From: [Chlorobium] sp. 445
Lineage (GTDB): Bacteria; Bacteroidota; Chlorobiia; Chlorobiales; Thermochlorobacteraceae
Direction of reading: 5' to 3'
Length of the DNA stretch: 64,000 nucleotides
Assembly (NCBI GenBank): GCA_002763895.1
Contig: NSLH01000001.1
Location: forward strand, 62,001 to 126,000
Below the pieces are notes generated by a model. It ran no database searches and was not told where the DNA came from. It was given only the letters and a program-made list of their open reading frames with translations. A program made the translations under genes and the position numbers. Positions within the stretch are counted from its first letter, which is position 1, and every line of letters starts with the position of its first letter. This document shows positions 1-64,000 of the stretch, one piece after another.

Positions 1-805
1 AATTTTCTTGATTGATTCAGGTGCAAAGCGCGGACACTTCCAGATGTGGCTGGATGAGACACTGGCGATAAACTTCGACAGCCTTACGCATACTTTTGGG
101 GAAAACGTGGCACTGCTGCGTTTCTATGCATGGCAGCCGTTTTGCATCTCACTTGGCTATCACCAAAAGGAAGAGATGTTTGACCGCGCACGACTGGCAC
201 AAGATGGTATTGAACTTGTGCGCCGACCTACAGGTGGCAGGGCAGTTTTTCATGCTGAAGAACTGACTTATGCGATAGTCGCCAATACAGAAGCATCTAA
301 TGCAACATGCTATGCGCAGATTGCCCGAGCATTACAAGCGGGACTAGCGGTCTTAGGGATTGAAGCAAATTTTCAGCGTCAGCAACCTGACTTTCGCAAC
401 CGATACACCCGTGCAGAAAGTCTGCCGTGTTTTACCGCATCGGCAAGAGATGAATTAGAAGTGCAGGGCAAAAAGATCATTGGTTCTGCGCAGCGGCGCT
501 ATGGCAAGACACTGTTGCAGCATGGTTCAATCTTGCTTTCTCCAAAACACCGTGAGATGACACGCTATCTATCTACCACCGACGATGTCAAGGCGCGCAT
601 TGCAAAAGATTTGGAAGAAAAAACCACATCAATCTCAGAAGTGATAGGCAAAACGATTCGCTATGATGAGGTGACACAAGCGTTTCGCAAGGGCTTTGAG
701 CAAGCCTGGCAGCGTGTGCTTGAACCACTCTGCGAAACCGATTTGCTAGCTCTGCTGCCTGATTATAGCAGCACTGTAGCTTTAGACACCGCACCACATC
801 AGTAG
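1..805 (+). CDS. lplA: lipoate--protein ligase A family protein (5' end at window edge)
   Basis: Attaches lipoate (or octanoate) to lipoyl domains of 2-oxoacid dehydrogenases and the glycine cleavage H protein via a lipoyl-AMP intermediate. The BirA/LplA/LipB fold is recognisable from an N-terminal IDSG block, the RRPTGG-AVFH lipoate-binding loop (about residues 72-82 counted from the TTG at 8) and the QGKKIIGSAQRR segment holding the catalytic lysine (about residue 155). The reading frame stays open to the window edge (codons from base 2), so the true start may lie upstream. It converges on the GH3 gene and the two stop regions overlap by a few bases. About 265 residues is typical of short LplA proteins without a large accessory domain. 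Confidence 0.85.
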   Translation, partial: IFLIDSGAKRGHFQMWLDETLAINFDSLTHTFGENVALLRFYAWQPFCISLGYHQKEEMFDRARLAQDGIELVRRPTGGRAVFHAEELTYAIVANTEASNATCYAQIARALQAGLAVLGIEANFQRQQPDFRNRYTRAESLPCFTASARDELEVQGKKIIGSAQRRYGKTLLQHGSILLSPKHREMTRYLSTTDDVKARIAKDLEEKTTSISEVIGKTIRYDEVTQAFRKGFEQAWQRVLEPLCETDLLALLPDYSSTVALDTAPHQ

Positions 806-2598
806 GAAAGTCCCTCACCAAACTTAAAGAGCGGTTCCGTTTTACCTTCCCCAACATTAATTGGGATTTGTTCCAAAGTGCGCGGGAAAGAGTGTGAGAG
901 CTTTGCGGTAGGCTTAGCTTCACCAAAAAGCAGGTCCACAATACCGCGAATTTCTGTGCCCGGTAGCCACGCCACTAAGAACGCGCTGGACTTTGCAAGT
1001 GCTTCTCCTAAGACTAACGGTCTACCTGTTAGCAGCACGACGACAACGGGCACTTTTGCACTAGCAATGTTGCGAATAGGAATGAGGTCTTCTTCGCTGA
1101 TGACAGGATTCGGTGAATCGCCATCCGTTTCAGTGTAGGGCGTTTCACCAATGACGACAATGCCCACTGATGCGCCGGCAGCACCAGAACCATCTGGCGA
1201 GTAGCTCAACATAGTATTTTTCCCAATCGTCCGACGCAGCGCTTGATAGAAAGTCTCACCAAAGGCTATACTATCTGGTGTTTTGGTAAAGTCATTGAAA
1301 TCTACGGTCCAGCCACCGCATTGATTTGCTAAGCTGTTTGCACTTTTCCCAGCAAGGTGAATACGTGTAAGTGTATTAGGCAGAGGCAAAAGTTTGTCAT
1401 CGTTTTTGAGCAAGACGGCGGTCTTTTGAACAATACTCCGAGCTATGTTACGGTGTGTTTCGCTACCAACTTTCTCTAAGAGGTCTGCTCTGGCGTAGGG
1501 CTTCTCAAACAAGCCTAAGGCGAGTTTCGCACGTAGCACACGTCTGACTGCGTCATCAATGCGCTGAGGCGGAATTTTTTGCTGACGCACTAGCGTGCGT
1601 AAAATTGTCATGAACTCCTTGTAATTTGCAGGCAGCATGATAACATCAATCCCAGCGGTAACTGCTCTTTCAATGCAGTCAATTGTATCGCCAGCGATAT
1701 CATAGATTCCGCCCCAATCCGAGAGCACGATTCCCTCAAATTTCAACTCGTTCTTGAGCACAGATTGAATTAAGTATTTTTGACCATGGATTTTCTCTCC
1801 GTTGAAGCGGCTGTATGAGAGCATCACGGAGCCTACACCAGATTGCACAGCGGCAATGTAGGGCGGAAAGTGAATTGCACGCAGGGTTTTCCCATCAATT
1901 TCGATGTCGCCTTCGTTGATACCCTTGAGTGTTGCGCCATCGCCGACAAAATGCTTAGCACAGGCTAACACACCATCCTCACTAAGACGATCACCTTGAT
2001 AGCCCTTGATAGCAGCCGACACACATTTTGCAACCAGTTCAGGAAACTCGGAATACGACTCATAGGTTCTGCCCCAGCGCTCATCGCGGGCGACAGCTGC
2101 ACAAGGTGCTAAGTTCCATGTAAAGCCAGCCGCACGCATTTCCACCTTCGTGATTTCTGCAGCTTGACGAATGGCGCTTTCATCAGTACTGCAGCCCATT
2201 CCAATGTTGTGCGGCAACACCACAGAGCCAAAGACCAAGGCATTGCCATGCACGGCATCAATAGCAGAAAGGAGCGGGATTTTTAGACGGGTGCGCAAGG
2301 CATAACTTTGCAACGTATCGTTCAGTGCAGCCCAACTGCGTGCATCACTCGAGTTGGGTTTGGGGTAAAAGCCTACGCTGGCTACCACACTACCAATGAA
2401 ATACTTCTGAATATCTTCAGGGCTTTCCAAATACTGAACACCCACCATCATCATCTGCCCGATTTTTTCATCGAGCGTCATCTTTGACATGATTGCCGTA
2501 ACACGCTCATTGAGGGTTGGCGCATTGCCCTGACACGAAAAGCAAGACACAGAAGCTAAAAACGCAAGGAAAAGAAAACGCTGGCAGCGATATTGCAT
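799..2598 (-). CDS. glycoside hydrolase family 3 beta-glucosidase-like lipoprotein
   Basis: Predicted exo-acting beta-glucosidase/glucanase releasing glucose from oligosaccharides outside the cytoplasm. The GH3 TIM-barrel domain shows the nucleophile motif SDW (Asp near residue 294). The second domain shows GETPYTE, whose Glu near 485 matches the acid/base position of the barley ExoI-type branch. The C terminus FGEGLSY is characteristic of the family. The frame is open further upstream to 2763, but the ATG at 2598 is preferred. It begins a signal peptide followed by a Cys-containing lipobox-like stretch, and it avoids overlapping the divergent acpS gene. Length (599 residues) is normal for two-domain GH3 enzymes. 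Confidence 0.85.
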   Translation of the reverse strand: MQYRCQRFLFLAFLASVSCFSCQGNAPTLNERVTAIMSKMTLDEKIGQMMMVGVQYLESPEDIQKYFIGSVVASVGFYPKPNSSDARSWAALNDTLQSYALRTRLKIPLLSAIDAVHGNALVFGSVVLPHNIGMGCSTDESAIRQAAEITKVEMRAAGFTWNLAPCAAVARDERWGRTYESYSEFPELVAKCVSAAIKGYQGDRLSEDGVLACAKHFVGDGATLKGINEGDIEIDGKTLRAIHFPPYIAAVQSGVGSVMLSYSRFNGEKIHGQKYLIQSVLKNELKFEGIVLSDWGGIYDIAGDTIDCIERAVTAGIDVIMLPANYKEFMTILRTLVRQQKIPPQRIDDAVRRVLRAKLALGLFEKPYARADLLEKVGSETHRNIARSIVQKTAVLLKNDDKLLPLPNTLTRIHLAGKSANSLANQCGGWTVDFNDFTKTPDSIAFGETFYQALRRTIGKNTMLSYSPDGSGAAGASVGIVVIGETPYTETDGDSPNPVISEEDLIPIRNIASAKVPVVVVLLTGRPLVLGEALAKSSAFLVAWLPGTEIRGIVDLLFGEAKPTAKLSHSFPRTLEQIPINVGEGKTEPLFKFGEGLSY

Positions 2599-2708
2599 AG
2601 TGGTTTTTGTGCGGACGATTAAAAATGCCCTGAACGCTTCTTGCAAAGGCGTCATTAAAAATAGCAAAGAATTTTCTAAGTTAAAGAAACTGGATTTTTC
2701 AACGCAGA

Positions 2709-3068
2709 ATGCAACTTGGCATTGATATTGTCGAAATCCCGCGCATCGAGACAGCGGTCGCACGATATGGTGAGAAATTTTTGCGCCGCATTTTGACAGA
2801 AAAAGAAATTCAGTACTGCTACTCCAAAGCTAATCCATTTGAGAGTATTGCCGTGCGTTTTGCTTGCAAAGAAGCGATTGCAAAAGCGCTGGGCAGCGGC
2901 ATCTCCAAGAAATTTCATTGGCAATCCGTAGAAATTTTGCGCGATAAGCACGGCAAACCAAAAGTCAAACTTTGCCAAAAAGTGAAGGGACTATCAGCAA
3001 AAAAGATATCCGTCTCCATGTCGCACACCCATCACCACGCGGTTGCAATTGCTATCATCTCCCCCTAA
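2709..3068 (+). CDS. acpS: holo-[acyl-carrier-protein] synthase
   Basis: Transfers the 4'-phosphopantetheine arm of CoA to a serine of acyl carrier protein, activating it for fatty-acid synthesis. The 119-residue length is standard for AcpS. The magnesium-binding GIDIVEI motif lies at the N terminus and the second family motif reads FACKEAIAKALG (about residues 51-62). The C terminus ends in the usual SMSHTHHHAVAIAI strand. ATG start at 2709. The next gene begins 8 bp after its stop, so the two are probably cotranscribed. Confidence 0.92.
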   Translation: MQLGIDIVEIPRIETAVARYGEKFLRRILTEKEIQYCYSKANPFESIAVRFACKEAIAKALGSGISKKFHWQSVEILRDKHGKPKVKLCQKVKGLSAKKISVSMSHTHHHAVAIAIISP

Positions 3069-3075
3069 AGCTATC

Positions 3076-3873
3076 ATGACGCACGCTGAAAAAGTCGCCG
3101 CTGCCAGAGCATTTCTTGCTCAGAAAACTTCTGGTGTGCCTGAAGTTGCAATTGTCTTGGGCTCTGGGCTTGGCGATTTTGCCGACCACATCAGCATTCA
3201 TCACACCATTGATGCCAATGATATTCCGCATTATCCTGTGCCGGGCGTGGCAGGGCATCATGGCAAAGTAATTTTAGGTAGCAGCGCAGGTAAATCGCTG
3301 GTGCTCATCAAAGGACGTGTGCACTGCTATGAAGGCTACTTGCCTGACGAGGTTACCTTTTATGTACATCTTCTTGCTGCATTAGGCACAAAAACGCTGA
3401 TTCTAACCAATGCTGCTGGCGGCGTCAACTTCAATTTTGAGCCCGGCGACCTGTGCCTTATCACCGATCAGCTAAATTTCACACATGCACGACTCTCAGC
3501 TAATGCGACAACTGCCCGAAAGCGAGAAATCTATGACGCTGAACTGATTCGTCTTATCAAGAAAGTCGCACTGCAAAAAGGTATAGCCTTGCATCAGGGC
3601 GTGTATGCAGGTGTATTGGGACCGAGCTACGAAACACGCGCTGAAATCAGAATGCTGGCACGATTAGGCGCAGATGCAGTGGGAATGTCAACAGTTATAG
3701 AAGCCTGCGCCGCTGTATCGCTTGGACTGCGCGTTGCTGCAATTTCACTCATCACGAACAAAGCAGCTGGACTTGGTGCAGAGAAACTTTCTCACGATGA
3801 AGTTCAACGGATAGCAAATCAATCCAAAGAAAGATTTTCCACACTAATGTCAGCTATCATAGATGCGCTCTAA
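3076..3873 (+). CDS. punA: purine nucleoside phosphorylase (trimeric class)
   Basis: Phosphorolysis of inosine/guanosine (and deoxy forms) to free base and ribose-1-phosphate in purine salvage. Diagnostic motifs in order are VLGSGLGDFAD (phosphate loop), HHGKVILG, LTNAAGGVN, the purine-site region around SYETRAEIRML, GADAVGMSTV, and ITNKAAG. These are the signatures of the about 265-residue homotrimeric PNP family. The frame is open back to a TTG at 3043 that overlaps acpS. The ATG at 3076 gives the family-typical N terminus and is preferred. It appears cotranscribed with acpS. Confidence 0.92.
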   Translation: MTHAEKVAAARAFLAQKTSGVPEVAIVLGSGLGDFADHISIHHTIDANDIPHYPVPGVAGHHGKVILGSSAGKSLVLIKGRVHCYEGYLPDEVTFYVHLLAALGTKTLILTNAAGGVNFNFEPGDLCLITDQLNFTHARLSANATTARKREIYDAELIRLIKKVALQKGIALHQGVYAGVLGPSYETRAEIRMLARLGADAVGMSTVIEACAAVSLGLRVAAISLITNKAAGLGAEKLSHDEVQRIANQSKERFSTLMSAIIDAL

Positions 3874-3882
3874 GTCAACCAC

Positions 3883-4727
3883 TCAAGGCACTCCGAAAAA
3901 ATTAAAGACAATGCGCACACCAGCACTGAACCACAAAGGCAATCGTGTTTGTCCGCCGATGCCATTGCCAATCGTGCCATCGATTTGCAAATCATCGCTA
4001 AAAAAAGTGCCGAAAGCCTACTTGATACGACACACCAGAACCGGGCACATACGGATCGCCAGAGAAAATTTCGCCCACAAGATGAAACCCACCAATCGTG
4101 CGAATCTGCGTACCAAGACCCCATGTGCTAATCAGTTCATCTCTGCTGCCAACGTGCAGGTAATTTGCTCCGATATTGCCATGAATTAAAACTGCATCAC
4201 CTTCGCCGAAAGATTGCGAGACAATGAAAAACCCAAATGTACCATAGCCCGGCGGTTGCAAAACGCCACGACCATACGGCAAAAAATGTGCCAACGACCA
4301 CACTCACGCCGGGCAGTGCATTGGCTTCATAGCCTTTGAAGAGAATCTTGGCTTGCACAAGCGGCAGACCAAATGCAAAGCCTTTCGTAGATTCATCAAC
4401 AAACGGAAATTCCTCGAGTTCGCCGGCAACTAATCCAACCCCAAACACGCCGCCTAAAGTGAGTTCTAACCACTCCGTAGGTCCATAAGCAGCTAAAAAC
4501 CACTGTTGAAGGGTCTCTTTATCCTGACGATACCACGACTCTAATTGTGCCAAGCGGTTGCCTACGACACGCGCATCATCGGTGATGAAGGGACGCACAT
4601 GTTGTGTTGTACTTGAAAGCGCACTTTGCGCAAAACCTTGCGTAGATGCATCCAGCAGGAAAAGACCTAAACTTACAATTGCAGTCAAGCAAAATAGAGC
4701 ACCGTCTTTCTTCAAGCCCAAAGACAT
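3883..4727 (-). CDS. putative outer-membrane beta-barrel protein (two frameshifts)
   Basis: Reads as a signal peptide followed by a beta-strand-rich protein of about 280 residues. It starts RPFITDDARVV, which resembles proteins annotated as 'MetA-pathway of phenol degradation' outer-membrane channels. The assignment is from memory of the family and only moderate. The gene is split over three frames. Removing one A from the A6 run at 4281-4286 and one from the A7 run at 4000-4006 restores a single frame ending at the stop at 3883-3885. The restored C terminus ends in alternating hydrophobic/aromatic residues (VRIVFNFFGVP), as in a terminal barrel strand. ATG at 4727 is preferred over the TTG just before it. 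It converges on the PNP gene. Confidence 0.6.
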
Positions 4728-4753
4728 CAAGATGTTGCTGTTATGTCTGTTGT

Positions 4754-5338
4754 CTATGACTTTTTATCCAGCTCAATGTTGCAAACAAAATTGACGTCTT
4801 CGCCGACGAGCAGACCGCCATTGTCCAGAGTTTTGTTCCACTTCAAGCCAAAGTCTGTGCGATTGATTTTGCCCACGACTTTGAAGCCGGCTTTTATGAC
4901 CCCACTGGGTGATTTTGCCATGCCGTTGTAGATGACATCTAATGCAACTTCTTTTGTAACGCCATGCATCGTCAGGTCGCCAATGAGTTTGTAGTTCTTC
5001 TCATCAATTTTCTTGAAGGATTTGCTCTTGAAAGTGATTTTCGGATACTTTTCTACATCGAAGAAATCTGGGGATTTGAGGTGTCCATCGCGCTTTTCAT
5101 CTTCAGTGTTGATGCTGCTGGCGTCAATAGTAAACTCAATCTCGCTGTCGACAAAGTCATCGCTTTTGGCGATAATTTTCCCATCAAAGAACTTGAATTT
5201 CCCTGCTGTTTCTGAAACCACCATATGCGAGACAGTAAAGTTGATATTTGAGTGGCTTTTGTCGATCTGCCATGTGGTTTGTGCAAGGGCATGTGAGCTG
5301 AAAACAAGAAGCGCCAGAAAGGATGCGAAGAGTTTCAT
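4754..5338 (-). CDS. YceI family periplasmic lipid-binding protein
   Basis: YceI-like proteins form a lipocalin-type barrel binding isoprenoid chains; the physiological role is usually unknown. An N-terminal signal peptide (about 19 residues, ending ALA-Q) precedes the domain, which contains the hallmark WQIDKSHSNINFTVSHM opening, a KSPDFFDVEKYP block and GDLTMHGVTKEV. Length 194 is typical. A promoter-like site in exact family spacing lies upstream (5398-5427). It is followed on the same strand by the frameshifted barrel gene 26 bp downstream, so the two may be cotranscribed. Confidence 0.9.
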   Translation of the reverse strand: MKLFASFLALLVFSSHALAQTTWQIDKSHSNINFTVSHMVVSETAGKFKFFDGKIIAKSDDFVDSEIEFTIDASSINTEDEKRDGHLKSPDFFDVEKYPKITFKSKSFKKIDEKNYKLIGDLTMHGVTKEVALDVIYNGMAKSPSGVIKAGFKVVGKINRTDFGLKWNKTLDNGGLLVGEDVNFVCNIELDKKS

Positions 5339-5397
5339 GGTATTTATGGTTTAAGAGATTGCTTAGGATTTAGGATGGGTCTGCGATACGATGCATG

Positions 5398-5427
5398 CAA
5401 ATATATGTTACAGCGCTAATTCTGCAA
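5398..5427 (-). promoter_or_regulatory. promoter of yceI-like gene (TTG-N19-TATATTTG)
   Basis: On the minus strand a TTG (5427-5425) is followed after exactly 19 nt by TATATTTG (5405-5398), matching the Bacteroidota consensus TTG / TAnnTTTG. The ATG of the yceI-like gene lies about 60 nt downstream. The same spacing and near-identical -7 element recur at four other genes in this window. Confidence 0.65.
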
Positions 5428-5440
5428 AACATGGTGAGCG

Positions 5441-6331
5441 CTAGGGAAAGCGCAGTGATGGAGAAAGCCAACGATCGAGGCGCAAGCCACGTTTGAGCAG
5501 CAAGAGCCAATTTCTAGGATTTTGTCGCAGCTCAGGGCTATGGTAAAGCGCGCGAAGTGAAAGGTGCCAGCCGTGCCACAGATCGCCATGGCGTAGGGCG
5601 GCACTGCCGATTTCAAAGTCAAAAAATGGTTGATAGTGTCGTGGAATTTTTGCGCGATAGGTCTCCAATATGCGCAGCGAGGCGTGGTAGTATCTCGGGT
5701 TTGCGGTGCTGCTGCGCCTGTGATGCTCACGCACGCGGACAGTATCGCTGTCGCAAGGTGCAATTTTTAGATCAGAGAGAAAGGCACGTAGCACCAGCTC
5801 CCAATCTTCTCGGAAACGAAAGGCGTCATCGTATTGCAAAAACTTTTCCTTTCTAAATGCAACGCCGGGTGTGCCACCGATGAGTGCAGAACACGCTAAG
5901 ATACCAACGTCATCAGGCAGCACTTTGCGTGAGGTGTAAATAAGTTTCCCAGTTGTATCGACTTTTGAGCGCAAAATTGCGCAAACCATATCGGCTTGTG
6001 TGCGTTGAAAGGTGCGGAGCATAGTGGCAATATGGTCAGGAGTCCAAAGGTCATCGTGGTCAAGAAAAAAGAGATATTCAGCGCGGGCACAACTTGCGCC
6101 ACGATTGCGTGAATGACAGCGTTCGAGATTGGTTTCATTGCGTAAATAGACAGCAGGAATTGGTGCAGCTTGTAAGAGTTTTTGCACAAGCTCTGGTGTC
6201 TGATCGGTAGAAGCATCATCGACTACAATGAGCTCAAGATCCTGTTCTGTTTGAGCAAAAACAGAATGCACCGCATCGGTAATAAACGCTGCGCCATTAT
6301 GTGCAGCAATGATAACACTGGCTTTTGGCAT
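5441..6331 (-). CDS. glycosyltransferase family 2
   Basis: Inverting GT-A sugar transferase, probably acting on a surface polysaccharide or glycolipid; donor and acceptor cannot be told from sequence. N-terminal motifs ASVIIAAHNGAAFI and VVDDASTDQTPE (nucleotide-sugar binding) are followed by the DxD-type DHDDLWTP metal site (about residue 92) and FREDWELVLRA, matching the catalytic-base region. There are no membrane segments, so it is cytosolic or membrane-associated. 296 residues is typical. It stands alone, with no polysaccharide cluster around it. Confidence 0.85.
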   Translation of the reverse strand: MPKASVIIAAHNGAAFITDAVHSVFAQTEQDLELIVVDDASTDQTPELVQKLLQAAPIPAVYLRNETNLERCHSRNRGASCARAEYLFFLDHDDLWTPDHIATMLRTFQRTQADMVCAILRSKVDTTGKLIYTSRKVLPDDVGILACSALIGGTPGVAFRKEKFLQYDDAFRFREDWELVLRAFLSDLKIAPCDSDTVRVREHHRRSSTANPRYYHASLRILETYRAKIPRHYQPFFDFEIGSAALRHGDLWHGWHLSLRALYHSPELRQNPRNWLLLLKRGLRLDRWLSPSLRFP

Positions 6332-6529
6332 AGTGTGAAAATACGAAGATGGGCTTGGTGAAAGTCAAATCGCTGTGTGAAGGCTTGAGGCGCATTGATT
6401 TTCTGCAAGTTCCTAAAAACAGTCTCATGATTTGCCATGCCTCAATGCCACAGATGCTTGACAGCGATGCCTGATGCACATGTTATATCTCTGCGGCTTG
6501 GCTATATTTACTATTTTATACAACTGTAA

Positions 6530-7519
<990 letters not shown>

Positions 7520-7534
7520 TGCTGACCGCTGGAT

Positions 7535-7801
7535 ATGATTGAAAAAGAAGTCATTATCAAAAACAAAGCAGGACTGCACACGCGTCCAGCAGCCGCTATT
7601 GTCAAACTTGCTGCAAAATTCAAATCCGATTTTTTCATTGAAAAAGACGGTATTGAAATCAATGCAAAGTCTATCATTAGCGTGATGATGTTAGCTGCCC
7701 CAAAAGGCTCAAAATTGAAACTCAAATTCAAGGGTAGTGATGAAGTGCAAGCAGCAGAAGCGATGGTGCAACTGTTTGAAGAGGGCTTCGGCGAGGTCTG
7801 A
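7535..7801 (+). CDS. ptsH: HPr family phosphocarrier protein
   Basis: Small phosphocarrier of the PTS. The active-site histidine is in GLHTRPA (His near 15). The regulatory serine region is AKSIISVMMLAA (Ser near 46), which in other bacteria is phosphorylated by HPr kinase. No PTS permease or enzyme I lies nearby, so it may have a regulatory rather than sugar-transport role; that is inference. 88 residues is exactly family length. It follows obgE closely and is probably cotranscribed. Confidence 0.92.
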   Translation: MIEKEVIIKNKAGLHTRPAAAIVKLAAKFKSDFFIEKDGIEINAKSIISVMMLAAPKGSKLKLKFKGSDEVQAAEAMVQLFEEGFGEV

Positions 7802-7938
7802 GAGAGGATGACTAAGAAATGAAAATACTCATTGGAGGCTTTTGCTGAAAACTTTGAGCAGCGTGCATGTAAACCTTATGCCATCAACGACCTGAGCTGC
7901 ATTGAAAAGTAGCGTCTGCAGCAGCAGAGACACGGTTT

Positions 7939-8739
7939 TTATTCAAAGTTCGTGCCGAAGTAGGTTTGCACTTTGCCAAGTAGCCAGCCATGAATTTTAC
8001 CGTTGGTAGCGATAATGTTGCCAGATTTGAGATAATCGTTATCGCCTTTGAAGTCTGTAACAATACCACCTGCCTCCTTGACGATGAGCGCGCCAGCTGC
8101 GATATCCCACGCATTGAGTCCATATTCCCAGAAGCCATCGAAGCGTCCGCAAGCCGTGTAGGCAAGGTCGATTGCGGCAGAGCCGGGGCGACGAATGCCA
8201 GCTGTGCTAACTAGCACATCTTTGAAAAGCGCAAGGTAGGCATCCAGATGCTCATAGACTTTGTAGGGGAAGCCTGTCGCCAGCAGCAGCCGCTCGCTGC
8301 GAAAATTGCGTGTTACACGAATGCGACGATTGTTCAAATAAGCCCCATGCCCACGTTCGGCAGTAAAAAGCTCTTTGGTCATCGGTTGGTAAATTGCGCC
8401 GACAAGCAATTCACCTTTTTCATCAATCAAGCCAATGCTAATGCAGAAAATGGCAAGTGAGTGAATGAAATTGAGTGTGCCGTCGAGCGGGTCAATAATC
8501 CAGCGTCGCCCCGATGAGCCTTTTTCCAGTGTGCCTTCTTCGCCGACAATTTCGTCGTAAGGAAAGCGTTTGCGAATAACAGCGGCAGCTAAGGCTTCGG
8601 ATTCTTTATCAACCTTCGTAACAAAGTCGTTGCGGTCTTTGAGACTAATATGCGCAGTTGAGAGTTGACCGAAATTTTTTCGCGCAAATTTGCCCGACGC
8701 TTTAACAGCGCTAATTGCCGTGATAAGTTCTCTAGTCAT
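7939..8739 (-). CDS. suhB: inositol monophosphatase family protein
   Basis: Mg-dependent sugar or inositol phosphatase (IMPase/SuhB/CysQ superfamily). Metal-binding motifs are all present: VGEEG (about residue 66-70), DPLDGTLNF (about 82-90) and WDIAAGALIVKEAGG (about 209-223). Length 266 is typical. Substrate cannot be fixed from sequence; SuhB-like inositol-1-phosphatase is the closest general match. It is transcribed away from the neighbouring ABC transporter genes, with 134 bp between the two start codons. Confidence 0.88.
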   Translation of the reverse strand: MTRELITAISAVKASGKFARKNFGQLSTAHISLKDRNDFVTKVDKESEALAAAVIRKRFPYDEIVGEEGTLEKGSSGRRWIIDPLDGTLNFIHSLAIFCISIGLIDEKGELLVGAIYQPMTKELFTAERGHGAYLNNRRIRVTRNFRSERLLLATGFPYKVYEHLDAYLALFKDVLVSTAGIRRPGSAAIDLAYTACGRFDGFWEYGLNAWDIAAGALIVKEAGGIVTDFKGDNDYLKSGNIIATNGKIHGWLLGKVQTYFGTNFE

Positions 8740-8873
8740 AGTGTTTCAATGGGTTTTTTGTGGAACAAACGGCATTGCAGAAATGTTCAAGCAAAAGTTA
8801 CCACGGTTGTCGCATATCAAGAGCAAAAGTCTTAAAACCAGAAATCTTAAACTACTTTTACGCGGTATTGCCT

Positions 8874-9599
8874 GTGTCGAGTTCTGAGAAACCGCTCATT
8901 GAGGTTCGGAGCGTCAGTCGTATCTACAATCCGAATGCATTGCCTGTAACTGCGCTACGGAGCGTGAGTTTTAGAGTTGCAAAAGGCGAGTTTGTTGCTA
9001 TTGTGGGCAAATCAGGGAGCGGCAAATCTACACTGCTCAATCTGATTGGCGGTATGGATCGTCCGACATCAGGTGAAATCGTTGTAGCAGGCAAAATCAT
9101 TTCGCAGATGAGCCGCGATGAACTGGCGCGCTATCGGCGTAATGCGGTCGGCATGATTTTTCAGGCGTTTAATCTTATTCCCTCAATGACGGCATGGGAA
9201 AATGTCGCAATGCCAATGCTCTTTGCTGGCAAATCGGAGTCGGAGCGGCAGGCGCATGCAAAAAAGTTGCTTGCGTGCGTAGGGCTAGCACACCGATACA
9301 ACCATCGACCTGTCGAACTCTCTGGTGGTGAGCAGCAGCGAGTGGCAATTGCACGTGCGCTGGTCAATGAGCCTTACTTTTTGCTAGCCGATGAGCCAAC
9401 GGGTAACTTGGACTCGCGCACATCGGAAGAAATTATTAGCCTGCTACAAGACATCCACGCGCAAGGCAAGACAGTGCTGATGATTACGCACGATCTCTGG
9501 CTAGCAGAGCGCCTCTCTACGCGCATCATTGCACTCAAAGATGGTGAAATTGTGCGCGACGACTTACATAAACCTGCCTCAACGAGTGTGCAACAATGA
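8874..9599 (+). CDS. ABC transporter ATP-binding protein (LolD/MacB type)
   Basis: ATPase subunit of a MacB/LolCDE-like exporter. Walker A GKSGSGKST, Q-loop FQAFNLIPSMT, signature LSGGEQQRVAIARAL and Walker B LLADEPTGNLDS are intact. The GNLDS/H-loop arrangement is typical of the LolD/MacB/FtsE group. The frame is open back to 8760, but family N termini start just before IEVRSVSRIY. The GTG at 8874 gives a normal 241-residue protein and is preferred. The stop overlaps the start of the permease gene by 4 bp (ATGA), so the two are translationally coupled. Confidence 0.88.
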   Translation: MSSSEKPLIEVRSVSRIYNPNALPVTALRSVSFRVAKGEFVAIVGKSGSGKSTLLNLIGGMDRPTSGEIVVAGKIISQMSRDELARYRRNAVGMIFQAFNLIPSMTAWENVAMPMLFAGKSESERQAHAKKLLACVGLAHRYNHRPVELSGGEQQRVAIARALVNEPYFLLADEPTGNLDSRTSEEIISLLQDIHAQGKTVLMITHDLWLAERLSTRIIALKDGEIVRDDLHKPASTSVQQ

Positions 9600-10966
9600 C
9601 ATTCAGCGACCTTATCCAGTTCGCATTAGGCAACTTACGACGCGAAAAACTGCGCTCATTGCTCACAGTGCTCGGTGTCTCCATCGGTGTGGCAGCCCTG
9701 ATGGCGATGGTCTCTTTCGGCAGTGGTCTGCAAAAGATCTTCTCTGATGAGTTCAACGACCTTGAGTTGTTTAACACCGTGCGCATTACGCCAACACGCG
9801 TAGATCTCTCCACGATTTTCTCGCTCTCCAAACGCAGTGTTAAAAATCTGGCACAGCCCGAGACAAAAAATCCAATCGTCTTAACAGACTCGGTCTTACA
9901 AGAGATCAAAAAAACAGTACGCGCAATTTCACCAAACGCACTGATTTATCCGGAAGTGATCTTCCCGACGCGAGTAACAATTGACACAATGGAGACGATT
10001 GTGATGACCGAAGCCTTGCCAGCTGCCATTGCCAACGTAGCGGGCTATAGAGAGATTCATGTCGGCAAATTCTTTGAGAGCGATAGCAGTCATGAAGTGG
10101 TAGTCTCTGAGATTTTGCTCACACGCATTGGCATTTGCAAGCCTGAAGAGGCACTTGGTAAGCAAATTAAAGTAGCTACGATTTCGCTAGACCCCGAGAA
10201 AATGATGCGATTAGCAGCACTGCCTCAAATAGGCTTCGGATTGCCGATTGCTGAAAAGAGTTATGACTTTCGCATTGTAGGTGTATTGAGTAGCGATATT
10301 CAGAAACTCTCTAGTGGCTTTCGGCTAATTATGCCAATTGAAACCTCTGAAAAAATTAGCCGCCTGAATTTTCTCTCGACCATTGAGCTTTTGCGCAAGA
10401 ATGAGCAAAGTGAAGGTTATCAAGCTATTATCGTGCGTGCAAATAGTCAAAAAGAATGCGAAGCTATCAAATCAGCAATGGATGCAGTAGGATTGAATGC
10501 CACGAGTTTTACCGATCAATTTGAGGAGTTCAAAAAATTGTTCATTGTCTTTGAGTTTGCGCTTGCTGTGATTGGTGCAGTGGCGCTTGTGGTTGCCACG
10601 TTAGGCATTACGAACACCATGGTGATGTCGATCATGGAGCGCTACCGTGAAATCGGGATTATGAAAGCCACAGGGGCAAGCGACAGCGATGTGCGCAAAA
10701 TTTTCTTTGTTGAGAGTGCAGTGATTGGATTTTTGGGTGGGATGGGTGGTATTGCACTGGGGAAAGTGGCAACAGCAGGGATCAATGCACTCGTGAATCT
10801 TTACATTGTCTCACAAACTGGTGCGCGCATTGATTTCTTTCATTTTCCGCTTTGGCTTGTGCTCAGTGCAGTGGCTTTCTCAATTGTGGTCAGCCTCATT
10901 GCAGGATTTTATCCAGCCAACCGTGCTGCACAAATTGACCCTGTGGAAGCCTTGCGCTACCAATAG
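9596..10966 (+). CDS. ABC transporter permease (MacB/FtsX family)
   Basis: Membrane partner of the preceding ATPase. One TM helix near the N terminus (LRSLLTVLGVSIGVAALMAMV, about residues 20-40) is followed by a roughly 270-residue periplasmic domain and then three C-terminal TM helices (about 315-340, 370-395, 415-440). This is the four-helix MacB/LolC mechanotransmission topology. The motif ERYREIGIMKATGAS is the FtsX-domain coupling helix. Substrate unknown; no MFP or outer-membrane factor gene is adjacent. 456 residues. Confidence 0.88.
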   Translation: MTFSDLIQFALGNLRREKLRSLLTVLGVSIGVAALMAMVSFGSGLQKIFSDEFNDLELFNTVRITPTRVDLSTIFSLSKRSVKNLAQPETKNPIVLTDSVLQEIKKTVRAISPNALIYPEVIFPTRVTIDTMETIVMTEALPAAIANVAGYREIHVGKFFESDSSHEVVVSEILLTRIGICKPEEALGKQIKVATISLDPEKMMRLAALPQIGFGLPIAEKSYDFRIVGVLSSDIQKLSSGFRLIMPIETSEKISRLNFLSTIELLRKNEQSEGYQAIIVRANSQKECEAIKSAMDAVGLNATSFTDQFEEFKKLFIVFEFALAVIGAVALVVATLGITNTMVMSIMERYREIGIMKATGASDSDVRKIFFVESAVIGFLGGMGGIALGKVATAGINALVNLYIVSQTGARIDFFHFPLWLVLSAVAFSIVVSLIAGFYPANRAAQIDPVEALRYQ

Positions 10967-11043
10967 TTGGAATGATAGTTATGAACTTATTATTTTACAT
11001 TTTACGAAATGCTACAACAAAACCAACAAAACAACAATAAACT

Positions 11044-12138
11044 ATGACACGCAACTTTTTGCTCATTATGCTGTGTGCATTGCTGCTGGCATCGTGCGGT
11101 GGCAGCACACAACAAGGTGGTACTACGGCAACTGCACCAACACAAACATATCGCTGGAAACTTGTAACCTCTTGGGCGCCAAAATTCCCCGTCTTAGGCG
11201 AAGGAGTAGAGCGCTTTGCACAGTATGTCGATAGTGCATCCAATGGCAGAATGAAGATTCAAGTCTACGGTGCAGGAGAACTTGTCCCCGGTCTGGAAGT
11301 CTTTAATGCGGTCAGTCAAGGTACTGCTGAAATGGGGCACAGTGCAGCGTACTACTGGGTAGGAAAAGTGCCAGCGGCGCCGATGTTTGCATCTATTCCT
11401 TTCGGGATGAATGCACAACAATTTAATGCCTGGTATTATTCAGGCGGTGGAAAAGAGCTCTGGGAAGAAGCCTATGCACCGCAGGGTGTCGTGCCGTTTC
11501 TATGTGGCAACACAGGCGTACAAATGGCAGGGTGGTTCAACAAAGAAATCAAATCTATGGCTGACCTCAAAGGCCTGAAGATGCGCATTCCGGGTTGGGG
11601 CGGCAAAGTCATCACCAAAGCTGGCGGCTCATCGGTAACCTTAGCTGCAAATGAGATCTACACAAGTCTGGAGCGCGGCGTAATCGATGCAGCTGAATGG
11701 ATTGGACCATACCACGATTACAAACTTGGTTTGCACAAAGCAGCAAAATACTACTACTATCCTGGCTGGCATGAACCTGGCACCGCTTTTGAGCTGATTG
11801 TCAACAAGAAAGCCTATGATGCTTTGCCAAATGACCTCAAGCAAATTATCAGTGATGCCGCAGCACATGTGAATATAAGCATACTCTCAGAGTTCGAGGC
11901 GCAGAACAATTCCTACCTGCAAAAGCTCATCAATGAGGAAAAAGTACAACTGCGCGAATTGCCAAAAGATGTGCTTGCCGAACTGAAAAAACTTGCCAAA
12001 GAAGTTGCCGAAGAAGAAACTGCAAAAGACACGATGGCAAAGCGTGTGTATGAGAGCATGATGGCGTTCAAGAAGAACATTTTGGAGTGGAATAAAAAGT
12101 CTGAGGACGCAATTCGCCCATACTTGGACGTGCAATAG
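11044..12138 (+). CDS. dctP: TRAP transporter substrate-binding protein (DctP family, TakP-like)
   Basis: Extracytoplasmic receptor of a TRAP uptake system. A signal peptide ends in the lipobox LLASC, so it should be an anchored lipoprotein rather than free periplasmic. The mature domain shows TSWAPKFPVLGEGVERFA, ASNGRMKIQVYGAGELVPGLEVF cut into shorter blocks here, MRIPGWGGKV, and DAAEWIGPYHDYKLGL. This pattern is strongly reminiscent of the 2-keto-acid-binding TakP / 'mannitol-chloroaromatic' subgroup, so a small carboxylate ligand is likely (inference). First gene of a three-gene dctP-Q-M operon. Confidence 0.88.
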   Translation: MTRNFLLIMLCALLLASCGGSTQQGGTTATAPTQTYRWKLVTSWAPKFPVLGEGVERFAQYVDSASNGRMKIQVYGAGELVPGLEVFNAVSQGTAEMGHSAAYYWVGKVPAAPMFASIPFGMNAQQFNAWYYSGGGKELWEEAYAPQGVVPFLCGNTGVQMAGWFNKEIKSMADLKGLKMRIPGWGGKVITKAGGSSVTLAANEIYTSLERGVIDAAEWIGPYHDYKLGLHKAAKYYYYPGWHEPGTAFELIVNKKAYDALPNDLKQIISDAAAHVNISILSEFEAQNNSYLQKLINEEKVQLRELPKDVLAELKKLAKEVAEEETAKDTMAKRVYESMMAFKKNILEWNKKSEDAIRPYLDVQ

Positions 12139-12157
12139 CATTAGGTCCTTTCCTACG

Positions 12158-12673
12158 GTGGATGATGAAACCTATATTCATTTGGTTAGGCGATTAAATG
12201 AAGCTATAGGCAAGTTTGCTGCTCTGCTGAACGTATTGCTGATTGCGCTCGTCTGCTTCGATGTGCTGGTACGCTATGTATTCAAGCAAACGAGCGCATT
12301 TTTTTATGAAATGGAGTGGCATCTTTTTTCAGCAGTATTCTTGCTAGCAGCTGGCTGGACACTGCTCAATGACAGACATGTGCGCGTCGATATCTTTTAC
12401 GCTCGCCTCTCTGAGCGCAATAGGGCTATAGCAGATATCATCGGTACTCTGGTCTTTCTGTTACCGTTTTGCATCGTAATTCTTGCCACAGCAATACCCT
12501 ACACGCTCAATGCCTTCACCTCAGGTGAAGGCTCTCCAGATGCAGGTGGTTTACCATATCGCTGGATTATTAAATCTACCATAGTGATAGGAGCGTTGCT
12601 CTTGCTGCTGCAAGGCATTGCACTGATGATGGAGAAGTTGATGTTAATCGTAAACAAAAAACTTGAAGAGTGA
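12158..12673 (+). CDS. dctQ: TRAP transporter small permease (DctQ)
   Basis: Four-TM small membrane subunit of the TRAP transporter. Hydrophobic helices lie at about residues 20-42, 52-72, 92-115 and 135-158. The family features FDVLVRYVF and GWTLLNDRHVRVD are conserved. GTG start at 12158, since no ATG lies in frame nearby. The stop overlaps the next gene's start in a TGATG arrangement. 171 residues. Confidence 0.88.
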   Translation: MDDETYIHLVRRLNEAIGKFAALLNVLLIALVCFDVLVRYVFKQTSAFFYEMEWHLFSAVFLLAAGWTLLNDRHVRVDIFYARLSERNRAIADIIGTLVFLLPFCIVILATAIPYTLNAFTSGEGSPDAGGLPYRWIIKSTIVIGALLLLLQGIALMMEKLMLIVNKKLEE

Positions 12674-14004
12674 TGTCAAGCGAAGCGCTTACGTTGATAC
12701 TGTTTCTCCTGCTGTTTTCAATGTTGCTCACAGGCTTCCCTGTTGCCTTCACGCTCGGTGGACTTTCAATTCTATTTGGTCTCATCGCCTTCGGCTTTGA
12801 TTTTTTTAATCTCTTGCCGCTGCGCATCTACGGCATCATGAATAACTATGTGCTCATTGCAGTACCCCTGTTTGTGTTTATGGGCGTGATGCTCGAAAAG
12901 TCAGGGATTGCCGAGCGGCTCCTTGACACAATGTCGTTGCTCTTAGGGCGATTGAAAGGCGGACTGGCACTCTCTGTTGTTATTGTAGGCGCACTATTGG
13001 GTGCAACCACAGGCGTGGTTGGGGCAACTGTAACCACGATGGGATTGCTAAGCTTGCCGACCATGTTACGACGTGGGTTCAGTAAAAGTTTGGCGACAGG
13101 CACAATTGCCGCAGCAGGCACCTTAGGGCAACTTGTGCCACCAAGCGTGGTGATGGTCTTACTTGGTAGTGTGATGAACATTTCAGTAGGCGACCTCTTT
13201 GCCGCTGCGCTGATTCCAAGTGCAATACTGGTAGCAGGCTATTTAATCTACATTTTTATAGTCGCACTCTTCAATCCAAAACAAGCCCCACCGATTGCCA
13301 CTGAAGAACTGCGTACATTTTGGAGCGAAGGCGTTGCTATGCGTGTCTTACGCGCCTTCGTATTGCCGGCATTGCTCGTGCTAGCAGTCTTGGGCTCTAT
13401 CTATGCCGGGATTGCAACCCCAACTGAAGCGGCTGCGGTGGGCGCTGCTGTGGCAATGCTGCTCACAGCGCTCGAAGGCAAACTGACTTGGGAGGTCATC
13501 TTTGATACCTGCAAACAGACGACCTTTCTTACTTCAATGGTCTTTATCATCTTAGTCGGTGCAACCGCCTTCGGATTAGTGTTCAGAGGCATCGGCGGCG
13601 ACACGGTGATGATCAACCTCATTGAACATGCCAAACTCAGTCCCATGCTCTTTCTAGCGTTTGTCTTAACGGGCATTTTCATCGCAGGCTGTTTTATTGA
13701 CTTCATTGAAATCATTTTCATCTTTATCCCTGTGATTACACCGCTGCTAGTAAAGTACGAAATGAATTTGGTCTGGGTAGCCATTCTTATTACAGTGATG
13801 CTGCAAACCTCCTTTTTAACACCACCTTTCGGCTTTACACTATTTTATCTCAAAGGTGTTACCCCACCAGAGGTTCAAACAGTGGACATCTACAAAGGTG
13901 TGGTGCCTTTTATCGTGATTCAAGTCGTGGTGATTGCGGTGATTTTCGCTGTGCCTGAGTTAGGCACATTTGTGCCGAAAGCGACACGTGCTGCCTTGCC
14001 ATAA
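12673..14004 (+). CDS. dctM: TRAP transporter large permease (DctM)
   Basis: About twelve-TM large subunit that carries out Na+-coupled substrate translocation. Typical DctM blocks are present: LTGFPVAFTLGGLS near the N terminus, MGVMLEKSGIAERLLD, GATTGVVGATVTTMG, TIAAAGTLGQLVPPS, PTEAAAVGA and LQTSFLTPPFGFTLFYLKGV near the C terminus (444-residue frame). The ATG at 12673 shares its first base with the dctQ stop. Last gene of the TRAP operon; no clear terminator is visible downstream. Confidence 0.9.
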   Translation: MSSEALTLILFLLLFSMLLTGFPVAFTLGGLSILFGLIAFGFDFFNLLPLRIYGIMNNYVLIAVPLFVFMGVMLEKSGIAERLLDTMSLLLGRLKGGLALSVVIVGALLGATTGVVGATVTTMGLLSLPTMLRRGFSKSLATGTIAAAGTLGQLVPPSVVMVLLGSVMNISVGDLFAAALIPSAILVAGYLIYIFIVALFNPKQAPPIATEELRTFWSEGVAMRVLRAFVLPALLVLAVLGSIYAGIATPTEAAAVGAAVAMLLTALEGKLTWEVIFDTCKQTTFLTSMVFIILVGATAFGLVFRGIGGDTVMINLIEHAKLSPMLFLAFVLTGIFIAGCFIDFIEIIFIFIPVITPLLVKYEMNLVWVAILITVMLQTSFLTPPFGFTLFYLKGVTPPEVQTVDIYKGVVPFIVIQVVVIAVIFAVPELGTFVPKATRAALP

Positions 14005-14070
14005 GCAAGCAATACGCTAACTTCACGAACCACTGCAACACAGTGCAGCAAATGCAACCCAACTGACTCA

Positions 14071-16214
14071 ATGGGGTTTTCATTTAGTGTAACAAACTTT
14101 TGGCTTTTTCTGCTCTTTGCAGCCTTAGCACTTGCGCTAGCAATTTTTACTTATCGCAGTTCAAACCTGTCGTCTCCCCTAAAATAGCGCTGACTGCACT
14201 GCGCGCACTCAGCGTCTTTCTGACGCTCTCTTTGTTTATTGAGCCTGCTTTCACACGCACCGACACACGCTCTGAACGCCCAACGCTGGCTGTCATCATC
14301 GATAACTCCGAAAGCATGACAATTCAAGATGGAGCAGTAAAGCGCGACAGTGCCGTCAAAATCATACTCGGACAATATGCTGATGAACTGCGTGCAATCG
14401 GTAACATCAAATTCTATCGCTTCGGCGCAGCGCTCAAAGCCTCGCTGCCTGAATCGCTTACCTTTGCAGAAAAGCAGACCAATCTCTCACAAGCCATTGA
14501 AGAGATTTCGCGCCTAAAATCTATTGAGAAATTCAGTGCAGCACTCATCATCTCTGATGGACAATTTAACGCAGGCGAAACACCTACCTACGCTGCTGAA
14601 CGTGCGCCATTGCCAATTTACACAGCGCTCGTCGGCGATACTGCAATCAAGCGAGATATCGCCCTACGGCGCGTGATTGCCCCTGAAATGACCGTTGTCG
14701 GTGCAAAGACCCCGATTTCCGCCGTGATCACGCAAGAAGGCTTTCGCGGTGCCTCGTTGGTAGCAACACTGCGCAGCGATAAAGAGGTGCTGGAGCGAAA
14801 AACACTCACGCTCACTTCACCTGAACAAACGCTCGCCTTCGAACTTGTGCCAAAGCAAGTCGGAGAGACAAAATTTCAACTCACACTCTCTACACTTGCA
14901 GGGGAATTTTCTACACGCAATAACACGCAAAGTTTTTTCATCAAAGTTCAAAAACAGAAAAAAAAGGTCATAGTTATTGCAGGATTGCCAGATCCAGAAA
15001 TCTCTGCCGTCCGCAATGCACTTGCAACCAGCAATGCCATAGAGACGGTGTTTTTTACGCAGCGCGGCAGTAGCGACTTCATTGAAGGGGCACTGAACTT
15101 AGAACAGCACAAAGATGCGGATGCGCTCGTGCTGATTGGATTTCCAAATGCCATCGTGAGTGAAGGAAGTGTGGCACGCCTCAAAACTTTTTTGGAAAGC
15201 ACAAAACTGCCTGTGCTCTCACTCATGACCTTTCAAAGTTCAGCATTGCGCCTGAAAGCCTTTGAGCCCTTTCTTGCCGTAAGAATCGGACGAACAACAG
15301 GTGAGCTGTTAGATAATCTGGCGACAATAAAGCTGACAGCGCAAGCAATGCAGTCCTCTATTTTCCGACCGCTTGCTGCAACACTTGAAAATAGTGTGCG
15401 TCTTGCACCGCCCATAAGTTACCTTGATTTCGACTTCCAACTCAAAGCAAATGCGACACCACTCTGGACACTGGGCATTCAAACGCGAGCGACCGACAAA
15501 ATTCTCTTGGCAATTGCTAAATCCACAGAACGCAAGACCGCAACAGTGACGGCTATTCAACTCTGGAAACTCTGGCTCTCACCCGAGAGCGATGTGCGCG
15601 AACTCTATCGACAAACCTTGCTCGGTATAATTGAATGGCTCACGGCAAACGAGGACTTGCGGCGCTTTCGTGTAGAACCTGCATCAAAACTCTTCGATGA
15701 AGCAGAACGCATACTTTTTTCGGCAACACTGCAAGATGAAGCGTTGCAGCCTATTTCTTCAGCTGCAATTATACTCAATGTCAAAAATAAAGCCACTCAG
15801 GAGACATACTCGACCGTCTTTGAACCCGGCAGTGAAGCAGGTCTCTACAATGCAGGCTTTGACCGATTACCTGCTGGCGACTATACTTTTTTTGCCGAGG
15901 CACGCGAAGGTGAACGTAGCCTTGGCACAGCCACCGGCAGTTTCTCAGTAGCACAAACTGGTGCGGAGTTTCGAACCTTACATGCTGATGCAGCAACGAT
16001 GCGCAGTATCGCCGCTCAAAGCGGAGGTAAATTTTACATGATCAATGATTTTGCCGCTCTGCTTGCTGACCTAAAACGCGATGCAGCATTCCAGCCACTT
16101 GAAACACAGATTGTACAGAGCTTTGAACTGGCAAATCTTGCGCCAACCTTGATTCTGATTATTCTTTTGCTTTCTACCGAATGGCTCATCCGTAAACTCC
16201 ACGCCTTGCCGTAG
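14071..16214 (+). CDS. von Willebrand factor A-domain membrane protein (frameshifted near N terminus)
   Basis: Large membrane-anchored VWA-type protein of unknown function, of the kind seen in Bacteroidota and related phyla. The MIDAS opening DNSES lies near residue 80. A hydrophobic helix lies at each end: the N terminus, plus ALTALRALSVFLTLSLF, and near the C terminus LAPTLILIILLLSTEWLI. The true start is the ATG at 14071: the first frame encodes a good TM helix and then hits a stop. One missing A in the AAA at 14163-14165 restores continuity into KPVVSPKIAL. The middle (about 190-600) is beta-rich and unassigned. Restored length is 714 residues. Confidence 0.7.
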
Positions 16215-16397
16215 CCATAAGAGATAAACAATTGATGACTTACACGGCTGGCCTCTTACTGCTTGCAAGCAATGTGTTTCTTATTTTTCGCACTGTTCAG
16301 TGTAGCACACTGTTTGTCGTGCAGAGTGTGCAATAACGCACAGGCTGATCCAGTGCACTGGATTATGTTCGCCCAAATTCTTACCACAAGCACAGCT

Positions 16398-17351
16398 ATG
16401 GAAAACAACACTGACCAAAAACACGTGCAAGAGAACGTGTTTTATCGCATCTATCACTCGCCTATTTTCGAGCGCTTTATGATCGGCATAATTTTGCTTG
16501 CCGGCATAATTGTAGGCTTAGAGACTTCGCCGACTTTGGAGAAAGACTATGGCACATGGCTACACCTGCTCGATAAAATTGTCTTAGCTGCCTTTATCAC
16601 CGAACTCATCTTGGGCATTGGCAGTTATGGCAGAGCGGCACTTAACTTTTTCAAAGACGGCTGGAATATCTTCGACACCGTGATTGTCATAGCGTGTGCG
16701 CTGCCATACATTTTACCAGAGAATGCTATGCATGCGCACTTCTTTGCAGTCTTGCGCCTTGTGCGCGTACTGCGCATTCTGAAACTTGCTGAACAACTGC
16801 AAGAGCTACAAATCATCATCAATGCACTGTTTAATAGCCTGCCAAGTCTTTTCTACGTGTTCCTGCTAATTTTCATATACTTTTACATCTATGCCGTCAT
16901 CGGCACGGATTTTTTCAGAGAAGATGGCGAAGAGTTTGAGTCAATCCCTACTGCGCTGCTGACGCTCTTTCGCATTGTAACCTTCGATGATTGGGCGGTC
17001 TTGATGAAAGACTTGATGAAGCACCATAACGCAATTGGCGTGGCATTCTACTTTGTGAGCTTCATCTTTTTTGGCGCGATGATCTTCCTCAATCTGTTCA
17101 TCGGCATTATTACAAGCGAACTAGCTGAACTACGCAAGGCGCGCGCAGTTGCTGAACTCAAAAAGCATACTAGGACATCCGCTGGTGCTACCGACAAAGA
17201 AATTCGCACAATAGAAGAAGAGCTTGCTAAGCAGTTGATGCAGACACAACTGATGCAGATGCAACTTGCCCAGCTACGCGCCAAATTGCACTATGAAAGT
17301 TCAGCTACATCTGAGACTGTGCGACAAGAATCGAATTATCAGAAAGTGTAG
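16398..17351 (+). CDS. voltage-gated cation channel (NaChBac-like, DDW filter)
   Basis: Single six-TM-domain ion channel expected to work as a tetramer. The S4 voltage sensor is visible as LRLVRVLRILKL (about residues 117-130), with arginines spaced every third position. The S5-pore-S6 region follows, with filter TFDDW (residues 195-199) where NaChBac has TLESW. The C terminus (about 250-310) is Gln/Leu-rich and heptad-like, consistent with the tetramerising coiled coil of bacterial Nav channels. ATG at 16398 is preferred; the frame is open 45 codons further upstream without resemblance to the family. The 3' end overlaps the convergent DUF3078 gene by 13 nt. Confidence 0.88.
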   Translation: MENNTDQKHVQENVFYRIYHSPIFERFMIGIILLAGIIVGLETSPTLEKDYGTWLHLLDKIVLAAFITELILGIGSYGRAALNFFKDGWNIFDTVIVIACALPYILPENAMHAHFFAVLRLVRVLRILKLAEQLQELQIIINALFNSLPSLFYVFLLIFIYFYIYAVIGTDFFREDGEEFESIPTALLTLFRIVTFDDWAVLMKDLMKHHNAIGVAFYFVSFIFFGAMIFLNLFIGIITSELAELRKARAVAELKKHTRTSAGATDKEIRTIEEELAKQLMQTQLMQMQLAQLRAKLHYESSATSETVRQESNYQKV

Positions 17352-18280
17352 ACAATGCCAACGCCAAGCACGCTTTTAAATTGTGTAGCGGGTCCTGTTG
17401 TGCCATCGTTGCGCAAGACTTCAACACGGTCATCATAGAAAATCTGCGCATCCCATGTTACATTGATATACTTGTTGACTTTCAAGACAAGCAAATTTTC
17501 CCATGAGACAACCATTCTATCCAGTTCACGGTAGGGTGCAAAGACCCCTAAGCGCGATTGATAGGTTACATTTTCAAGGAGTTCTTTTTTGAAGGCGATG
17601 TTAAGTGCCACGCCAAGATCGAATCGAGCCCGCTCATTTTGTGCTACACCGAACGCACCTGCGCCAGAGAGCTGTTCATCGAGCACGAGAATGGTTCTAC
17701 CTGAAAGCGGTGCAAAAAACAGCGAAAAGAACTCAACGGGATGGTAGTCCAAGCCAAGCGATGTGACAAGGTAGCCCGGAGCAAAAGCCCGCGAAATAAT
17801 TGGAAAGTTGCCGTTTGGCAAGCGCTTCTCAAAGTTGAAGCCGTCCAAAAATTGCGTGCGAAAGTCTACCAAAAAGGCGTAACTCAGCACGGAACTTGCG
17901 TTGAGCCCGAGCTTAGAGACAAAAATGATTTTATCGTCGCTTTTACGGAAGTCTGGCGATGTTTGTCCCGAAACACTGATTGCACCTAAGCCAAGTTCCA
18001 GCGAGGTGTTCCAAAAGAAATTGTCTTGTGTGAAATCCGCAAACCCATTGAAGATACCGACAATAGAGAGTGAGTTTTGTCCTCCGCCTGCCCAATTAGA
18101 GAGTGCTGTTTGAGAGAAATTGAGTCCTGCCGTCCCACCAAATTTCCAGCCTTTGAGTGAATCAGGCAGTGAAGTGTTGGCGCCAACGGGGTTTTGCATA
18201 GCAGGTTGCGCAAAGAGCAGTGAAGCAAAGACAAGCAGCATCACCGTCAAGAAAACAAAAGAGCGTAGCATGTTAGGCAT
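17339..18280 (-). CDS. DUF3078-like outer-membrane protein
   Basis: Secreted beta-rich protein with a signal peptide (cleavage after about LLFAQ) and the family signature GLNFSQTALSNWAGGGQNS (about residues 52-71). This is the 'nlnfSQtslsnWaaGG' pattern of DUF3078 proteins common in Bacteroidota. It ends in an aromatic terminal strand (GVGIVYTF) as in outer-membrane barrels. Function unknown. 313 residues; an in-frame ATG three codons in is equally possible as start. Confidence 0.8.
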   Translation of the reverse strand: MPNMLRSFVFLTVMLLVFASLLFAQPAMQNPVGANTSLPDSLKGWKFGGTAGLNFSQTALSNWAGGGQNSLSIVGIFNGFADFTQDNFFWNTSLELGLGAISVSGQTSPDFRKSDDKIIFVSKLGLNASSVLSYAFLVDFRTQFLDGFNFEKRLPNGNFPIISRAFAPGYLVTSLGLDYHPVEFFSLFFAPLSGRTILVLDEQLSGAGAFGVAQNERARFDLGVALNIAFKKELLENVTYQSRLGVFAPYRELDRMVVSWENLLVLKVNKYINVTWDAQIFYDDRVEVLRNDGTTGPATQFKSVLGVGIVYTF

Positions 18281-18333
18281 AATCGGGTAGATTGATGTGA
18301 AAAAGAAGACCGCAGCAGAATGTGCGCGTCTAA

Positions 18334-18758
18334 CTATGATTTGGCTTGTGATTTGAGCAGGTCGCGAATCTCCATCAAGAGTTGCTCTTGTGTAGAGAGC
18401 TTAGGAGGTGCAGCAGGCATAGCTGCAATGTCTTGCTGCTGTTTGCGCTTGAAGGCATTGACGGCTTTGACAATCAAGAACACGACAAATCCAATGATGA
18501 GAAAATCAACCACGGTTTGAATAAATTTTCCGTAGTCAATTGTAACTGCAGCTTTGCCATCCAACGGTTGCATAGAGATACTTAATTCGCTAAACTCTAT
18601 TCCGCCCAAAATGAAACCAATTGGGGGCATGATAATATCTTGCACGAGCGATGAGGTGTTTTACCAAACGCACTGCCCATGATAACCCCAATGGCTAAAT
18701 CAATCACATTGCCACGTTGAATAAACTCGCGGTATTCGTCAAAGAATTTTTTGAACAT
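18334..18758 (-). CDS. mscL: large-conductance mechanosensitive channel (frameshifted)
   Basis: Homopentameric osmotic safety valve of the inner membrane. The N terminus [17 protein letters not shown] and first [18 protein letters not shown] are in one frame, ending in a stop-bound shift. The continuation [13 protein letters not shown], periplasmic loop, second TM (about [17 protein letters not shown]) and cytoplasmic C-terminal helix are in another. One missing T at the T4 run 18659-18662 explains the break; adding it gives [16 protein letters not shown] and a 141-residue protein, normal for MscL. ATG at 18758. Confidence 0.88.
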
Positions 18759-19056
18759 AAGTGGTATGCGCTTCAGAGTTTTTAGTAAAAGCTACAGCTG
18801 GATGATAGTTGAGATATAAAAGAAGATAATACACACAGGCGTTATGGTACAAACTTGATTATCTAGATGGTATGCGCATTTTGGAATCGGAATCGCTCTA
18901 AGGCAGATACCAAAAGAGAAGGCAAAGTCAAGTGCATTGTGTGTGTGCGCTCGTATGACGCGTGGCTAAGTTGCGCGATGTTTAGTTGCAAAGCGATGTT
19001 GGCATTGCAGCGGTGATGTATTAGATTCGCTTCTCTTTAACACAACCAATTCAACT
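18759..19056 (+). other. intergenic region between mscL and dehydratase
   Basis: About 300 bp of non-coding sequence separating the divergent mscL and threonine-dehydratase genes. No ORF, tRNA, strong hairpin or TAnnTTTG promoter match was found on either strand by eye. Presumably it holds both promoters. Confidence 0.4.
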
Positions 19057-20032
19057 ATGCTCATTGAGAAGCACGAGATTGAACTTGCCGCAAAACGCAT
19101 TGAGCTTTACCTTTTGCCCACGCCTGTAATTTCCTCACGATATTTCACAGCCAAACTTCATGCGAACCTTTATCTCAAACTCGAGACACTTCAGCCAACG
19201 AACTCGTTCAAAGTACGCGGTGCGACAAATGCCATTCTATCACTTTCGGAAACACAGCGCAAAAAGGCGTCGTCTCAGCATCAGCAGGCAATCACGGTAT
19301 GGCTGTTGCCTTAGCGGCAATGAAATTGGGAATTCCAGCTATCATCTATCTGCCTGAAAAACGCCGAAGGTTAAGCTCGAGCGCATTGCTCGCTTGGGTG
19401 CAAAAATTGTCTTGCACGGCGATTCATGGGACGACGCCAACGAGCTTGCCATGCAAGTGGCTCAGAACGAAGGACGCGCCTACATTCCAGCTTTCGATCA
19501 TCTGCAAGTCATGGCAGGACAAGGCACGATGGTCTTGGAACTTATTAAGCAACTGCCACGCGTTGACGCAATTGTGGTCTCAATTGGCGGCGGTGGGTTA
19601 ATTTCAGGTATTATCTCGGCAGTCAAGCATTTTTCACCAGCAACGAGAGTCTATGGCGTAGAAACTGAAGGTGCCAATAGATTGTATTTGAGCCGCGCTG
19701 CAAACAAAATTGTTGAGTTACCAGCTATTACATCCGTGGCCGAAAGTTTGGGTGCAAAAAAAACAGGCATAAGGCAGTTTGAAATTATCACGAAGTATGT
19801 CGATGATCTGGTCGTCGTCTCAGATGATGAAGCCATTCAGGCGCTTTTAGAACTGCTGCAAGAGGAAAAGTTGCTTGTCGAACCTGCAGCATCGTGTTGC
19901 ATTGCGGCTTTGACCACAGGAAAAATTCCAGTAGCTAAGAATGAGACCATTGTAGCGATTATGTGTGGTGCAAATGTGGCATTGGAGCGTGTTGTAGAAT
20001 GGTATGAGGCAGAGAAATGTAAAGTCTCTTAA
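19057..20032 (+). CDS. threonine/serine dehydratase, PLP-dependent (frameshifted)
   Basis: Fold-type II PLP enzyme deaminating threonine or serine (TdcB/IlvA catalytic domain without the ACT regulatory domain), or a serine racemase-like relative. The PLP lysine is in TNSFKVRGATNAI (about residue 51). The cofactor phosphate loop GGGG is in VSIGGGGLISG. The frame is broken twice. One missing A in the A5 run near 19260-19265 restores KKGVVSASAGNHGMAVALA. A net one-base loss in the A-rich 19357-19373 stretch restores LERIARLGAKIV. The restored protein is 325 residues, the usual length of the biodegradative form. Confidence 0.82.
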
Positions 20033-20049
20033 CTAAAAACAGTGTTCAG

Positions 20050-20295
20050 ATGTCGTCGTGTTCCGTGCAAGCGTTGGGTCAAGCTGCAGAGTCGCAGTTT
20101 GAGCGTAGGTGTCCCACTTGTGGCTTTAAGGTGGTTAATCCATTCATTACAAAATGCCCACGCTGCGCAACAAAACTCTCACTTGCAGAGTTATGCAGAG
20201 GGTGCTTCCAAAACAGTGCATGTCATGGCGAAAGCCACGAGACAGACAAGAAAACGACTGTGGTGCCACTGACGCTGCCTGCAACAGACTTGTAA
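20050..20295 (+). CDS. small zinc-ribbon protein
   Basis: 81-residue protein with two CxxC pairs, CPTCGF and CPRCAT (residues 21-39), forming a zinc ribbon. A further CRGC and a later Cys lie around residues 49-58. No enzymatic motif. It may bind nucleic acid or protein, but function is unknown. It starts 17 bp after the dehydratase stop and its end overlaps the promoter of tRNA-Ser. Confidence 0.6.
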   Translation: MSSCSVQALGQAAESQFERRCPTCGFKVVNPFITKCPRCATKLSLAELCRGCFQNSACHGESHETDKKTTVVPLTLPATDL

Positions 20296-20319
20296 GCGCG
20301 AGATTTTAGTGTATATTTG
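20290..20319 (+). promoter_or_regulatory. promoter of tRNA-Ser (TTG-N19-TATATTTG)
   Basis: TTG at 20290-20292, a spacer of exactly 19 nt, then TATATTTG at 20312-20319: a full match to the Bacteroidota TTG / TAnnTTTG promoter. It overlaps the stop codon of the zinc-ribbon gene and lies 33 nt before the tRNA. Confidence 0.7.
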
Positions 20320-20334
20320 CAGTCCTAAGCAGTA

Positions 20335-20352
20335 AGCCCAGCGGGCTTTTTC
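20335..20352 (+). terminator. short hairpin with U-run just before tRNA-Ser
   Basis: AGCCC-AGC-GGGCT followed by TTTTT forms a small terminator-like hairpin. It sits between the promoter at 20290-20319 and the tRNA. It may terminate the upstream dehydratase/zinc-ribbon transcript, or be part of the pre-tRNA leader. Confidence 0.5.
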
Positions 20353-20434
20353 GGAGGAATCGCCTAATGGTATGGCAGCAGTCTTGAAAACTGCCGGGCG
20401 CAAGCCTGTGGGGGTTCGAGTCCCTCTTCCTCCG
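20353..20434 (+). tRNA. tRNA-Ser(TGA)
   Basis: Acceptor stem GGAGGAA pairs with TTCCTCC, with discriminator G. The anticodon arm GCAGT-CTTGAAA-ACTGC has anticodon TGA. There is a long class II variable arm, and a T-arm GGGGG-TTCGAGT-CCCTC. The 3' CCA is not encoded. Anticodon TGA plus the long variable arm identify serine. Confidence 0.95.
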
Positions 20435-20580
20435 CTACTCTTGCCAGTGTGCCTCTACCTACTGTGTAACTGCTCTTGCTGCAAAACCTTCAAAATTCGC
20501 TTGAAAATGCCGATTTTTATCCCCATCAATCCTGTGCTACTAAGTGCAAGGCACTTGTGAAAGAAAATCGTCATATACCG

Positions 20581-20841
20581 ATGCCTGCCAAAAGTCGTCC
20601 AGAAATGCCAGTGAAAACACTGACAGTGAAAGTCGTGCCGAATGCCAAGAAAGAAAGCGTAATTGAAGAGGCAGGACGGCTAAAAATCTATGTGCATGCG
20701 CCAGCCTTAGATGGCAAAGCAAATAAAGCGGTAATTGAAATCCTAGCGAAACATTTGGGCGTCAAAAAAAGCAAAGTGCGTATTGTGCGCGGTGAGACCT
20801 CGCGAGAAAAAGTCGTTGAGATTCTTTCTCTGGAGGATTAA
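20581..20841 (+). CDS. DUF167 (YggU) family protein
   Basis: 86-residue protein matching the DUF167 family: KVVPNAKKESVIEE, LKIYVHAPALDGKANKAVIE and VRIVRGETSREKVVEI are its conserved blocks. Function is unknown across the family. The frame is open upstream, but the ATG at 20581 gives the typical N terminus; the upstream part reads into the region just after the tRNA. It could be cotranscribed with tRNA-Ser. Confidence 0.85.
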   Translation: MPAKSRPEMPVKTLTVKVVPNAKKESVIEEAGRLKIYVHAPALDGKANKAVIEILAKHLGVKKSKVRIVRGETSREKVVEILSLED

Positions 20842-20867
20842 GAAAGGCAGAAGAAGTAGCAAAATGA

Positions 20868-20903
20868 ACACACCGTTGCGCGCATGTGTCAGCGCGCGTG
20901 TGT
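20868..20903 (+). repeat. GC-rich imperfect inverted repeat
   Basis: ACACAC-CGTT-GCGCGC, an 8-nt loop, then GCGCGC-GTGTGT: a strong hairpin with a four-base bulge between the DUF167 gene and the cyclase gene. No U-run follows, so a classical terminator is not supported. It may slow or end transcription. Confidence 0.4.
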
Positions 20904-20995
20904 GGTAACGGTAGCTAAGCGAAGCAGAAAGAGCAGAACAGGGTTGCTACTACCTTTACTATCTTTTGCCACGAAAGAACTAAGGAGACATTTCA

Positions 20996-23161
20996 ATGCA
21001 AGCCAGTCTGCAGCAAATGTTGAAGTCATTGCGCAAATCCAAGACGGCCTTGATTGCCGTGATTGCCACAGGAGGTTTTGTGCTTGCTACGCTGCTACAA
21101 CTGTCGGGTGCACTTGAAGTAGTGGAGTTAAAACTCTTGGATGTGCGATTTCTCAACAGCTATAACGCGCATCGAAAAGATAGCACTGTTGTCATTGTCG
21201 CCATTGACCAAAGTAGCCTAAGCTATTTCCAAAAACAAGGACAGAGTTGGCCTTGGCCAAGAGAGTTTTATGCTGTGCTGACACGCTACCTTACACAGGC
21301 GGGTGCAAAAGTAATTGCCTTTGACATTGAATTTTCGCAACCTGATTTTGACCGCCTTAGTGTTGATGGGGTAGAATCAGACAGCGCGTTTGCAAAAGCT
21401 CTCAAAGAAAGCCAAAGAAGCGTGCTGGCAATATATCTCTCAGAAGGCGATAGCACATCAAGCGAACAGGGCGTGATGCCAAAACACTTTTTGCCAACTA
21501 TCCACGCCCCTCATCTCTATGTTCCAACTTATCGACAGACAGAAGCCCCAATCCCTATGTTTCAAGACGCAGCTACAAGGCTCGGCGTCGTGAATTTTCA
21601 GAGTGACCAAGACGGTATTGCGCGCCGCGTCCCACTCCTATGCAAGCTCGGTGAGAGAGCCCTACCTTACTTTGGGCTAAGCTGTTTTCTTATCTCAAAA
21701 GGCATTGAAAACATAGATTCACTTCTGCAGGCTGTGCCCACTTCAAACGATGGTAATTTTTTGCTCTACTGGTATGGCAAAGGTGGATCACAAGGTGCGT
21801 TCAAATACTATCCTGCGGCGGCATTAATTACTTCTGCAATCCAACTCGAGCAGGGTGAGACGCCCGACATTTCGCCCAATGAATTTCAAGGCAAACATGT
21901 CATCATCGGCGCTTCAGCAGCAGGTCTGTTAGATTTCAAACCAACACCGTTCACCACGCTGGAGCCTTATCCCGGAATGGAAATTCACGCCACGATGCTG
22001 GCGAACTTGCTCAATGAAGACTTTCTGCGTGAACCACCACGCTGGGTCGATTACGTGATGGCGTTTTTGCTGGCTGTTATGGCAGGCACAAGTTTTTTCC
22101 GCTTGAATCGTGTAAGCCTTGGTGTGGCACTCATCAGTTTTTTGGTAATCCTCTATCTTGCAGGAGCGTATTTTGCTTTTGCGAGCTTGCGCTGGTGGAT
22201 ACCTGTAGCATTTCCTCTGACAGTGCTACTGATAACATTTGCTTTGGCAGCCGTGGTCAGTTACGCCACAGAAGGCAGAGAAAAGCGCGAGTTGCGAAAA
22301 GTCTTCAACCGCTACCTTAGTCCACGCGTCATTGATAGCATTGTGGAAAACCCTGATGAAATTGAACTCGGTGGCAAGGAAGTTGAGGCCACCGTCTTTT
22401 TCTCTGACATCGAGGGCTTTACAAGCATTTCCGAAAAACTGACGCCAAAAGAATTAGTGATATTTCTCAATGAATACTTCACGCTAGCAAGCCGCATCAT
22501 TTTAGATCATGACGCCATGGTCGATAAATACATCGGCGATGCAATTATGGCGATTTTCGGTGCACCAATTCCGAAAGACATGCATGCAGCATCGGCATGT
22601 CTGACCGCACTTGAGATTCACCGTCAACTCAAAGCATTTTATGAAAAGAAAAGTGCAGAACTGCCGCACTTTCAAACTCGAATTGGACTCAACACCGGCA
22701 AAATGGTTATCGGCAACATCGGTTCAGATATGCATATGGATTACACCGTCATTGGCGATGCAGTCAATTTGGCTTCACGCTTAGAAGGCGTAAATAAGGA
22801 ATACGGTACAAACATCATCATCAGCGAAAGCACGTATCAGCAAGCCAAGGACTTTATTGAAGCGCGCGAGCTTGATTATCTGCGCGTCAAAGGGAAAGCG
22901 ATTCCGATTCGTATCTATGAAGTGCTTGCCGAAAAAGGAGGACTTTCCGCAATGGAGCGTGAAAAAGTAGAACGCTTTGCAGAAGCCCTTGCACTTTACC
23001 GCCGGCAAGATTGGGCCGGCGCAATCCGCCACTTCGAAGAAATTCTGAAACTCTCGCCCAACGATGGACCAACCAAAACGTATATTCGCCGCTGTCAGAT
23101 GCTCGCAGAAGAAGTACTTCCCGAAAATTGGGACGGGGTTTATGTGATGAAAACAAAATAG
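20996..23161 (+). CDS. CHASE2-domain class III adenylate/guanylate cyclase
   Basis: Membrane receptor making a cyclic nucleotide in response to an unknown extracytoplasmic signal. Order: N-terminal TM (about 17-37); a CHASE2 sensor (about 40-325; FDIEFSQPD, VNFQSDQDGIARRVPLL, PGMEIHATMLANLL); three TM helices (about 345-425); linker FNRYLSPRVIDSIV; and cyclase domain (about 460-630) with metal Asp in FFSDIEGFT and VDKYIGDAIMAIFG. A C-terminal helical segment (about 660-700) resembles a TPR. Substrate specificity is not settled by eye. Good Shine-Dalgarno AAGGAG 9 nt before the ATG. 721 residues. Confidence 0.9.
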   Translation: MQASLQQMLKSLRKSKTALIAVIATGGFVLATLLQLSGALEVVELKLLDVRFLNSYNAHRKDSTVVIVAIDQSSLSYFQKQGQSWPWPREFYAVLTRYLTQAGAKVIAFDIEFSQPDFDRLSVDGVESDSAFAKALKESQRSVLAIYLSEGDSTSSEQGVMPKHFLPTIHAPHLYVPTYRQTEAPIPMFQDAATRLGVVNFQSDQDGIARRVPLLCKLGERALPYFGLSCFLISKGIENIDSLLQAVPTSNDGNFLLYWYGKGGSQGAFKYYPAAALITSAIQLEQGETPDISPNEFQGKHVIIGASAAGLLDFKPTPFTTLEPYPGMEIHATMLANLLNEDFLREPPRWVDYVMAFLLAVMAGTSFFRLNRVSLGVALISFLVILYLAGAYFAFASLRWWIPVAFPLTVLLITFALAAVVSYATEGREKRELRKVFNRYLSPRVIDSIVENPDEIELGGKEVEATVFFSDIEGFTSISEKLTPKELVIFLNEYFTLASRIILDHDAMVDKYIGDAIMAIFGAPIPKDMHAASACLTALEIHRQLKAFYEKKSAELPHFQTRIGLNTGKMVIGNIGSDMHMDYTVIGDAVNLASRLEGVNKEYGTNIIISESTYQQAKDFIEARELDYLRVKGKAIPIRIYEVLAEKGGLSAMEREKVERFAEALALYRRQDWAGAIRHFEEILKLSPNDGPTKTYIRRCQMLAEEVLPENWDGVYVMKTK

Positions 23162-23322
23162 CTGATACCTTGCCAAAAAGCACCTTTTGAGCAAAACAGT
23201 CGAGCAGATAAACTTGCAAACGCCCACGCTTGTATCGGCAAAAAGAAACATCATGCGCAAGACCGCAAGCCGTGCATTACAAATCAGCGTATTATTAAGG
23301 TAATAACGATTAGACCTGAAAT

Positions 23323-25485
23323 ATGAGCCTTACGATGACAGCAATCATGCACAGCACTAACTTTTTTCAAACTGACATCAAGTTTCTCAAAGGCGTTGGA
23401 CCACAGCGTGCCGATGCGCTCTACCGCGCCGGTGTGCGCACGTTTGAGGATTTTCTCAATTTTTTCCCACGCCGCCATCTTGATAGGACACTTATCAAAA
23501 GCATTGCAGCGCTGCGTGAAGGCGAAATTGCAACGGTTGTGGGTGAAATCAAATCTGTGCGCCTTGAAGGTACAAGTTGGAAAAACCGGCGACTCGTGGT
23601 ACAGCTCTTCGACAGAACAGGGCAACTGGAGTTGACCTGGTTTCAAGGAGCACAGTATCTGCTAAAAGTCTTCAAAGCAGGCGAAGTGCTTGCAGTATCG
23701 GGCAAGGTGGGTTTCTTCGGCATGCGTGCGCAAATGCTGCACCCCGATTTTGATAAACTCTCTGCGCCTGAATCTACAGACCCCGAAGCCAATGACGAGC
23801 AAAGCGATTACGAGCGTTTCAACACAGGCAAAATCATTTCGCTCTACCCTGCAACCGAAGCGATGAAAAAAGTGGGACTGAGCACACGAACCCTGCGCCG
23901 CTTGATGCGCGAGTTGCTGCACAAAGCCAAGCCGTACATCGTGGAAAATTTGCCGCTATCAATACGCTCACAATATGGCTTGATGCCACTGCAAGAAGCC
24001 TACGAGCAAATTCATTTTCCCGACTCTCTTGAAGCGTTAGAGCGCGCCAAGTTTCGTTTGAAGTGGACTGAACTTTTTTTCATGCAATTGCTCTTTGCGC
24101 TACGCAAAGAAGAAACTGCAAGCACAATTCATGCAACGCCATTTGAGAAAGTGGGCGACTACACCCATCGGCTCTATCACTCTCTACCTTACGAAATGAC
24201 CAATGCGCAAAAGCGTGTCATCAAAGAAATTCGTGCAGATATGCACAGTGGTAGTCAGATGAACCGCTTGGTGCAAGGTGATGTAGGCAGTGGCAAAACA
24301 CTGGTCGCAATGTTTGCCATGATGATAGCACTCGATAACGGTGCGCAGTGTGCGTTTATGGCACCGACAGAAATTTTGGCAACGCAGCATTATCTGACGC
24401 TTAAGTCCATGCTCTCAGCACTGGGCATCACAATTGAGTTGCTTGTAGGCAAACAGCGCAAAAAACTGCGCGAAGAGTTGCTTGAAGCGATTGCGACAGG
24501 CAAAACGCAAATCGTGGTGGGTACGCATGCTATCATTCAAGAAAAAGTGCAGTTTCATAATCTTGGCTTGGCAATCATTGATGAGCAACACCGTTTCGGA
24601 GTTTTGCAGCGCAAGGCATTGCAGGACAAAGCACTCAATCCACACATTCTTTTGATGACCGCCACACCCATTCCACGCACTCTTTCTATGACGCTCTACG
24701 GCGATTTAGATGTTTCCATCATTGATGAAATGCCCAAGCATCGTAAGCCGATTATCACGTATTTGCGCCATGAATCGGAGCGTGAGAAAGTCTATGAAGC
24801 GGTCAAAGAAGAAATCCGTAAAGGTCGACAAGCCTACATTGTCTATCCGCTGGTCGAAGAATCAGAGAAAGTTGATTTAGCGGCTGCGGTGGAAAGCTAT
24901 GAGCATTTGAAGAACGAAGTTTTTACCGAGTGCCGCGTAGGACTAATTCATGGGCGAATGTTTCCTTACGAAAAAGAGGAAGAGATGGAAATGTTCCGCG
25001 TGGGCAAAACACGTGTGCTGGTAGGCACAACAGTGATTGAAGTAGGCGTGGATGTGCCGAATGCCACGATTATGGTAATTGAACACGCTGAACGCTTTGG
25101 GCTTGCACAGTTGCATCAGTTGCGCGGACGTGTAGGCAGAGGAACGGAACAGTCGTATTGTTATCTGATTTACGGCAAAATGAGCGTTGATGCAAAGACG
25201 CGCCTTTACACCATGGAAGAAACCAACGATGGGTTCAAGATTGCCGAAGTCGATGCACAATTGCGTGGCACAGGTAACATTATGGGCACAGAGCAATCAG
25301 GCAATATCACGAATCTCAAAATTGCAAATCTGAGTGAAGACGGTGAAATTTTACAATCTGCTCGCGAAGCAGCGTTTGCTCTTGTTGCAAAGGACCCGCA
25401 CTTGCGCCAAGCTGAACATCAAGCTACGCGCGATTACTACATTCGGCACTTCCGTCATAAGTATGGGCTTTCGGATGTCGGATAA
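23323..25485 (+). CDS. recG: ATP-dependent DNA helicase RecG
   Basis: Branch-migration helicase that remodels stalled forks and Holliday junctions. An N-terminal wedge/OB domain (about 60-160, RRHLDRTLIKSIA) precedes the SF2 core. Walker A is QGDVGSGKT (about 318-326), motif II is DEQH (about 419), then MTATPIPRT and the TRG-region QLRGRVGRG. 720 residues is slightly longer than average. The family-typical LKGVGPQRAD lies near residue 25, so the annotated ATG is sensible. It converges on the HD-domain gene. Confidence 0.95.
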   Translation: MSLTMTAIMHSTNFFQTDIKFLKGVGPQRADALYRAGVRTFEDFLNFFPRRHLDRTLIKSIAALREGEIATVVGEIKSVRLEGTSWKNRRLVVQLFDRTGQLELTWFQGAQYLLKVFKAGEVLAVSGKVGFFGMRAQMLHPDFDKLSAPESTDPEANDEQSDYERFNTGKIISLYPATEAMKKVGLSTRTLRRLMRELLHKAKPYIVENLPLSIRSQYGLMPLQEAYEQIHFPDSLEALERAKFRLKWTELFFMQLLFALRKEETASTIHATPFEKVGDYTHRLYHSLPYEMTNAQKRVIKEIRADMHSGSQMNRLVQGDVGSGKTLVAMFAMMIALDNGAQCAFMAPTEILATQHYLTLKSMLSALGITIELLVGKQRKKLREELLEAIATGKTQIVVGTHAIIQEKVQFHNLGLAIIDEQHRFGVLQRKALQDKALNPHILLMTATPIPRTLSMTLYGDLDVSIIDEMPKHRKPIITYLRHESEREKVYEAVKEEIRKGRQAYIVYPLVEESEKVDLAAAVESYEHLKNEVFTECRVGLIHGRMFPYEKEEEMEMFRVGKTRVLVGTTVIEVGVDVPNATIMVIEHAERFGLAQLHQLRGRVGRGTEQSYCYLIYGKMSVDAKTRLYTMEETNDGFKIAEVDAQLRGTGNIMGTEQSGNITNLKIANLSEDGEILQSAREAAFALVAKDPHLRQAEHQATRDYYIRHFRHKYGLSDVG

Positions 25486-25549
25486 AGTCGAAACAGGTCA
25501 GAGCGGTAAGCATAAGCTGAACGAGATGAGCGTGCAGTATTGAAAAAAG

Positions 25550-25993
25550 TCAAGCAGCAAAGTCTTGATAAGCTGCTTTAAGCACGGGTAAAATTTTGGC
25601 GTATTGCTCAATGCGTGCAAAGTCTCTGGGCGTGGGCTGCGCAATGCGTTCAAGTCGCATATTGTCTGTAATGTCCGCAATTTTGACGCGTAAAGCTAAG
25701 CGGTTCGACATCACACGTGCAAGATAACTTTCTGTGCTCTCACCAGCACGCTTGCTAATGGCGTCAATTGCAGCAAGAATATCATCGGGGAAGCCTTCGC
25801 GTTCAAGATCGGCAAGTGTCAGCGGAGTGTCTTCTATCGCATCGTGCAGCACCGCCACAATTTTCTCCGCTACGGTCTCCACTTGATTCATCACGCTGAT
25901 AGGGTGAGTGATATACGGCGCACCGGCTTTGTCAAGCTGGCCATCATGCATCTTGGTTGCAATCTCAATTGCTCTTTGCAGTAAATCTGTCAT
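25550..25993 (-). CDS. HD-domain phosphohydrolase, small alarmone hydrolase-like
   Basis: 147-residue single-domain protein resembling the N-terminal hydrolase domain of RelA/SpoT. It has an early KMHDGQLDKAGAPYITHP metal-site region and HDAIEDT (about residues 50-56). It ends with VKIADITDNMRLER. These are the (p)ppGpp hydrolase signatures (SAH/MESH1-like), and no synthetase or TGS/ACT domain follows. It may degrade (p)ppGpp or another nucleotide; substrate untested. Confidence 0.82.
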   Translation of the reverse strand: MTDLLQRAIEIATKMHDGQLDKAGAPYITHPISVMNQVETVAEKIVAVLHDAIEDTPLTLADLEREGFPDDILAAIDAISKRAGESTESYLARVMSNRLALRVKIADITDNMRLERIAQPTPRDFARIEQYAKILPVLKAAYQDFAA

Positions 25994-26133
25994 GGTGTCC
26001 TAAGCCCTGTCATGTTGTTCAAATCTTTAGTCAACTTTACGGAGCGTGCGCAAAATCAACAAATTCCCAGCAAATTCTTTGTATGTTTGTGTCGGATAGA
26101 AATCTATCCGCCTCAACTTAAACTTGACAAAGT

Positions 26134-26898
26134 ATGCCCAAAAAGATCGTTCTCTTTGCCGCTCTATTCTGCATCTTCAGTGTGTTTTACAGTTGCAGCA
26201 ACTCGTCAGGACCAAGTGTTACCCGTGCCAAAGTGATTGCCACGCATGCTTCTCCAAATGCACCTGCAGTGAATCTGGTCGTTGATAACGATGTGGTGGG
26301 CGGCAGCACCCCAACACGATTGACTTTCACGCAAAGCGTCAGAGTAGAAGTAGAACCGGGTACGCGCCGAGTACGCATTCGTCTCGATAACGTCAGTCCT
26401 CCTGTTGATCTCATTGACATTCCAAGCGTAACTTTCAGCGATGGCGGCAATTTTTCCTTCTTCGTGATTGACACACTGCGAGGAACAAGTAATCTCAAAA
26501 CGCTGCTCATCACTGATAATCTTGCGGCACCACCTTCTGGACAAGCCGGTGTGCGTTTTCTGCATCTTTCGCCAGATGCACCTGCTGTGGATATCGTAAC
26601 CTTCACAGGCACGCCCGGACTGCCGCAAAACGTGCAAGTGCTAAGCAACGGCGCAAATCGTACATTCAATACAAACGTTGCGGCGGCACAGTCGGCATTT
26701 GTCAATGTGCCTGCTAATACACAACTCGGCGTGAGACTTGCGGGCACAACAGGATCGCTGATTGGCGCATTCCCAATGCCGGGCGGTGGCAGTACAGTCG
26801 CCGCAGGACGTCTCTATACACTGTGCGTGATGGGATTAGCGCGCGCCGATGCACCGCAAGGACAAGGTCTGGTGCTGGTAACCATACCAAATAATTGA
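26134..26898 (+). CDS. DUF4397 lipoprotein
   Basis: Secreted lipoprotein (signal peptide with lipobox-like VFYSC) holding two DUF4397 repeats. Each starts with a HASPNAPAVNLVVD or HLSPDAPAVDIVTF block (about residues 37-50 and 145-160). Beta-sandwich proteins of this family are surface-exposed and of unknown function. A TATGTTTG element (26082-26089) lies 45 nt before the ATG without a matching TTG. Its end is followed by another lipoprotein gene. Confidence 0.85.
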   Translation: MPKKIVLFAALFCIFSVFYSCSNSSGPSVTRAKVIATHASPNAPAVNLVVDNDVVGGSTPTRLTFTQSVRVEVEPGTRRVRIRLDNVSPPVDLIDIPSVTFSDGGNFSFFVIDTLRGTSNLKTLLITDNLAAPPSGQAGVRFLHLSPDAPAVDIVTFTGTPGLPQNVQVLSNGANRTFNTNVAAAQSAFVNVPANTQLGVRLAGTTGSLIGAFPMPGGGSTVAAGRLYTLCVMGLARADAPQGQGLVLVTIPNN

Positions 26899-26969
26899 CA
26901 CGACTGAAAAAAGATGGAAGAGTTAGTGTGAGCAATTACCAAAGGGATACGACGATATACAGCCGAGAG

Positions 26970-27533
26970 ATGATGACAAAATATAGCGCCGACAAAGGGT
27001 TGCGCAGAACAGTGCAGGTCATACTTTCTGTGTGCACAATAGCCATGGCAGGTACGCTGGCAATGCTGTGCAGTTGCACTGTCAATCCGTTTGCGCCACG
27101 CTTGGAGCTGTCTGAACGCAGCGGGATAGGGCTGGGCGACCAAAGAACGATTGATGGCTTCTTTCGCAATTTTGAATTTGCTTACCTGACCAAAGATACG
27201 GCTTTATACAGCCAACTGCTAGCAGAGCGATTCACGTTTGTCTATCGTGATTTCGATAACGGCATAGATGTTACATGGCCTCGCGATGTAGAGCTGGTAA
27301 CGACACTGGGGCTATTTCGTAGCGCAGAAATTTTAGACCTACGCTGGAATACAATTGTCTTTCAAGATGGCGATGCTTTTCAGAAGCAGGTAGTAAGAAG
27401 TTTTCGTTTGCGTGTCGGATTTCGCATCAATGAAGTCGTGGAAATTACGGGCAATGCCAACTTTACACTGGCAAGAGATGACACAAGTGCAGTATGGAAA
27501 ATGAGTCGCTGGCGCGACGAATCAAATTTTTAG
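26970..27533 (+). CDS. hypothetical lipoprotein
   Basis: A signal peptide leads to a Cys-containing lipobox-like region (LAMLCSC), then a soluble domain of about 150 residues. The domain carries an early helix FFRNFEFAYLTKDTALYSQLLAERFTF, split here, and several strands ending KMSRWRD. The helix-then-sheet pattern recalls NTF2-like / SnoaL-type folds, but this is only a resemblance. The ATG at 26970 (or 26973) is preferred over the upstream TTG that would lack a signal peptide. The last bases overlap the convergent trpD stop. Function unknown. Confidence 0.6.
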   Translation: MMTKYSADKGLRRTVQVILSVCTIAMAGTLAMLCSCTVNPFAPRLELSERSGIGLGDQRTIDGFFRNFEFAYLTKDTALYSQLLAERFTFVYRDFDNGIDVTWPRDVELVTTLGLFRSAEILDLRWNTIVFQDGDAFQKQVVRSFRLRVGFRINEVVEITGNANFTLARDDTSAVWKMSRWRDESNF

Positions 27534-28573
27534 ACGGCAGCGGGCGCAATTTGACGATGCGCCTCAATGATGCCCTCTAAGGTGCGCTTGGCACGACCGC
27601 TTTCAAGTTCTGCACGAGCGCGCAAGATACCTTGTTCAAGCGAGCTTTCTACGCCGCTGACATAAATGGCAAAGCCACCAGCGTAGATTGCGGCATCACG
27701 CTTGGCTTCAGGGGCAACACCATCGAGAATCTGCCAAATCAGTTGTGCATTTTCCTCTACCGTGCCGCCGCGCAAATCGTCGAGGGAACGGCGTTTGATA
27801 CCAAAATCTTCTGGATAGACCGTGTAATTAGAAATCGTGCCATTTTTGAGTTCGGAGATAAATGTAGCCCCGCAGACACTGGGTTCATCTAAAGCAAGAC
27901 CTTCTTTGGTTTCTCCGTAGACGACAAGGCAATGCTCTGCGCCCTGTTGGCGCAAAACTTGTGCAAACATGCCCGTCAGTTCACGATCATAGACACCAAC
28001 GACTTGACGCAAGATACCAGCAGGATTGACCAGGGGACCAAGCATATTGAAAATGGTGCGCACGCCCAAATCACGGCGCACACTGGCAACACGCTTGACC
28101 GCTTTGTGATAGAGTGGCGCATAAAGAAATGCAAATCGGGTTTGATTGAAAATCTCAATCGTCTTTTCCTTGGGCAATTCAATGTGTAGACCGAGAACTT
28201 CCAACACGTCCGCACTGCCACATTTGCTGGAGACAGAGCGGTTGCCGTGTTTGGCAATTTTTGCGCCAGCACTGCAGGCAAGAATTGCAGCCATCGTGGA
28301 GATGTTAAATGTGCCTGCAGCATCGCCGCCAGTGCCACAGGTATCAATGGCTTGCGGGTCAAGAGAAATTTTGTCTACAAACTTCATGATCGCCTGCACC
28401 GCACCATAGATTTCTTCAATGGTTTCACCTTTCTGACGCAGCAGCACCAGCAGAGCGGCAATAACAGCGTCAGGTATGTCGCCTTGCATGACAGCACTAA
28501 CAACACTCTGCATATTAGCAGCAGAAAGTGAGGCACCAGACAAAAGCGCGATGATGGCTTCTCTCGGGGTCAT
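27530..28573 (-). CDS. trpD: anthranilate phosphoribosyltransferase
   Basis: Second step of tryptophan synthesis: transfers phosphoribose from PRPP to anthranilate. The PRPP-binding loop CGTGGDAAGTFNISTMAA (about residues 79-96), KHGNRSVSSKCGSADVLE and FNMLGPLVNPA are intact. 347 residues is standard. The start overlaps the upstream aminotransferase stop by 4 bp, implying an operon of the two. No other trp genes are in the window. Confidence 0.94.
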   Translation of the reverse strand: MTPREAIIALLSGASLSAANMQSVVSAVMQGDIPDAVIAALLVLLRQKGETIEEIYGAVQAIMKFVDKISLDPQAIDTCGTGGDAAGTFNISTMAAILACSAGAKIAKHGNRSVSSKCGSADVLEVLGLHIELPKEKTIEIFNQTRFAFLYAPLYHKAVKRVASVRRDLGVRTIFNMLGPLVNPAGILRQVVGVYDRELTGMFAQVLRQQGAEHCLVVYGETKEGLALDEPSVCGATFISELKNGTISNYTVYPEDFGIKRRSLDDLRGGTVEENAQLIWQILDGVAPEAKRDAAIYAGGFAIYVSGVESSLEQGILRARAELESGRAKRTLEGIIEAHRQIAPAAV

Positions 28574-29757
28574 AGTTGGATCTGTTTTTTTTGAAGAATC
28601 GTTTTGAGTGTGCTCATGAAAAATTCAAGCTCCTCAATGGTGTTGTAAAAATGCGGTGAGATGCGCAACAAGCCTTCTCGCGTAGAGACTTCAATCTTTG
28701 CCTGCAGCAATTGCTTTTGAATTTCTGACGGATGAGGCAAGCCTTTGATTGAGACAATGCCAGAGCAATTTTCTTTGCCTGCTACGAACGCTGGCGTGAA
28801 ACCTTCCTCACACAAGCGCTCACAAAGGTAAGAAGAGAGTGCAAGCAGTTTTTCAGCAATCGTCTCAGAGCCAAGTTCGTGAAAGATAGCGAAGGCTTCG
28901 TTTAAGCCAACAAGACCAATCCAGTTTTGTGTGCCAAGTTCATGCCGACGTGCGTCATCGAGCAAGTCTTGTTCGTAATTAAAAAAATCCCAACCATCTT
29001 CCACGCTAAGCCAGCCAACAAACGGTGCACCAATCTCATCAAGCAGGGCGTCGGTCATCACCATAATCCCAATGCCCATAGGCGACATAGCCCACTTGTG
29101 GCAGCCAGCTGCAAGAAAATCAATGCCGGAGCCTTTGAAATCAATCGGCATAGCGCCTAAGCCTTGAATAGCATCGATCGAAACAAGCGTTCCATTCTGG
29201 TGACAAAGTTCTGCAAGTGCAGCAAGATCAATGCGAAAGCCCGTGAGAAATTGCACATAGCTCATTGAGACAAGACGCGTGCGCGCTGTAAGTTTGGCGG
29301 CAATATCATCAAGCAAAATTTGACCGTCTCGTGAGGAGACAAAATCAATTTCAACGCCGTGCTTCTTGAGATTGAGAAAAGGATAGACATTTGAAGGAAA
29401 TTCTTGGTCGTAGAGCAAAATGCGATCGCCGCTGTGCCACTTTAAGCCTTGAGCAAGGATATTAAATGCGTAGCTCGTGTTTGGCACAAACGCCAATTGA
29501 TGTAAATCGCAGTCAATAAATGATGCAACACGCCGTCGAGCAGATTCCAACGTCGGTATTAAGCGAGACCAATAATTTTCAATGTCATGCTCGCTGCGCT
29601 CCGAGAGATAATTCTCAATTGCCTGCACAACGCGTAGAGAGAGTGGACTGACTGCAGCATGATTCAAGTAAAGTTGATGCTGAAGGTGCGGAAAAATCGT
29701 GCGATACGATTCCGTTTTTGAAAAAGCGAGCGTGGCGCTATAGTTTGGTTTTTCCAT
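28570..29757 (-). CDS. class V aminotransferase (cysteine desulfurase/isopenicillin-N-epimerase-like)
   Basis: Fold-type I PLP enzyme. The PLP lysine is in AAGCHKWAMSPMGIG (about residue 221), preceded by the Asp of VSIDAIQGLGAMPID. The closest general resemblance is the SufS/CsdB and isopenicillin-N-epimerase-like branch. No SUF or Isc genes are adjacent and no catalytic Cys loop of SufS is obvious, so an aminotransferase, lyase or epimerase role is possible. 395 residues. First gene of a two-gene unit with trpD. A lone TAGCTTTG -7-like element lies 150 nt upstream. Confidence 0.82.
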   Translation of the reverse strand: MEKPNYSATLAFSKTESYRTIFPHLQHQLYLNHAAVSPLSLRVVQAIENYLSERSEHDIENYWSRLIPTLESARRRVASFIDCDLHQLAFVPNTSYAFNILAQGLKWHSGDRILLYDQEFPSNVYPFLNLKKHGVEIDFVSSRDGQILLDDIAAKLTARTRLVSMSYVQFLTGFRIDLAALAELCHQNGTLVSIDAIQGLGAMPIDFKGSGIDFLAAGCHKWAMSPMGIGIMVMTDALLDEIGAPFVGWLSVEDGWDFFNYEQDLLDDARRHELGTQNWIGLVGLNEAFAIFHELGSETIAEKLLALSSYLCERLCEEGFTPAFVAGKENCSGIVSIKGLPHPSEIQKQLLQAKIEVSTREGLLRISPHFYNTIEELEFFMSTLKTILQKKQIQL

Positions 29758-30077
29758 TGAGCTTTAACTTCGTTTGAGCCGTAGCTGGTTTGAACTTTCT
29801 GCTGAACTTGGAGCCGTCAGAGCGCCTATGCACTCTGCCTGTGCTCAATAAACCTTAAAGCAAAAGTGATGTGGAGATGCTAAATAAACATCTTAAGACA
29901 TGATTTTCAAAGCTACAGCAACAGAAAATAAATTTTTGCACTTCGTCAAAAACTGTGCCGTTTTTTAGAGAAAAACCGTGGTGCTGACGGGTATCAAATT
30001 GCATTAAAAGAATTTTCTGCATATTCTACTCTTTGGTAAAAAAGAGCGTATCTCCAAATAACGCATCACAATTTTTT
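29758..30077. other. divergent intergenic region
   Basis: About 320 bp, AT-rich, between the aminotransferase (-) and the HD-GYP gene (+). It holds TAGCTTTG on the minus strand (29908-29915), a candidate -7 element without a TTG at the proper distance. No ORF or RNA gene seen. Confidence 0.35.
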
Positions 30078-32207
30078 ATGAGAAAGGCAGCTGTTAAACC
30101 GAGTCAAAAGGCTGAAAAGATACAAGTGTATGACCTTGTAGGATTACCCGTTGTGGTTGTCCAAGATGGACTCAAAATAATGCAGCCGATTTACGACTAC
30201 CACTCTACAGTTCATAGTCGGGCTATCATTGAGCATGCTAACATTTTACCAGATGAGGATGTGGTGTTGTTGTCCGATGCAGCTACAGCACACCGCACCA
30301 AACGCATTCTCGAAAAGTACGCAAAACGTCGATTTGCCATCGTAGTGATTGCAACACAGGAAGAACTTGCAAATCTGCCCAATCCAACTGAACTGCTCGA
30401 CCCGACTATTATCGATATCATTGAGACGCCGATAAGTTCGACACAGTTTGCCATCTTGTTGCGTCGTGTACAGTTCTTTTTCGAGAACTGCAATAAGTTT
30501 GATTTGCTCAAGCATGAGCTCCAAGAACAGCATGATGAATTGCGTAAGCTCAACGACATTGGCATTGCCCTCTCCAGCGAAAGAGATGTAACGAAACTCT
30601 TGGAGATGATTCTTGCCATTTGCATGGACATTACGGGTGCCGATGCAGGCAGTGTCTATGTGGTGGAAGATAAGCCCGGTGTGCCAGCTGATCCCTCAAA
30701 CTACTTTGCCAACAAACAACTACGGTTTCGGCATACCAAAAACTTCTCGAAGCGCATTCCCTTCAAAGAATTCACGATGCCGATTAGTCGCAGCAGTATT
30801 GTGGGTGCTGCAACGCTTTCGGGAGTGCCGCTCAATATCCCTGATGTCTACGAAATTCCGCCAGGAGCAACATACAGTTTCAATCGAGGCTTCGATATGA
30901 CAAGCGGCTACCGCACGAAATCCATGCTAACCGTACCGATGTTAAACCGCAACAAAGAAACCATTGGTGCCATTCAGCTGCTAAACAAAAAGACTGTCCC
31001 CACAGCACTGCTCACAAACGAAGAAGCCACAACAAAGTATGTTATTGCATTTGACAAGAACGACGAAGATTTTATTTATTCCTTAGCTTCGCAAGCGGCA
31101 GTGGCTCTCGAAAATCAAATTCTCTTTGAGGCGCATCGCAAGTTGCTGGAAGCCTTTATCCGTCTTATTGCTGAAGCCATTGATAGAAAATCGCCTTACA
31201 CGGGCGGGCATTGCAACCGCGTGCCTGTGCTGACGGAAATGCTGGCTAAAGCGGCTTGCGAGTCGCAAGATGAGCCGTTCCAAGATTTCAACCTAACTGA
31301 TGAACAGTGGTATGAATTGCATATTGCGGCGTGGTTGCACGATTGCGGTAAAATCGTTACCCCGGTCAATGTGATGGACAAAGCTACGAAACTGGAAAAA
31401 ATCTATGACCGCATTGAGACGATTAAGACACGCTTTGAAATTTTGCGACGCGATCTTGAGCTGGAGTATCTGCGCGCACGAACGGCGCCTAACGCAAAAC
31501 CGCTTGATGAACTCGAAGCTGACTACCAGCGCAAACTGGCTGAACTTGACGACGAACAAAAATTCATTGAGAAAGTCAACATCGGCGGCGAATACTTAGA
31601 CGATGCAAGTGTTGAGCGTATCAAGCGCATAGGTAATCGCAAACTTAGAATAAATGGCGAAGAGACACGTTTGCTCACGGACGAGGAAATCTACAACCTA
31701 AGTATCCGACGTGGCACACTCACTGCAGAAGAGCGCAAAATTATCAACGATCATATTGTCATTACGATTGAGATGCTTGAGAAATTGCCGTTCCCACGCA
31801 ACCTGATGCGTGTGCCTGAATACGCTGGTGGTCATCACGAGAAAATGGATGGCACAGGATATCCAAAAGGGCTAACGCGTGAGCAAATGTCCATCCCAGC
31901 ACGAATTATGGCAATTGCTGATGTGTTTGAAGCCCTCACAGCAGTTGATAGACCTTACAAGCGCGGCAAAACGCTCAGCGAAGCCATGGCAATTATGGGA
32001 AAGATGAAGGCTGAACATCATCTTGACCCTGACCTCTTTGATTTATTTGTCAAGTCAGGCGTCTATAAAGAGTATGCCAAAATGTACATGAGCCCCAATT
32101 TAATCGACGAAGTCGATGAAGAAGCGCTGCTTCAGATTCAGCCGCGCCCCAAAGGACCTATTGAAGTGACAACGCCCGTTGCGGCAATGGCGAGTGCATC
32201 ATCATAG
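30078..32207 (+). CDS. GAF-HD-GYP cyclic-nucleotide phosphodiesterase
   Basis: Likely degrades cyclic di-GMP (or a related dinucleotide). Order: a receiver-like N-terminal region (about 10-130), a GAF domain (about 165-345), then HD-GYP. The phosphodiesterase keeps HDCGK (about residue 420) and HHEKMDGTGYP (about 587-597). Between them lies an unusually long charged, helical insert of about 100 residues compared with a compact HD-GYP. The frame is open to a TTG at 30033; the ATG at 30078 is preferred. It ends 12 bp before the convergent HicB-like gene. Confidence 0.86.
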   Translation: MRKAAVKPSQKAEKIQVYDLVGLPVVVVQDGLKIMQPIYDYHSTVHSRAIIEHANILPDEDVVLLSDAATAHRTKRILEKYAKRRFAIVVIATQEELANLPNPTELLDPTIIDIIETPISSTQFAILLRRVQFFFENCNKFDLLKHELQEQHDELRKLNDIGIALSSERDVTKLLEMILAICMDITGADAGSVYVVEDKPGVPADPSNYFANKQLRFRHTKNFSKRIPFKEFTMPISRSSIVGAATLSGVPLNIPDVYEIPPGATYSFNRGFDMTSGYRTKSMLTVPMLNRNKETIGAIQLLNKKTVPTALLTNEEATTKYVIAFDKNDEDFIYSLASQAAVALENQILFEAHRKLLEAFIRLIAEAIDRKSPYTGGHCNRVPVLTEMLAKAACESQDEPFQDFNLTDEQWYELHIAAWLHDCGKIVTPVNVMDKATKLEKIYDRIETIKTRFEILRRDLELEYLRARTAPNAKPLDELEADYQRKLAELDDEQKFIEKVNIGGEYLDDASVERIKRIGNRKLRINGEETRLLTDEEIYNLSIRRGTLTAEERKIINDHIVITIEMLEKLPFPRNLMRVPEYAGGHHEKMDGTGYPKGLTREQMSIPARIMAIADVFEALTAVDRPYKRGKTLSEAMAIMGKMKAEHHLDPDLFDLFVKSGVYKEYAKMYMSPNLIDEVDEEALLQIQPRPKGPIEVTTPVAAMASASS

Positions 32208-32219
32208 CCCAGTGTGTGC

Positions 32220-32447
32220 TCACGCATTGACCTCGATATAGCTGGAGCGATATCGAGGGCGTGGGATTGGAAGCCCATCTTTGGCAAGCCAATAGAGATG
32301 AGTTTGGATAGCATGCTGCATATTGCGTTTGGCTTCATCGGGTGTGGCACCAAGGGCAGTGCAGCCGTCTAAGTCGGGCGAGAACGCTAGGTAACCGTGC
32401 TTTGTGCGTTCAATGAGAATCAAATACTTTTTCAAATTGGCTTTCAT
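32220..32447 (-). CDS. HicB-family antitoxin-like protein (orphan)
   Basis: 75-residue HicB core, a degenerate RNase H fold: GYLAFSPDLDGCTALGATPDEA is the family hallmark, followed by a helix ending near HLYWLAKDG. It lacks a C-terminal DNA-binding extension. No HicA toxin ORF lies beside it, so it is an orphan or acts on a distant partner. It is downstream of, and on the same strand as, the ImmA/IrrE gene, 108 bp away. A 9-bp inverted repeat spans its 3' end (32231-32258). Confidence 0.75.
   Translation of the reverse strand: MKANLKKYLILIERTKHGYLAFSPDLDGCTALGATPDEAKRNMQHAIQTHLYWLAKDGLPIPRPRYRSSYIEVNA
32231..32258. repeat. inverted repeat in 3' end of hicB-like gene
   Basis: CCTCGATAT, a 10-nt loop, ATATCGAGG: a perfect 9-bp stem lying within the last codons of the hicB-like gene, between two convergent transcripts. 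There is no U-run. Terminator or chance are both possible. Confidence 0.4.
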
Positions 32448-32555
32448 ATCTGCGCGTGTTTTCTTGTCTTTCTTCTGAACATGGTCTTATGCAGGTGTCG
32501 GCTCCCTGAACGCGTCAATTGCGCGTCTCTTTTCAATACGCCGGAGCGTGACAAC

Positions 32556-33397
32556 TCAAGCCTCAAAGTAAAGAAACGTGAGTACCCCAAATTGTCCTAA
32601 GCGCATAGATTGCTCAATGCAGACGGCATCGCGCAGCGTGGAATCGCGTAGTGCTGGAAACCAAGTGCGAGCAGTTGTTTGGGCAGCAAAAAATCCTTGA
32701 GCAGGTGGTTTTGCATTCATGAGTGCCCAGAGTGTCGGTGAGTTTTCAGGCAGTTGTGTGGCTGTAGAAATTGGCGATGGGAAGTGAGCGATAAAGTTGT
32801 CTTCAGAGGCGCGTTTCCAGAGCAAGCCCCGCTGCAAATCCCATTTCATGACAAGGCAGGAGACAAGCCCGATTTGAGCGTAGCGTAAAGCGGTGCTCGT
32901 GATAGAAGTCTGAAAGTAGCGTTGCAGCGACAAAATGCCAGACATACCAAGCGGAAAATCTTTAGCGCGCTGTAAAAAATAGGTGCGTGGCATCAAAAGA
33001 TTTGAGGCAAACCAATCAGCTTCGCGCTCGACGAGATTATCCGATTCATATTCGCAGATAGAAAGATGCGCAGGGGCAAAACCAGATTGCAGGGCATTAC
33101 GATGTTCGTCAATAAAGTAGTGCCCTAACTCATGAGCGAGCGTAAAGCGTGCACGTGGAGAATCATGGCGCTCGACACGGCTGAGATTGCAATAGATGTG
33201 AAAGCGTTTGTCATAATACTCGAGCATACCATCAAAGGCATTTTTGTAGTAGCCGAAGCTGTACGTAATATTTTTTTGCGCACAATGCTCAGGGGCTCGA
33301 CTCTGCCATTGCTGCCGTATTCTTCGGCGATAAATTCTGCAAGATCTGCGATTTCATCAGCACGTGAAAGCGCACTATCAACTAAAGAGATCTTCAT
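32556..33397 (-). CDS. ImmA/IrrE family metallopeptidase (frameshifted)
   Basis: Zinc metalloprotease of the type that cleaves repressors or other regulators (ImmA of ICEBs1, IrrE/PprI of Deinococcus). The active site HELGHYF is followed by the third-ligand region VEREADWFASNLLMP, both intact. The N-terminal part is in another frame: one missing T at the T7 run 33271-33277 joins IVRKK to NITYSFGYYKNAFDGML, giving 280 residues. ATG at 33397. It overlaps the upstream 126-residue gene by 20 bp, so coupling is likely. C-terminal domain unassigned. Confidence 0.82.
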
Positions 33398-33758
33398 AGT
33401 CTTTTCCCTTTTGGTGTCTAGTCTCAGCGGCTTGGCGGTCGCGCCGCATTTTTTCTTCGACATCGGGTGGAATGACACCACCTTCACGTGCAGCGCGTGC
33501 CATCTGCTCCTGAATGGCGCTATCAAGCGATATCGCTCTGTCTTGGCGCTCGTTCAGTTTAGCAAAAATCGCATCAGGCGATTCCAGTGTTTTCGGCAGA
33601 TGCAAGTGACCTGATGCTAAGGCTCGCTCAACTTCTACCTCAATGGCTTGCAGCGATGCCTCATCAAGCGGCTCAATCCACCCAAGCGAGAGCATCGTGT
33701 GCCATATCTGTGCATCAAGCAAGTCATCGAGTCGCAAGCGAGAACGATGTTGGCTCAT
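33378..33758 (-). CDS. hypothetical protein encoded between sigma factor and ImmA-like protease
   Basis: 126-residue soluble, charged, mostly helical protein with no recognised domain, membrane segment or helix-turn-helix. It starts 17 bp after the sigma-factor gene and its 3' end overlaps the protease gene by 20 bp. In other systems ImmA/IrrE-type proteases are encoded next to the regulator they cleave. By position this protein is a candidate substrate, inhibitor or adaptor of the sigma factor. That role is inference only. Confidence 0.7.
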   Translation of the reverse strand: MSQHRSRLRLDDLLDAQIWHTMLSLGWIEPLDEASLQAIEVEVERALASGHLHLPKTLESPDAIFAKLNERQDRAISLDSAIQEQMARAAREGGVIPPDVEEKMRRDRQAAETRHQKGKDYEDLFS

Positions 33759-33775
33759 AGCTCTGAGAGTTAAGT

Positions 33776-34843
33776 TTAAGTTCTAGATGCAAAGTGCATT
33801 TTGAGAGCCGTTTCAATTTTCTCAATAGCGCAGTGTGCAATTTCTACAATCTCTTCTGGCGTAATTTGATATTCCGCCACGAGTGCGTCTGCGACAGAGT
33901 CTGGCAAAGCGTTGTTTTGCTCACAGAAACAATACCATGCAAAGAGAATCCTTTGCTCACGTTTCGGCAGACTCTGCAGCATGCGAATAAAAGCCTGCAC
34001 TTTAGAGCGTATCTTATCGAGAAAATCTTTCATATCCGCAGCTTCGACCTGATGCTGCATAGCCAGCTGCTGAATTGCCGTATCAGAAAGCTCGCCGTGA
34101 GACTCACAAAGCAAATGCGCATCGCAGAAAGTAGTGCGCTCGGGTTCTGATAACCACATCAAAGCAACAATTGTATGCTCGATTTTTTTGCGTGCGCGGC
34201 TCAAAATTTTCCTAATGTTCTCACGCGTCGTCTGATGCTGTGCGGTCAGATCATCGATCACGGAAGAAGGCAATTTTTTACTAGGCTCATACCACTGATA
34301 GATGACACGCAAAATGTCTTGCTCGCGCTCTGGGAGCAACTGCAAGGCGACTTTCACAAGGCGCATGCGAATAGAGTTTGGCAAGGACGCATCGCTTAAC
34401 TCACTAGCAACACTACTTGCATCAACGAGCTGTGCTTCCTCGCCTTCGGAAAATCGCTCCGCGTTCAGACTTATGTTACGGCGCAAGCGATCTTTGAAGA
34501 GGTTTTCAGCAATACGGTAGAGCCAAGCACGCGTTTGCTTGTGGTGTGCCTCACACGCTGAGGCAGCAGCATCTGAGACATCATCAACAAACGTATGCGC
34601 TTTTTCAAATACGCGCAGAAAAGTCTCTTGCACAAGGTCAGTAATACTTTCTTCCAGGTCTGTGCTAGCAAGTGCAGGGTTTGTAAAGCGACTCTTGCAG
34701 AAATAAAACACATGATGAATATGCCGCTCATAAAATACTTTGAATGCAGCGTCAGCAAGAGAAGCGTTATGCTTGCGCTGTGCAACGAGTGCAAGCAATT
34801 CGCCATCAGTTTTGTGGCTCAAATCTAGGTGCAGGTTTGGCAT
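33776..34843 (-). CDS. sigma-70 family (ECF-like) factor with three tandem region-4-like repeats
   Basis: RNA-polymerase sigma factor. Region 2 spans about residues 31-122 (FKVFYERHIHHVFYFCK, LVQETFLRVFEKA, TRAWLYRIAENLFKDRLRR). A standard region-4 module follows at about 165-224 (LPEREQDILR ... ENIRKILSRARKKIE). The same module is then repeated twice without gaps at a 61-residue period (about 226-285 and 287-346), with equivalent Leu/Pro and Gln positions at 170/231/292 and 204/265/326. The third copy keeps LPKREQRIL. The frame is open well upstream, but the ATG at 34843 gives the normal N terminus; 355 residues. A TATCTTTG element lies 76 nt upstream. Confidence 0.82.
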   Translation of the reverse strand: MPNLHLDLSHKTDGELLALVAQRKHNASLADAAFKVFYERHIHHVFYFCKSRFTNPALASTDLEESITDLVQETFLRVFEKAHTFVDDVSDAAASACEAHHKQTRAWLYRIAENLFKDRLRRNISLNAERFSEGEEAQLVDASSVASELSDASLPNSIRMRLVKVALQLLPEREQDILRVIYQWYEPSKKLPSSVIDDLTAQHQTTRENIRKILSRARKKIEHTIVALMWLSEPERTTFCDAHLLCESHGELSDTAIQQLAMQHQVEAADMKDFLDKIRSKVQAFIRMLQSLPKREQRILFAWYCFCEQNNALPDSVADALVAEYQITPEEIVEIAHCAIEKIETALKMHFASRT

Positions 34844-35181
34844 CGCCAGCAGCTCTATCTTCAAAAGTTTTGAGAGACGGATGTACGCACTCCCTTTCGC
34901 TTTCAGTCCTAACACACGCAAAGATATATTTCGTTGCCATGAATTGATGCATGGTGCTGGCATATGCTCAATCTGGATAACGGCGTGATACATAACTTTA
35001 TAGCGATATAATGTCATAAGCCCCCTTTGACGCCACATCTCGGTATCGCCATCACCCTTTGACTTACAGTTTGCTTGCCCAAAGGTAATGAGCGTGGAGC
35101 TATTGGCTTTACTTAAAGCAGTACGCCAAAGCGTGACGAAACACGACACAAGCGCAGTGCTACTGCAGCAAAAGTATGGAA
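34844..35181 (-). other. upstream region of sigma-factor gene
   Basis: About 340 bp without a convincing gene, between ribF and the sigma gene. The minus strand carries TATCTTTG (34926-34919), a good -7 match, but no TTG at the usual distance. The open frame running through here shows no protein-like composition. Confidence 0.4.
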
Positions 35182-36171
35182 TCAGGCATGTTGGAAGGTC
35201 TGGTGCGGCGCAGAAAAAGTAGCCGCAAGGGCTTTATCCATCTCGAGTTGGGCTTTGAGTGCATCGAGACTGGGGAACTTTTGCTCATCACGCAGACGCG
35301 AAAGCAGTTGTATTGTCAGCAACTGTCCGTAAAGATTACCGCTGAAATTCAAAATGTGCGCTTCAATGCTGAGGTGCGTGCCAGTTGAGACCGTTGGACG
35401 ATAGCCGATATTAACCATGGCGCGATACTTGGCATTGTTCATCAGAGCATCGGCAACATAGACGCCTGGACTTGGCACAAGTTTGAGTGGGTCGAGCAGG
35501 TCTAAATTAGCCGTTGGAAAGCCAATCAGGCGACCGCGCTGCTCACCTTCAACAACCTTGCCAGTCAGCCGATAGGGGCTACCTAAGAGCGTATTGGCGT
35601 CACGAAGTTGCCCGCTGCTTAAAAGCGAGCGAATTTGTGTGCTAGAAACAGCTCGTCCATTGAGCATAAATTCTTCTACCACCTCAACCGAGAACGAGTG
35701 TTTCACTGAAAGCTGGCTTAAGGTTTGCAGTGTGCCACTGCGATCTCTGCCAAAGCCATGGTCGTACCCAATGACCATCGCAGCTAACCCAAACTCCTTG
35801 AGTAAAATTTGCTCGACAAAATCCTCAGGCGAAAGTGCTGCGAAGGCTTTCGTAAATTCGATGACAATAACGCTATCCAAGCCAAGTTCAGACAGCAGGG
35901 CGAGCTTTTCTTCTGTTGTGGTCAAAAGACGCACAGGCGCAGCATCTTTCTTGCTGACAACTGTGCGTGGATGAGGTGCAAAGGTCAAAAGGGTACTGCG
36001 CAATCCTGTTGTGTGCGCCTTAGCAAGAAGAGCGGCAATAATTTTGCGATGACCAAGATGCACGCCATCAAATGTACCCAGTGTGATGACGCCTGTGCGC
36101 GGAGCAAAGGGCAGAGCAGGTTCGCCGTGGGGCGTAAGAAGTTGAGAATGCTTATAGTAAAAAATCTGCAT
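35182..36171 (-). CDS. ribF: bifunctional riboflavin kinase / FAD synthetase
   Basis: Makes FMN and FAD from riboflavin. The N-terminal FAD-synthetase domain shows LGTFDGVHLGHRKII (about 31-45) and GYDHGFGRDRSG. The C-terminal kinase domain shows GRLIGFPTANL and the late VNIGYRPTV region. 329 residues is normal. It is the last gene of the rimP-nusA-infB-rbfA-truB-ribF series, 2 bp after truB, a conserved bacterial neighbourhood. Confidence 0.94.
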   Translation of the reverse strand: MQIFYYKHSQLLTPHGEPALPFAPRTGVITLGTFDGVHLGHRKIIAALLAKAHTTGLRSTLLTFAPHPRTVVSKKDAAPVRLLTTTEEKLALLSELGLDSVIVIEFTKAFAALSPEDFVEQILLKEFGLAAMVIGYDHGFGRDRSGTLQTLSQLSVKHSFSVEVVEEFMLNGRAVSSTQIRSLLSSGQLRDANTLLGSPYRLTGKVVEGEQRGRLIGFPTANLDLLDPLKLVPSPGVYVADALMNNAKYRAMVNIGYRPTVSTGTHLSIEAHILNFSGNLYGQLLTIQLLSRLRDEQKFPSLDALKAQLEMDKALAATFSAPHQTFQHA

Positions 36172-36173
36172 CG

Positions 36174-36910
36174 TTAAGACTCATTGGATTGCGCAAGGGC
36201 GATACCCTGTTTAGCAATGTCGCTGAGGATCTCTTCAAGGCGCTTGGCATCAGCAACGTCGAAGTTGCCAATGCGCTCACGCCGAAGCGCGTAAAGATAA
36301 GCACCGACACCTAAGGCTTCGCCAAAGTCATGCGCCAAAGTACGAATATAAGTACCTTTGGAGACACGACTGCAAAACCACACAAACGGTAACTCAATGC
36401 GCATAATTGTAAACTCAAAAATTTCTACTTCGCGCCGTGCTCTATCGGCAATGACTTTTCCAGCACGTGCAAAATCGTAGAGACGCTTACCATGGTACCA
36501 GACTGCAGAATGCATCGGGGGCTGTTGCAACAGTTTTCCCCTAAAGCGCATCGCGGTCTCCAAAATGTCTTGATGAGAAAGATTGGTAAGCGGTTTAAGG
36601 TCATATTCTTCTGTCTCGCTGTCGTAACTTGGCGTTTTAGCGCCAAGTTTCATGCAGCCAGAATAGGTTTTGTCTAGAGTTTCGAGATAGGCGAGCTCTT
36701 TGGTTTTTTGCCAACGGCAAGCAGCAAGAGACCTGTGGCTTTGGGGTCAAGTGTGCCGCTGTGCCCGACTTTGCAGCGAAAGCCTGCACGCGTGTAAGCA
36801 TTGCGTACTTTGGCAACCACGTCGAAAGAGGTCCAATCAAGTGGCTTATCAATCAGCAAAAGCTGGGAAGGGCACTCGCGCAAGGCAATATGCTTCTTTG
36901 CAAACCACAT
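36174..36910 (-). CDS. truB: tRNA pseudouridine-55 synthase (frameshifted)
   Basis: Converts U55 of tRNAs to pseudouridine. The catalytic Asp lies in the motif GHSGTLDPKATGLLL, preceded by LLIDKPLDWTS. The second half contains TRNA-binding blocks such as VSKGTYIRTLAHD. The gene is in two frames: one missing T in the T6 run 36705-36710 restores VGKKTKELAYLETLDKTYSGC. ATG at 36910 is preferred, 10 bp after rbfA. 245 residues restored, typical of a TruB without long extension. Confidence 0.88.
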
Positions 36911-36920
36911 GTATGAAAGA

Positions 36921-37283
36921 CTACACGATGGGTTTATTTGTGCCTTGGTTAGCTTCTCTGATAAGGCTCTCCAAGCGAGCTGCTTTTTCGGCAACTTCAT
37001 CTAAGTGAAATTCCAATTCAGGCATGCGACGAAACTGGTTGCGAATGCGCGATGACAATTCTTTGCGGAAAAACTTGCTTTCCTTGCGGATATGTGCCAA
37101 GACTGATTGCGCCATTTCTTTACTGCCAAGCACTGAAATATAGACATGCGCAATGCTCAAGTCCGGTGAGATTTTCACACCTTGAATAGTTGTAAGGACA
37201 CCATTGCGTGGGAGCTCTTTCTGAAAGATGGTGCTCAGTTCGCGTTGCAGCAGCTCAGCGACTCGTTCCGTTCTAAGCGACAT
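36921..37283 (-). CDS. rbfA: ribosome-binding factor A
   Basis: KH-like small-subunit maturation factor, needed for 16S 5' end processing and cold growth. The 120-residue protein starts RTERVAELLQRELSTIFQKE. It shows the family blocks VKISPDLSIAHVYISVLG and LRRMPEL-type FRRMPELEFHLDEV. It lies between infB and truB, as in most bacteria. The gap to infB (147 bp) is longer than elsewhere in the operon and includes a small hairpin near 37382-37401. Confidence 0.92.
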   Translation of the reverse strand: MSLRTERVAELLQRELSTIFQKELPRNGVLTTIQGVKISPDLSIAHVYISVLGSKEMAQSVLAHIRKESKFFRKELSSRIRNQFRRMPELEFHLDEVAEKAARLESLIREANQGTNKPIV

Positions 37284-37430
37284 GATAAGATTCCTTCCTT
37301 AGTTATCGAGTTTGAAAAAGCACATCAGAATTGACCGCATGGTGCAAGGGAATACAAAGAGGCAATAGATTAGCCATGATTAACTGCCTTGAAGTTAAGG
37401 CTGATTTTGTGTGCAAATCTACTGCAGCTT

Positions 37431-40400
37431 TTATTCTGCTGTAAGTTTGCGTTTGGTTTCTACAGTTTCATAAGACTCAATGACATCGCCGACTTTGATA
37501 TCGTCGTAGCCAGCTAGTGTAAGACCGCAGTCAAAGCCACTATCGACTTCCTTGACATCATCTTTGAAGCGTTTGAGTGAAGAAAGCTCGCCTTCGTAGA
37601 TTTGTACACCATCGCGTAGCAGGCGCACTTTGGCATCACGGCGAATTTTGCCTTCAATGACATGACAGCCTGCAACATTGCCAACTTTTGAAATGCGGAA
37701 GACTTCGCGTACTTCAGCGGTGCCGATAGTATTCTCGGAGAGCGTAGGCGAGAGCATGCCTTCGAGCGCATCTTTGATTTCCTCGAGTGCGTGGTAGATG
37801 ACGCTGTAGAAGCGAATATCGATATTTTCTTTTTCAGCAAGCCGTTTCGCATTGATATTCGGGCGGACACGAAAGCCGATGATAATCGCATCAGAAGCTG
37901 CAGCCAGCAAGACATCACTTTCAGTAATTTGTCCCACGCCCTTATGGATAATATCAACCTTGACTTCATTGGTACTCGTTTTCATGAGCCCATCAGCAAG
38001 CGCTTCAATAGAGCCACCGACATCCGCTTTAAGCACAATGCGCAGTTCTTTAATTGCGCCGCTTTGAGCTTGTTTGGAGATTTCATTGAGTTTGACGCGT
38101 GCAGTCTGGCGCATCATCTGCTCGCGTCGGATAAGTTGACGGCGGAGAGCTACTTCTCGTGCTTCACGGTCGGAAGGCATCACATTAAACACATCGCCGG
38201 CTTCGGGCAAGGCTTCAAAGCCAAGAACGCGCACAGGTTGCGAAGGATGCGCTTCTTCAACGCGCCGACCTCGTTCATCAAGCATGGCGCGTACACGACC
38301 GTAAGCAATCCCCGCCACGAAAGGCGCACCGACTCTCAACAGCCCAGTTTGAACAAGAACGGTAGCAACTGCACCTTTGCCTTTGTCGAGTTCTGCTTCA
38401 ATGATAATCCCTTTCGGTAAACGCTTCGGATTGTAATTGGCAGTCAAGTTCATCAAATCAGCTTGTGCAAGCACTTTATCCAAAAGTTGGCGCACCCCAA
38501 GACCTTTCTTTGCGGAAATTTCTTGACACTGCACATCGCCGCCCCACTCCTCAACCGTAACACCATTCTCGGCAAGTTGGGCACGAATCTTATCAGGATT
38601 GGCTTCAGGCTTATCGATTTTATTGATGGCAACGACAATTGGCACACCGGCAGCTTTGGCATGATTGATCGCTTCAATCGTTTGAGGCATCACACTATCG
38701 TCGGCTGCAACAACGAGAATGACGATATCAGTAACTTGGACACCACGGGCGCGCATCGCTGTGAAAGCCTCGTGTCCGGGCGTGTCCAAAAAGGTGATTT
38801 TCTCTCCATTTTCCAGCGTAACTTCATAGGCACCAATATGCTGCGTAATACCACCCGCTTCGCCAGCCACAACATTACTACGCCGAATGTAATCCAAGAG
38901 CGAGGTCTTGCCATGATCGACATGCCCCATAATCGTTACGACAGGTGGACGCTTGGCTAAGTCTTCGGGATTATCCTCTTCAGTTTGAATTTGCGTGGCT
39001 TCCACATCGGAGATGAACTGAATTTCACGACCGAATTCCAACGCCAAAAGCTCCATGGTTTCACGGTCAAGGCGCTGGTTGATGGTAATGAACTTGCCCA
39101 TTCGGAAGCACTTTTCAATGACTTCTTTTGGCGTGATGCCCATGAGGTCGGCAAACTCATGGGTGGTAGCAAACTCTGTAATCTTGATGATTTTGTCTTC
39201 AGCTTCGCGCTGCGCCGCAGCCAGTTCCATTTTTTCTTCACGCTCGCGCTTACGTTGCTTACGAAACTTCTGTCGAGAAGAAACTTCACCAAGTTCGCTT
39301 AGCATCGTTTCGCGAATGTTACGCTCAATAATTTTTTCATCAATTTCGTGTCGCTTACTTTTTTTCTTTGCTTTACTGCTCTGTCTACTGCCTTCTACTT
39401 TGTCATCGAGAGCCTCTTTCTTGGTTGAGGTCTCTGGCTCTGTCGTGAAGAACTCTTGCTTAGGCGATTCCACAGCAGGTTGAGCCTTTTTTGCTTCAGT
39501 GGCTTGAGGCTGTACCTGCGGCACTTTAGGTGATGCAGGTGCAGCATGACGCTCTGTGGTAGCTTGTTCGGTAAGGTCGCGCGCTTGTTCGCCGAACCGC
39601 TTTTTCTTTTCTTTCTTCTTTTTCTTCTTGAAAAGATCAATCTCGCCCAGCACACGCAAGCCACCGACATTCTCGGAAGTGTTAAACTTGCTGGAAATTT
39701 CAGCTTGCTGACGCTCGATTTCGCGCTGCAGATCGGTCTTTTCTTCGACGGGCTCAACACGGTCAAGCGCCACTTTTGCTTCCTCTGCAGATGTAGGCGC
39801 AACTTCATCAGGAGGAGAAATCGGCGGGGCTTGAGCCGCCACATTGTCAAATGAAACCTCATCAGAGGCTAAAGTCGAAGTCACATCTGGCGCAAGAGCA
39901 GGTTCTAATTCCTCAGCAACACTGCTGGATTCATCAGTGGGCGGGTGCGAGTGTGTCTCTGAAAGAAGTGAATCATCGGACTGACTTGACGCAGCGGGTG
40001 TGTCCGTTGCTGGTGCAGGTTCGGGCAAGGTAACTTCAAGATCCTGAACAAGATCTTGAGTTTCAGCCTCAAGTTCTGCGACCTCAGGCTGATAGGGGGT
40101 GCTTTGAAGTACAGGTGTTGTAGCAACAAAAGGTGCTGGTTCAACAGACAGGGAAGTCGCAGCAGCTTCGCTCGCAACGGCATTAGCAGCTATCGCAACA
40201 TCGGAGCCAGAATGTTCTTCTTTGCTTGGAGAACTAAGACGCTTGGGTTTTGTGGCTTTGAGCGTCGGTTCTGCTTTGGTATCAAGGGCTTTCTTTTTGC
40301 GCTCTTTTTCGGCTTTGAGTTTGCGATGAATATCGCTGAGTTTCTTGGCATCACTGAAGTTTTCGAAAATCATCTCGCGCACACTTTCTGCGACCTTCGT

Positions 40401-40514
40401 GGAAGGTGAGGCAACCTTTACATTGTTTTCGCGCAGAAAGTCAAGCAGGTCTTTAGCAGAAACAGCTAATTCTTCTGCGATGTCCGCAATCTTATACTTC
40501 TTTTCTTCGCTCAT
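37431..40514 (-). CDS. infB: translation initiation factor IF-2
   Basis: GTPase delivering fMet-tRNA to the 30S subunit. N-terminal IF2N domain (about 1-50); a long Ala/Pro/Glu-rich, low-complexity linker (about 90-430) with a Lys-rich run; a second IF2N-like domain (about 440-500); then the G domain from about residue 527 with [24 protein letters not shown] and NKIDKP. C-terminal beta-barrels and the fMet-tRNA-binding domain follow. The 1027-residue length comes from the linker, as in many Bacteroidota. 36 bp after nusA. Confidence 0.95.
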
Positions 40515-40550
40515 GTCAATCCTTCCTTTCAGCGATGGCAGTTATGATAC

Positions 40551-42160
40551 TCAGACTGTGGCGTCATCTGGTTTTGGTTGTGCTTGACTGGATGCAGTGT
40601 CCGCAGCAGTCGTTTCAGTTTCAGTCTCAGAATCGGTTGTTGCGTGATGCGCTGTCTCCGCTCTCTCTTGATGTTGCTCAAGATGTGCGTCGCCGGCTTC
40701 ATGCTCAAATTCATCTTTAAGCGTTTTGTAGATGTTCTCCGCAATGCGTCGCCAATACTTACGCTCTTCTTCGCTAATGATGCGGGTATTGGCTTTTGTA
40801 CGCTTTGAGTCAGCGAAAAGATCATCACGCTTCGGAGAAAGAAGCAAGGCACGCTCAATAGCATCAACACCAGCCTCGAGGGCTTTGCGAGCGGTATCCA
40901 AATTATTGTCTAACAGTTGATAAATCATGTCATCGCCAAATTCTTCTCGGAATGCAATAATATCAATATCGTCAGAATCTTGAAGTGCCTTATCGAGTTC
41001 GCGGTAAATTTCTATCTCAAAACCCGTGAGTTTCTCTGCAAGATGTATATTATTGCCGTTTTTACCAATCGCATACTTAATCTGGTCGGGCTTGAGCATC
41101 ACGCGCGCCTTTTTGTTTTTGAAATCTGCAAAGACACTCATCGGGTCAATTTTGGCAGGCTGCAGCGCACGTGCAATATAAATTTGTGGTTCATCGCTAT
41201 AGCTGACAACATCGATATTTTCATTGCCAAGCTCACGCACAATGTTTTGAATGCGCTTGCCTTTGTGCCCCACACAGGCGCCTACGGGGTCAATGCGGTT
41301 GCTGGTGGATTCAACAGCAACCTTAGCGCGCTCGCCGGGGACGCGCGCAATGCCTTTGATGATAATAAGCCCTTCGGAAATCTCTGGCACTTCAGCTCGA
41401 AGAGTCTGCGCAAGAAATTATCATCGGTGCGTGAGACGATAACACGGATGGGACCATCTTCGCGCTCTTTCTCAATTTCTGTGCCATCAGGCTGACGCAC
41501 ACGGATTTTTTCGCGCTCTACTTTCTTGACATAGAGTTTCATTCTCGGGGTCTTGCGCGGATTGTCCTTCGGCATCTTCTCACTCATCGGCAAGATGAGA
41601 TCGACCTTCTGGTTCTTTGAGGTGTTGTAAGTGAAGATGATTTCTTTCGGACGAATTTGATAAACTTCTGCCGAGACGATCTTGCCGACCTTTTCACGGC
41701 ATTCTTCAAAAATTGCATCACGCTCCGCATCACGCACTTTTTTCTGAACCGCCTGCTTGATGATTTGGATGGATTTGCGTGTCAGGTATTTCTTCAAATC
41801 AATTGGACCCTCTTCGTAAAAGTCTCCCAACTCAAGTGAATCATCGATTTGGCGTGCCTCTTCATAACTAATCTGAATCGTAGGCAAATCCACTTCTTCG
41901 ACCACTTCACGCATGATATAGACCTCAAAGTCGCCTCGCTCTGGATTAACAATGACACGCGCATTGACTTCAGGGTCATAATCTTTACGAAGCTGTTTCT
42001 GAATCACCTCCTTGAGCAAATCTGCAATATCCATCTTCATACTGCTGACTTCTGCAGCCTTGCGGTCGCGCAGCTTATCGGATTCCTCAATGGCATTGAA
42101 CGCCGATTTAATCTGCGTCTTTCTATCCTCAACAGTAGGCTCTTGTTTGCGTTTTGGCAT
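40551..42160 (-). CDS. nusA: transcription termination/antitermination protein NusA (frameshifted)
   Basis: RNA-polymerase-associated elongation factor. The N-terminal domain (VIQKQLRKDYDPE...) and S1 region occupy the first frame. KH1 (GACVGHKGKRIQNIV), KH2 and an acidic C-terminal tail occupy the second. One base is missing around 41391-41402: inserting it gives the family sequence LFE-x-EVPEISEG joining VSRTDDNFLRR to IIIKGIARVPGERAKVAV. Restored length is 536 residues. nusA is essential, so the break is very unlikely to be real. 49 bp after rimP. Confidence 0.92.
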
Positions 42161-42209
42161 AGCTATTTAAGTTTTCAGATGCAAGAGTTTTACAGAGCGC
42201 GCTAAAAGT

Positions 42210-42770
42210 CTACTTGCACGATAGCTCTTTGACTGAGGTAAGAGGCAAAACTAATCGTGTGTGCGTTGCAGCTTCTTCATTGCGTTTCTTTGCATCATGC
42301 GTTTTTACTTTTGATGATTTCTTGGATGCAATCTCAAGCTCAATTTCAGTAGTACCGTTGTCCAGAGTTCTTACAGCTAAAAGCGTACCTTCAACGACTT
42401 GCATCATAGATGAGGCATCGACAAATTGAATGCGCAAGCGTCGTCCGATGTTCTTCTTATACTGACGCGCTAAGACAAGCGGGCGCGAGATACCGGGCGA
42501 GGAAATTTCTAATCGCAAATTCTTACCAAAAATTTCCCGTGCCTCTGTGTCCGTCTCCAGCGCCTCTAACATTGCCCGTGTGAGTCGAGCACAGTCATCT
42601 ATTGTGATACCTGTGTCTGTGTCTACATAAAGCTCCACGATTTCGCGTCCGTTGACATTACGCATCACAAACTCCACGAGATACACTTCCGCAAGCAACT
42701 GATTGGCAGAAGCTCTCAGAAACGCTTCAACCCATGCCTCGGCTCGCTTTCGACGCTGCTCTGATATCAC
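42210..42770 (-). CDS. rimP: ribosome maturation factor RimP
   Basis: 30S assembly factor encoded first in this operon. The 187-residue form starting with the GTG at 42770 matches the family: AWVEAFLRA, LVEFVMRNVNGREIVELYVD split, LRLEISSPGISRPL (the family hallmark) and a C-terminal SH3-like domain. The frame continues upstream to a TTG at 42917, but that would run through a terminator-like hairpin and the promoter, so the short form is preferred. Confidence 0.88.
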   Translation of the reverse strand: MISEQRRKRAEAWVEAFLRASANQLLAEVYLVEFVMRNVNGREIVELYVDTDTGITIDDCARLTRAMLEALETDTEAREIFGKNLRLEISSPGISRPLVLARQYKKNIGRRLRIQFVDASSMMQVVEGTLLAVRTLDNGTTEIELEIASKKSSKVKTHDAKKRNEEAATHTRLVLPLTSVKELSCK

Positions 42771-42812
42771 GCCAGTCTTTTGCTGTTTATGAAGACCATA
42801 AAGATGAAGAAC

Positions 42813-42839
42813 AAAAAAAGTGGGATGGTGCCCACTTTT
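42813..42839 (-). terminator. intrinsic terminator/attenuator in the rimP leader
   Basis: Read on the minus strand: AAAAGTGGG, a 6-nt loop, CCCACTTTT, followed by a run of T. It is a 9-bp stem with U-tract lying between the rimP operon promoter and the rimP start, so it can work as an attenuator of the whole operon. Confidence 0.65.
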
Positions 42840-42861
42840 CGTTAAGCCATAAAGAAAACAA

Positions 42862-42889
42862 AATATAATGCTTTGTTCGCCTTTTTCAA
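42862..42889 (-). promoter_or_regulatory. promoter of rimP-nusA-infB operon
   Basis: TTGAAA and TATATT 16 nt apart (equivalently TTG-N19-TATATTTTG) on the minus strand. This is the same architecture as the other promoters here, with one extra T in the -7 element. It sits about 92 nt before the rimP GTG. Confidence 0.6.
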
Positions 42890-42984
42890 AGAAGCACTTG
42901 GTGTACGCAAAAAACAAGTAAAGTTAAAAAGAAAAACTCTATGTCTATTTAGTGCTGCTGTCGTAGCATAGCGCTACTGCAGTT

Positions 42985-43014
42985 TTGAAAACCCCAATTT
43001 CACTCGTATATTTG
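42985..43014 (+). promoter_or_regulatory. promoter of fasciclin lipoprotein (TTG-N19-TATATTTG)
   Basis: TTG at 42985-42987, 19 nt, then TATATTTG at 43007-43014, about 108 nt before the ATG of the fasciclin gene. An exact match to the recurrent promoter form of this window. The 350 bp between rimP and this gene otherwise hold only these control elements. Confidence 0.68.
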
Positions 43015-43122
43015 CATTCAACTTGACAGACGACAAATTCGTAACTTCAAGCCAAAAACAACTTGCTCTTAACCAAAACAACTCTTAATCAAAATAACCA
43101 ACCTAATCGGAGAAATCCACAT

Positions 43123-43699
43123 ATGAAAAAAAATTCTGTTTGCTCTCATCGCTCTTGTTACAGTAACTGCTGTGGGCTGCGGTCCAAGTAAAGAAGAGTT
43201 AGCCAAGAAAGCTGAGAAGGCGCGGCAAGATTCAATTGCAAGAGCAGATTCTATTGCAAAAGCCGAAGCAGAGAAGAAAGCTGCCGAAGAAGCAGCAAAG
43301 AAAAAGAATATCGTGGAAACAGCCGCTGCAGCGGGTTCTTTCACCAAACTGGTGGAAGCTGTCAAAGCGGCAGGTTTAGATAGCACGCTTGCAGCAGGTG
43401 GTCCTTTCACGGTGTTTGCGCCAACAGATGAAGCCTTCTCAAAGGTAAAAGACCTTGACAAAATTTTGAAAGATAAGAAAAAGCTGACCGAGATTCTCAC
43501 CTATCATGTTGTATCTGGCAAAGTAATGGCAGCGGATGTCAAGCCAGGTAAGGTAGAAACACTCGCAAAGAAAGCCTTTGAAGTGAAAGTAGCGGATGGC
43601 AAAGTGTCAGTCGATAATGCGAATGTGATCCAAACAGATATCGAGTGCACGAATGGTGTCATCCATGTTATCGATGCGGTCATTGTACCAAAGAAGTAA
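43123..43699 (+). CDS. fasciclin-domain lipoprotein (frameshifted at poly-A)
   Basis: Cell-surface or periplasmic lipoprotein with one FAS1 domain (about residues 65-190: [54 protein letters not shown]), preceded by an Ala/Lys/Glu-rich linker. The ATG at 43123 is followed by A8 (43126-43133). One A too many shifts the signal peptide out of frame: with seven A the start reads [19 protein letters not shown], a clear lipobox. Restored length is 191 residues. Own promoter and strong terminator, so a monocistronic unit. FAS1 proteins mediate adhesion. Confidence 0.85.
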
Positions 43700-43731
43700 T
43701 CTCAATGAGCAATCGATTTTAGACTTTAGAA

Positions 43732-43757
43732 AGCCCTGACACAATCAGGGCTTTTTT
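43732..43757 (+). terminator. intrinsic terminator after fasciclin gene
   Basis: AGCCCTGA, 5-nt loop, TCAGGGCT, then T6: an 8-bp GC-rich stem with U-tract, 32 nt after the stop. It also separates this gene from the convergent purA gene. Confidence 0.9.
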
Positions 43758-43798
43758 GTTTGTCAGGGTTTGTAAGCAGTGCAGAGAGACGGCGTCAA

Positions 43799-45683
<1,885 letters not shown>

Positions 45684-45685
45684 GA

Positions 45686-46384
45686 TTACACAAGGGAACT
45701 GCGTTCTCCGAAGATAGCTGTGCCCACGCGCACCATCGTGGCGCCTGCTGCAATAGCATCTTCAAAGTCGCCGCTCATCCCCATTGAAAGTTCGCTAAAT
45801 GTCTCTGGGCAGGGCGAGAGGCGTTTTAATTCTTCAAAGAGTACTTTCATGGCTTTGAATTCATCTCTTGCTTTCTCGTGATCGGCTGACCCAATCGTCA
45901 TCAAGCCTCTTAGTTCAAGATACGGTAACTCAAAAATTTTTCTGGCTGCGCTGTATGCATCCTCTGGCTTGAAGCCGTGCTTGCTCTTTTCACCAGAGAT
46001 GTTGATTTCAAGCAAAATCGGCACACGTTGTGCTGACTGGGCAGCTCGCCGTGAGAGTGCCTCTGCTAAGTGAAGACTGTCAAGGGTTTGAATCATCGCC
46101 ACCTTGCCAACCACGTGTTTGACTTTGTTGGATTGCAAGTGTCCGATAAAATGCCATTCAATATCGAGCGCGCAGAGCAAGGGGTGCGACTGTTTGTCCA
46201 AAAGCTCTTGGACATAATTTTCGCCGAACACGCGCTGTCCTGCCTCATAGGCTTGCAAAATTTGTGCAGCAGACTGTGTTTTTGAGACTGCAACGAGCCT
46301 CACACTCTCTGGCGTGCGCCCGCTTTGCTTGCAAGCGCGCTGAATCTTCTGGCGAATTTGCCGTAAGTTTTCCAAAACACTCAT
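45686..46384 (-). CDS. YggS/PLPBP family pyridoxal-phosphate homeostasis protein
   Basis: PLP-binding protein of alanine-racemase N-domain fold controlling cellular PLP levels. The PLP lysine is in LVAVSKTQ (residue 35 from the chosen start). Other conserved blocks are [21 protein letters not shown] and [28 protein letters not shown] cut here. The frame is open upstream, but the ATG at 46384 gives the family N terminus and 232 residues. First gene of the operon with engB and purA, divergent from trigger factor. Confidence 0.92.
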
Positions 46385-46496
46385 GGGTACAAAAATGCAA
46401 AATTTGCTCGGATCGAGCGCAGCATCTGCCACAAGAATTTGGCGTAAGTTTGTATCTTATAGCAAACAAGTTTCATTCACCTAAACTTTTTTTGCT

Positions 46497-47801
46497 TTGA
46501 ATAATACGATCACAATGCTCAGCGCCACCGAACAAGAAATGACGCTGACCTTAGAGCCCGCAGAATTTGTGCCCGTCTTTGATGAGCGCTTCAAAGAAGT
46601 TCAAGCTAATGCACAGATTAAAGGCTTTCGCAAAGGCAAGGTGCCCATGGAAATGGTGCGTCGCCTCATGGGCAAAGAAATTGAAGCCGAAGCCATTGAG
46701 TTTCTTGCTAGCAAATTTTTCAGCGAAGCAGCTGAAGAAAAAAAGTTGAAAATTGTCGGCAAGGCTCGCTTGCGGCATTTTGAATATGAGCCGAATCGAA
46801 AGCTGACGATGTATGTTCAGTATGAAGTCCAGCCTGAATTTGAACTCAAACCGTTTGAGGACTACACGTTTACGAAAATCAAATACGAAATTACTGAAGC
46901 CGATATTGAGGATGAAATAAAAGCGCTGCTTGCACAGCAGGGGGTTTGGGTTAGCAAGGACAGTGAAGCGACAGGCGAGGATTTGGTTATTGCCGATATG
47001 CAAAAATTAGATGAAGCAGGCATGGCAATCATCGGAGCACGCTATGAGCAACAGGAATTTCTGCTCAATGAACTGGCTGACGACAGCACACTCAAAAAGG
47101 CTTTGCTCGGTGTCAAAGCTGGCGATGAGCGGCTGGTGGATGTAGAGTTGCGCAAAGACAACGGTGCGGTAGAACTGACGCGCTTTCGTGTGTCGGTCAA
47201 AGAAGTCAAGCAACTCGATCTGCCTGAACTGAGCGATGAACTTGCCAAAGAATTTTCAGAAGGCAAATGTCAGACCGTGCAGGAATTGCGTGAGGATATT
47301 CGTGTAACGCTGGAAAAATACTACGAAATGAAAGCTGAAGATGATTTGCTTGAAGAGATTGCACAGCGCTTTGTGAAAGACAACCCGATTGAAGTGCCAA
47401 GTTCTATGACACGGCTGTTTGAAAATCTGCTTGTCGATAATGCGCGTCAGCGCATCGGTGGCAATTTCCCACGCGGGTTTAATGAAGAAGCCTTTCGGCG
47501 CGAGATTCGTCCAAGCGCAGAGCAGCAAGCCCGCTGGATGCTGATTCGCAACAAAATTGCCGATATGCACGGCATCAAGGTAGAAGAAGCGGATATTTTC
47601 GCTGAAGCTGAAAAGGAAGCAAAAGCAACAGGTTTAGATCCAAATCAACTCAAACAAGCCTATTTGAGTGATCAGGTACGCGACTATGTGGTTGACCGCA
47701 TCATACGTCAGAAGGTGTATGATCTGCTCAAAAGCAAAGTGAAAATCAACATAGAAACAAAGCCAGTGCCAAGCCGACGCCAGGTGCAGCGTTCTGCTTA
47801 A
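46497..47801 (+). CDS. tig: trigger factor
   Basis: Ribosome-bound peptidyl-prolyl isomerase and chaperone. The N-terminal ribosome-binding domain carries the signature GFRKGKVPMEMV (about residues 42-53). The PPIase-like middle (about 150-240) and helical C-terminal domain follow. The TTG at 46497 is preferred because homologues have a strand of about seven residues before the LSATEQE block; the ATG at 46515 would cut it. TAAGTTTG at 46445-46452 is a possible -7 element. Ends overlapping the convergent barrel gene by 4 nt. Confidence 0.9.
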   Translation: MNNTITMLSATEQEMTLTLEPAEFVPVFDERFKEVQANAQIKGFRKGKVPMEMVRRLMGKEIEAEAIEFLASKFFSEAAEEKKLKIVGKARLRHFEYEPNRKLTMYVQYEVQPEFELKPFEDYTFTKIKYEITEADIEDEIKALLAQQGVWVSKDSEATGEDLVIADMQKLDEAGMAIIGARYEQQEFLLNELADDSTLKKALLGVKAGDERLVDVELRKDNGAVELTRFRVSVKEVKQLDLPELSDELAKEFSEGKCQTVQELREDIRVTLEKYYEMKAEDDLLEEIAQRFVKDNPIEVPSSMTRLFENLLVDNARQRIGGNFPRGFNEEAFRREIRPSAEQQARWMLIRNKIADMHGIKVEEADIFAEAEKEAKATGLDPNQLKQAYLSDQVRDYVVDRIIRQKVYDLLKSKVKINIETKPVPSRRQVQRSA

Positions 47802-49882
47802 AATCGTGCGCGCAGACCAAGACTAAGTGTGCTGGGGCTATTGCTTGGAAATTGTTCATTGCCGCTGCCAATTGTAGCTACATCAGCACGAAACACGTTG
47901 GCATAACGCGCAGCAAGTTCTACCTGTGGAAAAATCTGATAACGTAGATTGATAAACACACGCTGACCCTTGCCATTGTGGGCATAAATCGTGAAGGTCA
48001 GAGGTAAGTCGTTTTCAAACGCATAGACGGCTGCGTCAAATGAATCTGTCTGAAAAAAAGCAAGTCTGGCATCAAGAGAAAGGCGCGCCTCAAAGAGATC
48101 AAGATTTACATCTTGCGCAATAAGCCAGCCTAAATTACGCTGCGTCTCATTGACAAGCTCGCGTGTAAAATGTCGTGCTTCTACGCGCGTGCGCAGTCGT
48201 AAGCGTGCAGAGAGTTGGTAGATGAAATCCGTGCGTATGCGTTCTGTGCGCTGCGGTGTGGCAATCCGATATTCTCGACCTAAGACATCGAGTTGTGTGA
48301 GTGCTTCTTCACGCGTTTTGAGTTGCAGCAGTGTTTCAATAAGCAGGTCACGGCGAGGCTTGTAAGAGATTTGAAGCAGCATGTCATTGCCCGATGAGGG
48401 CAGAACTGTGTTTGAGGCAATAAAAGGAAACTCGTAGTAATCGTAATACGCGCGCACTTTCAGGGTAGGCGAAAGTCGAATGTCCGCCCCGAGATAAACC
48501 CCGCGCTCATTGCGACCCTGTGCGCCACCGCTGGTTTCAGAAAATGCATTCGCTCTTGGCGAAAAGTAGGATGGCGAATAATTGCGCACATGAATCACAC
48601 CTCTGATGCCTCTTGCAAATTCAGTCTGTACCCCGAAAAGCCATGAGAGGGCATGTTGCTCCACTGAGTATGCCGCTTCACCAAAGAAGTTGAATTGATA
48701 GAACAAGTAGTCAAAATCCAATGCTGCAATATTGGCAACATCGCCACGAAAGCGATTGCGGTTGAATAAATCATCTCTGGGAATAAATGGTCTGTCGTAT
48801 CGTGTTTGGTAGAATGTGCCGCCAAGACTGAAGAGATTGTCAAAAAGTTCCGTGTTGAGTTGTGTGCGTGCGCCGAAAGCAAGTTCATCAATGTTGCGCT
48901 GGCGGGCAATTTCAGACGCTGTACGGAAAAGCCCATCAAAGTTTAAGCTCGAAAATGCGGTGTCGTTAATTGTTCCACTAATCAAATTGCGTGAATAAAA
49001 TCCGATAAAGGTCAGCGCGCCAAATTCGACTTCGGCAGCAAGCCCGCGAAAAAAGTTTTGCTCTGCTGTCGAGGTGTATGGACGCACTTGCCGAAGTGAG
49101 CGCTTGACAGTTGCAACTGCTTCTGGGCTTTTGAAGAAAGCGCGTCCAGTTTGCATTGCTAAGCCTTGACCGAAGGCAAGATTAAAATCGCCAATCACGA
49201 GAGATTTAAGGTTGTAAAGATCGCGTGCGTACAGCGTTGCCGATGTGAAATCAAAGAGAGAGACTTCACCGACGTCTTTTTCGGCAAGTGCAGAGATGAG
49301 GAAATTGTCGGACAAAAAACCTTGAACGCGATTATAGACGCGCGGCGCAGAGCCTTGATACGCTCCGTTTTGAAACCCTGCGCGCAAAGGCGTCTCGACA
49401 AGTGTGCGACCAATGTATTCAAGTGAGGCGCGCTGCCAGAGCACCCCGCGCTCTAAGTCATCTAGAAAAGAGGGTTTGGCGAGGTCTTGCGTTTTGATGC
49501 GTCCGACTGTAAGAAAATCTTCTATGAGATCATAAGTGTCTTCATCGATCAGCGCGCGCAGTTCTGCAACCGACTTGAAGCCATTTTTTTCTTTGCGATA
49601 CTTTAAGATACGCTCGACATCGGGCGCAGTAAGAAAGGGAATAGAGAGTAACTTTGCAAAGCCAGAGGTGTTAATGTTGATTTTTTGCAAACGCAAAAGA
49701 TTAAACTGCTCTAGAATTTCGCTGTTGCCACTTTGTTCATCGGAGAGATCAAGCAAACGATCTAAAGTCTGCCGGCGGAGTGTTTCCACACTGTCGGGTA
49801 GCGTGGAAAGAGAGTCGGTCTTTTGCGCCAAACCGAGCTTGTAGAACAACAGCAAGAGCATCATGCACAAAAGCCACTTCAT
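47798..49882 (-). CDS. helix-hairpin-helix domain plus outer-membrane barrel protein
   Basis: A signal peptide (ending near LGLAQ) is followed by ComEA-like helix-hairpin-helix motifs (KININTSGFAKLLSIPFLTAPDVERI and GFKSVAELRALI, about residues 65-115, split here). A long beta-strand-rich region (about 140-694) with repeated aromatic-alternating strands then ends in LSLGLRARF, a barrel terminal strand. HhH modules bind DNA in competence proteins. Here the module would be in the periplasm, so DNA uptake or polysaccharide binding are possible but untested. 694 residues. TATGTTTG (49923-49916) lies upstream. Confidence 0.75.
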   Translation of the reverse strand: MKWLLCMMLLLLFYKLGLAQKTDSLSTLPDSVETLRRQTLDRLLDLSDEQSGNSEILEQFNLLRLQKININTSGFAKLLSIPFLTAPDVERILKYRKEKNGFKSVAELRALIDEDTYDLIEDFLTVGRIKTQDLAKPSFLDDLERGVLWQRASLEYIGRTLVETPLRAGFQNGAYQGSAPRVYNRVQGFLSDNFLISALAEKDVGEVSLFDFTSATLYARDLYNLKSLVIGDFNLAFGQGLAMQTGRAFFKSPEAVATVKRSLRQVRPYTSTAEQNFFRGLAAEVEFGALTFIGFYSRNLISGTINDTAFSSLNFDGLFRTASEIARQRNIDELAFGARTQLNTELFDNLFSLGGTFYQTRYDRPFIPRDDLFNRNRFRGDVANIAALDFDYLFYQFNFFGEAAYSVEQHALSWLFGVQTEFARGIRGVIHVRNYSPSYFSPRANAFSETSGGAQGRNERGVYLGADIRLSPTLKVRAYYDYYEFPFIASNTVLPSSGNDMLLQISYKPRRDLLIETLLQLKTREEALTQLDVLGREYRIATPQRTERIRTDFIYQLSARLRLRTRVEARHFTRELVNETQRNLGWLIAQDVNLDLFEARLSLDARLAFFQTDSFDAAVYAFENDLPLTFTIYAHNGKGQRVFINLRYQIFPQVELAARYANVFRADVATIGSGNEQFPSNSPSTLSLGLRARF

Positions 49883-50021
49883 CGGTCAAGCTGTTCATTC
49901 TTTGAGCAGTTTTCACAAACATACAAAATAGCTATAGTTTCTGGCAGGCAAAAGCGTATTAGAAAGTAACATGCTTTGTAGCGCGCCTGTTCCGTGCATA
50001 AAACGATAAACTATTCTCAGT

Positions 50022-50636
50022 ATGCGATATACCTCACAAGCTATTGAAACCTTAGTAGAAGAATTTGCAAAGTTGCCGGGCATTGGTAGGAAAACTGCAC
50101 AGCGACTTGCGCTGCATATTTTGCGAGAAAAAAAAGAAGAAGCGCAACTGCTGGCTAAGGCAATTCTCGATGCAAAAGAGCAAGTGATTTATTGCAGTAT
50201 CTGTCAAAATATGACTGATGTGCATCAAGATCCTTGCCCAATTTGCACGAGCCCGAAACGTAACCGTACCATCATTTGCGTCGTGGAATCACCAAGTGAT
50301 GTGATTGCCTTTGAGAAAACTAATCAGTACAATGGTCTCTATCATGTCTTGCACGGCGTGATTTCTCCGCTTGATGGTATTGGACCTGATGATCTTAAAA
50401 TCAAAGAATTGCTTGTGCGCCTTCATGCAGAGGGCAAAGACGCCGTGCAAGAAGTTATTCTGGCGCTAAATCCGACCGTGGAGGGCGAAACAACTGTGCT
50501 CTATCTTGCCCGACTGCTCAAGCCACTTGGCATCAAAATCTCGCGAATTGCACGTGGCATTCCAGTAGGCAGCGAATTAGAATACACTGATGAAGCGACT
50601 TTGACACGCGCGCTGGAAGGACGCGCTACACTTTGA
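50022..50636 (+). CDS. recR: recombination protein RecR
   Basis: Acts with RecF/RecO to load RecA at gaps. The helix-hairpin-helix [17 protein letters not shown] (about 17-33), the zinc-finger pairs CSIC-CPIC (about 58-73) and the Toprim domain with [12 protein letters not shown] are intact. 204 residues is standard. ATG at 50022. Followed by a PspC-domain gene. Confidence 0.95.
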
Positions 50637-50746
50637 GCAAGCGTACAGATGAGCTTAGCCAGGGCTTGTTGAAAAAAATCCTGAAACTTTCTGCCATGTG
50701 TTGCGCATGTTTTACTTTGATCTTAACGCCTTCTTGACGAATATCT

Positions 50747-51223
50747 ATGAAACGATTGTACCGCTCTTCACAGGATTGCCTTATTGCTGGTGTCGCATCC
50801 GGGCTCGGTGAATACTTCGATATCGACCCCGTCTTGATTCGTGTACTCTTTATTGCAGGTCTCTTTTTAAGCGGGATTAGCGCAGTGGTGTACCTGACAC
50901 TGTGGATAACTATGCCGCAAAGAAAGCCTTCACTGCTGGCTAATGCGCCTGAAAGTGCGACAGCAATAACGCCAGAGTTTCAACAAGAAGACGCATATTC
51001 TACTCAAGCGCGCAAAAGACGCACGTTGTCATTTGTTGGTGTGGCGCTTATTGTGCTCGGTAGCATCATTTTGTTTGAGCAATTTTTTCCAGAATACACT
51101 ATCAAGTACATCTGGAAGTACATCTGGCGATATATCTGGCAGTATGTCTTACCGCTTACACTTATCGGTGTTGGAGCATTTTTGATTTGGAAAATGCGGG
51201 CGCAGTCAGAGAGCAAAGCATAA
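50747..51223 (+). CDS. PspC-domain membrane protein
   Basis: Small inner-membrane protein with an N-terminal PspC domain (KRLYRSSQDCLIAGVASGLGEYF, split, then DIDPVLIRVLFI and YLTLWITMPQ). Two further TM helices follow (about 90-110 and 128-150). Just before the last helix the sequence repeats a four-residue unit, KYIW-KYIW-RYIW-QYVL, encoded by near-identical 12-nt units. PspC proteins sense envelope stress. 158 residues. Confidence 0.85.
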   Translation: MKRLYRSSQDCLIAGVASGLGEYFDIDPVLIRVLFIAGLFLSGISAVVYLTLWITMPQRKPSLLANAPESATAITPEFQQEDAYSTQARKRRTLSFVGVALIVLGSIILFEQFFPEYTIKYIWKYIWRYIWQYVLPLTLIGVGAFLIWKMRAQSESKA

Positions 51224-51295
51224 AATTTCTGACACCATCTTGGTACAATATCCTGCCATGAATACCACGTAATTGCCGTTGCGATTTTAGAATGA

Positions 51296-52705
51296 CTAAT
51301 CTTTCATTTTCCAGATTTTGAACTCTAACGGCTCTAAGGTCAGTTTGAGATTGCCGTCTTTTGTCTGCAGTTGTTTTTCTGCGTTCCAAACCTCGATAAG
51401 GGTTTTGTTGGGTTCGGTTTTCACAAACCCGTTGAATGGGGTTTTGCTAAGATTTGCAGCAACAATCACGCGGCTATCTTGATGCTGGCGCTCGAAGGCG
51501 AAAACGGCTTCATCGTTAGAGGTCCGCAATTTCGTCATGGTGCCGCGTGTAAGGGCAGGCTCAGTTTGGCGTAGTGCAATGAGCCGTTTGTAGAACTGCT
51601 TCCACTCTCCTGCGTCTGGGGTATTCCAATCAATTGGGGTCTTTTCAAACAGGCTAATGCGTGTCGGGCTGCCAACTTCATCGCCATTGTAGAGCATGGG
51701 CACACTGCGAATTGTGCCATAACCGCCAAGAGTAAAAACCAGAGCAGCAGTCAGCTGAGCAGCTGTCTTGCTGCCAAAGTGTACCTGCGGAGTTCCATCA
51801 TAAGCATTTTTATCGTGGTTCGTGTTGAAGCGCATGCGCAGTGAGTTTTTGGGAAAGACTTTTTCTTCTTTTTCTAAAAGGTCGTGCAACAAGAGAGCGT
51901 TGTCTTTGCCTTTGAGAATTTTAGTGAGGGCATCGTAAATCGTCCAAGAGTAAGTCAGATCGAAGCCGGCGACATGGTGTTCGGGCAAGGTGCCTTCGGA
52001 GAGCAGCATCAGCGAGGGCTTGACCCGACGCAATTCTCTCAAACTCTCGGTCCAAAATTCGGTTGGAATAAGTTCAGCAACATCGCAGCGAAAACCATCG
52101 ACATCATATTCCAAAATCCAATAGAGCATCACATTTTTCATATACTGGCGCACTTCGGGATTATTGTAGTTAATATCAGCAACATCAGTCCAATCATCAT
52201 TAGGTGAGACAATTTCCCCATTTTTATTGCGCCGATAAAAATCGGGGTGAGTGCTGATGAGTTCATTATCCCAAGCGGTGTGGTTGAGCACCATATCAAG
52301 AATAATTTTCATGCCTTGCGCATGAACTGCGGCTACAAGCGATTTGAAGTCTTCCTTTGTGCCATAGAGAGAATCAAGTGCAAGGTAGTCTTGAACGGAA
52401 TAAGGGCTGCCGAAAGTGCCTTTGCGTTTGATCTTTCCGATGGGGTGAATGGGCATCAGCCAAATGACGGAAACGCCGAGGTCGCGCAGTTCGGGCAAGC
52501 GCGCTTCTAAGGCTTTGAATGTGCCTTCAGCGGAGAAATTACGAACAAAGACTTCGTAAATGATAGCGTCTTTGACCCAGTCAGGTGAAGGCAGTGCGGT
52601 TTCATTGGGCAACGCTTTGGGCAATTTGGCATAGCCGCGAATAAAGAACAGAATCGTGCCAATGAAAGCGACGGCAAGAATGAAGAGCACAAAGAAAAGT
52701 CGCAT
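51296..52705 (-). CDS. GH13 alpha-amylase family protein, membrane-anchored
   Basis: Alpha-glucan hydrolase or transferase. An N-terminal TM/signal helix (RLFFVLFILAVAFIGTILFFI, split) places the enzyme outside the cytoplasm. The TIM barrel holds all three catalytic acids: nucleophile Asp in GFRCDVAE (about 208), acid/base Glu in LLSEGTL (about 237) and transition-state Asp in TNHDKN (about 298). A short C-terminal beta domain follows. ATG at 52705 gives 469 residues; the frame is open further upstream without resemblance. A tandem 14-bp repeat lies upstream (52787-52814). Confidence 0.88.
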   Translation of the reverse strand: MRLFFVLFILAVAFIGTILFFIRGYAKLPKALPNETALPSPDWVKDAIIYEVFVRNFSAEGTFKALEARLPELRDLGVSVIWLMPIHPIGKIKRKGTFGSPYSVQDYLALDSLYGTKEDFKSLVAAVHAQGMKIILDMVLNHTAWDNELISTHPDFYRRNKNGEIVSPNDDWTDVADINYNNPEVRQYMKNVMLYWILEYDVDGFRCDVAELIPTEFWTESLRELRRVKPSLMLLSEGTLPEHHVAGFDLTYSWTIYDALTKILKGKDNALLLHDLLEKEEKVFPKNSLRMRFNTNHDKNAYDGTPQVHFGSKTAAQLTAALVFTLGGYGTIRSVPMLYNGDEVGSPTRISLFEKTPIDWNTPDAGEWKQFYKRLIALRQTEPALTRGTMTKLRTSNDEAVFAFERQHQDSRVIVAANLSKTPFNGFVKTEPNKTLIEVWNAEKQLQTKDGNLKLTLEPLEFKIWKMKD

Positions 52706-52786
52706 TTGAGGATGGTGAATTTTGTTAGCAGAGCGTTGGATGATGAATGGATGTTGCGGTAACGATAACATCACAATGCATATTCA

Positions 52787-52814
52787 AGAAATATAAGCGT
52801 AGAAATATAAGCGT
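52787..52814. repeat. perfect tandem 14-bp repeat upstream of amylase gene
   Basis: Two identical adjacent copies of AGAAATATAAGCGT. On the minus strand each contains TATATTT, close to the -7 element of this genome. It lies 80-110 nt before the amylase start, so an operator or a duplicated promoter element is possible. Confidence 0.5.
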
Positions 52815-52935
52815 ACGATTAGTGTTTATGGTTCAACATAGCAAAGAGCGGATTGAGCCTTCAAGCCAACGCACATTGAAAAAACAGCTTTCACTTGAAC
52901 AAAGGCTCTACTTTGTGAGGTAAATCCCAAAAGTG

Positions 52936-54108
52936 TTATTCGGGTTCGCCAAACGATGTTCCAACGGATCGGGCTGCACGAATCAGATCATGATCGAGCG
53001 GCACAAATTTGTTTTTGCCTGCAACTTCAGCGATGGGAACAGAGACGATTTCATTCCCACGCAAAGCGGACATGCGTGCAAATTCACCGCGCATGACCAT
53101 GTGGGCAGCATGCACACCAAAGCGTGTAGAAAGCAAGCGGTCGAAGGCAATAGGCGAGCCGCCACGCTGTAAATGCCCAAGCACAGTTACGCGCACTTCA
53201 AGGTGCGGAATGAGTTGCTCAAGTTGGTTGGCAAGCCGCATACTGACTCCGCCCAAGCGAATTTGGTCAAAACTATCCTTGACAATTTTCTGAACAGTTA
53301 ACTCACCGCCAATCGGCTTTGCCCCTTCCGCAATGACGATAATGGTAAAGCCTTTACCCTGCTGATTGCGTCGTCTGCACACTTTAGCAACGGTTTCAAT
53401 TGAGTAAGGAATTTCAGGAATGAGAATGACATCAGCACCGCCAGCGACTCCTCCATAGAGTGCAATCCAGCCAGCATAGCGTCCCATAGCTTCAATGATC
53501 ATCACGCGGTGATGCGACATTGCTGTCGTGTTGATGCGATCAATAGATTCACAGACAATTTGAACCGCTGAATGAAATCCGAACGTAAGGTCAGTTGCCA
53601 TCAGGTCATTATCAATGGTCTTTGGAATCCCAACGGTGGGCAATCCCATATCGGTAAAGCGCGCCGCCATAGACATGGTGCCATCGCCACCGATAGCGAC
53701 AAGTGCATCAATGCCAAGTTTTTTGGCATCGGCGATAACTTTCTTTGAGACATCTTTGAACTCGCCGGTCTTAGGCTGATACTGACGAAACGGATTGGCT
53801 TTGTTGGAGGTGCCTAAAATCGTGCCACCTTTATCGATAATGCCCGACACACTTTTGTAATCTAGCTCGACATAATCATTCTCAATCATGCCTCTAAATC
53901 CATCGCGGTAGCCAATCACTTTCACCCCGTAGTCATTGATTAGAGTTTTGACCAAAGCACGCAGTGTAGGATTTAAGCCAGAGCAATCGCCGCCGCTGGT
54001 GAGCACACCGACCGTTTTCACTTTCTTTGCAACACCATTAGAAGAGCGAGCGGAGCGTTTTGCGCTTGAGGGTGCAGAAGACGTTTCGGAAGACGCCGTT
54101 GATTTCAT
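52936..54108 (-). CDS. pfkA: 6-phosphofructokinase (group III type)
   Basis: Phosphorylates fructose-6-phosphate in glycolysis. TSGGDCSGLNP, the nucleotide-binding GGDGT (about 139-143) and catalytic PKTIDND (about 161-167) are all present, followed by MGRYAGWIAL. The Gly in GGDGT favours ATP, while the Lys in PKTIDND is the residue seen in PPi-dependent and mixed group III enzymes; donor is therefore open. A 30-residue Ser/Ala/Lys-rich N-terminal extension precedes the fold. 390 residues. Confidence 0.9.
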   Translation of the reverse strand: MKSTASSETSSAPSSAKRSARSSNGVAKKVKTVGVLTSGGDCSGLNPTLRALVKTLINDYGVKVIGYRDGFRGMIENDYVELDYKSVSGIIDKGGTILGTSNKANPFRQYQPKTGEFKDVSKKVIADAKKLGIDALVAIGGDGTMSMAARFTDMGLPTVGIPKTIDNDLMATDLTFGFHSAVQIVCESIDRINTTAMSHHRVMIIEAMGRYAGWIALYGGVAGGADVILIPEIPYSIETVAKVCRRRNQQGKGFTIIVIAEGAKPIGGELTVQKIVKDSFDQIRLGGVSMRLANQLEQLIPHLEVRVTVLGHLQRGGSPIAFDRLLSTRFGVHAAHMVMRGEFARMSALRGNEIVSVPIAEVAGKNKFVPLDHDLIRAARSVGTSFGEPE

Positions 54109-54285
54109 AGTTACTCCCCGATTAGATTATCAAATTATCATATCACGAATTATCAAGATACGAAAGAATGCGCTGTACTGAAAACAATCAAGCGCGTGTG
54201 AGTTGCAATTCAAATGCAATTGAACAAGATTGAATCATCAGAAGACTTGAAGAGAGAGCGTCAGAAACAAGCGCAAGAGCAGCAT

Positions 54286-54852
54286 TTAGCGGTAGAGTTC
54301 GCCATATCGCCACTTGCCTTGTTCAACGAGTGTGAGTTCAATAACATCACGTACGCAGCCTTTACCGCCTTCGAAAGCGGAGACATAGCCGACATTGTAA
54401 CGCAGGGCATCGATACCGTTAAGTGGTGTGGCTGAAAAGCCAACCTTTTTGAGAATCTCTAAGTCGTCGTAATCATCGCCGATGTAGAGACACTCTTCAT
54501 CTTTCAACCCATAAAGTGTCTTGATTTCTTCGTAGGTTTCAATTTTGCTTCTGATGCCAAGATAAACATCGGTTACGCCGAGCTCGATCATTCGGCGCAT
54601 AGTGGCTTTTGAAGGACGCGTGGAGATAACGATGATGCGTAAGCCTTGTGCAAGGGCTTCTTTGATTGCAAAGCCATCACGTGCAAAGAATGTGCGGATT
54701 TCGTCGCCTGATTCTGTGTAGTTGATTTGTCCATCGGTCAGCACGCCATCGACGGAGAGAATGATGACGCGAATGTGTTTGAGCGCTTCTTTATAGCGTT
54801 TGAAACGCTCTTCTTCGCTAATCGCGGAAGTTGGTATTCCCATGAAGTCCAT
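54286..54852 (-). CDS. KdsC-like HAD protein lacking the nucleophile Asp
   Basis: Resembles 3-deoxy-D-manno-octulosonate-8-phosphate phosphatase. HAD motif I should read DVDGVLTDG, but here it is SVDGVLTDG: Ser33 replaces the nucleophilic Asp while the second Asp (35) is retained. Motif II (VISTRPS), the motif III Lys (SKIE) and motif IV GDDYDD are intact. It starts 5 bp after kdsA, the usual partner, so it clearly belongs to the Kdo pathway, but phosphatase activity is doubtful. 188 residues. Confidence 0.82.
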   Translation of the reverse strand: MDFMGIPTSAISEEERFKRYKEALKHIRVIILSVDGVLTDGQINYTESGDEIRTFFARDGFAIKEALAQGLRIIVISTRPSKATMRRMIELGVTDVYLGIRSKIETYEEIKTLYGLKDEECLYIGDDYDDLEILKKVGFSATPLNGIDALRYNVGYVSAFEGGKGCVRDVIELTLVEQGKWRYGELYR

Positions 54853-54857
54853 TGACG

Positions 54858-55700
54858 TCAGTCAAGTTTGGTTTTGAAGGTGCTGGAAAGCTCGAAGAGT
54901 GCCTTGAGCTCACGTGCAAGTCGCTCAAAGTGCTTGAGCGGAACTTGCGTGGCGGCATCAGATTTAGCACGGCTTGGGTCGGGGTGCACTTCCATAAAGA
55001 TGCCCGAGATGCCGACGGCAACAGCAGCACGTGCAAGCGCTGGGATGAAGCGGCGCTCGCCTGACGAGACCCCATTACCAGCACTTGGCAATTGAACACT
55101 ATGCGTTGCATCGAAGACGACAGGCAGGCCTGTCTCTGACATAATAGGCAAAGCTCGATAATCCACCACGAGATTATGATACCCAAAACTTGTACCACGC
55201 TCAGTGAGCATCACTCTTGAATTGCCCGTCTCCAGAACCTTTGCGGCAGCTTTGCTCATATCGCTTGGCGCCATAAACTGCCCTTTCTTGATGTTGACGG
55301 CTTTACCGGTTTTGCCCGCAGCTTGCAAAAGTTCTGTTTGGCGTGAAAGAAAAGCAGGAATTTGCAGAACATCGACATACTCAGCTGCAAGTTCAGCTTC
55401 GACGGGCAAATGCACATCGGTGAGCACAGGCACATCAAGTCTCTCTTTGACTTCACGCAGAATTTTCAGCGCTCGCTCATCGCCGATGCCCGTAAAGGAG
55501 GCGGACGAAGTACGATTGGCTTTTTTGTAGGATGATTTGAAAATTAAGCCTACGCCGACACGCATGGCGGCGTGCTTGAGTTTTTCAGCAGTGCGTAACA
55601 CCAGCTCGCGGCTTTCCACGACACACGGACCTGCAATGAAAAACAAGTGCTTTGGGTCGCCGACCTTTAGGGCGTCAATGTAAAACGGCGTGATTTTCAC
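54858..55700 (-). CDS. kdsA: 3-deoxy-8-phosphooctulonate synthase
   Basis: Condenses arabinose-5-phosphate and PEP into Kdo-8-phosphate for lipid A core. Signatures: [15 protein letters not shown] near the N terminus, [26 protein letters not shown]-type [31 protein letters not shown] cut, and [10 protein letters not shown]. 280 residues. A perfect promoter match (55725-55754) lies upstream. First gene of the kdsA-kdsC-like operon. Confidence 0.94.
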
Positions 55701-55724
55701 AGGCTAACTGCGTTCTCAAAACTG

Positions 55725-55754
55725 CAAAGATAACAATTTGCTTGTAAATCTCAA
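55725..55754 (-). promoter_or_regulatory. promoter of kdsA (TTG-N19-TATCTTTG)
   Basis: On the minus strand TTG (55754-55752), 19 nt, then TATCTTTG (55732-55725), an exact TAnnTTTG with the same spacing as the other promoters. The kdsA start is 25 nt downstream. Confidence 0.65.
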
Positions 55755-55804
55755 TATGGAGATACTGTAAGCAAGAAGCCAATAGCACGAACAAAACAAG
55801 CTAT

Positions 55805-57645
55805 TCAATCGCGCTCTGAGTAGTCACGCTCAATGATGGTATGCAAAGCAGGCAGGAGCGATGTCTTTTTGTCTTGATAGCGCTGCATTGATTCCAAAAT
55901 GCGTTCCAGCATCTGAATAGTATCGAGAATGTGTGCGCCTTTATTGAGCATGACGCCTTCAGCGCGCTCTGCTAGCGCGACATCGGAAATTTCGGCGCGT
56001 GATGGACGCCCTTTCTTGGCTAGTGTCTCTAAGACCTGGGTTGCCCAGATGATGGGAATATGAGCTGCTTCACCTAAACGCAGCAACTCTTCTTGGATAT
56101 GTGCCAAATTTTCCCAGCCAACTTCCAGCGCTAAATCGCCACGCGCAATCATCACGCCGATAGGGTAGTGGCGCATAGCCGTAAGCAAAATATCAGGAAA
56201 ATGATGAAAGGCCTTTTGCGTCTCGATTTTCAAAATTAAGCCTAAGTGCAAGGCATTAAGACGAGCTAGCTCATCGAGCAAAAGTGAGACATCATGCGGT
56301 GTATTAATGAATGATGCACTAACTAAATCGGCATGTTCAGCAATAAAAGGCAAGTCAGCGAGGTCTTTGCTGGTAAGTCCGCTTAGATTCAAATCGGTCT
56401 GCGGCAAGTTGATGCCTTTATCGCTGCGCAATTTGCCAATCTCACTGGTCGTATGTGTAATCTCAATTGCCAGTTCTTCACAGGAAGCATGGCGAACGAC
56501 ACCTTCGATTGCACCGTCATCGAACAAGATGGGGTCGCCGATTTTTACATGTGAAAAGACTTGCGGCAGAGTGCAAGCAATGTGTGCCGCTTTAATGCAT
56601 TCGCCATTGGCATTGTATTCAGCAGGCTCGCCCGGAATATCTGCTTTGTGCAAGAGGAGTGTATCGCCAACACGCAAGATGATTTTTTCTTCGCGTGGCG
56701 GTAGAGCAAGAACTGGTGAAGAAGCCTGCGTACGTTCTACGGTCAGCACCACGCCCGTAGCAAAATATGCGGAGTCATAACATTTGGCGCGCCAAAGGTG
56801 TTTTTCAAGCTGACGCTCCAGTTTAAGCATGCCATGTTTGCCGCGCGTATCGACAAAAGTGATTTTATCATCCTCATGCAATCCAGCAAGCCACTGCGCA
56901 TCGACAGGCAAGGTATCGGGCGGTAAAATTGGTGTAGGTGCAGAAAGATAGACGACCGCAGGAGCAACAGCTCTGCCATAGAGGTCACGCTCTGGTGAAA
57001 GATGCAAAACTTGTTCACCTTGCTTCATTGCCCCAGTGCGAAGTTTAGGCCCTGCAAGGTCCATGCAAATTTTGCATGAAGTATCAAGTTCATGTGCTGC
57101 TGCGCGAATGTGCTTAATCATGTTTAGCCAAGTTTGTTCATCGTCATGCGCACAGTTAATTCGCGCGCAGGTCATGCCAGCAGCAATAAGGTTTCTAATC
57201 AGAACAGGATTATCTGCAGCATCGCTGGGCAGTGTAACCATCACAGCCACGTGGCTACCACGCTGCTTTTTGCCAAGCAGGGCAACCGTATGACGTTTGA
57301 GCAGCGTCTTGCCTTCCTTGACTGAAATTGGCGGGTGAATAGCTCGAGGTGTTTTGCCTAAAATAAGTGAGCGCAGCACAGTACGCAAGGTCAAGAGTGT
57401 CGCGCGCACATGCCGCTCAGACCGACCTAAGCTCGAAAGACCATACAGGCTCAAACGACTTTGTAGTGCGCGTACATCTGATTCACGCAGCGCAAGGTAA
57501 TGCACCAAGTTTTTGCACTTGCTAAATTGCTCAAATGAACGTCTTCCAAAACAGACTTGTACTTTTTCTCTAGTGTTTTCGTTCGCTCCACAAGCGCTTC
57601 AATTTCTGAGAGCATCCATTTCAGGTCGCTTTTCTTGAACTTCAT
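55805..57645 (-). CDS. pyk: pyruvate kinase-like protein with N-terminal extension (frameshifted)
   Basis: Converts PEP and ADP to pyruvate and ATP. The catalytic core begins about residue 130 with ARINCAH and MDLAGPKLRTG, then GLTSKDLADLPFI, KIET, ARGDLALEV and ATQVLETLAKKGRPSRAEISDVA. It lacks the usual C-terminal allosteric domain and has about 130 extra N-terminal residues. The Lys in GPKLRTG replaces the Glu of K+-dependent enzymes, predicting K+-independence. The first 50 residues are in another frame: one missing T in the T5 run 57510-57514 restores AKNLVHYLALRESD. ATG at 57645; 613 residues. Confidence 0.84.
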
Positions 57646-57744
57646 GATGCACTACAGGTTAGCTGAAGAAAAAGGATGCCGAAAAATACAGTTTTACGCA
57701 AAAAAGTAAATCCACACAGGGTAAGAAAAACCTCTGCATATTTT

Positions 57745-57760
57745 TCTTTCTTAAGAAAGA
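57745..57760. promoter_or_regulatory. 16-bp perfect palindrome in divergent intergenic region
   Basis: TCTTTCTTAAGAAAGA, symmetrical without a loop, between the divergent pyruvate-kinase-like and FlgT-like genes. This looks like a dimeric regulator binding site; no regulator is known. Confidence 0.45.
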
Positions 57761-57881
57761 GTGTGAACTTTGTGCAATTTGCGCCAGCGCACAGACGTAC
57801 TGTCGTCATTGTAACGATTGCACAGCAAGGTGCGAAAAAAAGTGTTGTCTCAACCTAAAAACTATGTTGTAAGGAGAAACT

Positions 57882-59117
57882 ATGAAAGGATTTACTGTAC
57901 CACTTGTGCTCCTACTGCTGTTCGTAGTAGTAGGTCGTGCAGTGTATGCGCAAGTACCTAAATCGCAAGAGGCGACGTTCGTGGAAAGCTACTCACCGAC
58001 GGAAGTGACACTCAAAGCCAAAGGTATTGGCTTCAATGTAGATGAAGCTGAACGTGATGCACGCAAATGTGCAGTCTATTTCCTGCTCTACTCTGCCAAC
58101 GATGCCATTTTGCAAACTCCCGCTGAAAAAGAAGCCTTCAAAGCCATTGAGCAGGAATTCTTCACCGACGCCAATATCAACAACTACATCACGTTCATGA
58201 GCAACTCGATTTTAAGCAAAGTAAAGTTGCAAGACGGGAGCGTCAAAGTAGAAAAGCTCATCCGAGTCAATCGTGAAAAGCTGAAAGAAGACCTGGTTGC
58301 CAAAGGTGCGATTGCAGGCACAAAAGACTTAGCGGCAATTGCAGGCAATCCGTTTATCATGGTTTTGCCTGAAGTGCCGAAGGGACAGAGTCCGATTGCA
58401 GCCTTACAGCGCGATCCCAACATCAAGAAAGGCGCCGAAGTGATTGAATCATATTTGACCGCGCGGCGCTACGAAGTCAGAGTACCTGAACAACAAGATG
58501 CAGTAAATGATCTGGTAAGCGCAAAAAAAGCTGTCGCTGGCATTCAAGACGATATTGCCTACAAACTGGCACTCTCAATTGGAGCAGATATTTACATCAG
58601 TTACAATGTGAAGATTGAGCAGGGTTCAATTGGCAAAAAAGCCTCAGTAGGGTGCCGTGCCTATGAGACTACCACTGCACGATTGCTCGGCACAGAAACA
58701 GGATACAGTCCCGAGCGCCCAGATGTGCCTGAGGCAGCATTGATTGAAGAAGCTATGAACTTTGCCATCGACCGCGTGCTTAGCCGCATCAATGCGTATT
58801 GGAAAGAAGATATTGCATCAGGGCGGCAGTATAAGGTCATTTTCCGCATCACCGGCAAGTTTGATGACCCCGACGACTTGACCGACGCACTTGAAGATGT
58901 GCTTAAAGAAGTAACAACAAAGCGCAAGAATAATGCAACGACAAAAGAAACTGTGGATTGGATCTTGTGGCAAAACAGCTACGAGAGTGAGCGCGATTTC
59001 TTCAAAGCCATAAGCAAAGCATTTGAAGCCAACAAAAACATCAAAAAGTTGGGTGCAAAACTCAAACGCGTCAATGTCAATCGCAAACTGATGTTGTTAG
59101 AAATTATCAATTCTTAG
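57882..59117 (+). CDS. secreted FlgT/LPP20-like protein of unknown function
   Basis: Signal peptide (about 24 residues, ending VYAQ) followed by a 385-residue soluble protein. The first part AKGIGFNVDEAERDARKCAVYFLLY (split) resembles the N-terminal domain of FlgT-type and LPP20-type proteins. A central region IGADIYISYNVKI and helical C-terminal part follow. Good Shine-Dalgarno AAGGAG before the ATG. Cotranscribed with the next gene. No flagellar genes are near, so a flagellar role is unlikely. Confidence 0.6.
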   Translation: MKGFTVPLVLLLLFVVVGRAVYAQVPKSQEATFVESYSPTEVTLKAKGIGFNVDEAERDARKCAVYFLLYSANDAILQTPAEKEAFKAIEQEFFTDANINNYITFMSNSILSKVKLQDGSVKVEKLIRVNREKLKEDLVAKGAIAGTKDLAAIAGNPFIMVLPEVPKGQSPIAALQRDPNIKKGAEVIESYLTARRYEVRVPEQQDAVNDLVSAKKAVAGIQDDIAYKLALSIGADIYISYNVKIEQGSIGKKASVGCRAYETTTARLLGTETGYSPERPDVPEAALIEEAMNFAIDRVLSRINAYWKEDIASGRQYKVIFRITGKFDDPDDLTDALEDVLKEVTTKRKNNATTKETVDWILWQNSYESERDFFKAISKAFEANKNIKKLGAKLKRVNVNRKLMLLEIINS

Positions 59118-59135
59118 TTGAAAAGGAGAGTGAGT

Positions 59136-60530
59136 ATGAAATTCATCATCAGTTATCTCGTGCTCTGGTGTGTTACGCTAAGCATTGCGCTGGCGCAAGC
59201 GCAGCCTACATGGGTCAGCACGGGCAAAAGTCCGAAGTATCCGCAAGAGCTGTATTGGGTAGGCGTAGGGCAAGGCATGGGAGCAAAAGCGCTGGACGAA
59301 GCCAAAGCCAAAGCCAAAGCAGAAATTGCTAAACAGTTCAAAGTGACGGTCTCGACCAAATCAAAACTCGTGCAGACAGAAAAAATCGTTGGAAGTAGTG
59401 CATTAATTACCAGCGACTTAACTGACCGCATTGAGACCGAAGTTGAAAAAATGCCGCTCATTGGGGTTGAAATTGCAGAAACCTTTGAGTCAAAAGTAAC
59501 AGGCAAAGCATTCGCACTTGCTGTGCTGAACCGTGAAGAATTTACCAATACCTTGAAAACAGAACTTGATGGTGAGATTGCAAAGATTCGAGAAAAAATT
59601 GCCTCTGGTGCAGCGCTTTCAAGCAAAGGTGACATCGGCTCTGCAATTAACGCTTACATGGAAGCCTTGGCAATTGCAGAAGAAGTTGGTCCGAAGGTGG
59701 TTTTCTTCAACATTGTAGCAAAAGGTTATACGCTGCCCGAAGATGTTCGACCGGAGTTTATTGAGTCGCAGGTGCGCGATGAACTCTCCATGATTGTGCT
59801 AAAGAAAGCTGGCGGCGACAATCAAAAAGGCAAAATCGGTGATGTGTTGCCTGAACCTTTGACCGTGCAAGCCCTCTGCAATGGTCAACCCATTCGCGGT
59901 GTGCCGATTACCTTCAAAGCTGGCGATGAAGTCGTCGAAAAAGTTATCACAGGCGAAGATGGGCTTGCAAAGTTGAACTATGTTGTGCAAGCCTTAGGCA
60001 TCAAAGGCAACAAAGCTAAAGTTACAGCGACGCTTGATCTTTCGCGCCTCTCAGCAACACTGCGCTCCGAACTGCGAAACATCACCACGCTGTCTTTTGA
60101 TATTGCTGTGGAAGGTATTGGCAGTTTTGCCTGCGATGTGGAAGTTGCCGATAATGACATCACCGATGGACAAAACGCAATGCTTGCCAAAATGGTAGTG
60201 CAAGCCTTAGAAAAAAATGGTGTAACCGTGCAACGTAACGCGCCTATCGTTGCGCGTGGCTCTTTTACGGCAAAAGAGGCGGGTACGGTTCAAACGATGA
60301 ATGGACCGCTCGTACTGCAAGACATTACATTTGAGGTCTTTTTCATCAATCGTAATACGCAAAGTGTGCTCAGTTCCGTTGCCGTCAATACAAAAGGTTT
60401 AGGGCGCGACAGCGAAGAAGCCTTACAAAAGGGACTGAACGCCTTGCGGTTGCCACCTGCAAAACTTTCGGAAGCAATTGGTAAAGCTCGATTAGCAAGC
60501 GCGGGTGGAGGTAGTGCAACGAAACGATAA
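59136..60530 (+). CDS. secreted LPP20-like protein
   Basis: Signal peptide ending ALAQAQ, then an LPP20-type segment (PQELYWVGVGQGMGAKALDEAKAKAKAEIAKQFKV split, about 35-75). A second region TALCNGQPIRGVPITFKAG-type (QALCNGQPIRGVPITF) resembles an Ig-like domain (about 245-310), followed by a C-terminal domain. The ATG at 59136 is preferred because AAGGAGAG precedes it; the frame itself opens at a TTG at 59118. Pair with the previous gene; function unknown. 464 residues. Confidence 0.6.
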   Translation: MKFIISYLVLWCVTLSIALAQAQPTWVSTGKSPKYPQELYWVGVGQGMGAKALDEAKAKAKAEIAKQFKVTVSTKSKLVQTEKIVGSSALITSDLTDRIETEVEKMPLIGVEIAETFESKVTGKAFALAVLNREEFTNTLKTELDGEIAKIREKIASGAALSSKGDIGSAINAYMEALAIAEEVGPKVVFFNIVAKGYTLPEDVRPEFIESQVRDELSMIVLKKAGGDNQKGKIGDVLPEPLTVQALCNGQPIRGVPITFKAGDEVVEKVITGEDGLAKLNYVVQALGIKGNKAKVTATLDLSRLSATLRSELRNITTLSFDIAVEGIGSFACDVEVADNDITDGQNAMLAKMVVQALEKNGVTVQRNAPIVARGSFTAKEAGTVQTMNGPLVLQDITFEVFFINRNTQSVLSSVAVNTKGLGRDSEEALQKGLNALRLPPAKLSEAIGKARLASAGGGSATKR

Positions 60531-60560
60531 GCCGCGTACCATCAGATAAATTCTGAAAGC

Positions 60561-60596
60561 AAAAGCCACGCTGAAGGCAATCAACGTGGCTTTTTT
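60561..60596 (+). terminator. terminator after the LPP20-like gene
   Basis: AAAAGCCACG, a 14-nt loop, CGTGGCTTTT then T-rich tail: a good stem with a U-run 30 nt after the stop, before the convergent fhs gene. It may work in both directions. Confidence 0.75.
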
Positions 60597-60624
60597 GATG
60601 TGGACGCCTAAAAACACAGTCAGA

Positions 60625-62319
60625 TTAGAACAAGCCAACGATATTGCCATGCTCATCAATGTCAATGGTTTCAGCGGCAGGGACTTCAGGCAAGCCGGGC
60701 ATACGCACCATTTCTCCTGTGATTGGCACAAGAAAACCTGCCCCAGAGGCAATTTCAATTTCACGCACACTAAGTGTAAAGCCTGTGGGTCTGCCAATAA
60801 GTGCGGGATTGTCGGAGAGCGACTTTTGCGTTTTAGCGATGCAAATTGGGAGCTTATCAAATCCAAGTGCTTCAATTGTTTTGAGGTCGTTTTGAGCCTG
60901 CGCTTGGAAGACGACTTTTTCGGCGCCATAAATTTTTGTTGCAATTGTCTCAATTTTTTTCTCAACGCCCCACGACCAATCATAAAGTGGTGTAAAACCT
61001 GTGCTGCTTTGTGTGGCTTGCAGCACATATTCTGCAAGTTCTAATGCGCCGCCACCGCCATGTGCCCACACTTCTGAAACGGCAGCCTTCACGCCGAGCG
61101 ATGCACAATGCTTGACCACCAAGTCTAATTCTTCTTGTGTGTCTGTATAGAACTTATTGACCGCAACGACGGGCTGCAAGCCAAACTGCTTTGCATTTTC
61201 AAGATGCTTATCGAGGTTGGCAAGCCCCATGCTAAGTGCAGCAAGATTGGGGTGCTTGAGCGTATCGAGTGCTGCACCGCCGTGGTATTTCAGGGCACGC
61301 ACGGTGGCGACAATAACAATCGCTTTGGGTGAGAAATTGCCATATCCGCACTTGATGTGAAGAAACTTTTCGCCCCCTAAATCAAAACCGAAGCCAGCTT
61401 CCGTGACGGCGTAATCAGCAAGCGATAAACCCATGCGTGTGGCAATGATGGTATTTGTGCCTTGAGCGATATTAGCAAATGGACCGGCATGAATAAGCGC
61501 GGGATTGCCTTCAAGGGTCTGTACAAGGTTGGGTTTGATAGCATCTTTCATTAGCGCAGCCATAGCACCATGTACTTTAAGGTCACGCGCAAAGACAGGT
61601 ACTTTGTCGCGTGTGTAGCCCACGAAGATATTCCCAAGTTTTTCTTTAAGGTGGAAAAGATCGTTCGACATGCAAAGAATTGCCATGACTTCAGAAGCTG
61701 CAGTGATATCGAAGCCAGTTTCGCGTGGAATGCCGTAACCTTTGCCACCAAGTCCTACGATAATTTTGCGCAATGCACGGTCATTCATATCCATGACGCG
61801 CTTCCAGCGCACCGAGCGCGGCTCGAGGTTAATGGTATTCTTGCGGTTTTGAATGTTGTTATCAATGACCGCTGCAAGCAAGTTGTGTGCTTTTTCCACA
61901 GCAGGAAAGTCGCCTGTAAAATGCAAATTGATCTCATCCATAGGCACAACTTGTGAATAGCCACCACCTGTAGCACCGCCTTTGATACCGAAAACAGGAC
62001 CAAGTGAAGGTTCACGCAGCACGGCAACGGCTTTCTTGCCCAAACGATTGAGCGCTTCGGTCAAGCCAATCGTGGTCGTGGTTTTACCTTCGCCAGCGGG
62101 TGTGGGTGTAATGGCGGAGACTAAAATCAGTGTGCTTTTCTGTGCTTTTGCCAGGTCAATGAGAGAAAGCGGCAGTTTAGCTTTGTATTTGCCATAAAGT
62201 TCAAGATGCTCGCCGTCGACACCGAGTTTTTCTGCGACTTCTACAATCGGGCGCAGTTTGGCTGCACGAGCAATTTCAAGATCAGTTTTCGGTGTGGAGG
62301 AAAGCGAGGTCGTTGCCAT
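60625..62319 (-). CDS. fhs: formate--tetrahydrofolate ligase
   Basis: ATP-dependent formation of 10-formyl-THF from formate. P-loop TPAGEGKTTTTIGL (about residues 71-84), EPSLGPVFGIKGGATGGG split, and the C-terminal MVRMPGLPEVPAAETIDID are family hallmarks. 564 residues is normal. It stands alone, without other C1 genes, so it likely feeds purine synthesis or one-carbon metabolism. Confidence 0.95.
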   Translation of the reverse strand: MATTSLSSTPKTDLEIARAAKLRPIVEVAEKLGVDGEHLELYGKYKAKLPLSLIDLAKAQKSTLILVSAITPTPAGEGKTTTTIGLTEALNRLGKKAVAVLREPSLGPVFGIKGGATGGGYSQVVPMDEINLHFTGDFPAVEKAHNLLAAVIDNNIQNRKNTINLEPRSVRWKRVMDMNDRALRKIIVGLGGKGYGIPRETGFDITAASEVMAILCMSNDLFHLKEKLGNIFVGYTRDKVPVFARDLKVHGAMAALMKDAIKPNLVQTLEGNPALIHAGPFANIAQGTNTIIATRMGLSLADYAVTEAGFGFDLGGEKFLHIKCGYGNFSPKAIVIVATVRALKYHGGAALDTLKHPNLAALSMGLANLDKHLENAKQFGLQPVVAVNKFYTDTQEELDLVVKHCASLGVKAAVSEVWAHGGGGALELAEYVLQATQSSTGFTPLYDWSWGVEKKIETIATKIYGAEKVVFQAQAQNDLKTIEALGFDKLPICIAKTQKSLSDNPALIGRPTGFTLSVREIEIASGAGFLVPITGEMVRMPGLPEVPAAETIDIDEHGNIVGLF

Positions 62320-62506
62320 AGTAATGAATAATTTTGTTATTAATTGGAAAAAAGTTGCTGAAGTTAAGCTCTTTGCTTATTTGTACAAAGTAGCGCCGAA
62401 TCAGATGCATGCCCACCAAGTGTAGTGACCATCACACGGAAGTTTGAGGATTTGCAGCAAAGGCTCTATCTTGAACGGATTTTTGAAATTGACCAATCCA
62501 ATCACT

Positions 62507-62865
62507 ATGGCTTCAAAATACGCCGCGAGCGACGATGCCTCTTCGTTCAGCGATGTTGGACTTAAGTTAGACCCGCAAAAAGAGCAAGAGTTTCGCGAGA
62601 TTGTGCAAAAAAATACAATGGTGATTTGCACGCTGCCCTGCGCCAAGCTATTGAGTATTTTCTCATCTATGAAAAATCGCGTAACCTCAAGCAGGTCTCA
62701 GAGACGCTGCGCGAAATTCAAGGCAAAATTTCGCGCATTCGTGAAATGAGTTCGCAAATTTCCGATACGATGAAAGTAATCAATGAAACTAATGCACGCA
62801 TTAAGGAAGCGCAAGAAGCAAGAGAAGCTAGAAACGGTGCTCCGCCTAAGTCGGCTAACACCTGA
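62507..62865 (+). CDS. small coiled-coil hypothetical protein (frameshifted)
   Basis: A 119-residue protein once one missing A is added to the A7 run 62607-62613, joining KEQEFREIVQK to KYNGDLHAALRQAIEYF. The N-terminal part could be a short helical DNA- or protein-binding element; residues about 60-110 form a heptad-rich coiled coil (LKQVSETLREIQGKISRIREM). Start ATG at 62507. Divergent from fhs and convergent with the AlgI gene. Function unknown. Confidence 0.55.
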
Positions 62866-62883
62866 ATCTAGTCGATTCGCTCA

Positions 62884-64000
62884 TCAGAACTGGAAATAGA
62901 TAAACGGCTGCATGTCGGCTGAGATGGCTTGATAGACCACAAACACGACCGCAGCAGTTGCTACGGCTTTAGCATATATCGGTGATTCCACAAACACAGC
63001 CTTGCCATATTCTTTCCAGGCAGCAGGCATCCACTGCCAGAAGAAGCCCAATGCCAAGATTGCAAACACACCAGCATATCCTGCAACAATGTTTGGAATG
63101 AGCGCAAGTTCAATGCCGCCAGAGAGTTTTTGAATCATTTCAAGAGCAAGGTCAAACGACTCTGCACGGAAAAAAATGCGCGTGAAGGTGATAAAAGAAA
63201 AAGTGATAAAGACAGAAGTCATCATAATCCACCAGCGTTGATCGTCTTTGAACGGGCTAACACGCCGCCAGTAGCGATAGAAGAGCAGAGCTAGACCGTT
63301 GAGCCCGCCCCAGATTACGAAATTCCAACTTGCCCCATGCCACAAGCCACCTAGGAGCATCGTTGCCATAATGTTGAAGTTGGTGCGCCACTCCCCATGG
63401 CGATTACCACCAAGTGGAATATAAAGATAATCGCGTAGCCAGTTGGAGAGCGAAATATGCCAGCGTCGCCAAAACTCAGCGACATTTTCGGCTTTGTGCG
63501 GTTCGTTAAAATTCGGTGCAAGCCTAAAGCCCATCATGAGCGAAAGTCCAATCGCAATATCGGTGTAGCCTGAAAAATCGCAATAGACTTGCAAGGAGTA
63601 GGCATAGCAAGCCATCAAGGCTTCAAAGCCAGTGTATGCGCTGGGATGCGCAAAAATGCGATCAACGAAATTGACGGAGATATAATCGGAAATCAGCATT
63701 TTTTTGAGCAGTCCTTTTAGCACAAGAAAAAGGGCGCTGCCAAACTCGGCTTCACTCAAACGATAGGGCTGATACATCTGCGGAATAAAAACTTGCGGCG
63801 CGCACAATAGGACCAGCAACAAGCTGCGGAAAGAACGTAACGAAGAAACCAAAATCCAAAAAGTTCTTAACAGGCTCAAGCTCTTTGCGATAAACATCAA
63901 TCACATAACTCAATTTCTGGAACGTGTAGAAAGAAATACCTATCGGCAAGATGATGGTATCAATATCGAAGTGTGTACCAACAAAGCCGTTTGACCAGTG
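62884..64000 (-). CDS. MBOAT O-acyltransferase, AlgI-like (5' end beyond window; frameshifted)
   Basis: Membrane-bound O-acyltransferase that acetylates polysaccharide, with an AlgX/AlgJ-type partner usually nearby but not seen here. Polytopic protein with the family motifs [62 protein letters not shown] cut into parts, and the catalytic-His motif [11 protein letters not shown] (near 63330). One extra base near 63797-63803 splits the frame between GPIVRA and FIPQMYQP. The N terminus lies beyond base 64000. Confidence 0.85.

Follow-up and report, generated by a model that had tools for sequence, protein, structure and literature searches.

Gene and domain layout of the locus

We analysed a 64,000-nucleotide stretch of DNA from [Chlorobium] sp. 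445, referred to below as the window. A gene at 33776..34843 (-) encodes an ECF-type sigma factor of 355 aa in which sigma2 and a linker are followed by three tandem sigma4 modules, as established from the translation, Pfam, NCBIfam and comparison with relatives. The start codon is backed by the relatives, whose N termini align there. Region 2 (residues 37-123; 34475..34735 (-)) matched Pfam PF04542 above the cut-off (E 1.1e-9), and its DLVQ and WLxRI motifs are conserved in relatives. The whole protein was classed as sigma70-ECF by NCBIfam (TIGR02937, score 58.2 against a threshold of 42.9, E 7.4e-16). Its architecture is that of an ECF factor, with region 4 placed after the linker and neither region 1.1 nor region 3 present, and two surplus copies then follow.

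Copy 1 (residues 164-224; 34172..34354 (-)) carries a basic recognition helix, TTRENIRKILSRARKKIEHT. It was recognised by Pfam PF04545 over residues 166-221 (E 1.2e-5, 25.1 bits against a cut-off of 24.1) and is the lone copy above the Pfam threshold, in keeping with its earlier description as a good region 4. Copy 2 (residues 225-285; 33989..34171 (-)) is acidic, has a neutral recognition helix and contains C240-H243-C246-H249. Copy 3 (residues 286-346; 33806..33988 (-)) retains LPKREQRIL. Both fell below threshold in the Pfam search, where only region 2 and copy 1 exceeded it; Pfam found no receiver domain in the sigma factor. Residues 225-355 form an extension C-terminal to sigma4 that is missing from all relatives.

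Three modules with an exact 61-residue period

The C terminus of the sigma factor was compared with itself and found to consist of three ungapped 61-residue modules repeating with an exact 61-residue period. In ungapped self-comparison, lags 61 and 122 stood out, with best local BLOSUM62 scores of 102 and 104, while the next lag reached 33. When residues 160-355 were shuffled (n=3000), the largest score over all lags was 51 and the mean was 26. The exact gapless period that had been proposed, together with the self-alignment suggested as a check on it, is thus strongly significant, with both scores above every shuffle, and the equivalent positions that had been quoted (Leu170/231/292, Leu191/252/313 and Gln204/265/326) are all correct in the translation. 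Copies 1 and 3 share 27/61 residues (z 9.1), copies 1 and 2 share 16/61 (z 6.6) and copies 2 and 3 share 11/61 (z 5.5). BLASTP matched copy 2 to copy 1 without gaps (E 9e-7), and residues 223-355, used alone as query, matched the relatives' region 4 (E 4.5e-8 and 2e-8). An assembly artefact was ruled out as the source of the repeat because the copies are just 40-49% identical in nucleotides.

Predicted structures were consistent with this picture. The full-length AlphaFold2 model rested on 12 aligned ECF factors, all unrelated, which left copies 2 and 3 almost uncovered. A helix triplet recurs in it, at 172-184/193-203/207-232 in copy 1, 240-249/254-263/268-291 in copy 2 and 294-310/315-325/329-354 in copy 3, with block-mean pLDDT of 40-73 in copy 2 and 52-79 in copy 3. 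Overall confidence was low (pTM 0.43), so the packing of the domains cannot be read from this model. Copy 2 modelled alone reached a pLDDT of 92, using an alignment of copies 1 and 3 with seven ECF region-4 segments, which favours a sigma4-like outcome. The top PDB matches of this model were sigma4 domains (TM about 0.65-0.73), among them 2h27 (sigmaE region 4 on DNA) and 3hug (a -35-binding domain with the anti-sigma RslA). Together, the models point to a sigma4 helical fold for copies 2 and 3, in the case of copy 3 by its helix pattern and its 27/61 identity to copy 1. They agree with the three region-4-like modules of the original prediction, which would have been contradicted had copies 2 and 3 taken another fold.

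Relatives and origin of the tail

We found five relatives with a single region 4: G001 and G002 (same genus), G003 (same family), G009 (same order) and G207 (a distant family). All five end shortly past the position where copy 1 ends. Over the module, region 4 of G001, G002, G003 and G009 shows 59-74% identity to copy 1, and that of G207 is more distant. A family consensus was built from copy 1 and the four closer relatives; identity to it was 49/61 for copy 1, 26/61 for copy 3 and 15/61 for copy 2. On these sequence comparisons, copy 1 represents the ancestral region 4. Ten residues are private to copy 1, and copy 3 has four of them, while it has only 0-1 of the residues private to each relative, which favours a duplication in the lineage of the window. 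The simplest reading is that the tail (copies 2 and 3) arose by in-lineage duplication of region 4 followed by rapid divergence. The tree gave no order of duplication, copies 2 and 3 being long branches.

The tail is present in one genome only. A sequence search for other tandem-sigma4 proteins found none among 121 relatives or 395 genomes of the phylum. Scans of genome contigs for wider sigma relatives gave none in the first round and ordinary ECF factors only in the second; the latter served as outgroups. Matches of copy 3 in two genomes (G115 and G176) were rejected, as they reflect chance sharing of LPxxxQRxxFAxYxxC by proteins that are not sigma relatives and that we take to be squalene/phytoene-synthase-like.

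Hydrophobic core and recognition surface of copies 2 and 3

To describe the core, we used the 17 positions at which copy 1 and four relatives all have a hydrophobic residue. Copy 2 retains 15/17 and copy 3 the full set of 17/17 (permutation with n=100,000, P 0.00015 and 0, respectively). The surface that grips DNA gave a different result. At the six basic recognition-helix positions, copy 2 has K,D,K,R,S,K and copy 3 has V,E,C,I,E,K. Over the 20-residue recognition segment, net charge comes to +5 in copy 1, 0 in copy 2 and -4 in copy 3, whereas the same segment in 29 unrelated ECF factors carries +1 to +9. Judged against those 29 factors, a basic recognition helix is absent from copies 2 and 3. 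Over the whole module, the net charge is +4 in copy 1 and -5 in both copies 2 and 3. As predicted originally, copy 3 keeps LPKREQRIL, but this stretch is its N-terminal helix, on the region 4.1 side, and not the DNA-binding half.

These results bear on the idea, put forward in the original prediction, that the three modules bind repeated -35-like elements. In its favour, all three modules are sigma4-like, and upstream of the sigma gene (35023..35063 (-)) there are two direct copies of GTCAAAGGG, 32 bp apart. However, the recognition helices of copies 2 and 3 are neutral or acidic, as opposed to basic in 29/29 unrelated ECF sigma4 domains, their modules are acidic as a whole, and no motif is common to the upstream regions of the relatives: none of at least 9 bases was shared by the cassettes of at least three genomes. 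We therefore consider DNA binding by all three modules very improbable. Since the positively charged DNA-gripping residues have been lost from two copies, an unusual built-in control tail is more likely than extra promoter readers. The window contains one further copy only of GTCAAAGGG, against a chance expectation of 0.3 in 64 kb. No RNA elements were detected in 32000-36500.

A tail found in a single genome could also be a relic, formed by chance duplication of region 4, in which copies 2 and 3 drift and are tolerated as harmless. Such a history would fit the long branches of copies 2 and 3, the two same-genus relatives that lack them and the peptidase gene of the adjoining cassette (see below), which is also broken. 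Several features of the tail argue against drift. Copies 2 and 3 remain open over 366 nt, with no stop and no indel despite great divergence; the chance of 122 random codons remaining open is about 0.0014. The period is exact, the hydrophobic core is kept at 32/34 positions, and the change in charge is directed rather than randomly scattered. Per site, nonsynonymous differences between copies (pN 0.42-0.52) lie below synonymous ones (pS 0.68-0.87), and the synonymous values approach or exceed saturation. The codon-position GC is coding-like throughout the modules. The protein is therefore probably under selection, as far as a between-copy comparison can tell. On this evidence, we judge a relic to be unlikely.

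We also weighed a sensory function, in which C240-H243-C246-H249 of copy 2 together with C305, C307, H337 and C338 of copy 3 would bind metal or form disulphides and so switch the sigma factor. Five of the seven cysteines of the protein sit in copies 2 and 3, and C246 and C307 share one module position. Nevertheless, the spacing of the Cys and His residues is unlike the ZAS motif (H-x3-C-x2-C), they lie along a helix in the isolated copy-2 model, and the pattern was noticed post hoc in a tail known from one genome. A sensor of this kind seems improbable to us, even with the precedent of CorE, whose Cys-rich tail switches the sigma factor (PMC8999054).

The adjoining small protein and peptidase

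The sigma gene heads a cassette. A gene for a small protein of 126 aa (33378..33758 (-)) starts 17 nt downstream of the sigma stop on the same strand, and its 3' end overlaps the start (33397) of a gene for an M78 (ImmA/IrrE, CapP-like) metallopeptidase (32556..33397 (-)). A small protein of this family lies beside every relative of the sigma factor, and the three genes adjoin in G001, G002, G003, G009 and G207. Across 61 related genomes, the small protein occurs in exactly the five that have the sigma factor, the window's own included; the peptidase occurs in the same five, with one additional marginal partial match (E 8.9e-4). The small protein is a putative partner or anti-sigma factor, a role that its position and co-occurrence suggest. 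It is distantly CapH-like: the PADLOC capH model matched 2/6 members of the family weakly (best 2e-5), the window's own being unmatched. Searches of the small protein found no Pfam family and no HTH.

The window peptidase matched Pfam M78 (E 1.1e-14) and the PADLOC capP model (1.7e-37, compared with 2.2e-61 for the peptidase of G207), and the HELGH (HExxH) motif typical of CapP is present. The G207 peptidase also matched the solved CapP structure 7t5t (3.4e-9). In the window the reading frame of the gene is split at an A7 run (33271-33277), through either a sequencing error or a real loss, with the N-terminal part running from 33397 and the HELGH part in another frame; the relatives examined have an unbroken frame.

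Against its same-genus relatives, the sigma factor shows about 50% identity, as compared with 75-82% for the peptidase (32556-33227); the sigma factor and small protein evolve much faster than the peptidase. The peptidase gene is followed by a small HicB-like gene (32220-32447), and G002 and G003 have a similar gene in the corresponding position. In G207 (L143:3776-10351), the cassette adjoins a Bil-like set of ubiquitin-like, JAB and E1-like genes (BilD 4.8e-15) and has a TnsA-like gene on its other side, which suggests a mobile defence island controlled by the cassette.

Discussion

Among the readings considered, we lean towards a sigma factor with one working sigma4 (copy 1) and a sigma4-derived, non-DNA-binding regulatory tail that acts via protein contact. 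The tail would have arisen by tandem duplication of region 4, and the two extra domains have kept the fold and lost the DNA-gripping surface. Copy 1 would then carry out promoter binding, and the tail would act by protein contact as a mimic of sigma4. This could happen in two ways. The tail may bind the small protein of the cassette in competition with copy 1, serving as a decoy or as an extra docking site. Alternatively, it may fold back on sigma2, on copy 1 or on the beta-flap contact, and so keep the sigma factor from engaging RNA polymerase. The original prediction had raised, as a second option, that the extra copies serve as a protein-binding surface or as a built-in anti-sigma, and such a role is possible.

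The cassette offers a candidate for the relief of such inhibition. Single-stranded DNA reportedly activates CapP and PprI, and each is reported to cleave a partner protein that acts as a repressor (PMC13373217, PMC10904395). If the cassette resembles the CapH-CapP and DdrO-PprI pairs in this respect, its peptidase might cleave the small protein once single-stranded DNA accumulates. We suggest tentatively, as a possibility that may well prove wrong, that the duplicates of the sigma factor's own sigma4 form an in-cis decoy or built-in anti-sigma within a DNA-damage-sensing circuit of sigma factor, small protein and CapP-like protease. The frameshift in the window peptidase means that the relief step may be absent in this genome. 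Both known systems likewise have a small regulator adjoining an M78 peptidase, but the cassette described here is headed by a sigma factor and its peptidase frame is broken in the window; unlike in CapH, no DNA-binding domain is recognised in its small protein, and the capH match within the family of that protein is weak.

ECF factors are known with C-terminal extensions of several kinds, including SnoaL-like, TPR, WD40, Cys-rich and anti-sigma or zinc-finger domains with transmembrane parts (PMC8999054). As in the window protein, their sigma2-sigma4 core is followed directly by the extra C-terminal region; the tail found here differs in that it is built from two duplicates of the protein's own sigma4, and no extension described in PMC8999054 is of sigma origin. 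A second parallel is PhyR, where a sigma-like decoy domain with degenerate DNA and RNAP contacts mediates a NepR-EcfG partner switch (PMC8103513). Here too a sigma-fold domain has degenerated promoter contacts, but the decoy of PhyR sits on a separate response regulator, whereas the two extra sigma4 domains of the window sit in cis and without a receiver domain. A further comparison is with the five single-sigma4 relatives, which have the same cassette but end after one region 4. Our literature search, which mostly did not reach subscription papers, found no sigma factor with a duplicated or tandem region 4, in line with the original view that this layout had not been described.

The conserved association with a CapP-like peptidase suggests a sigma circuit controlled by DNA damage, of which we found no description. 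Regulatory tails of ECF factors are known, and reviews trace some of them to fusion with an anti-sigma factor; the tail of the window protein derives instead from its own region 4. With an apparent origin in a single lineage and an ancestral state that is clearly single-copy, this tail offers a testable case of a DNA reader being converted into a protein module.
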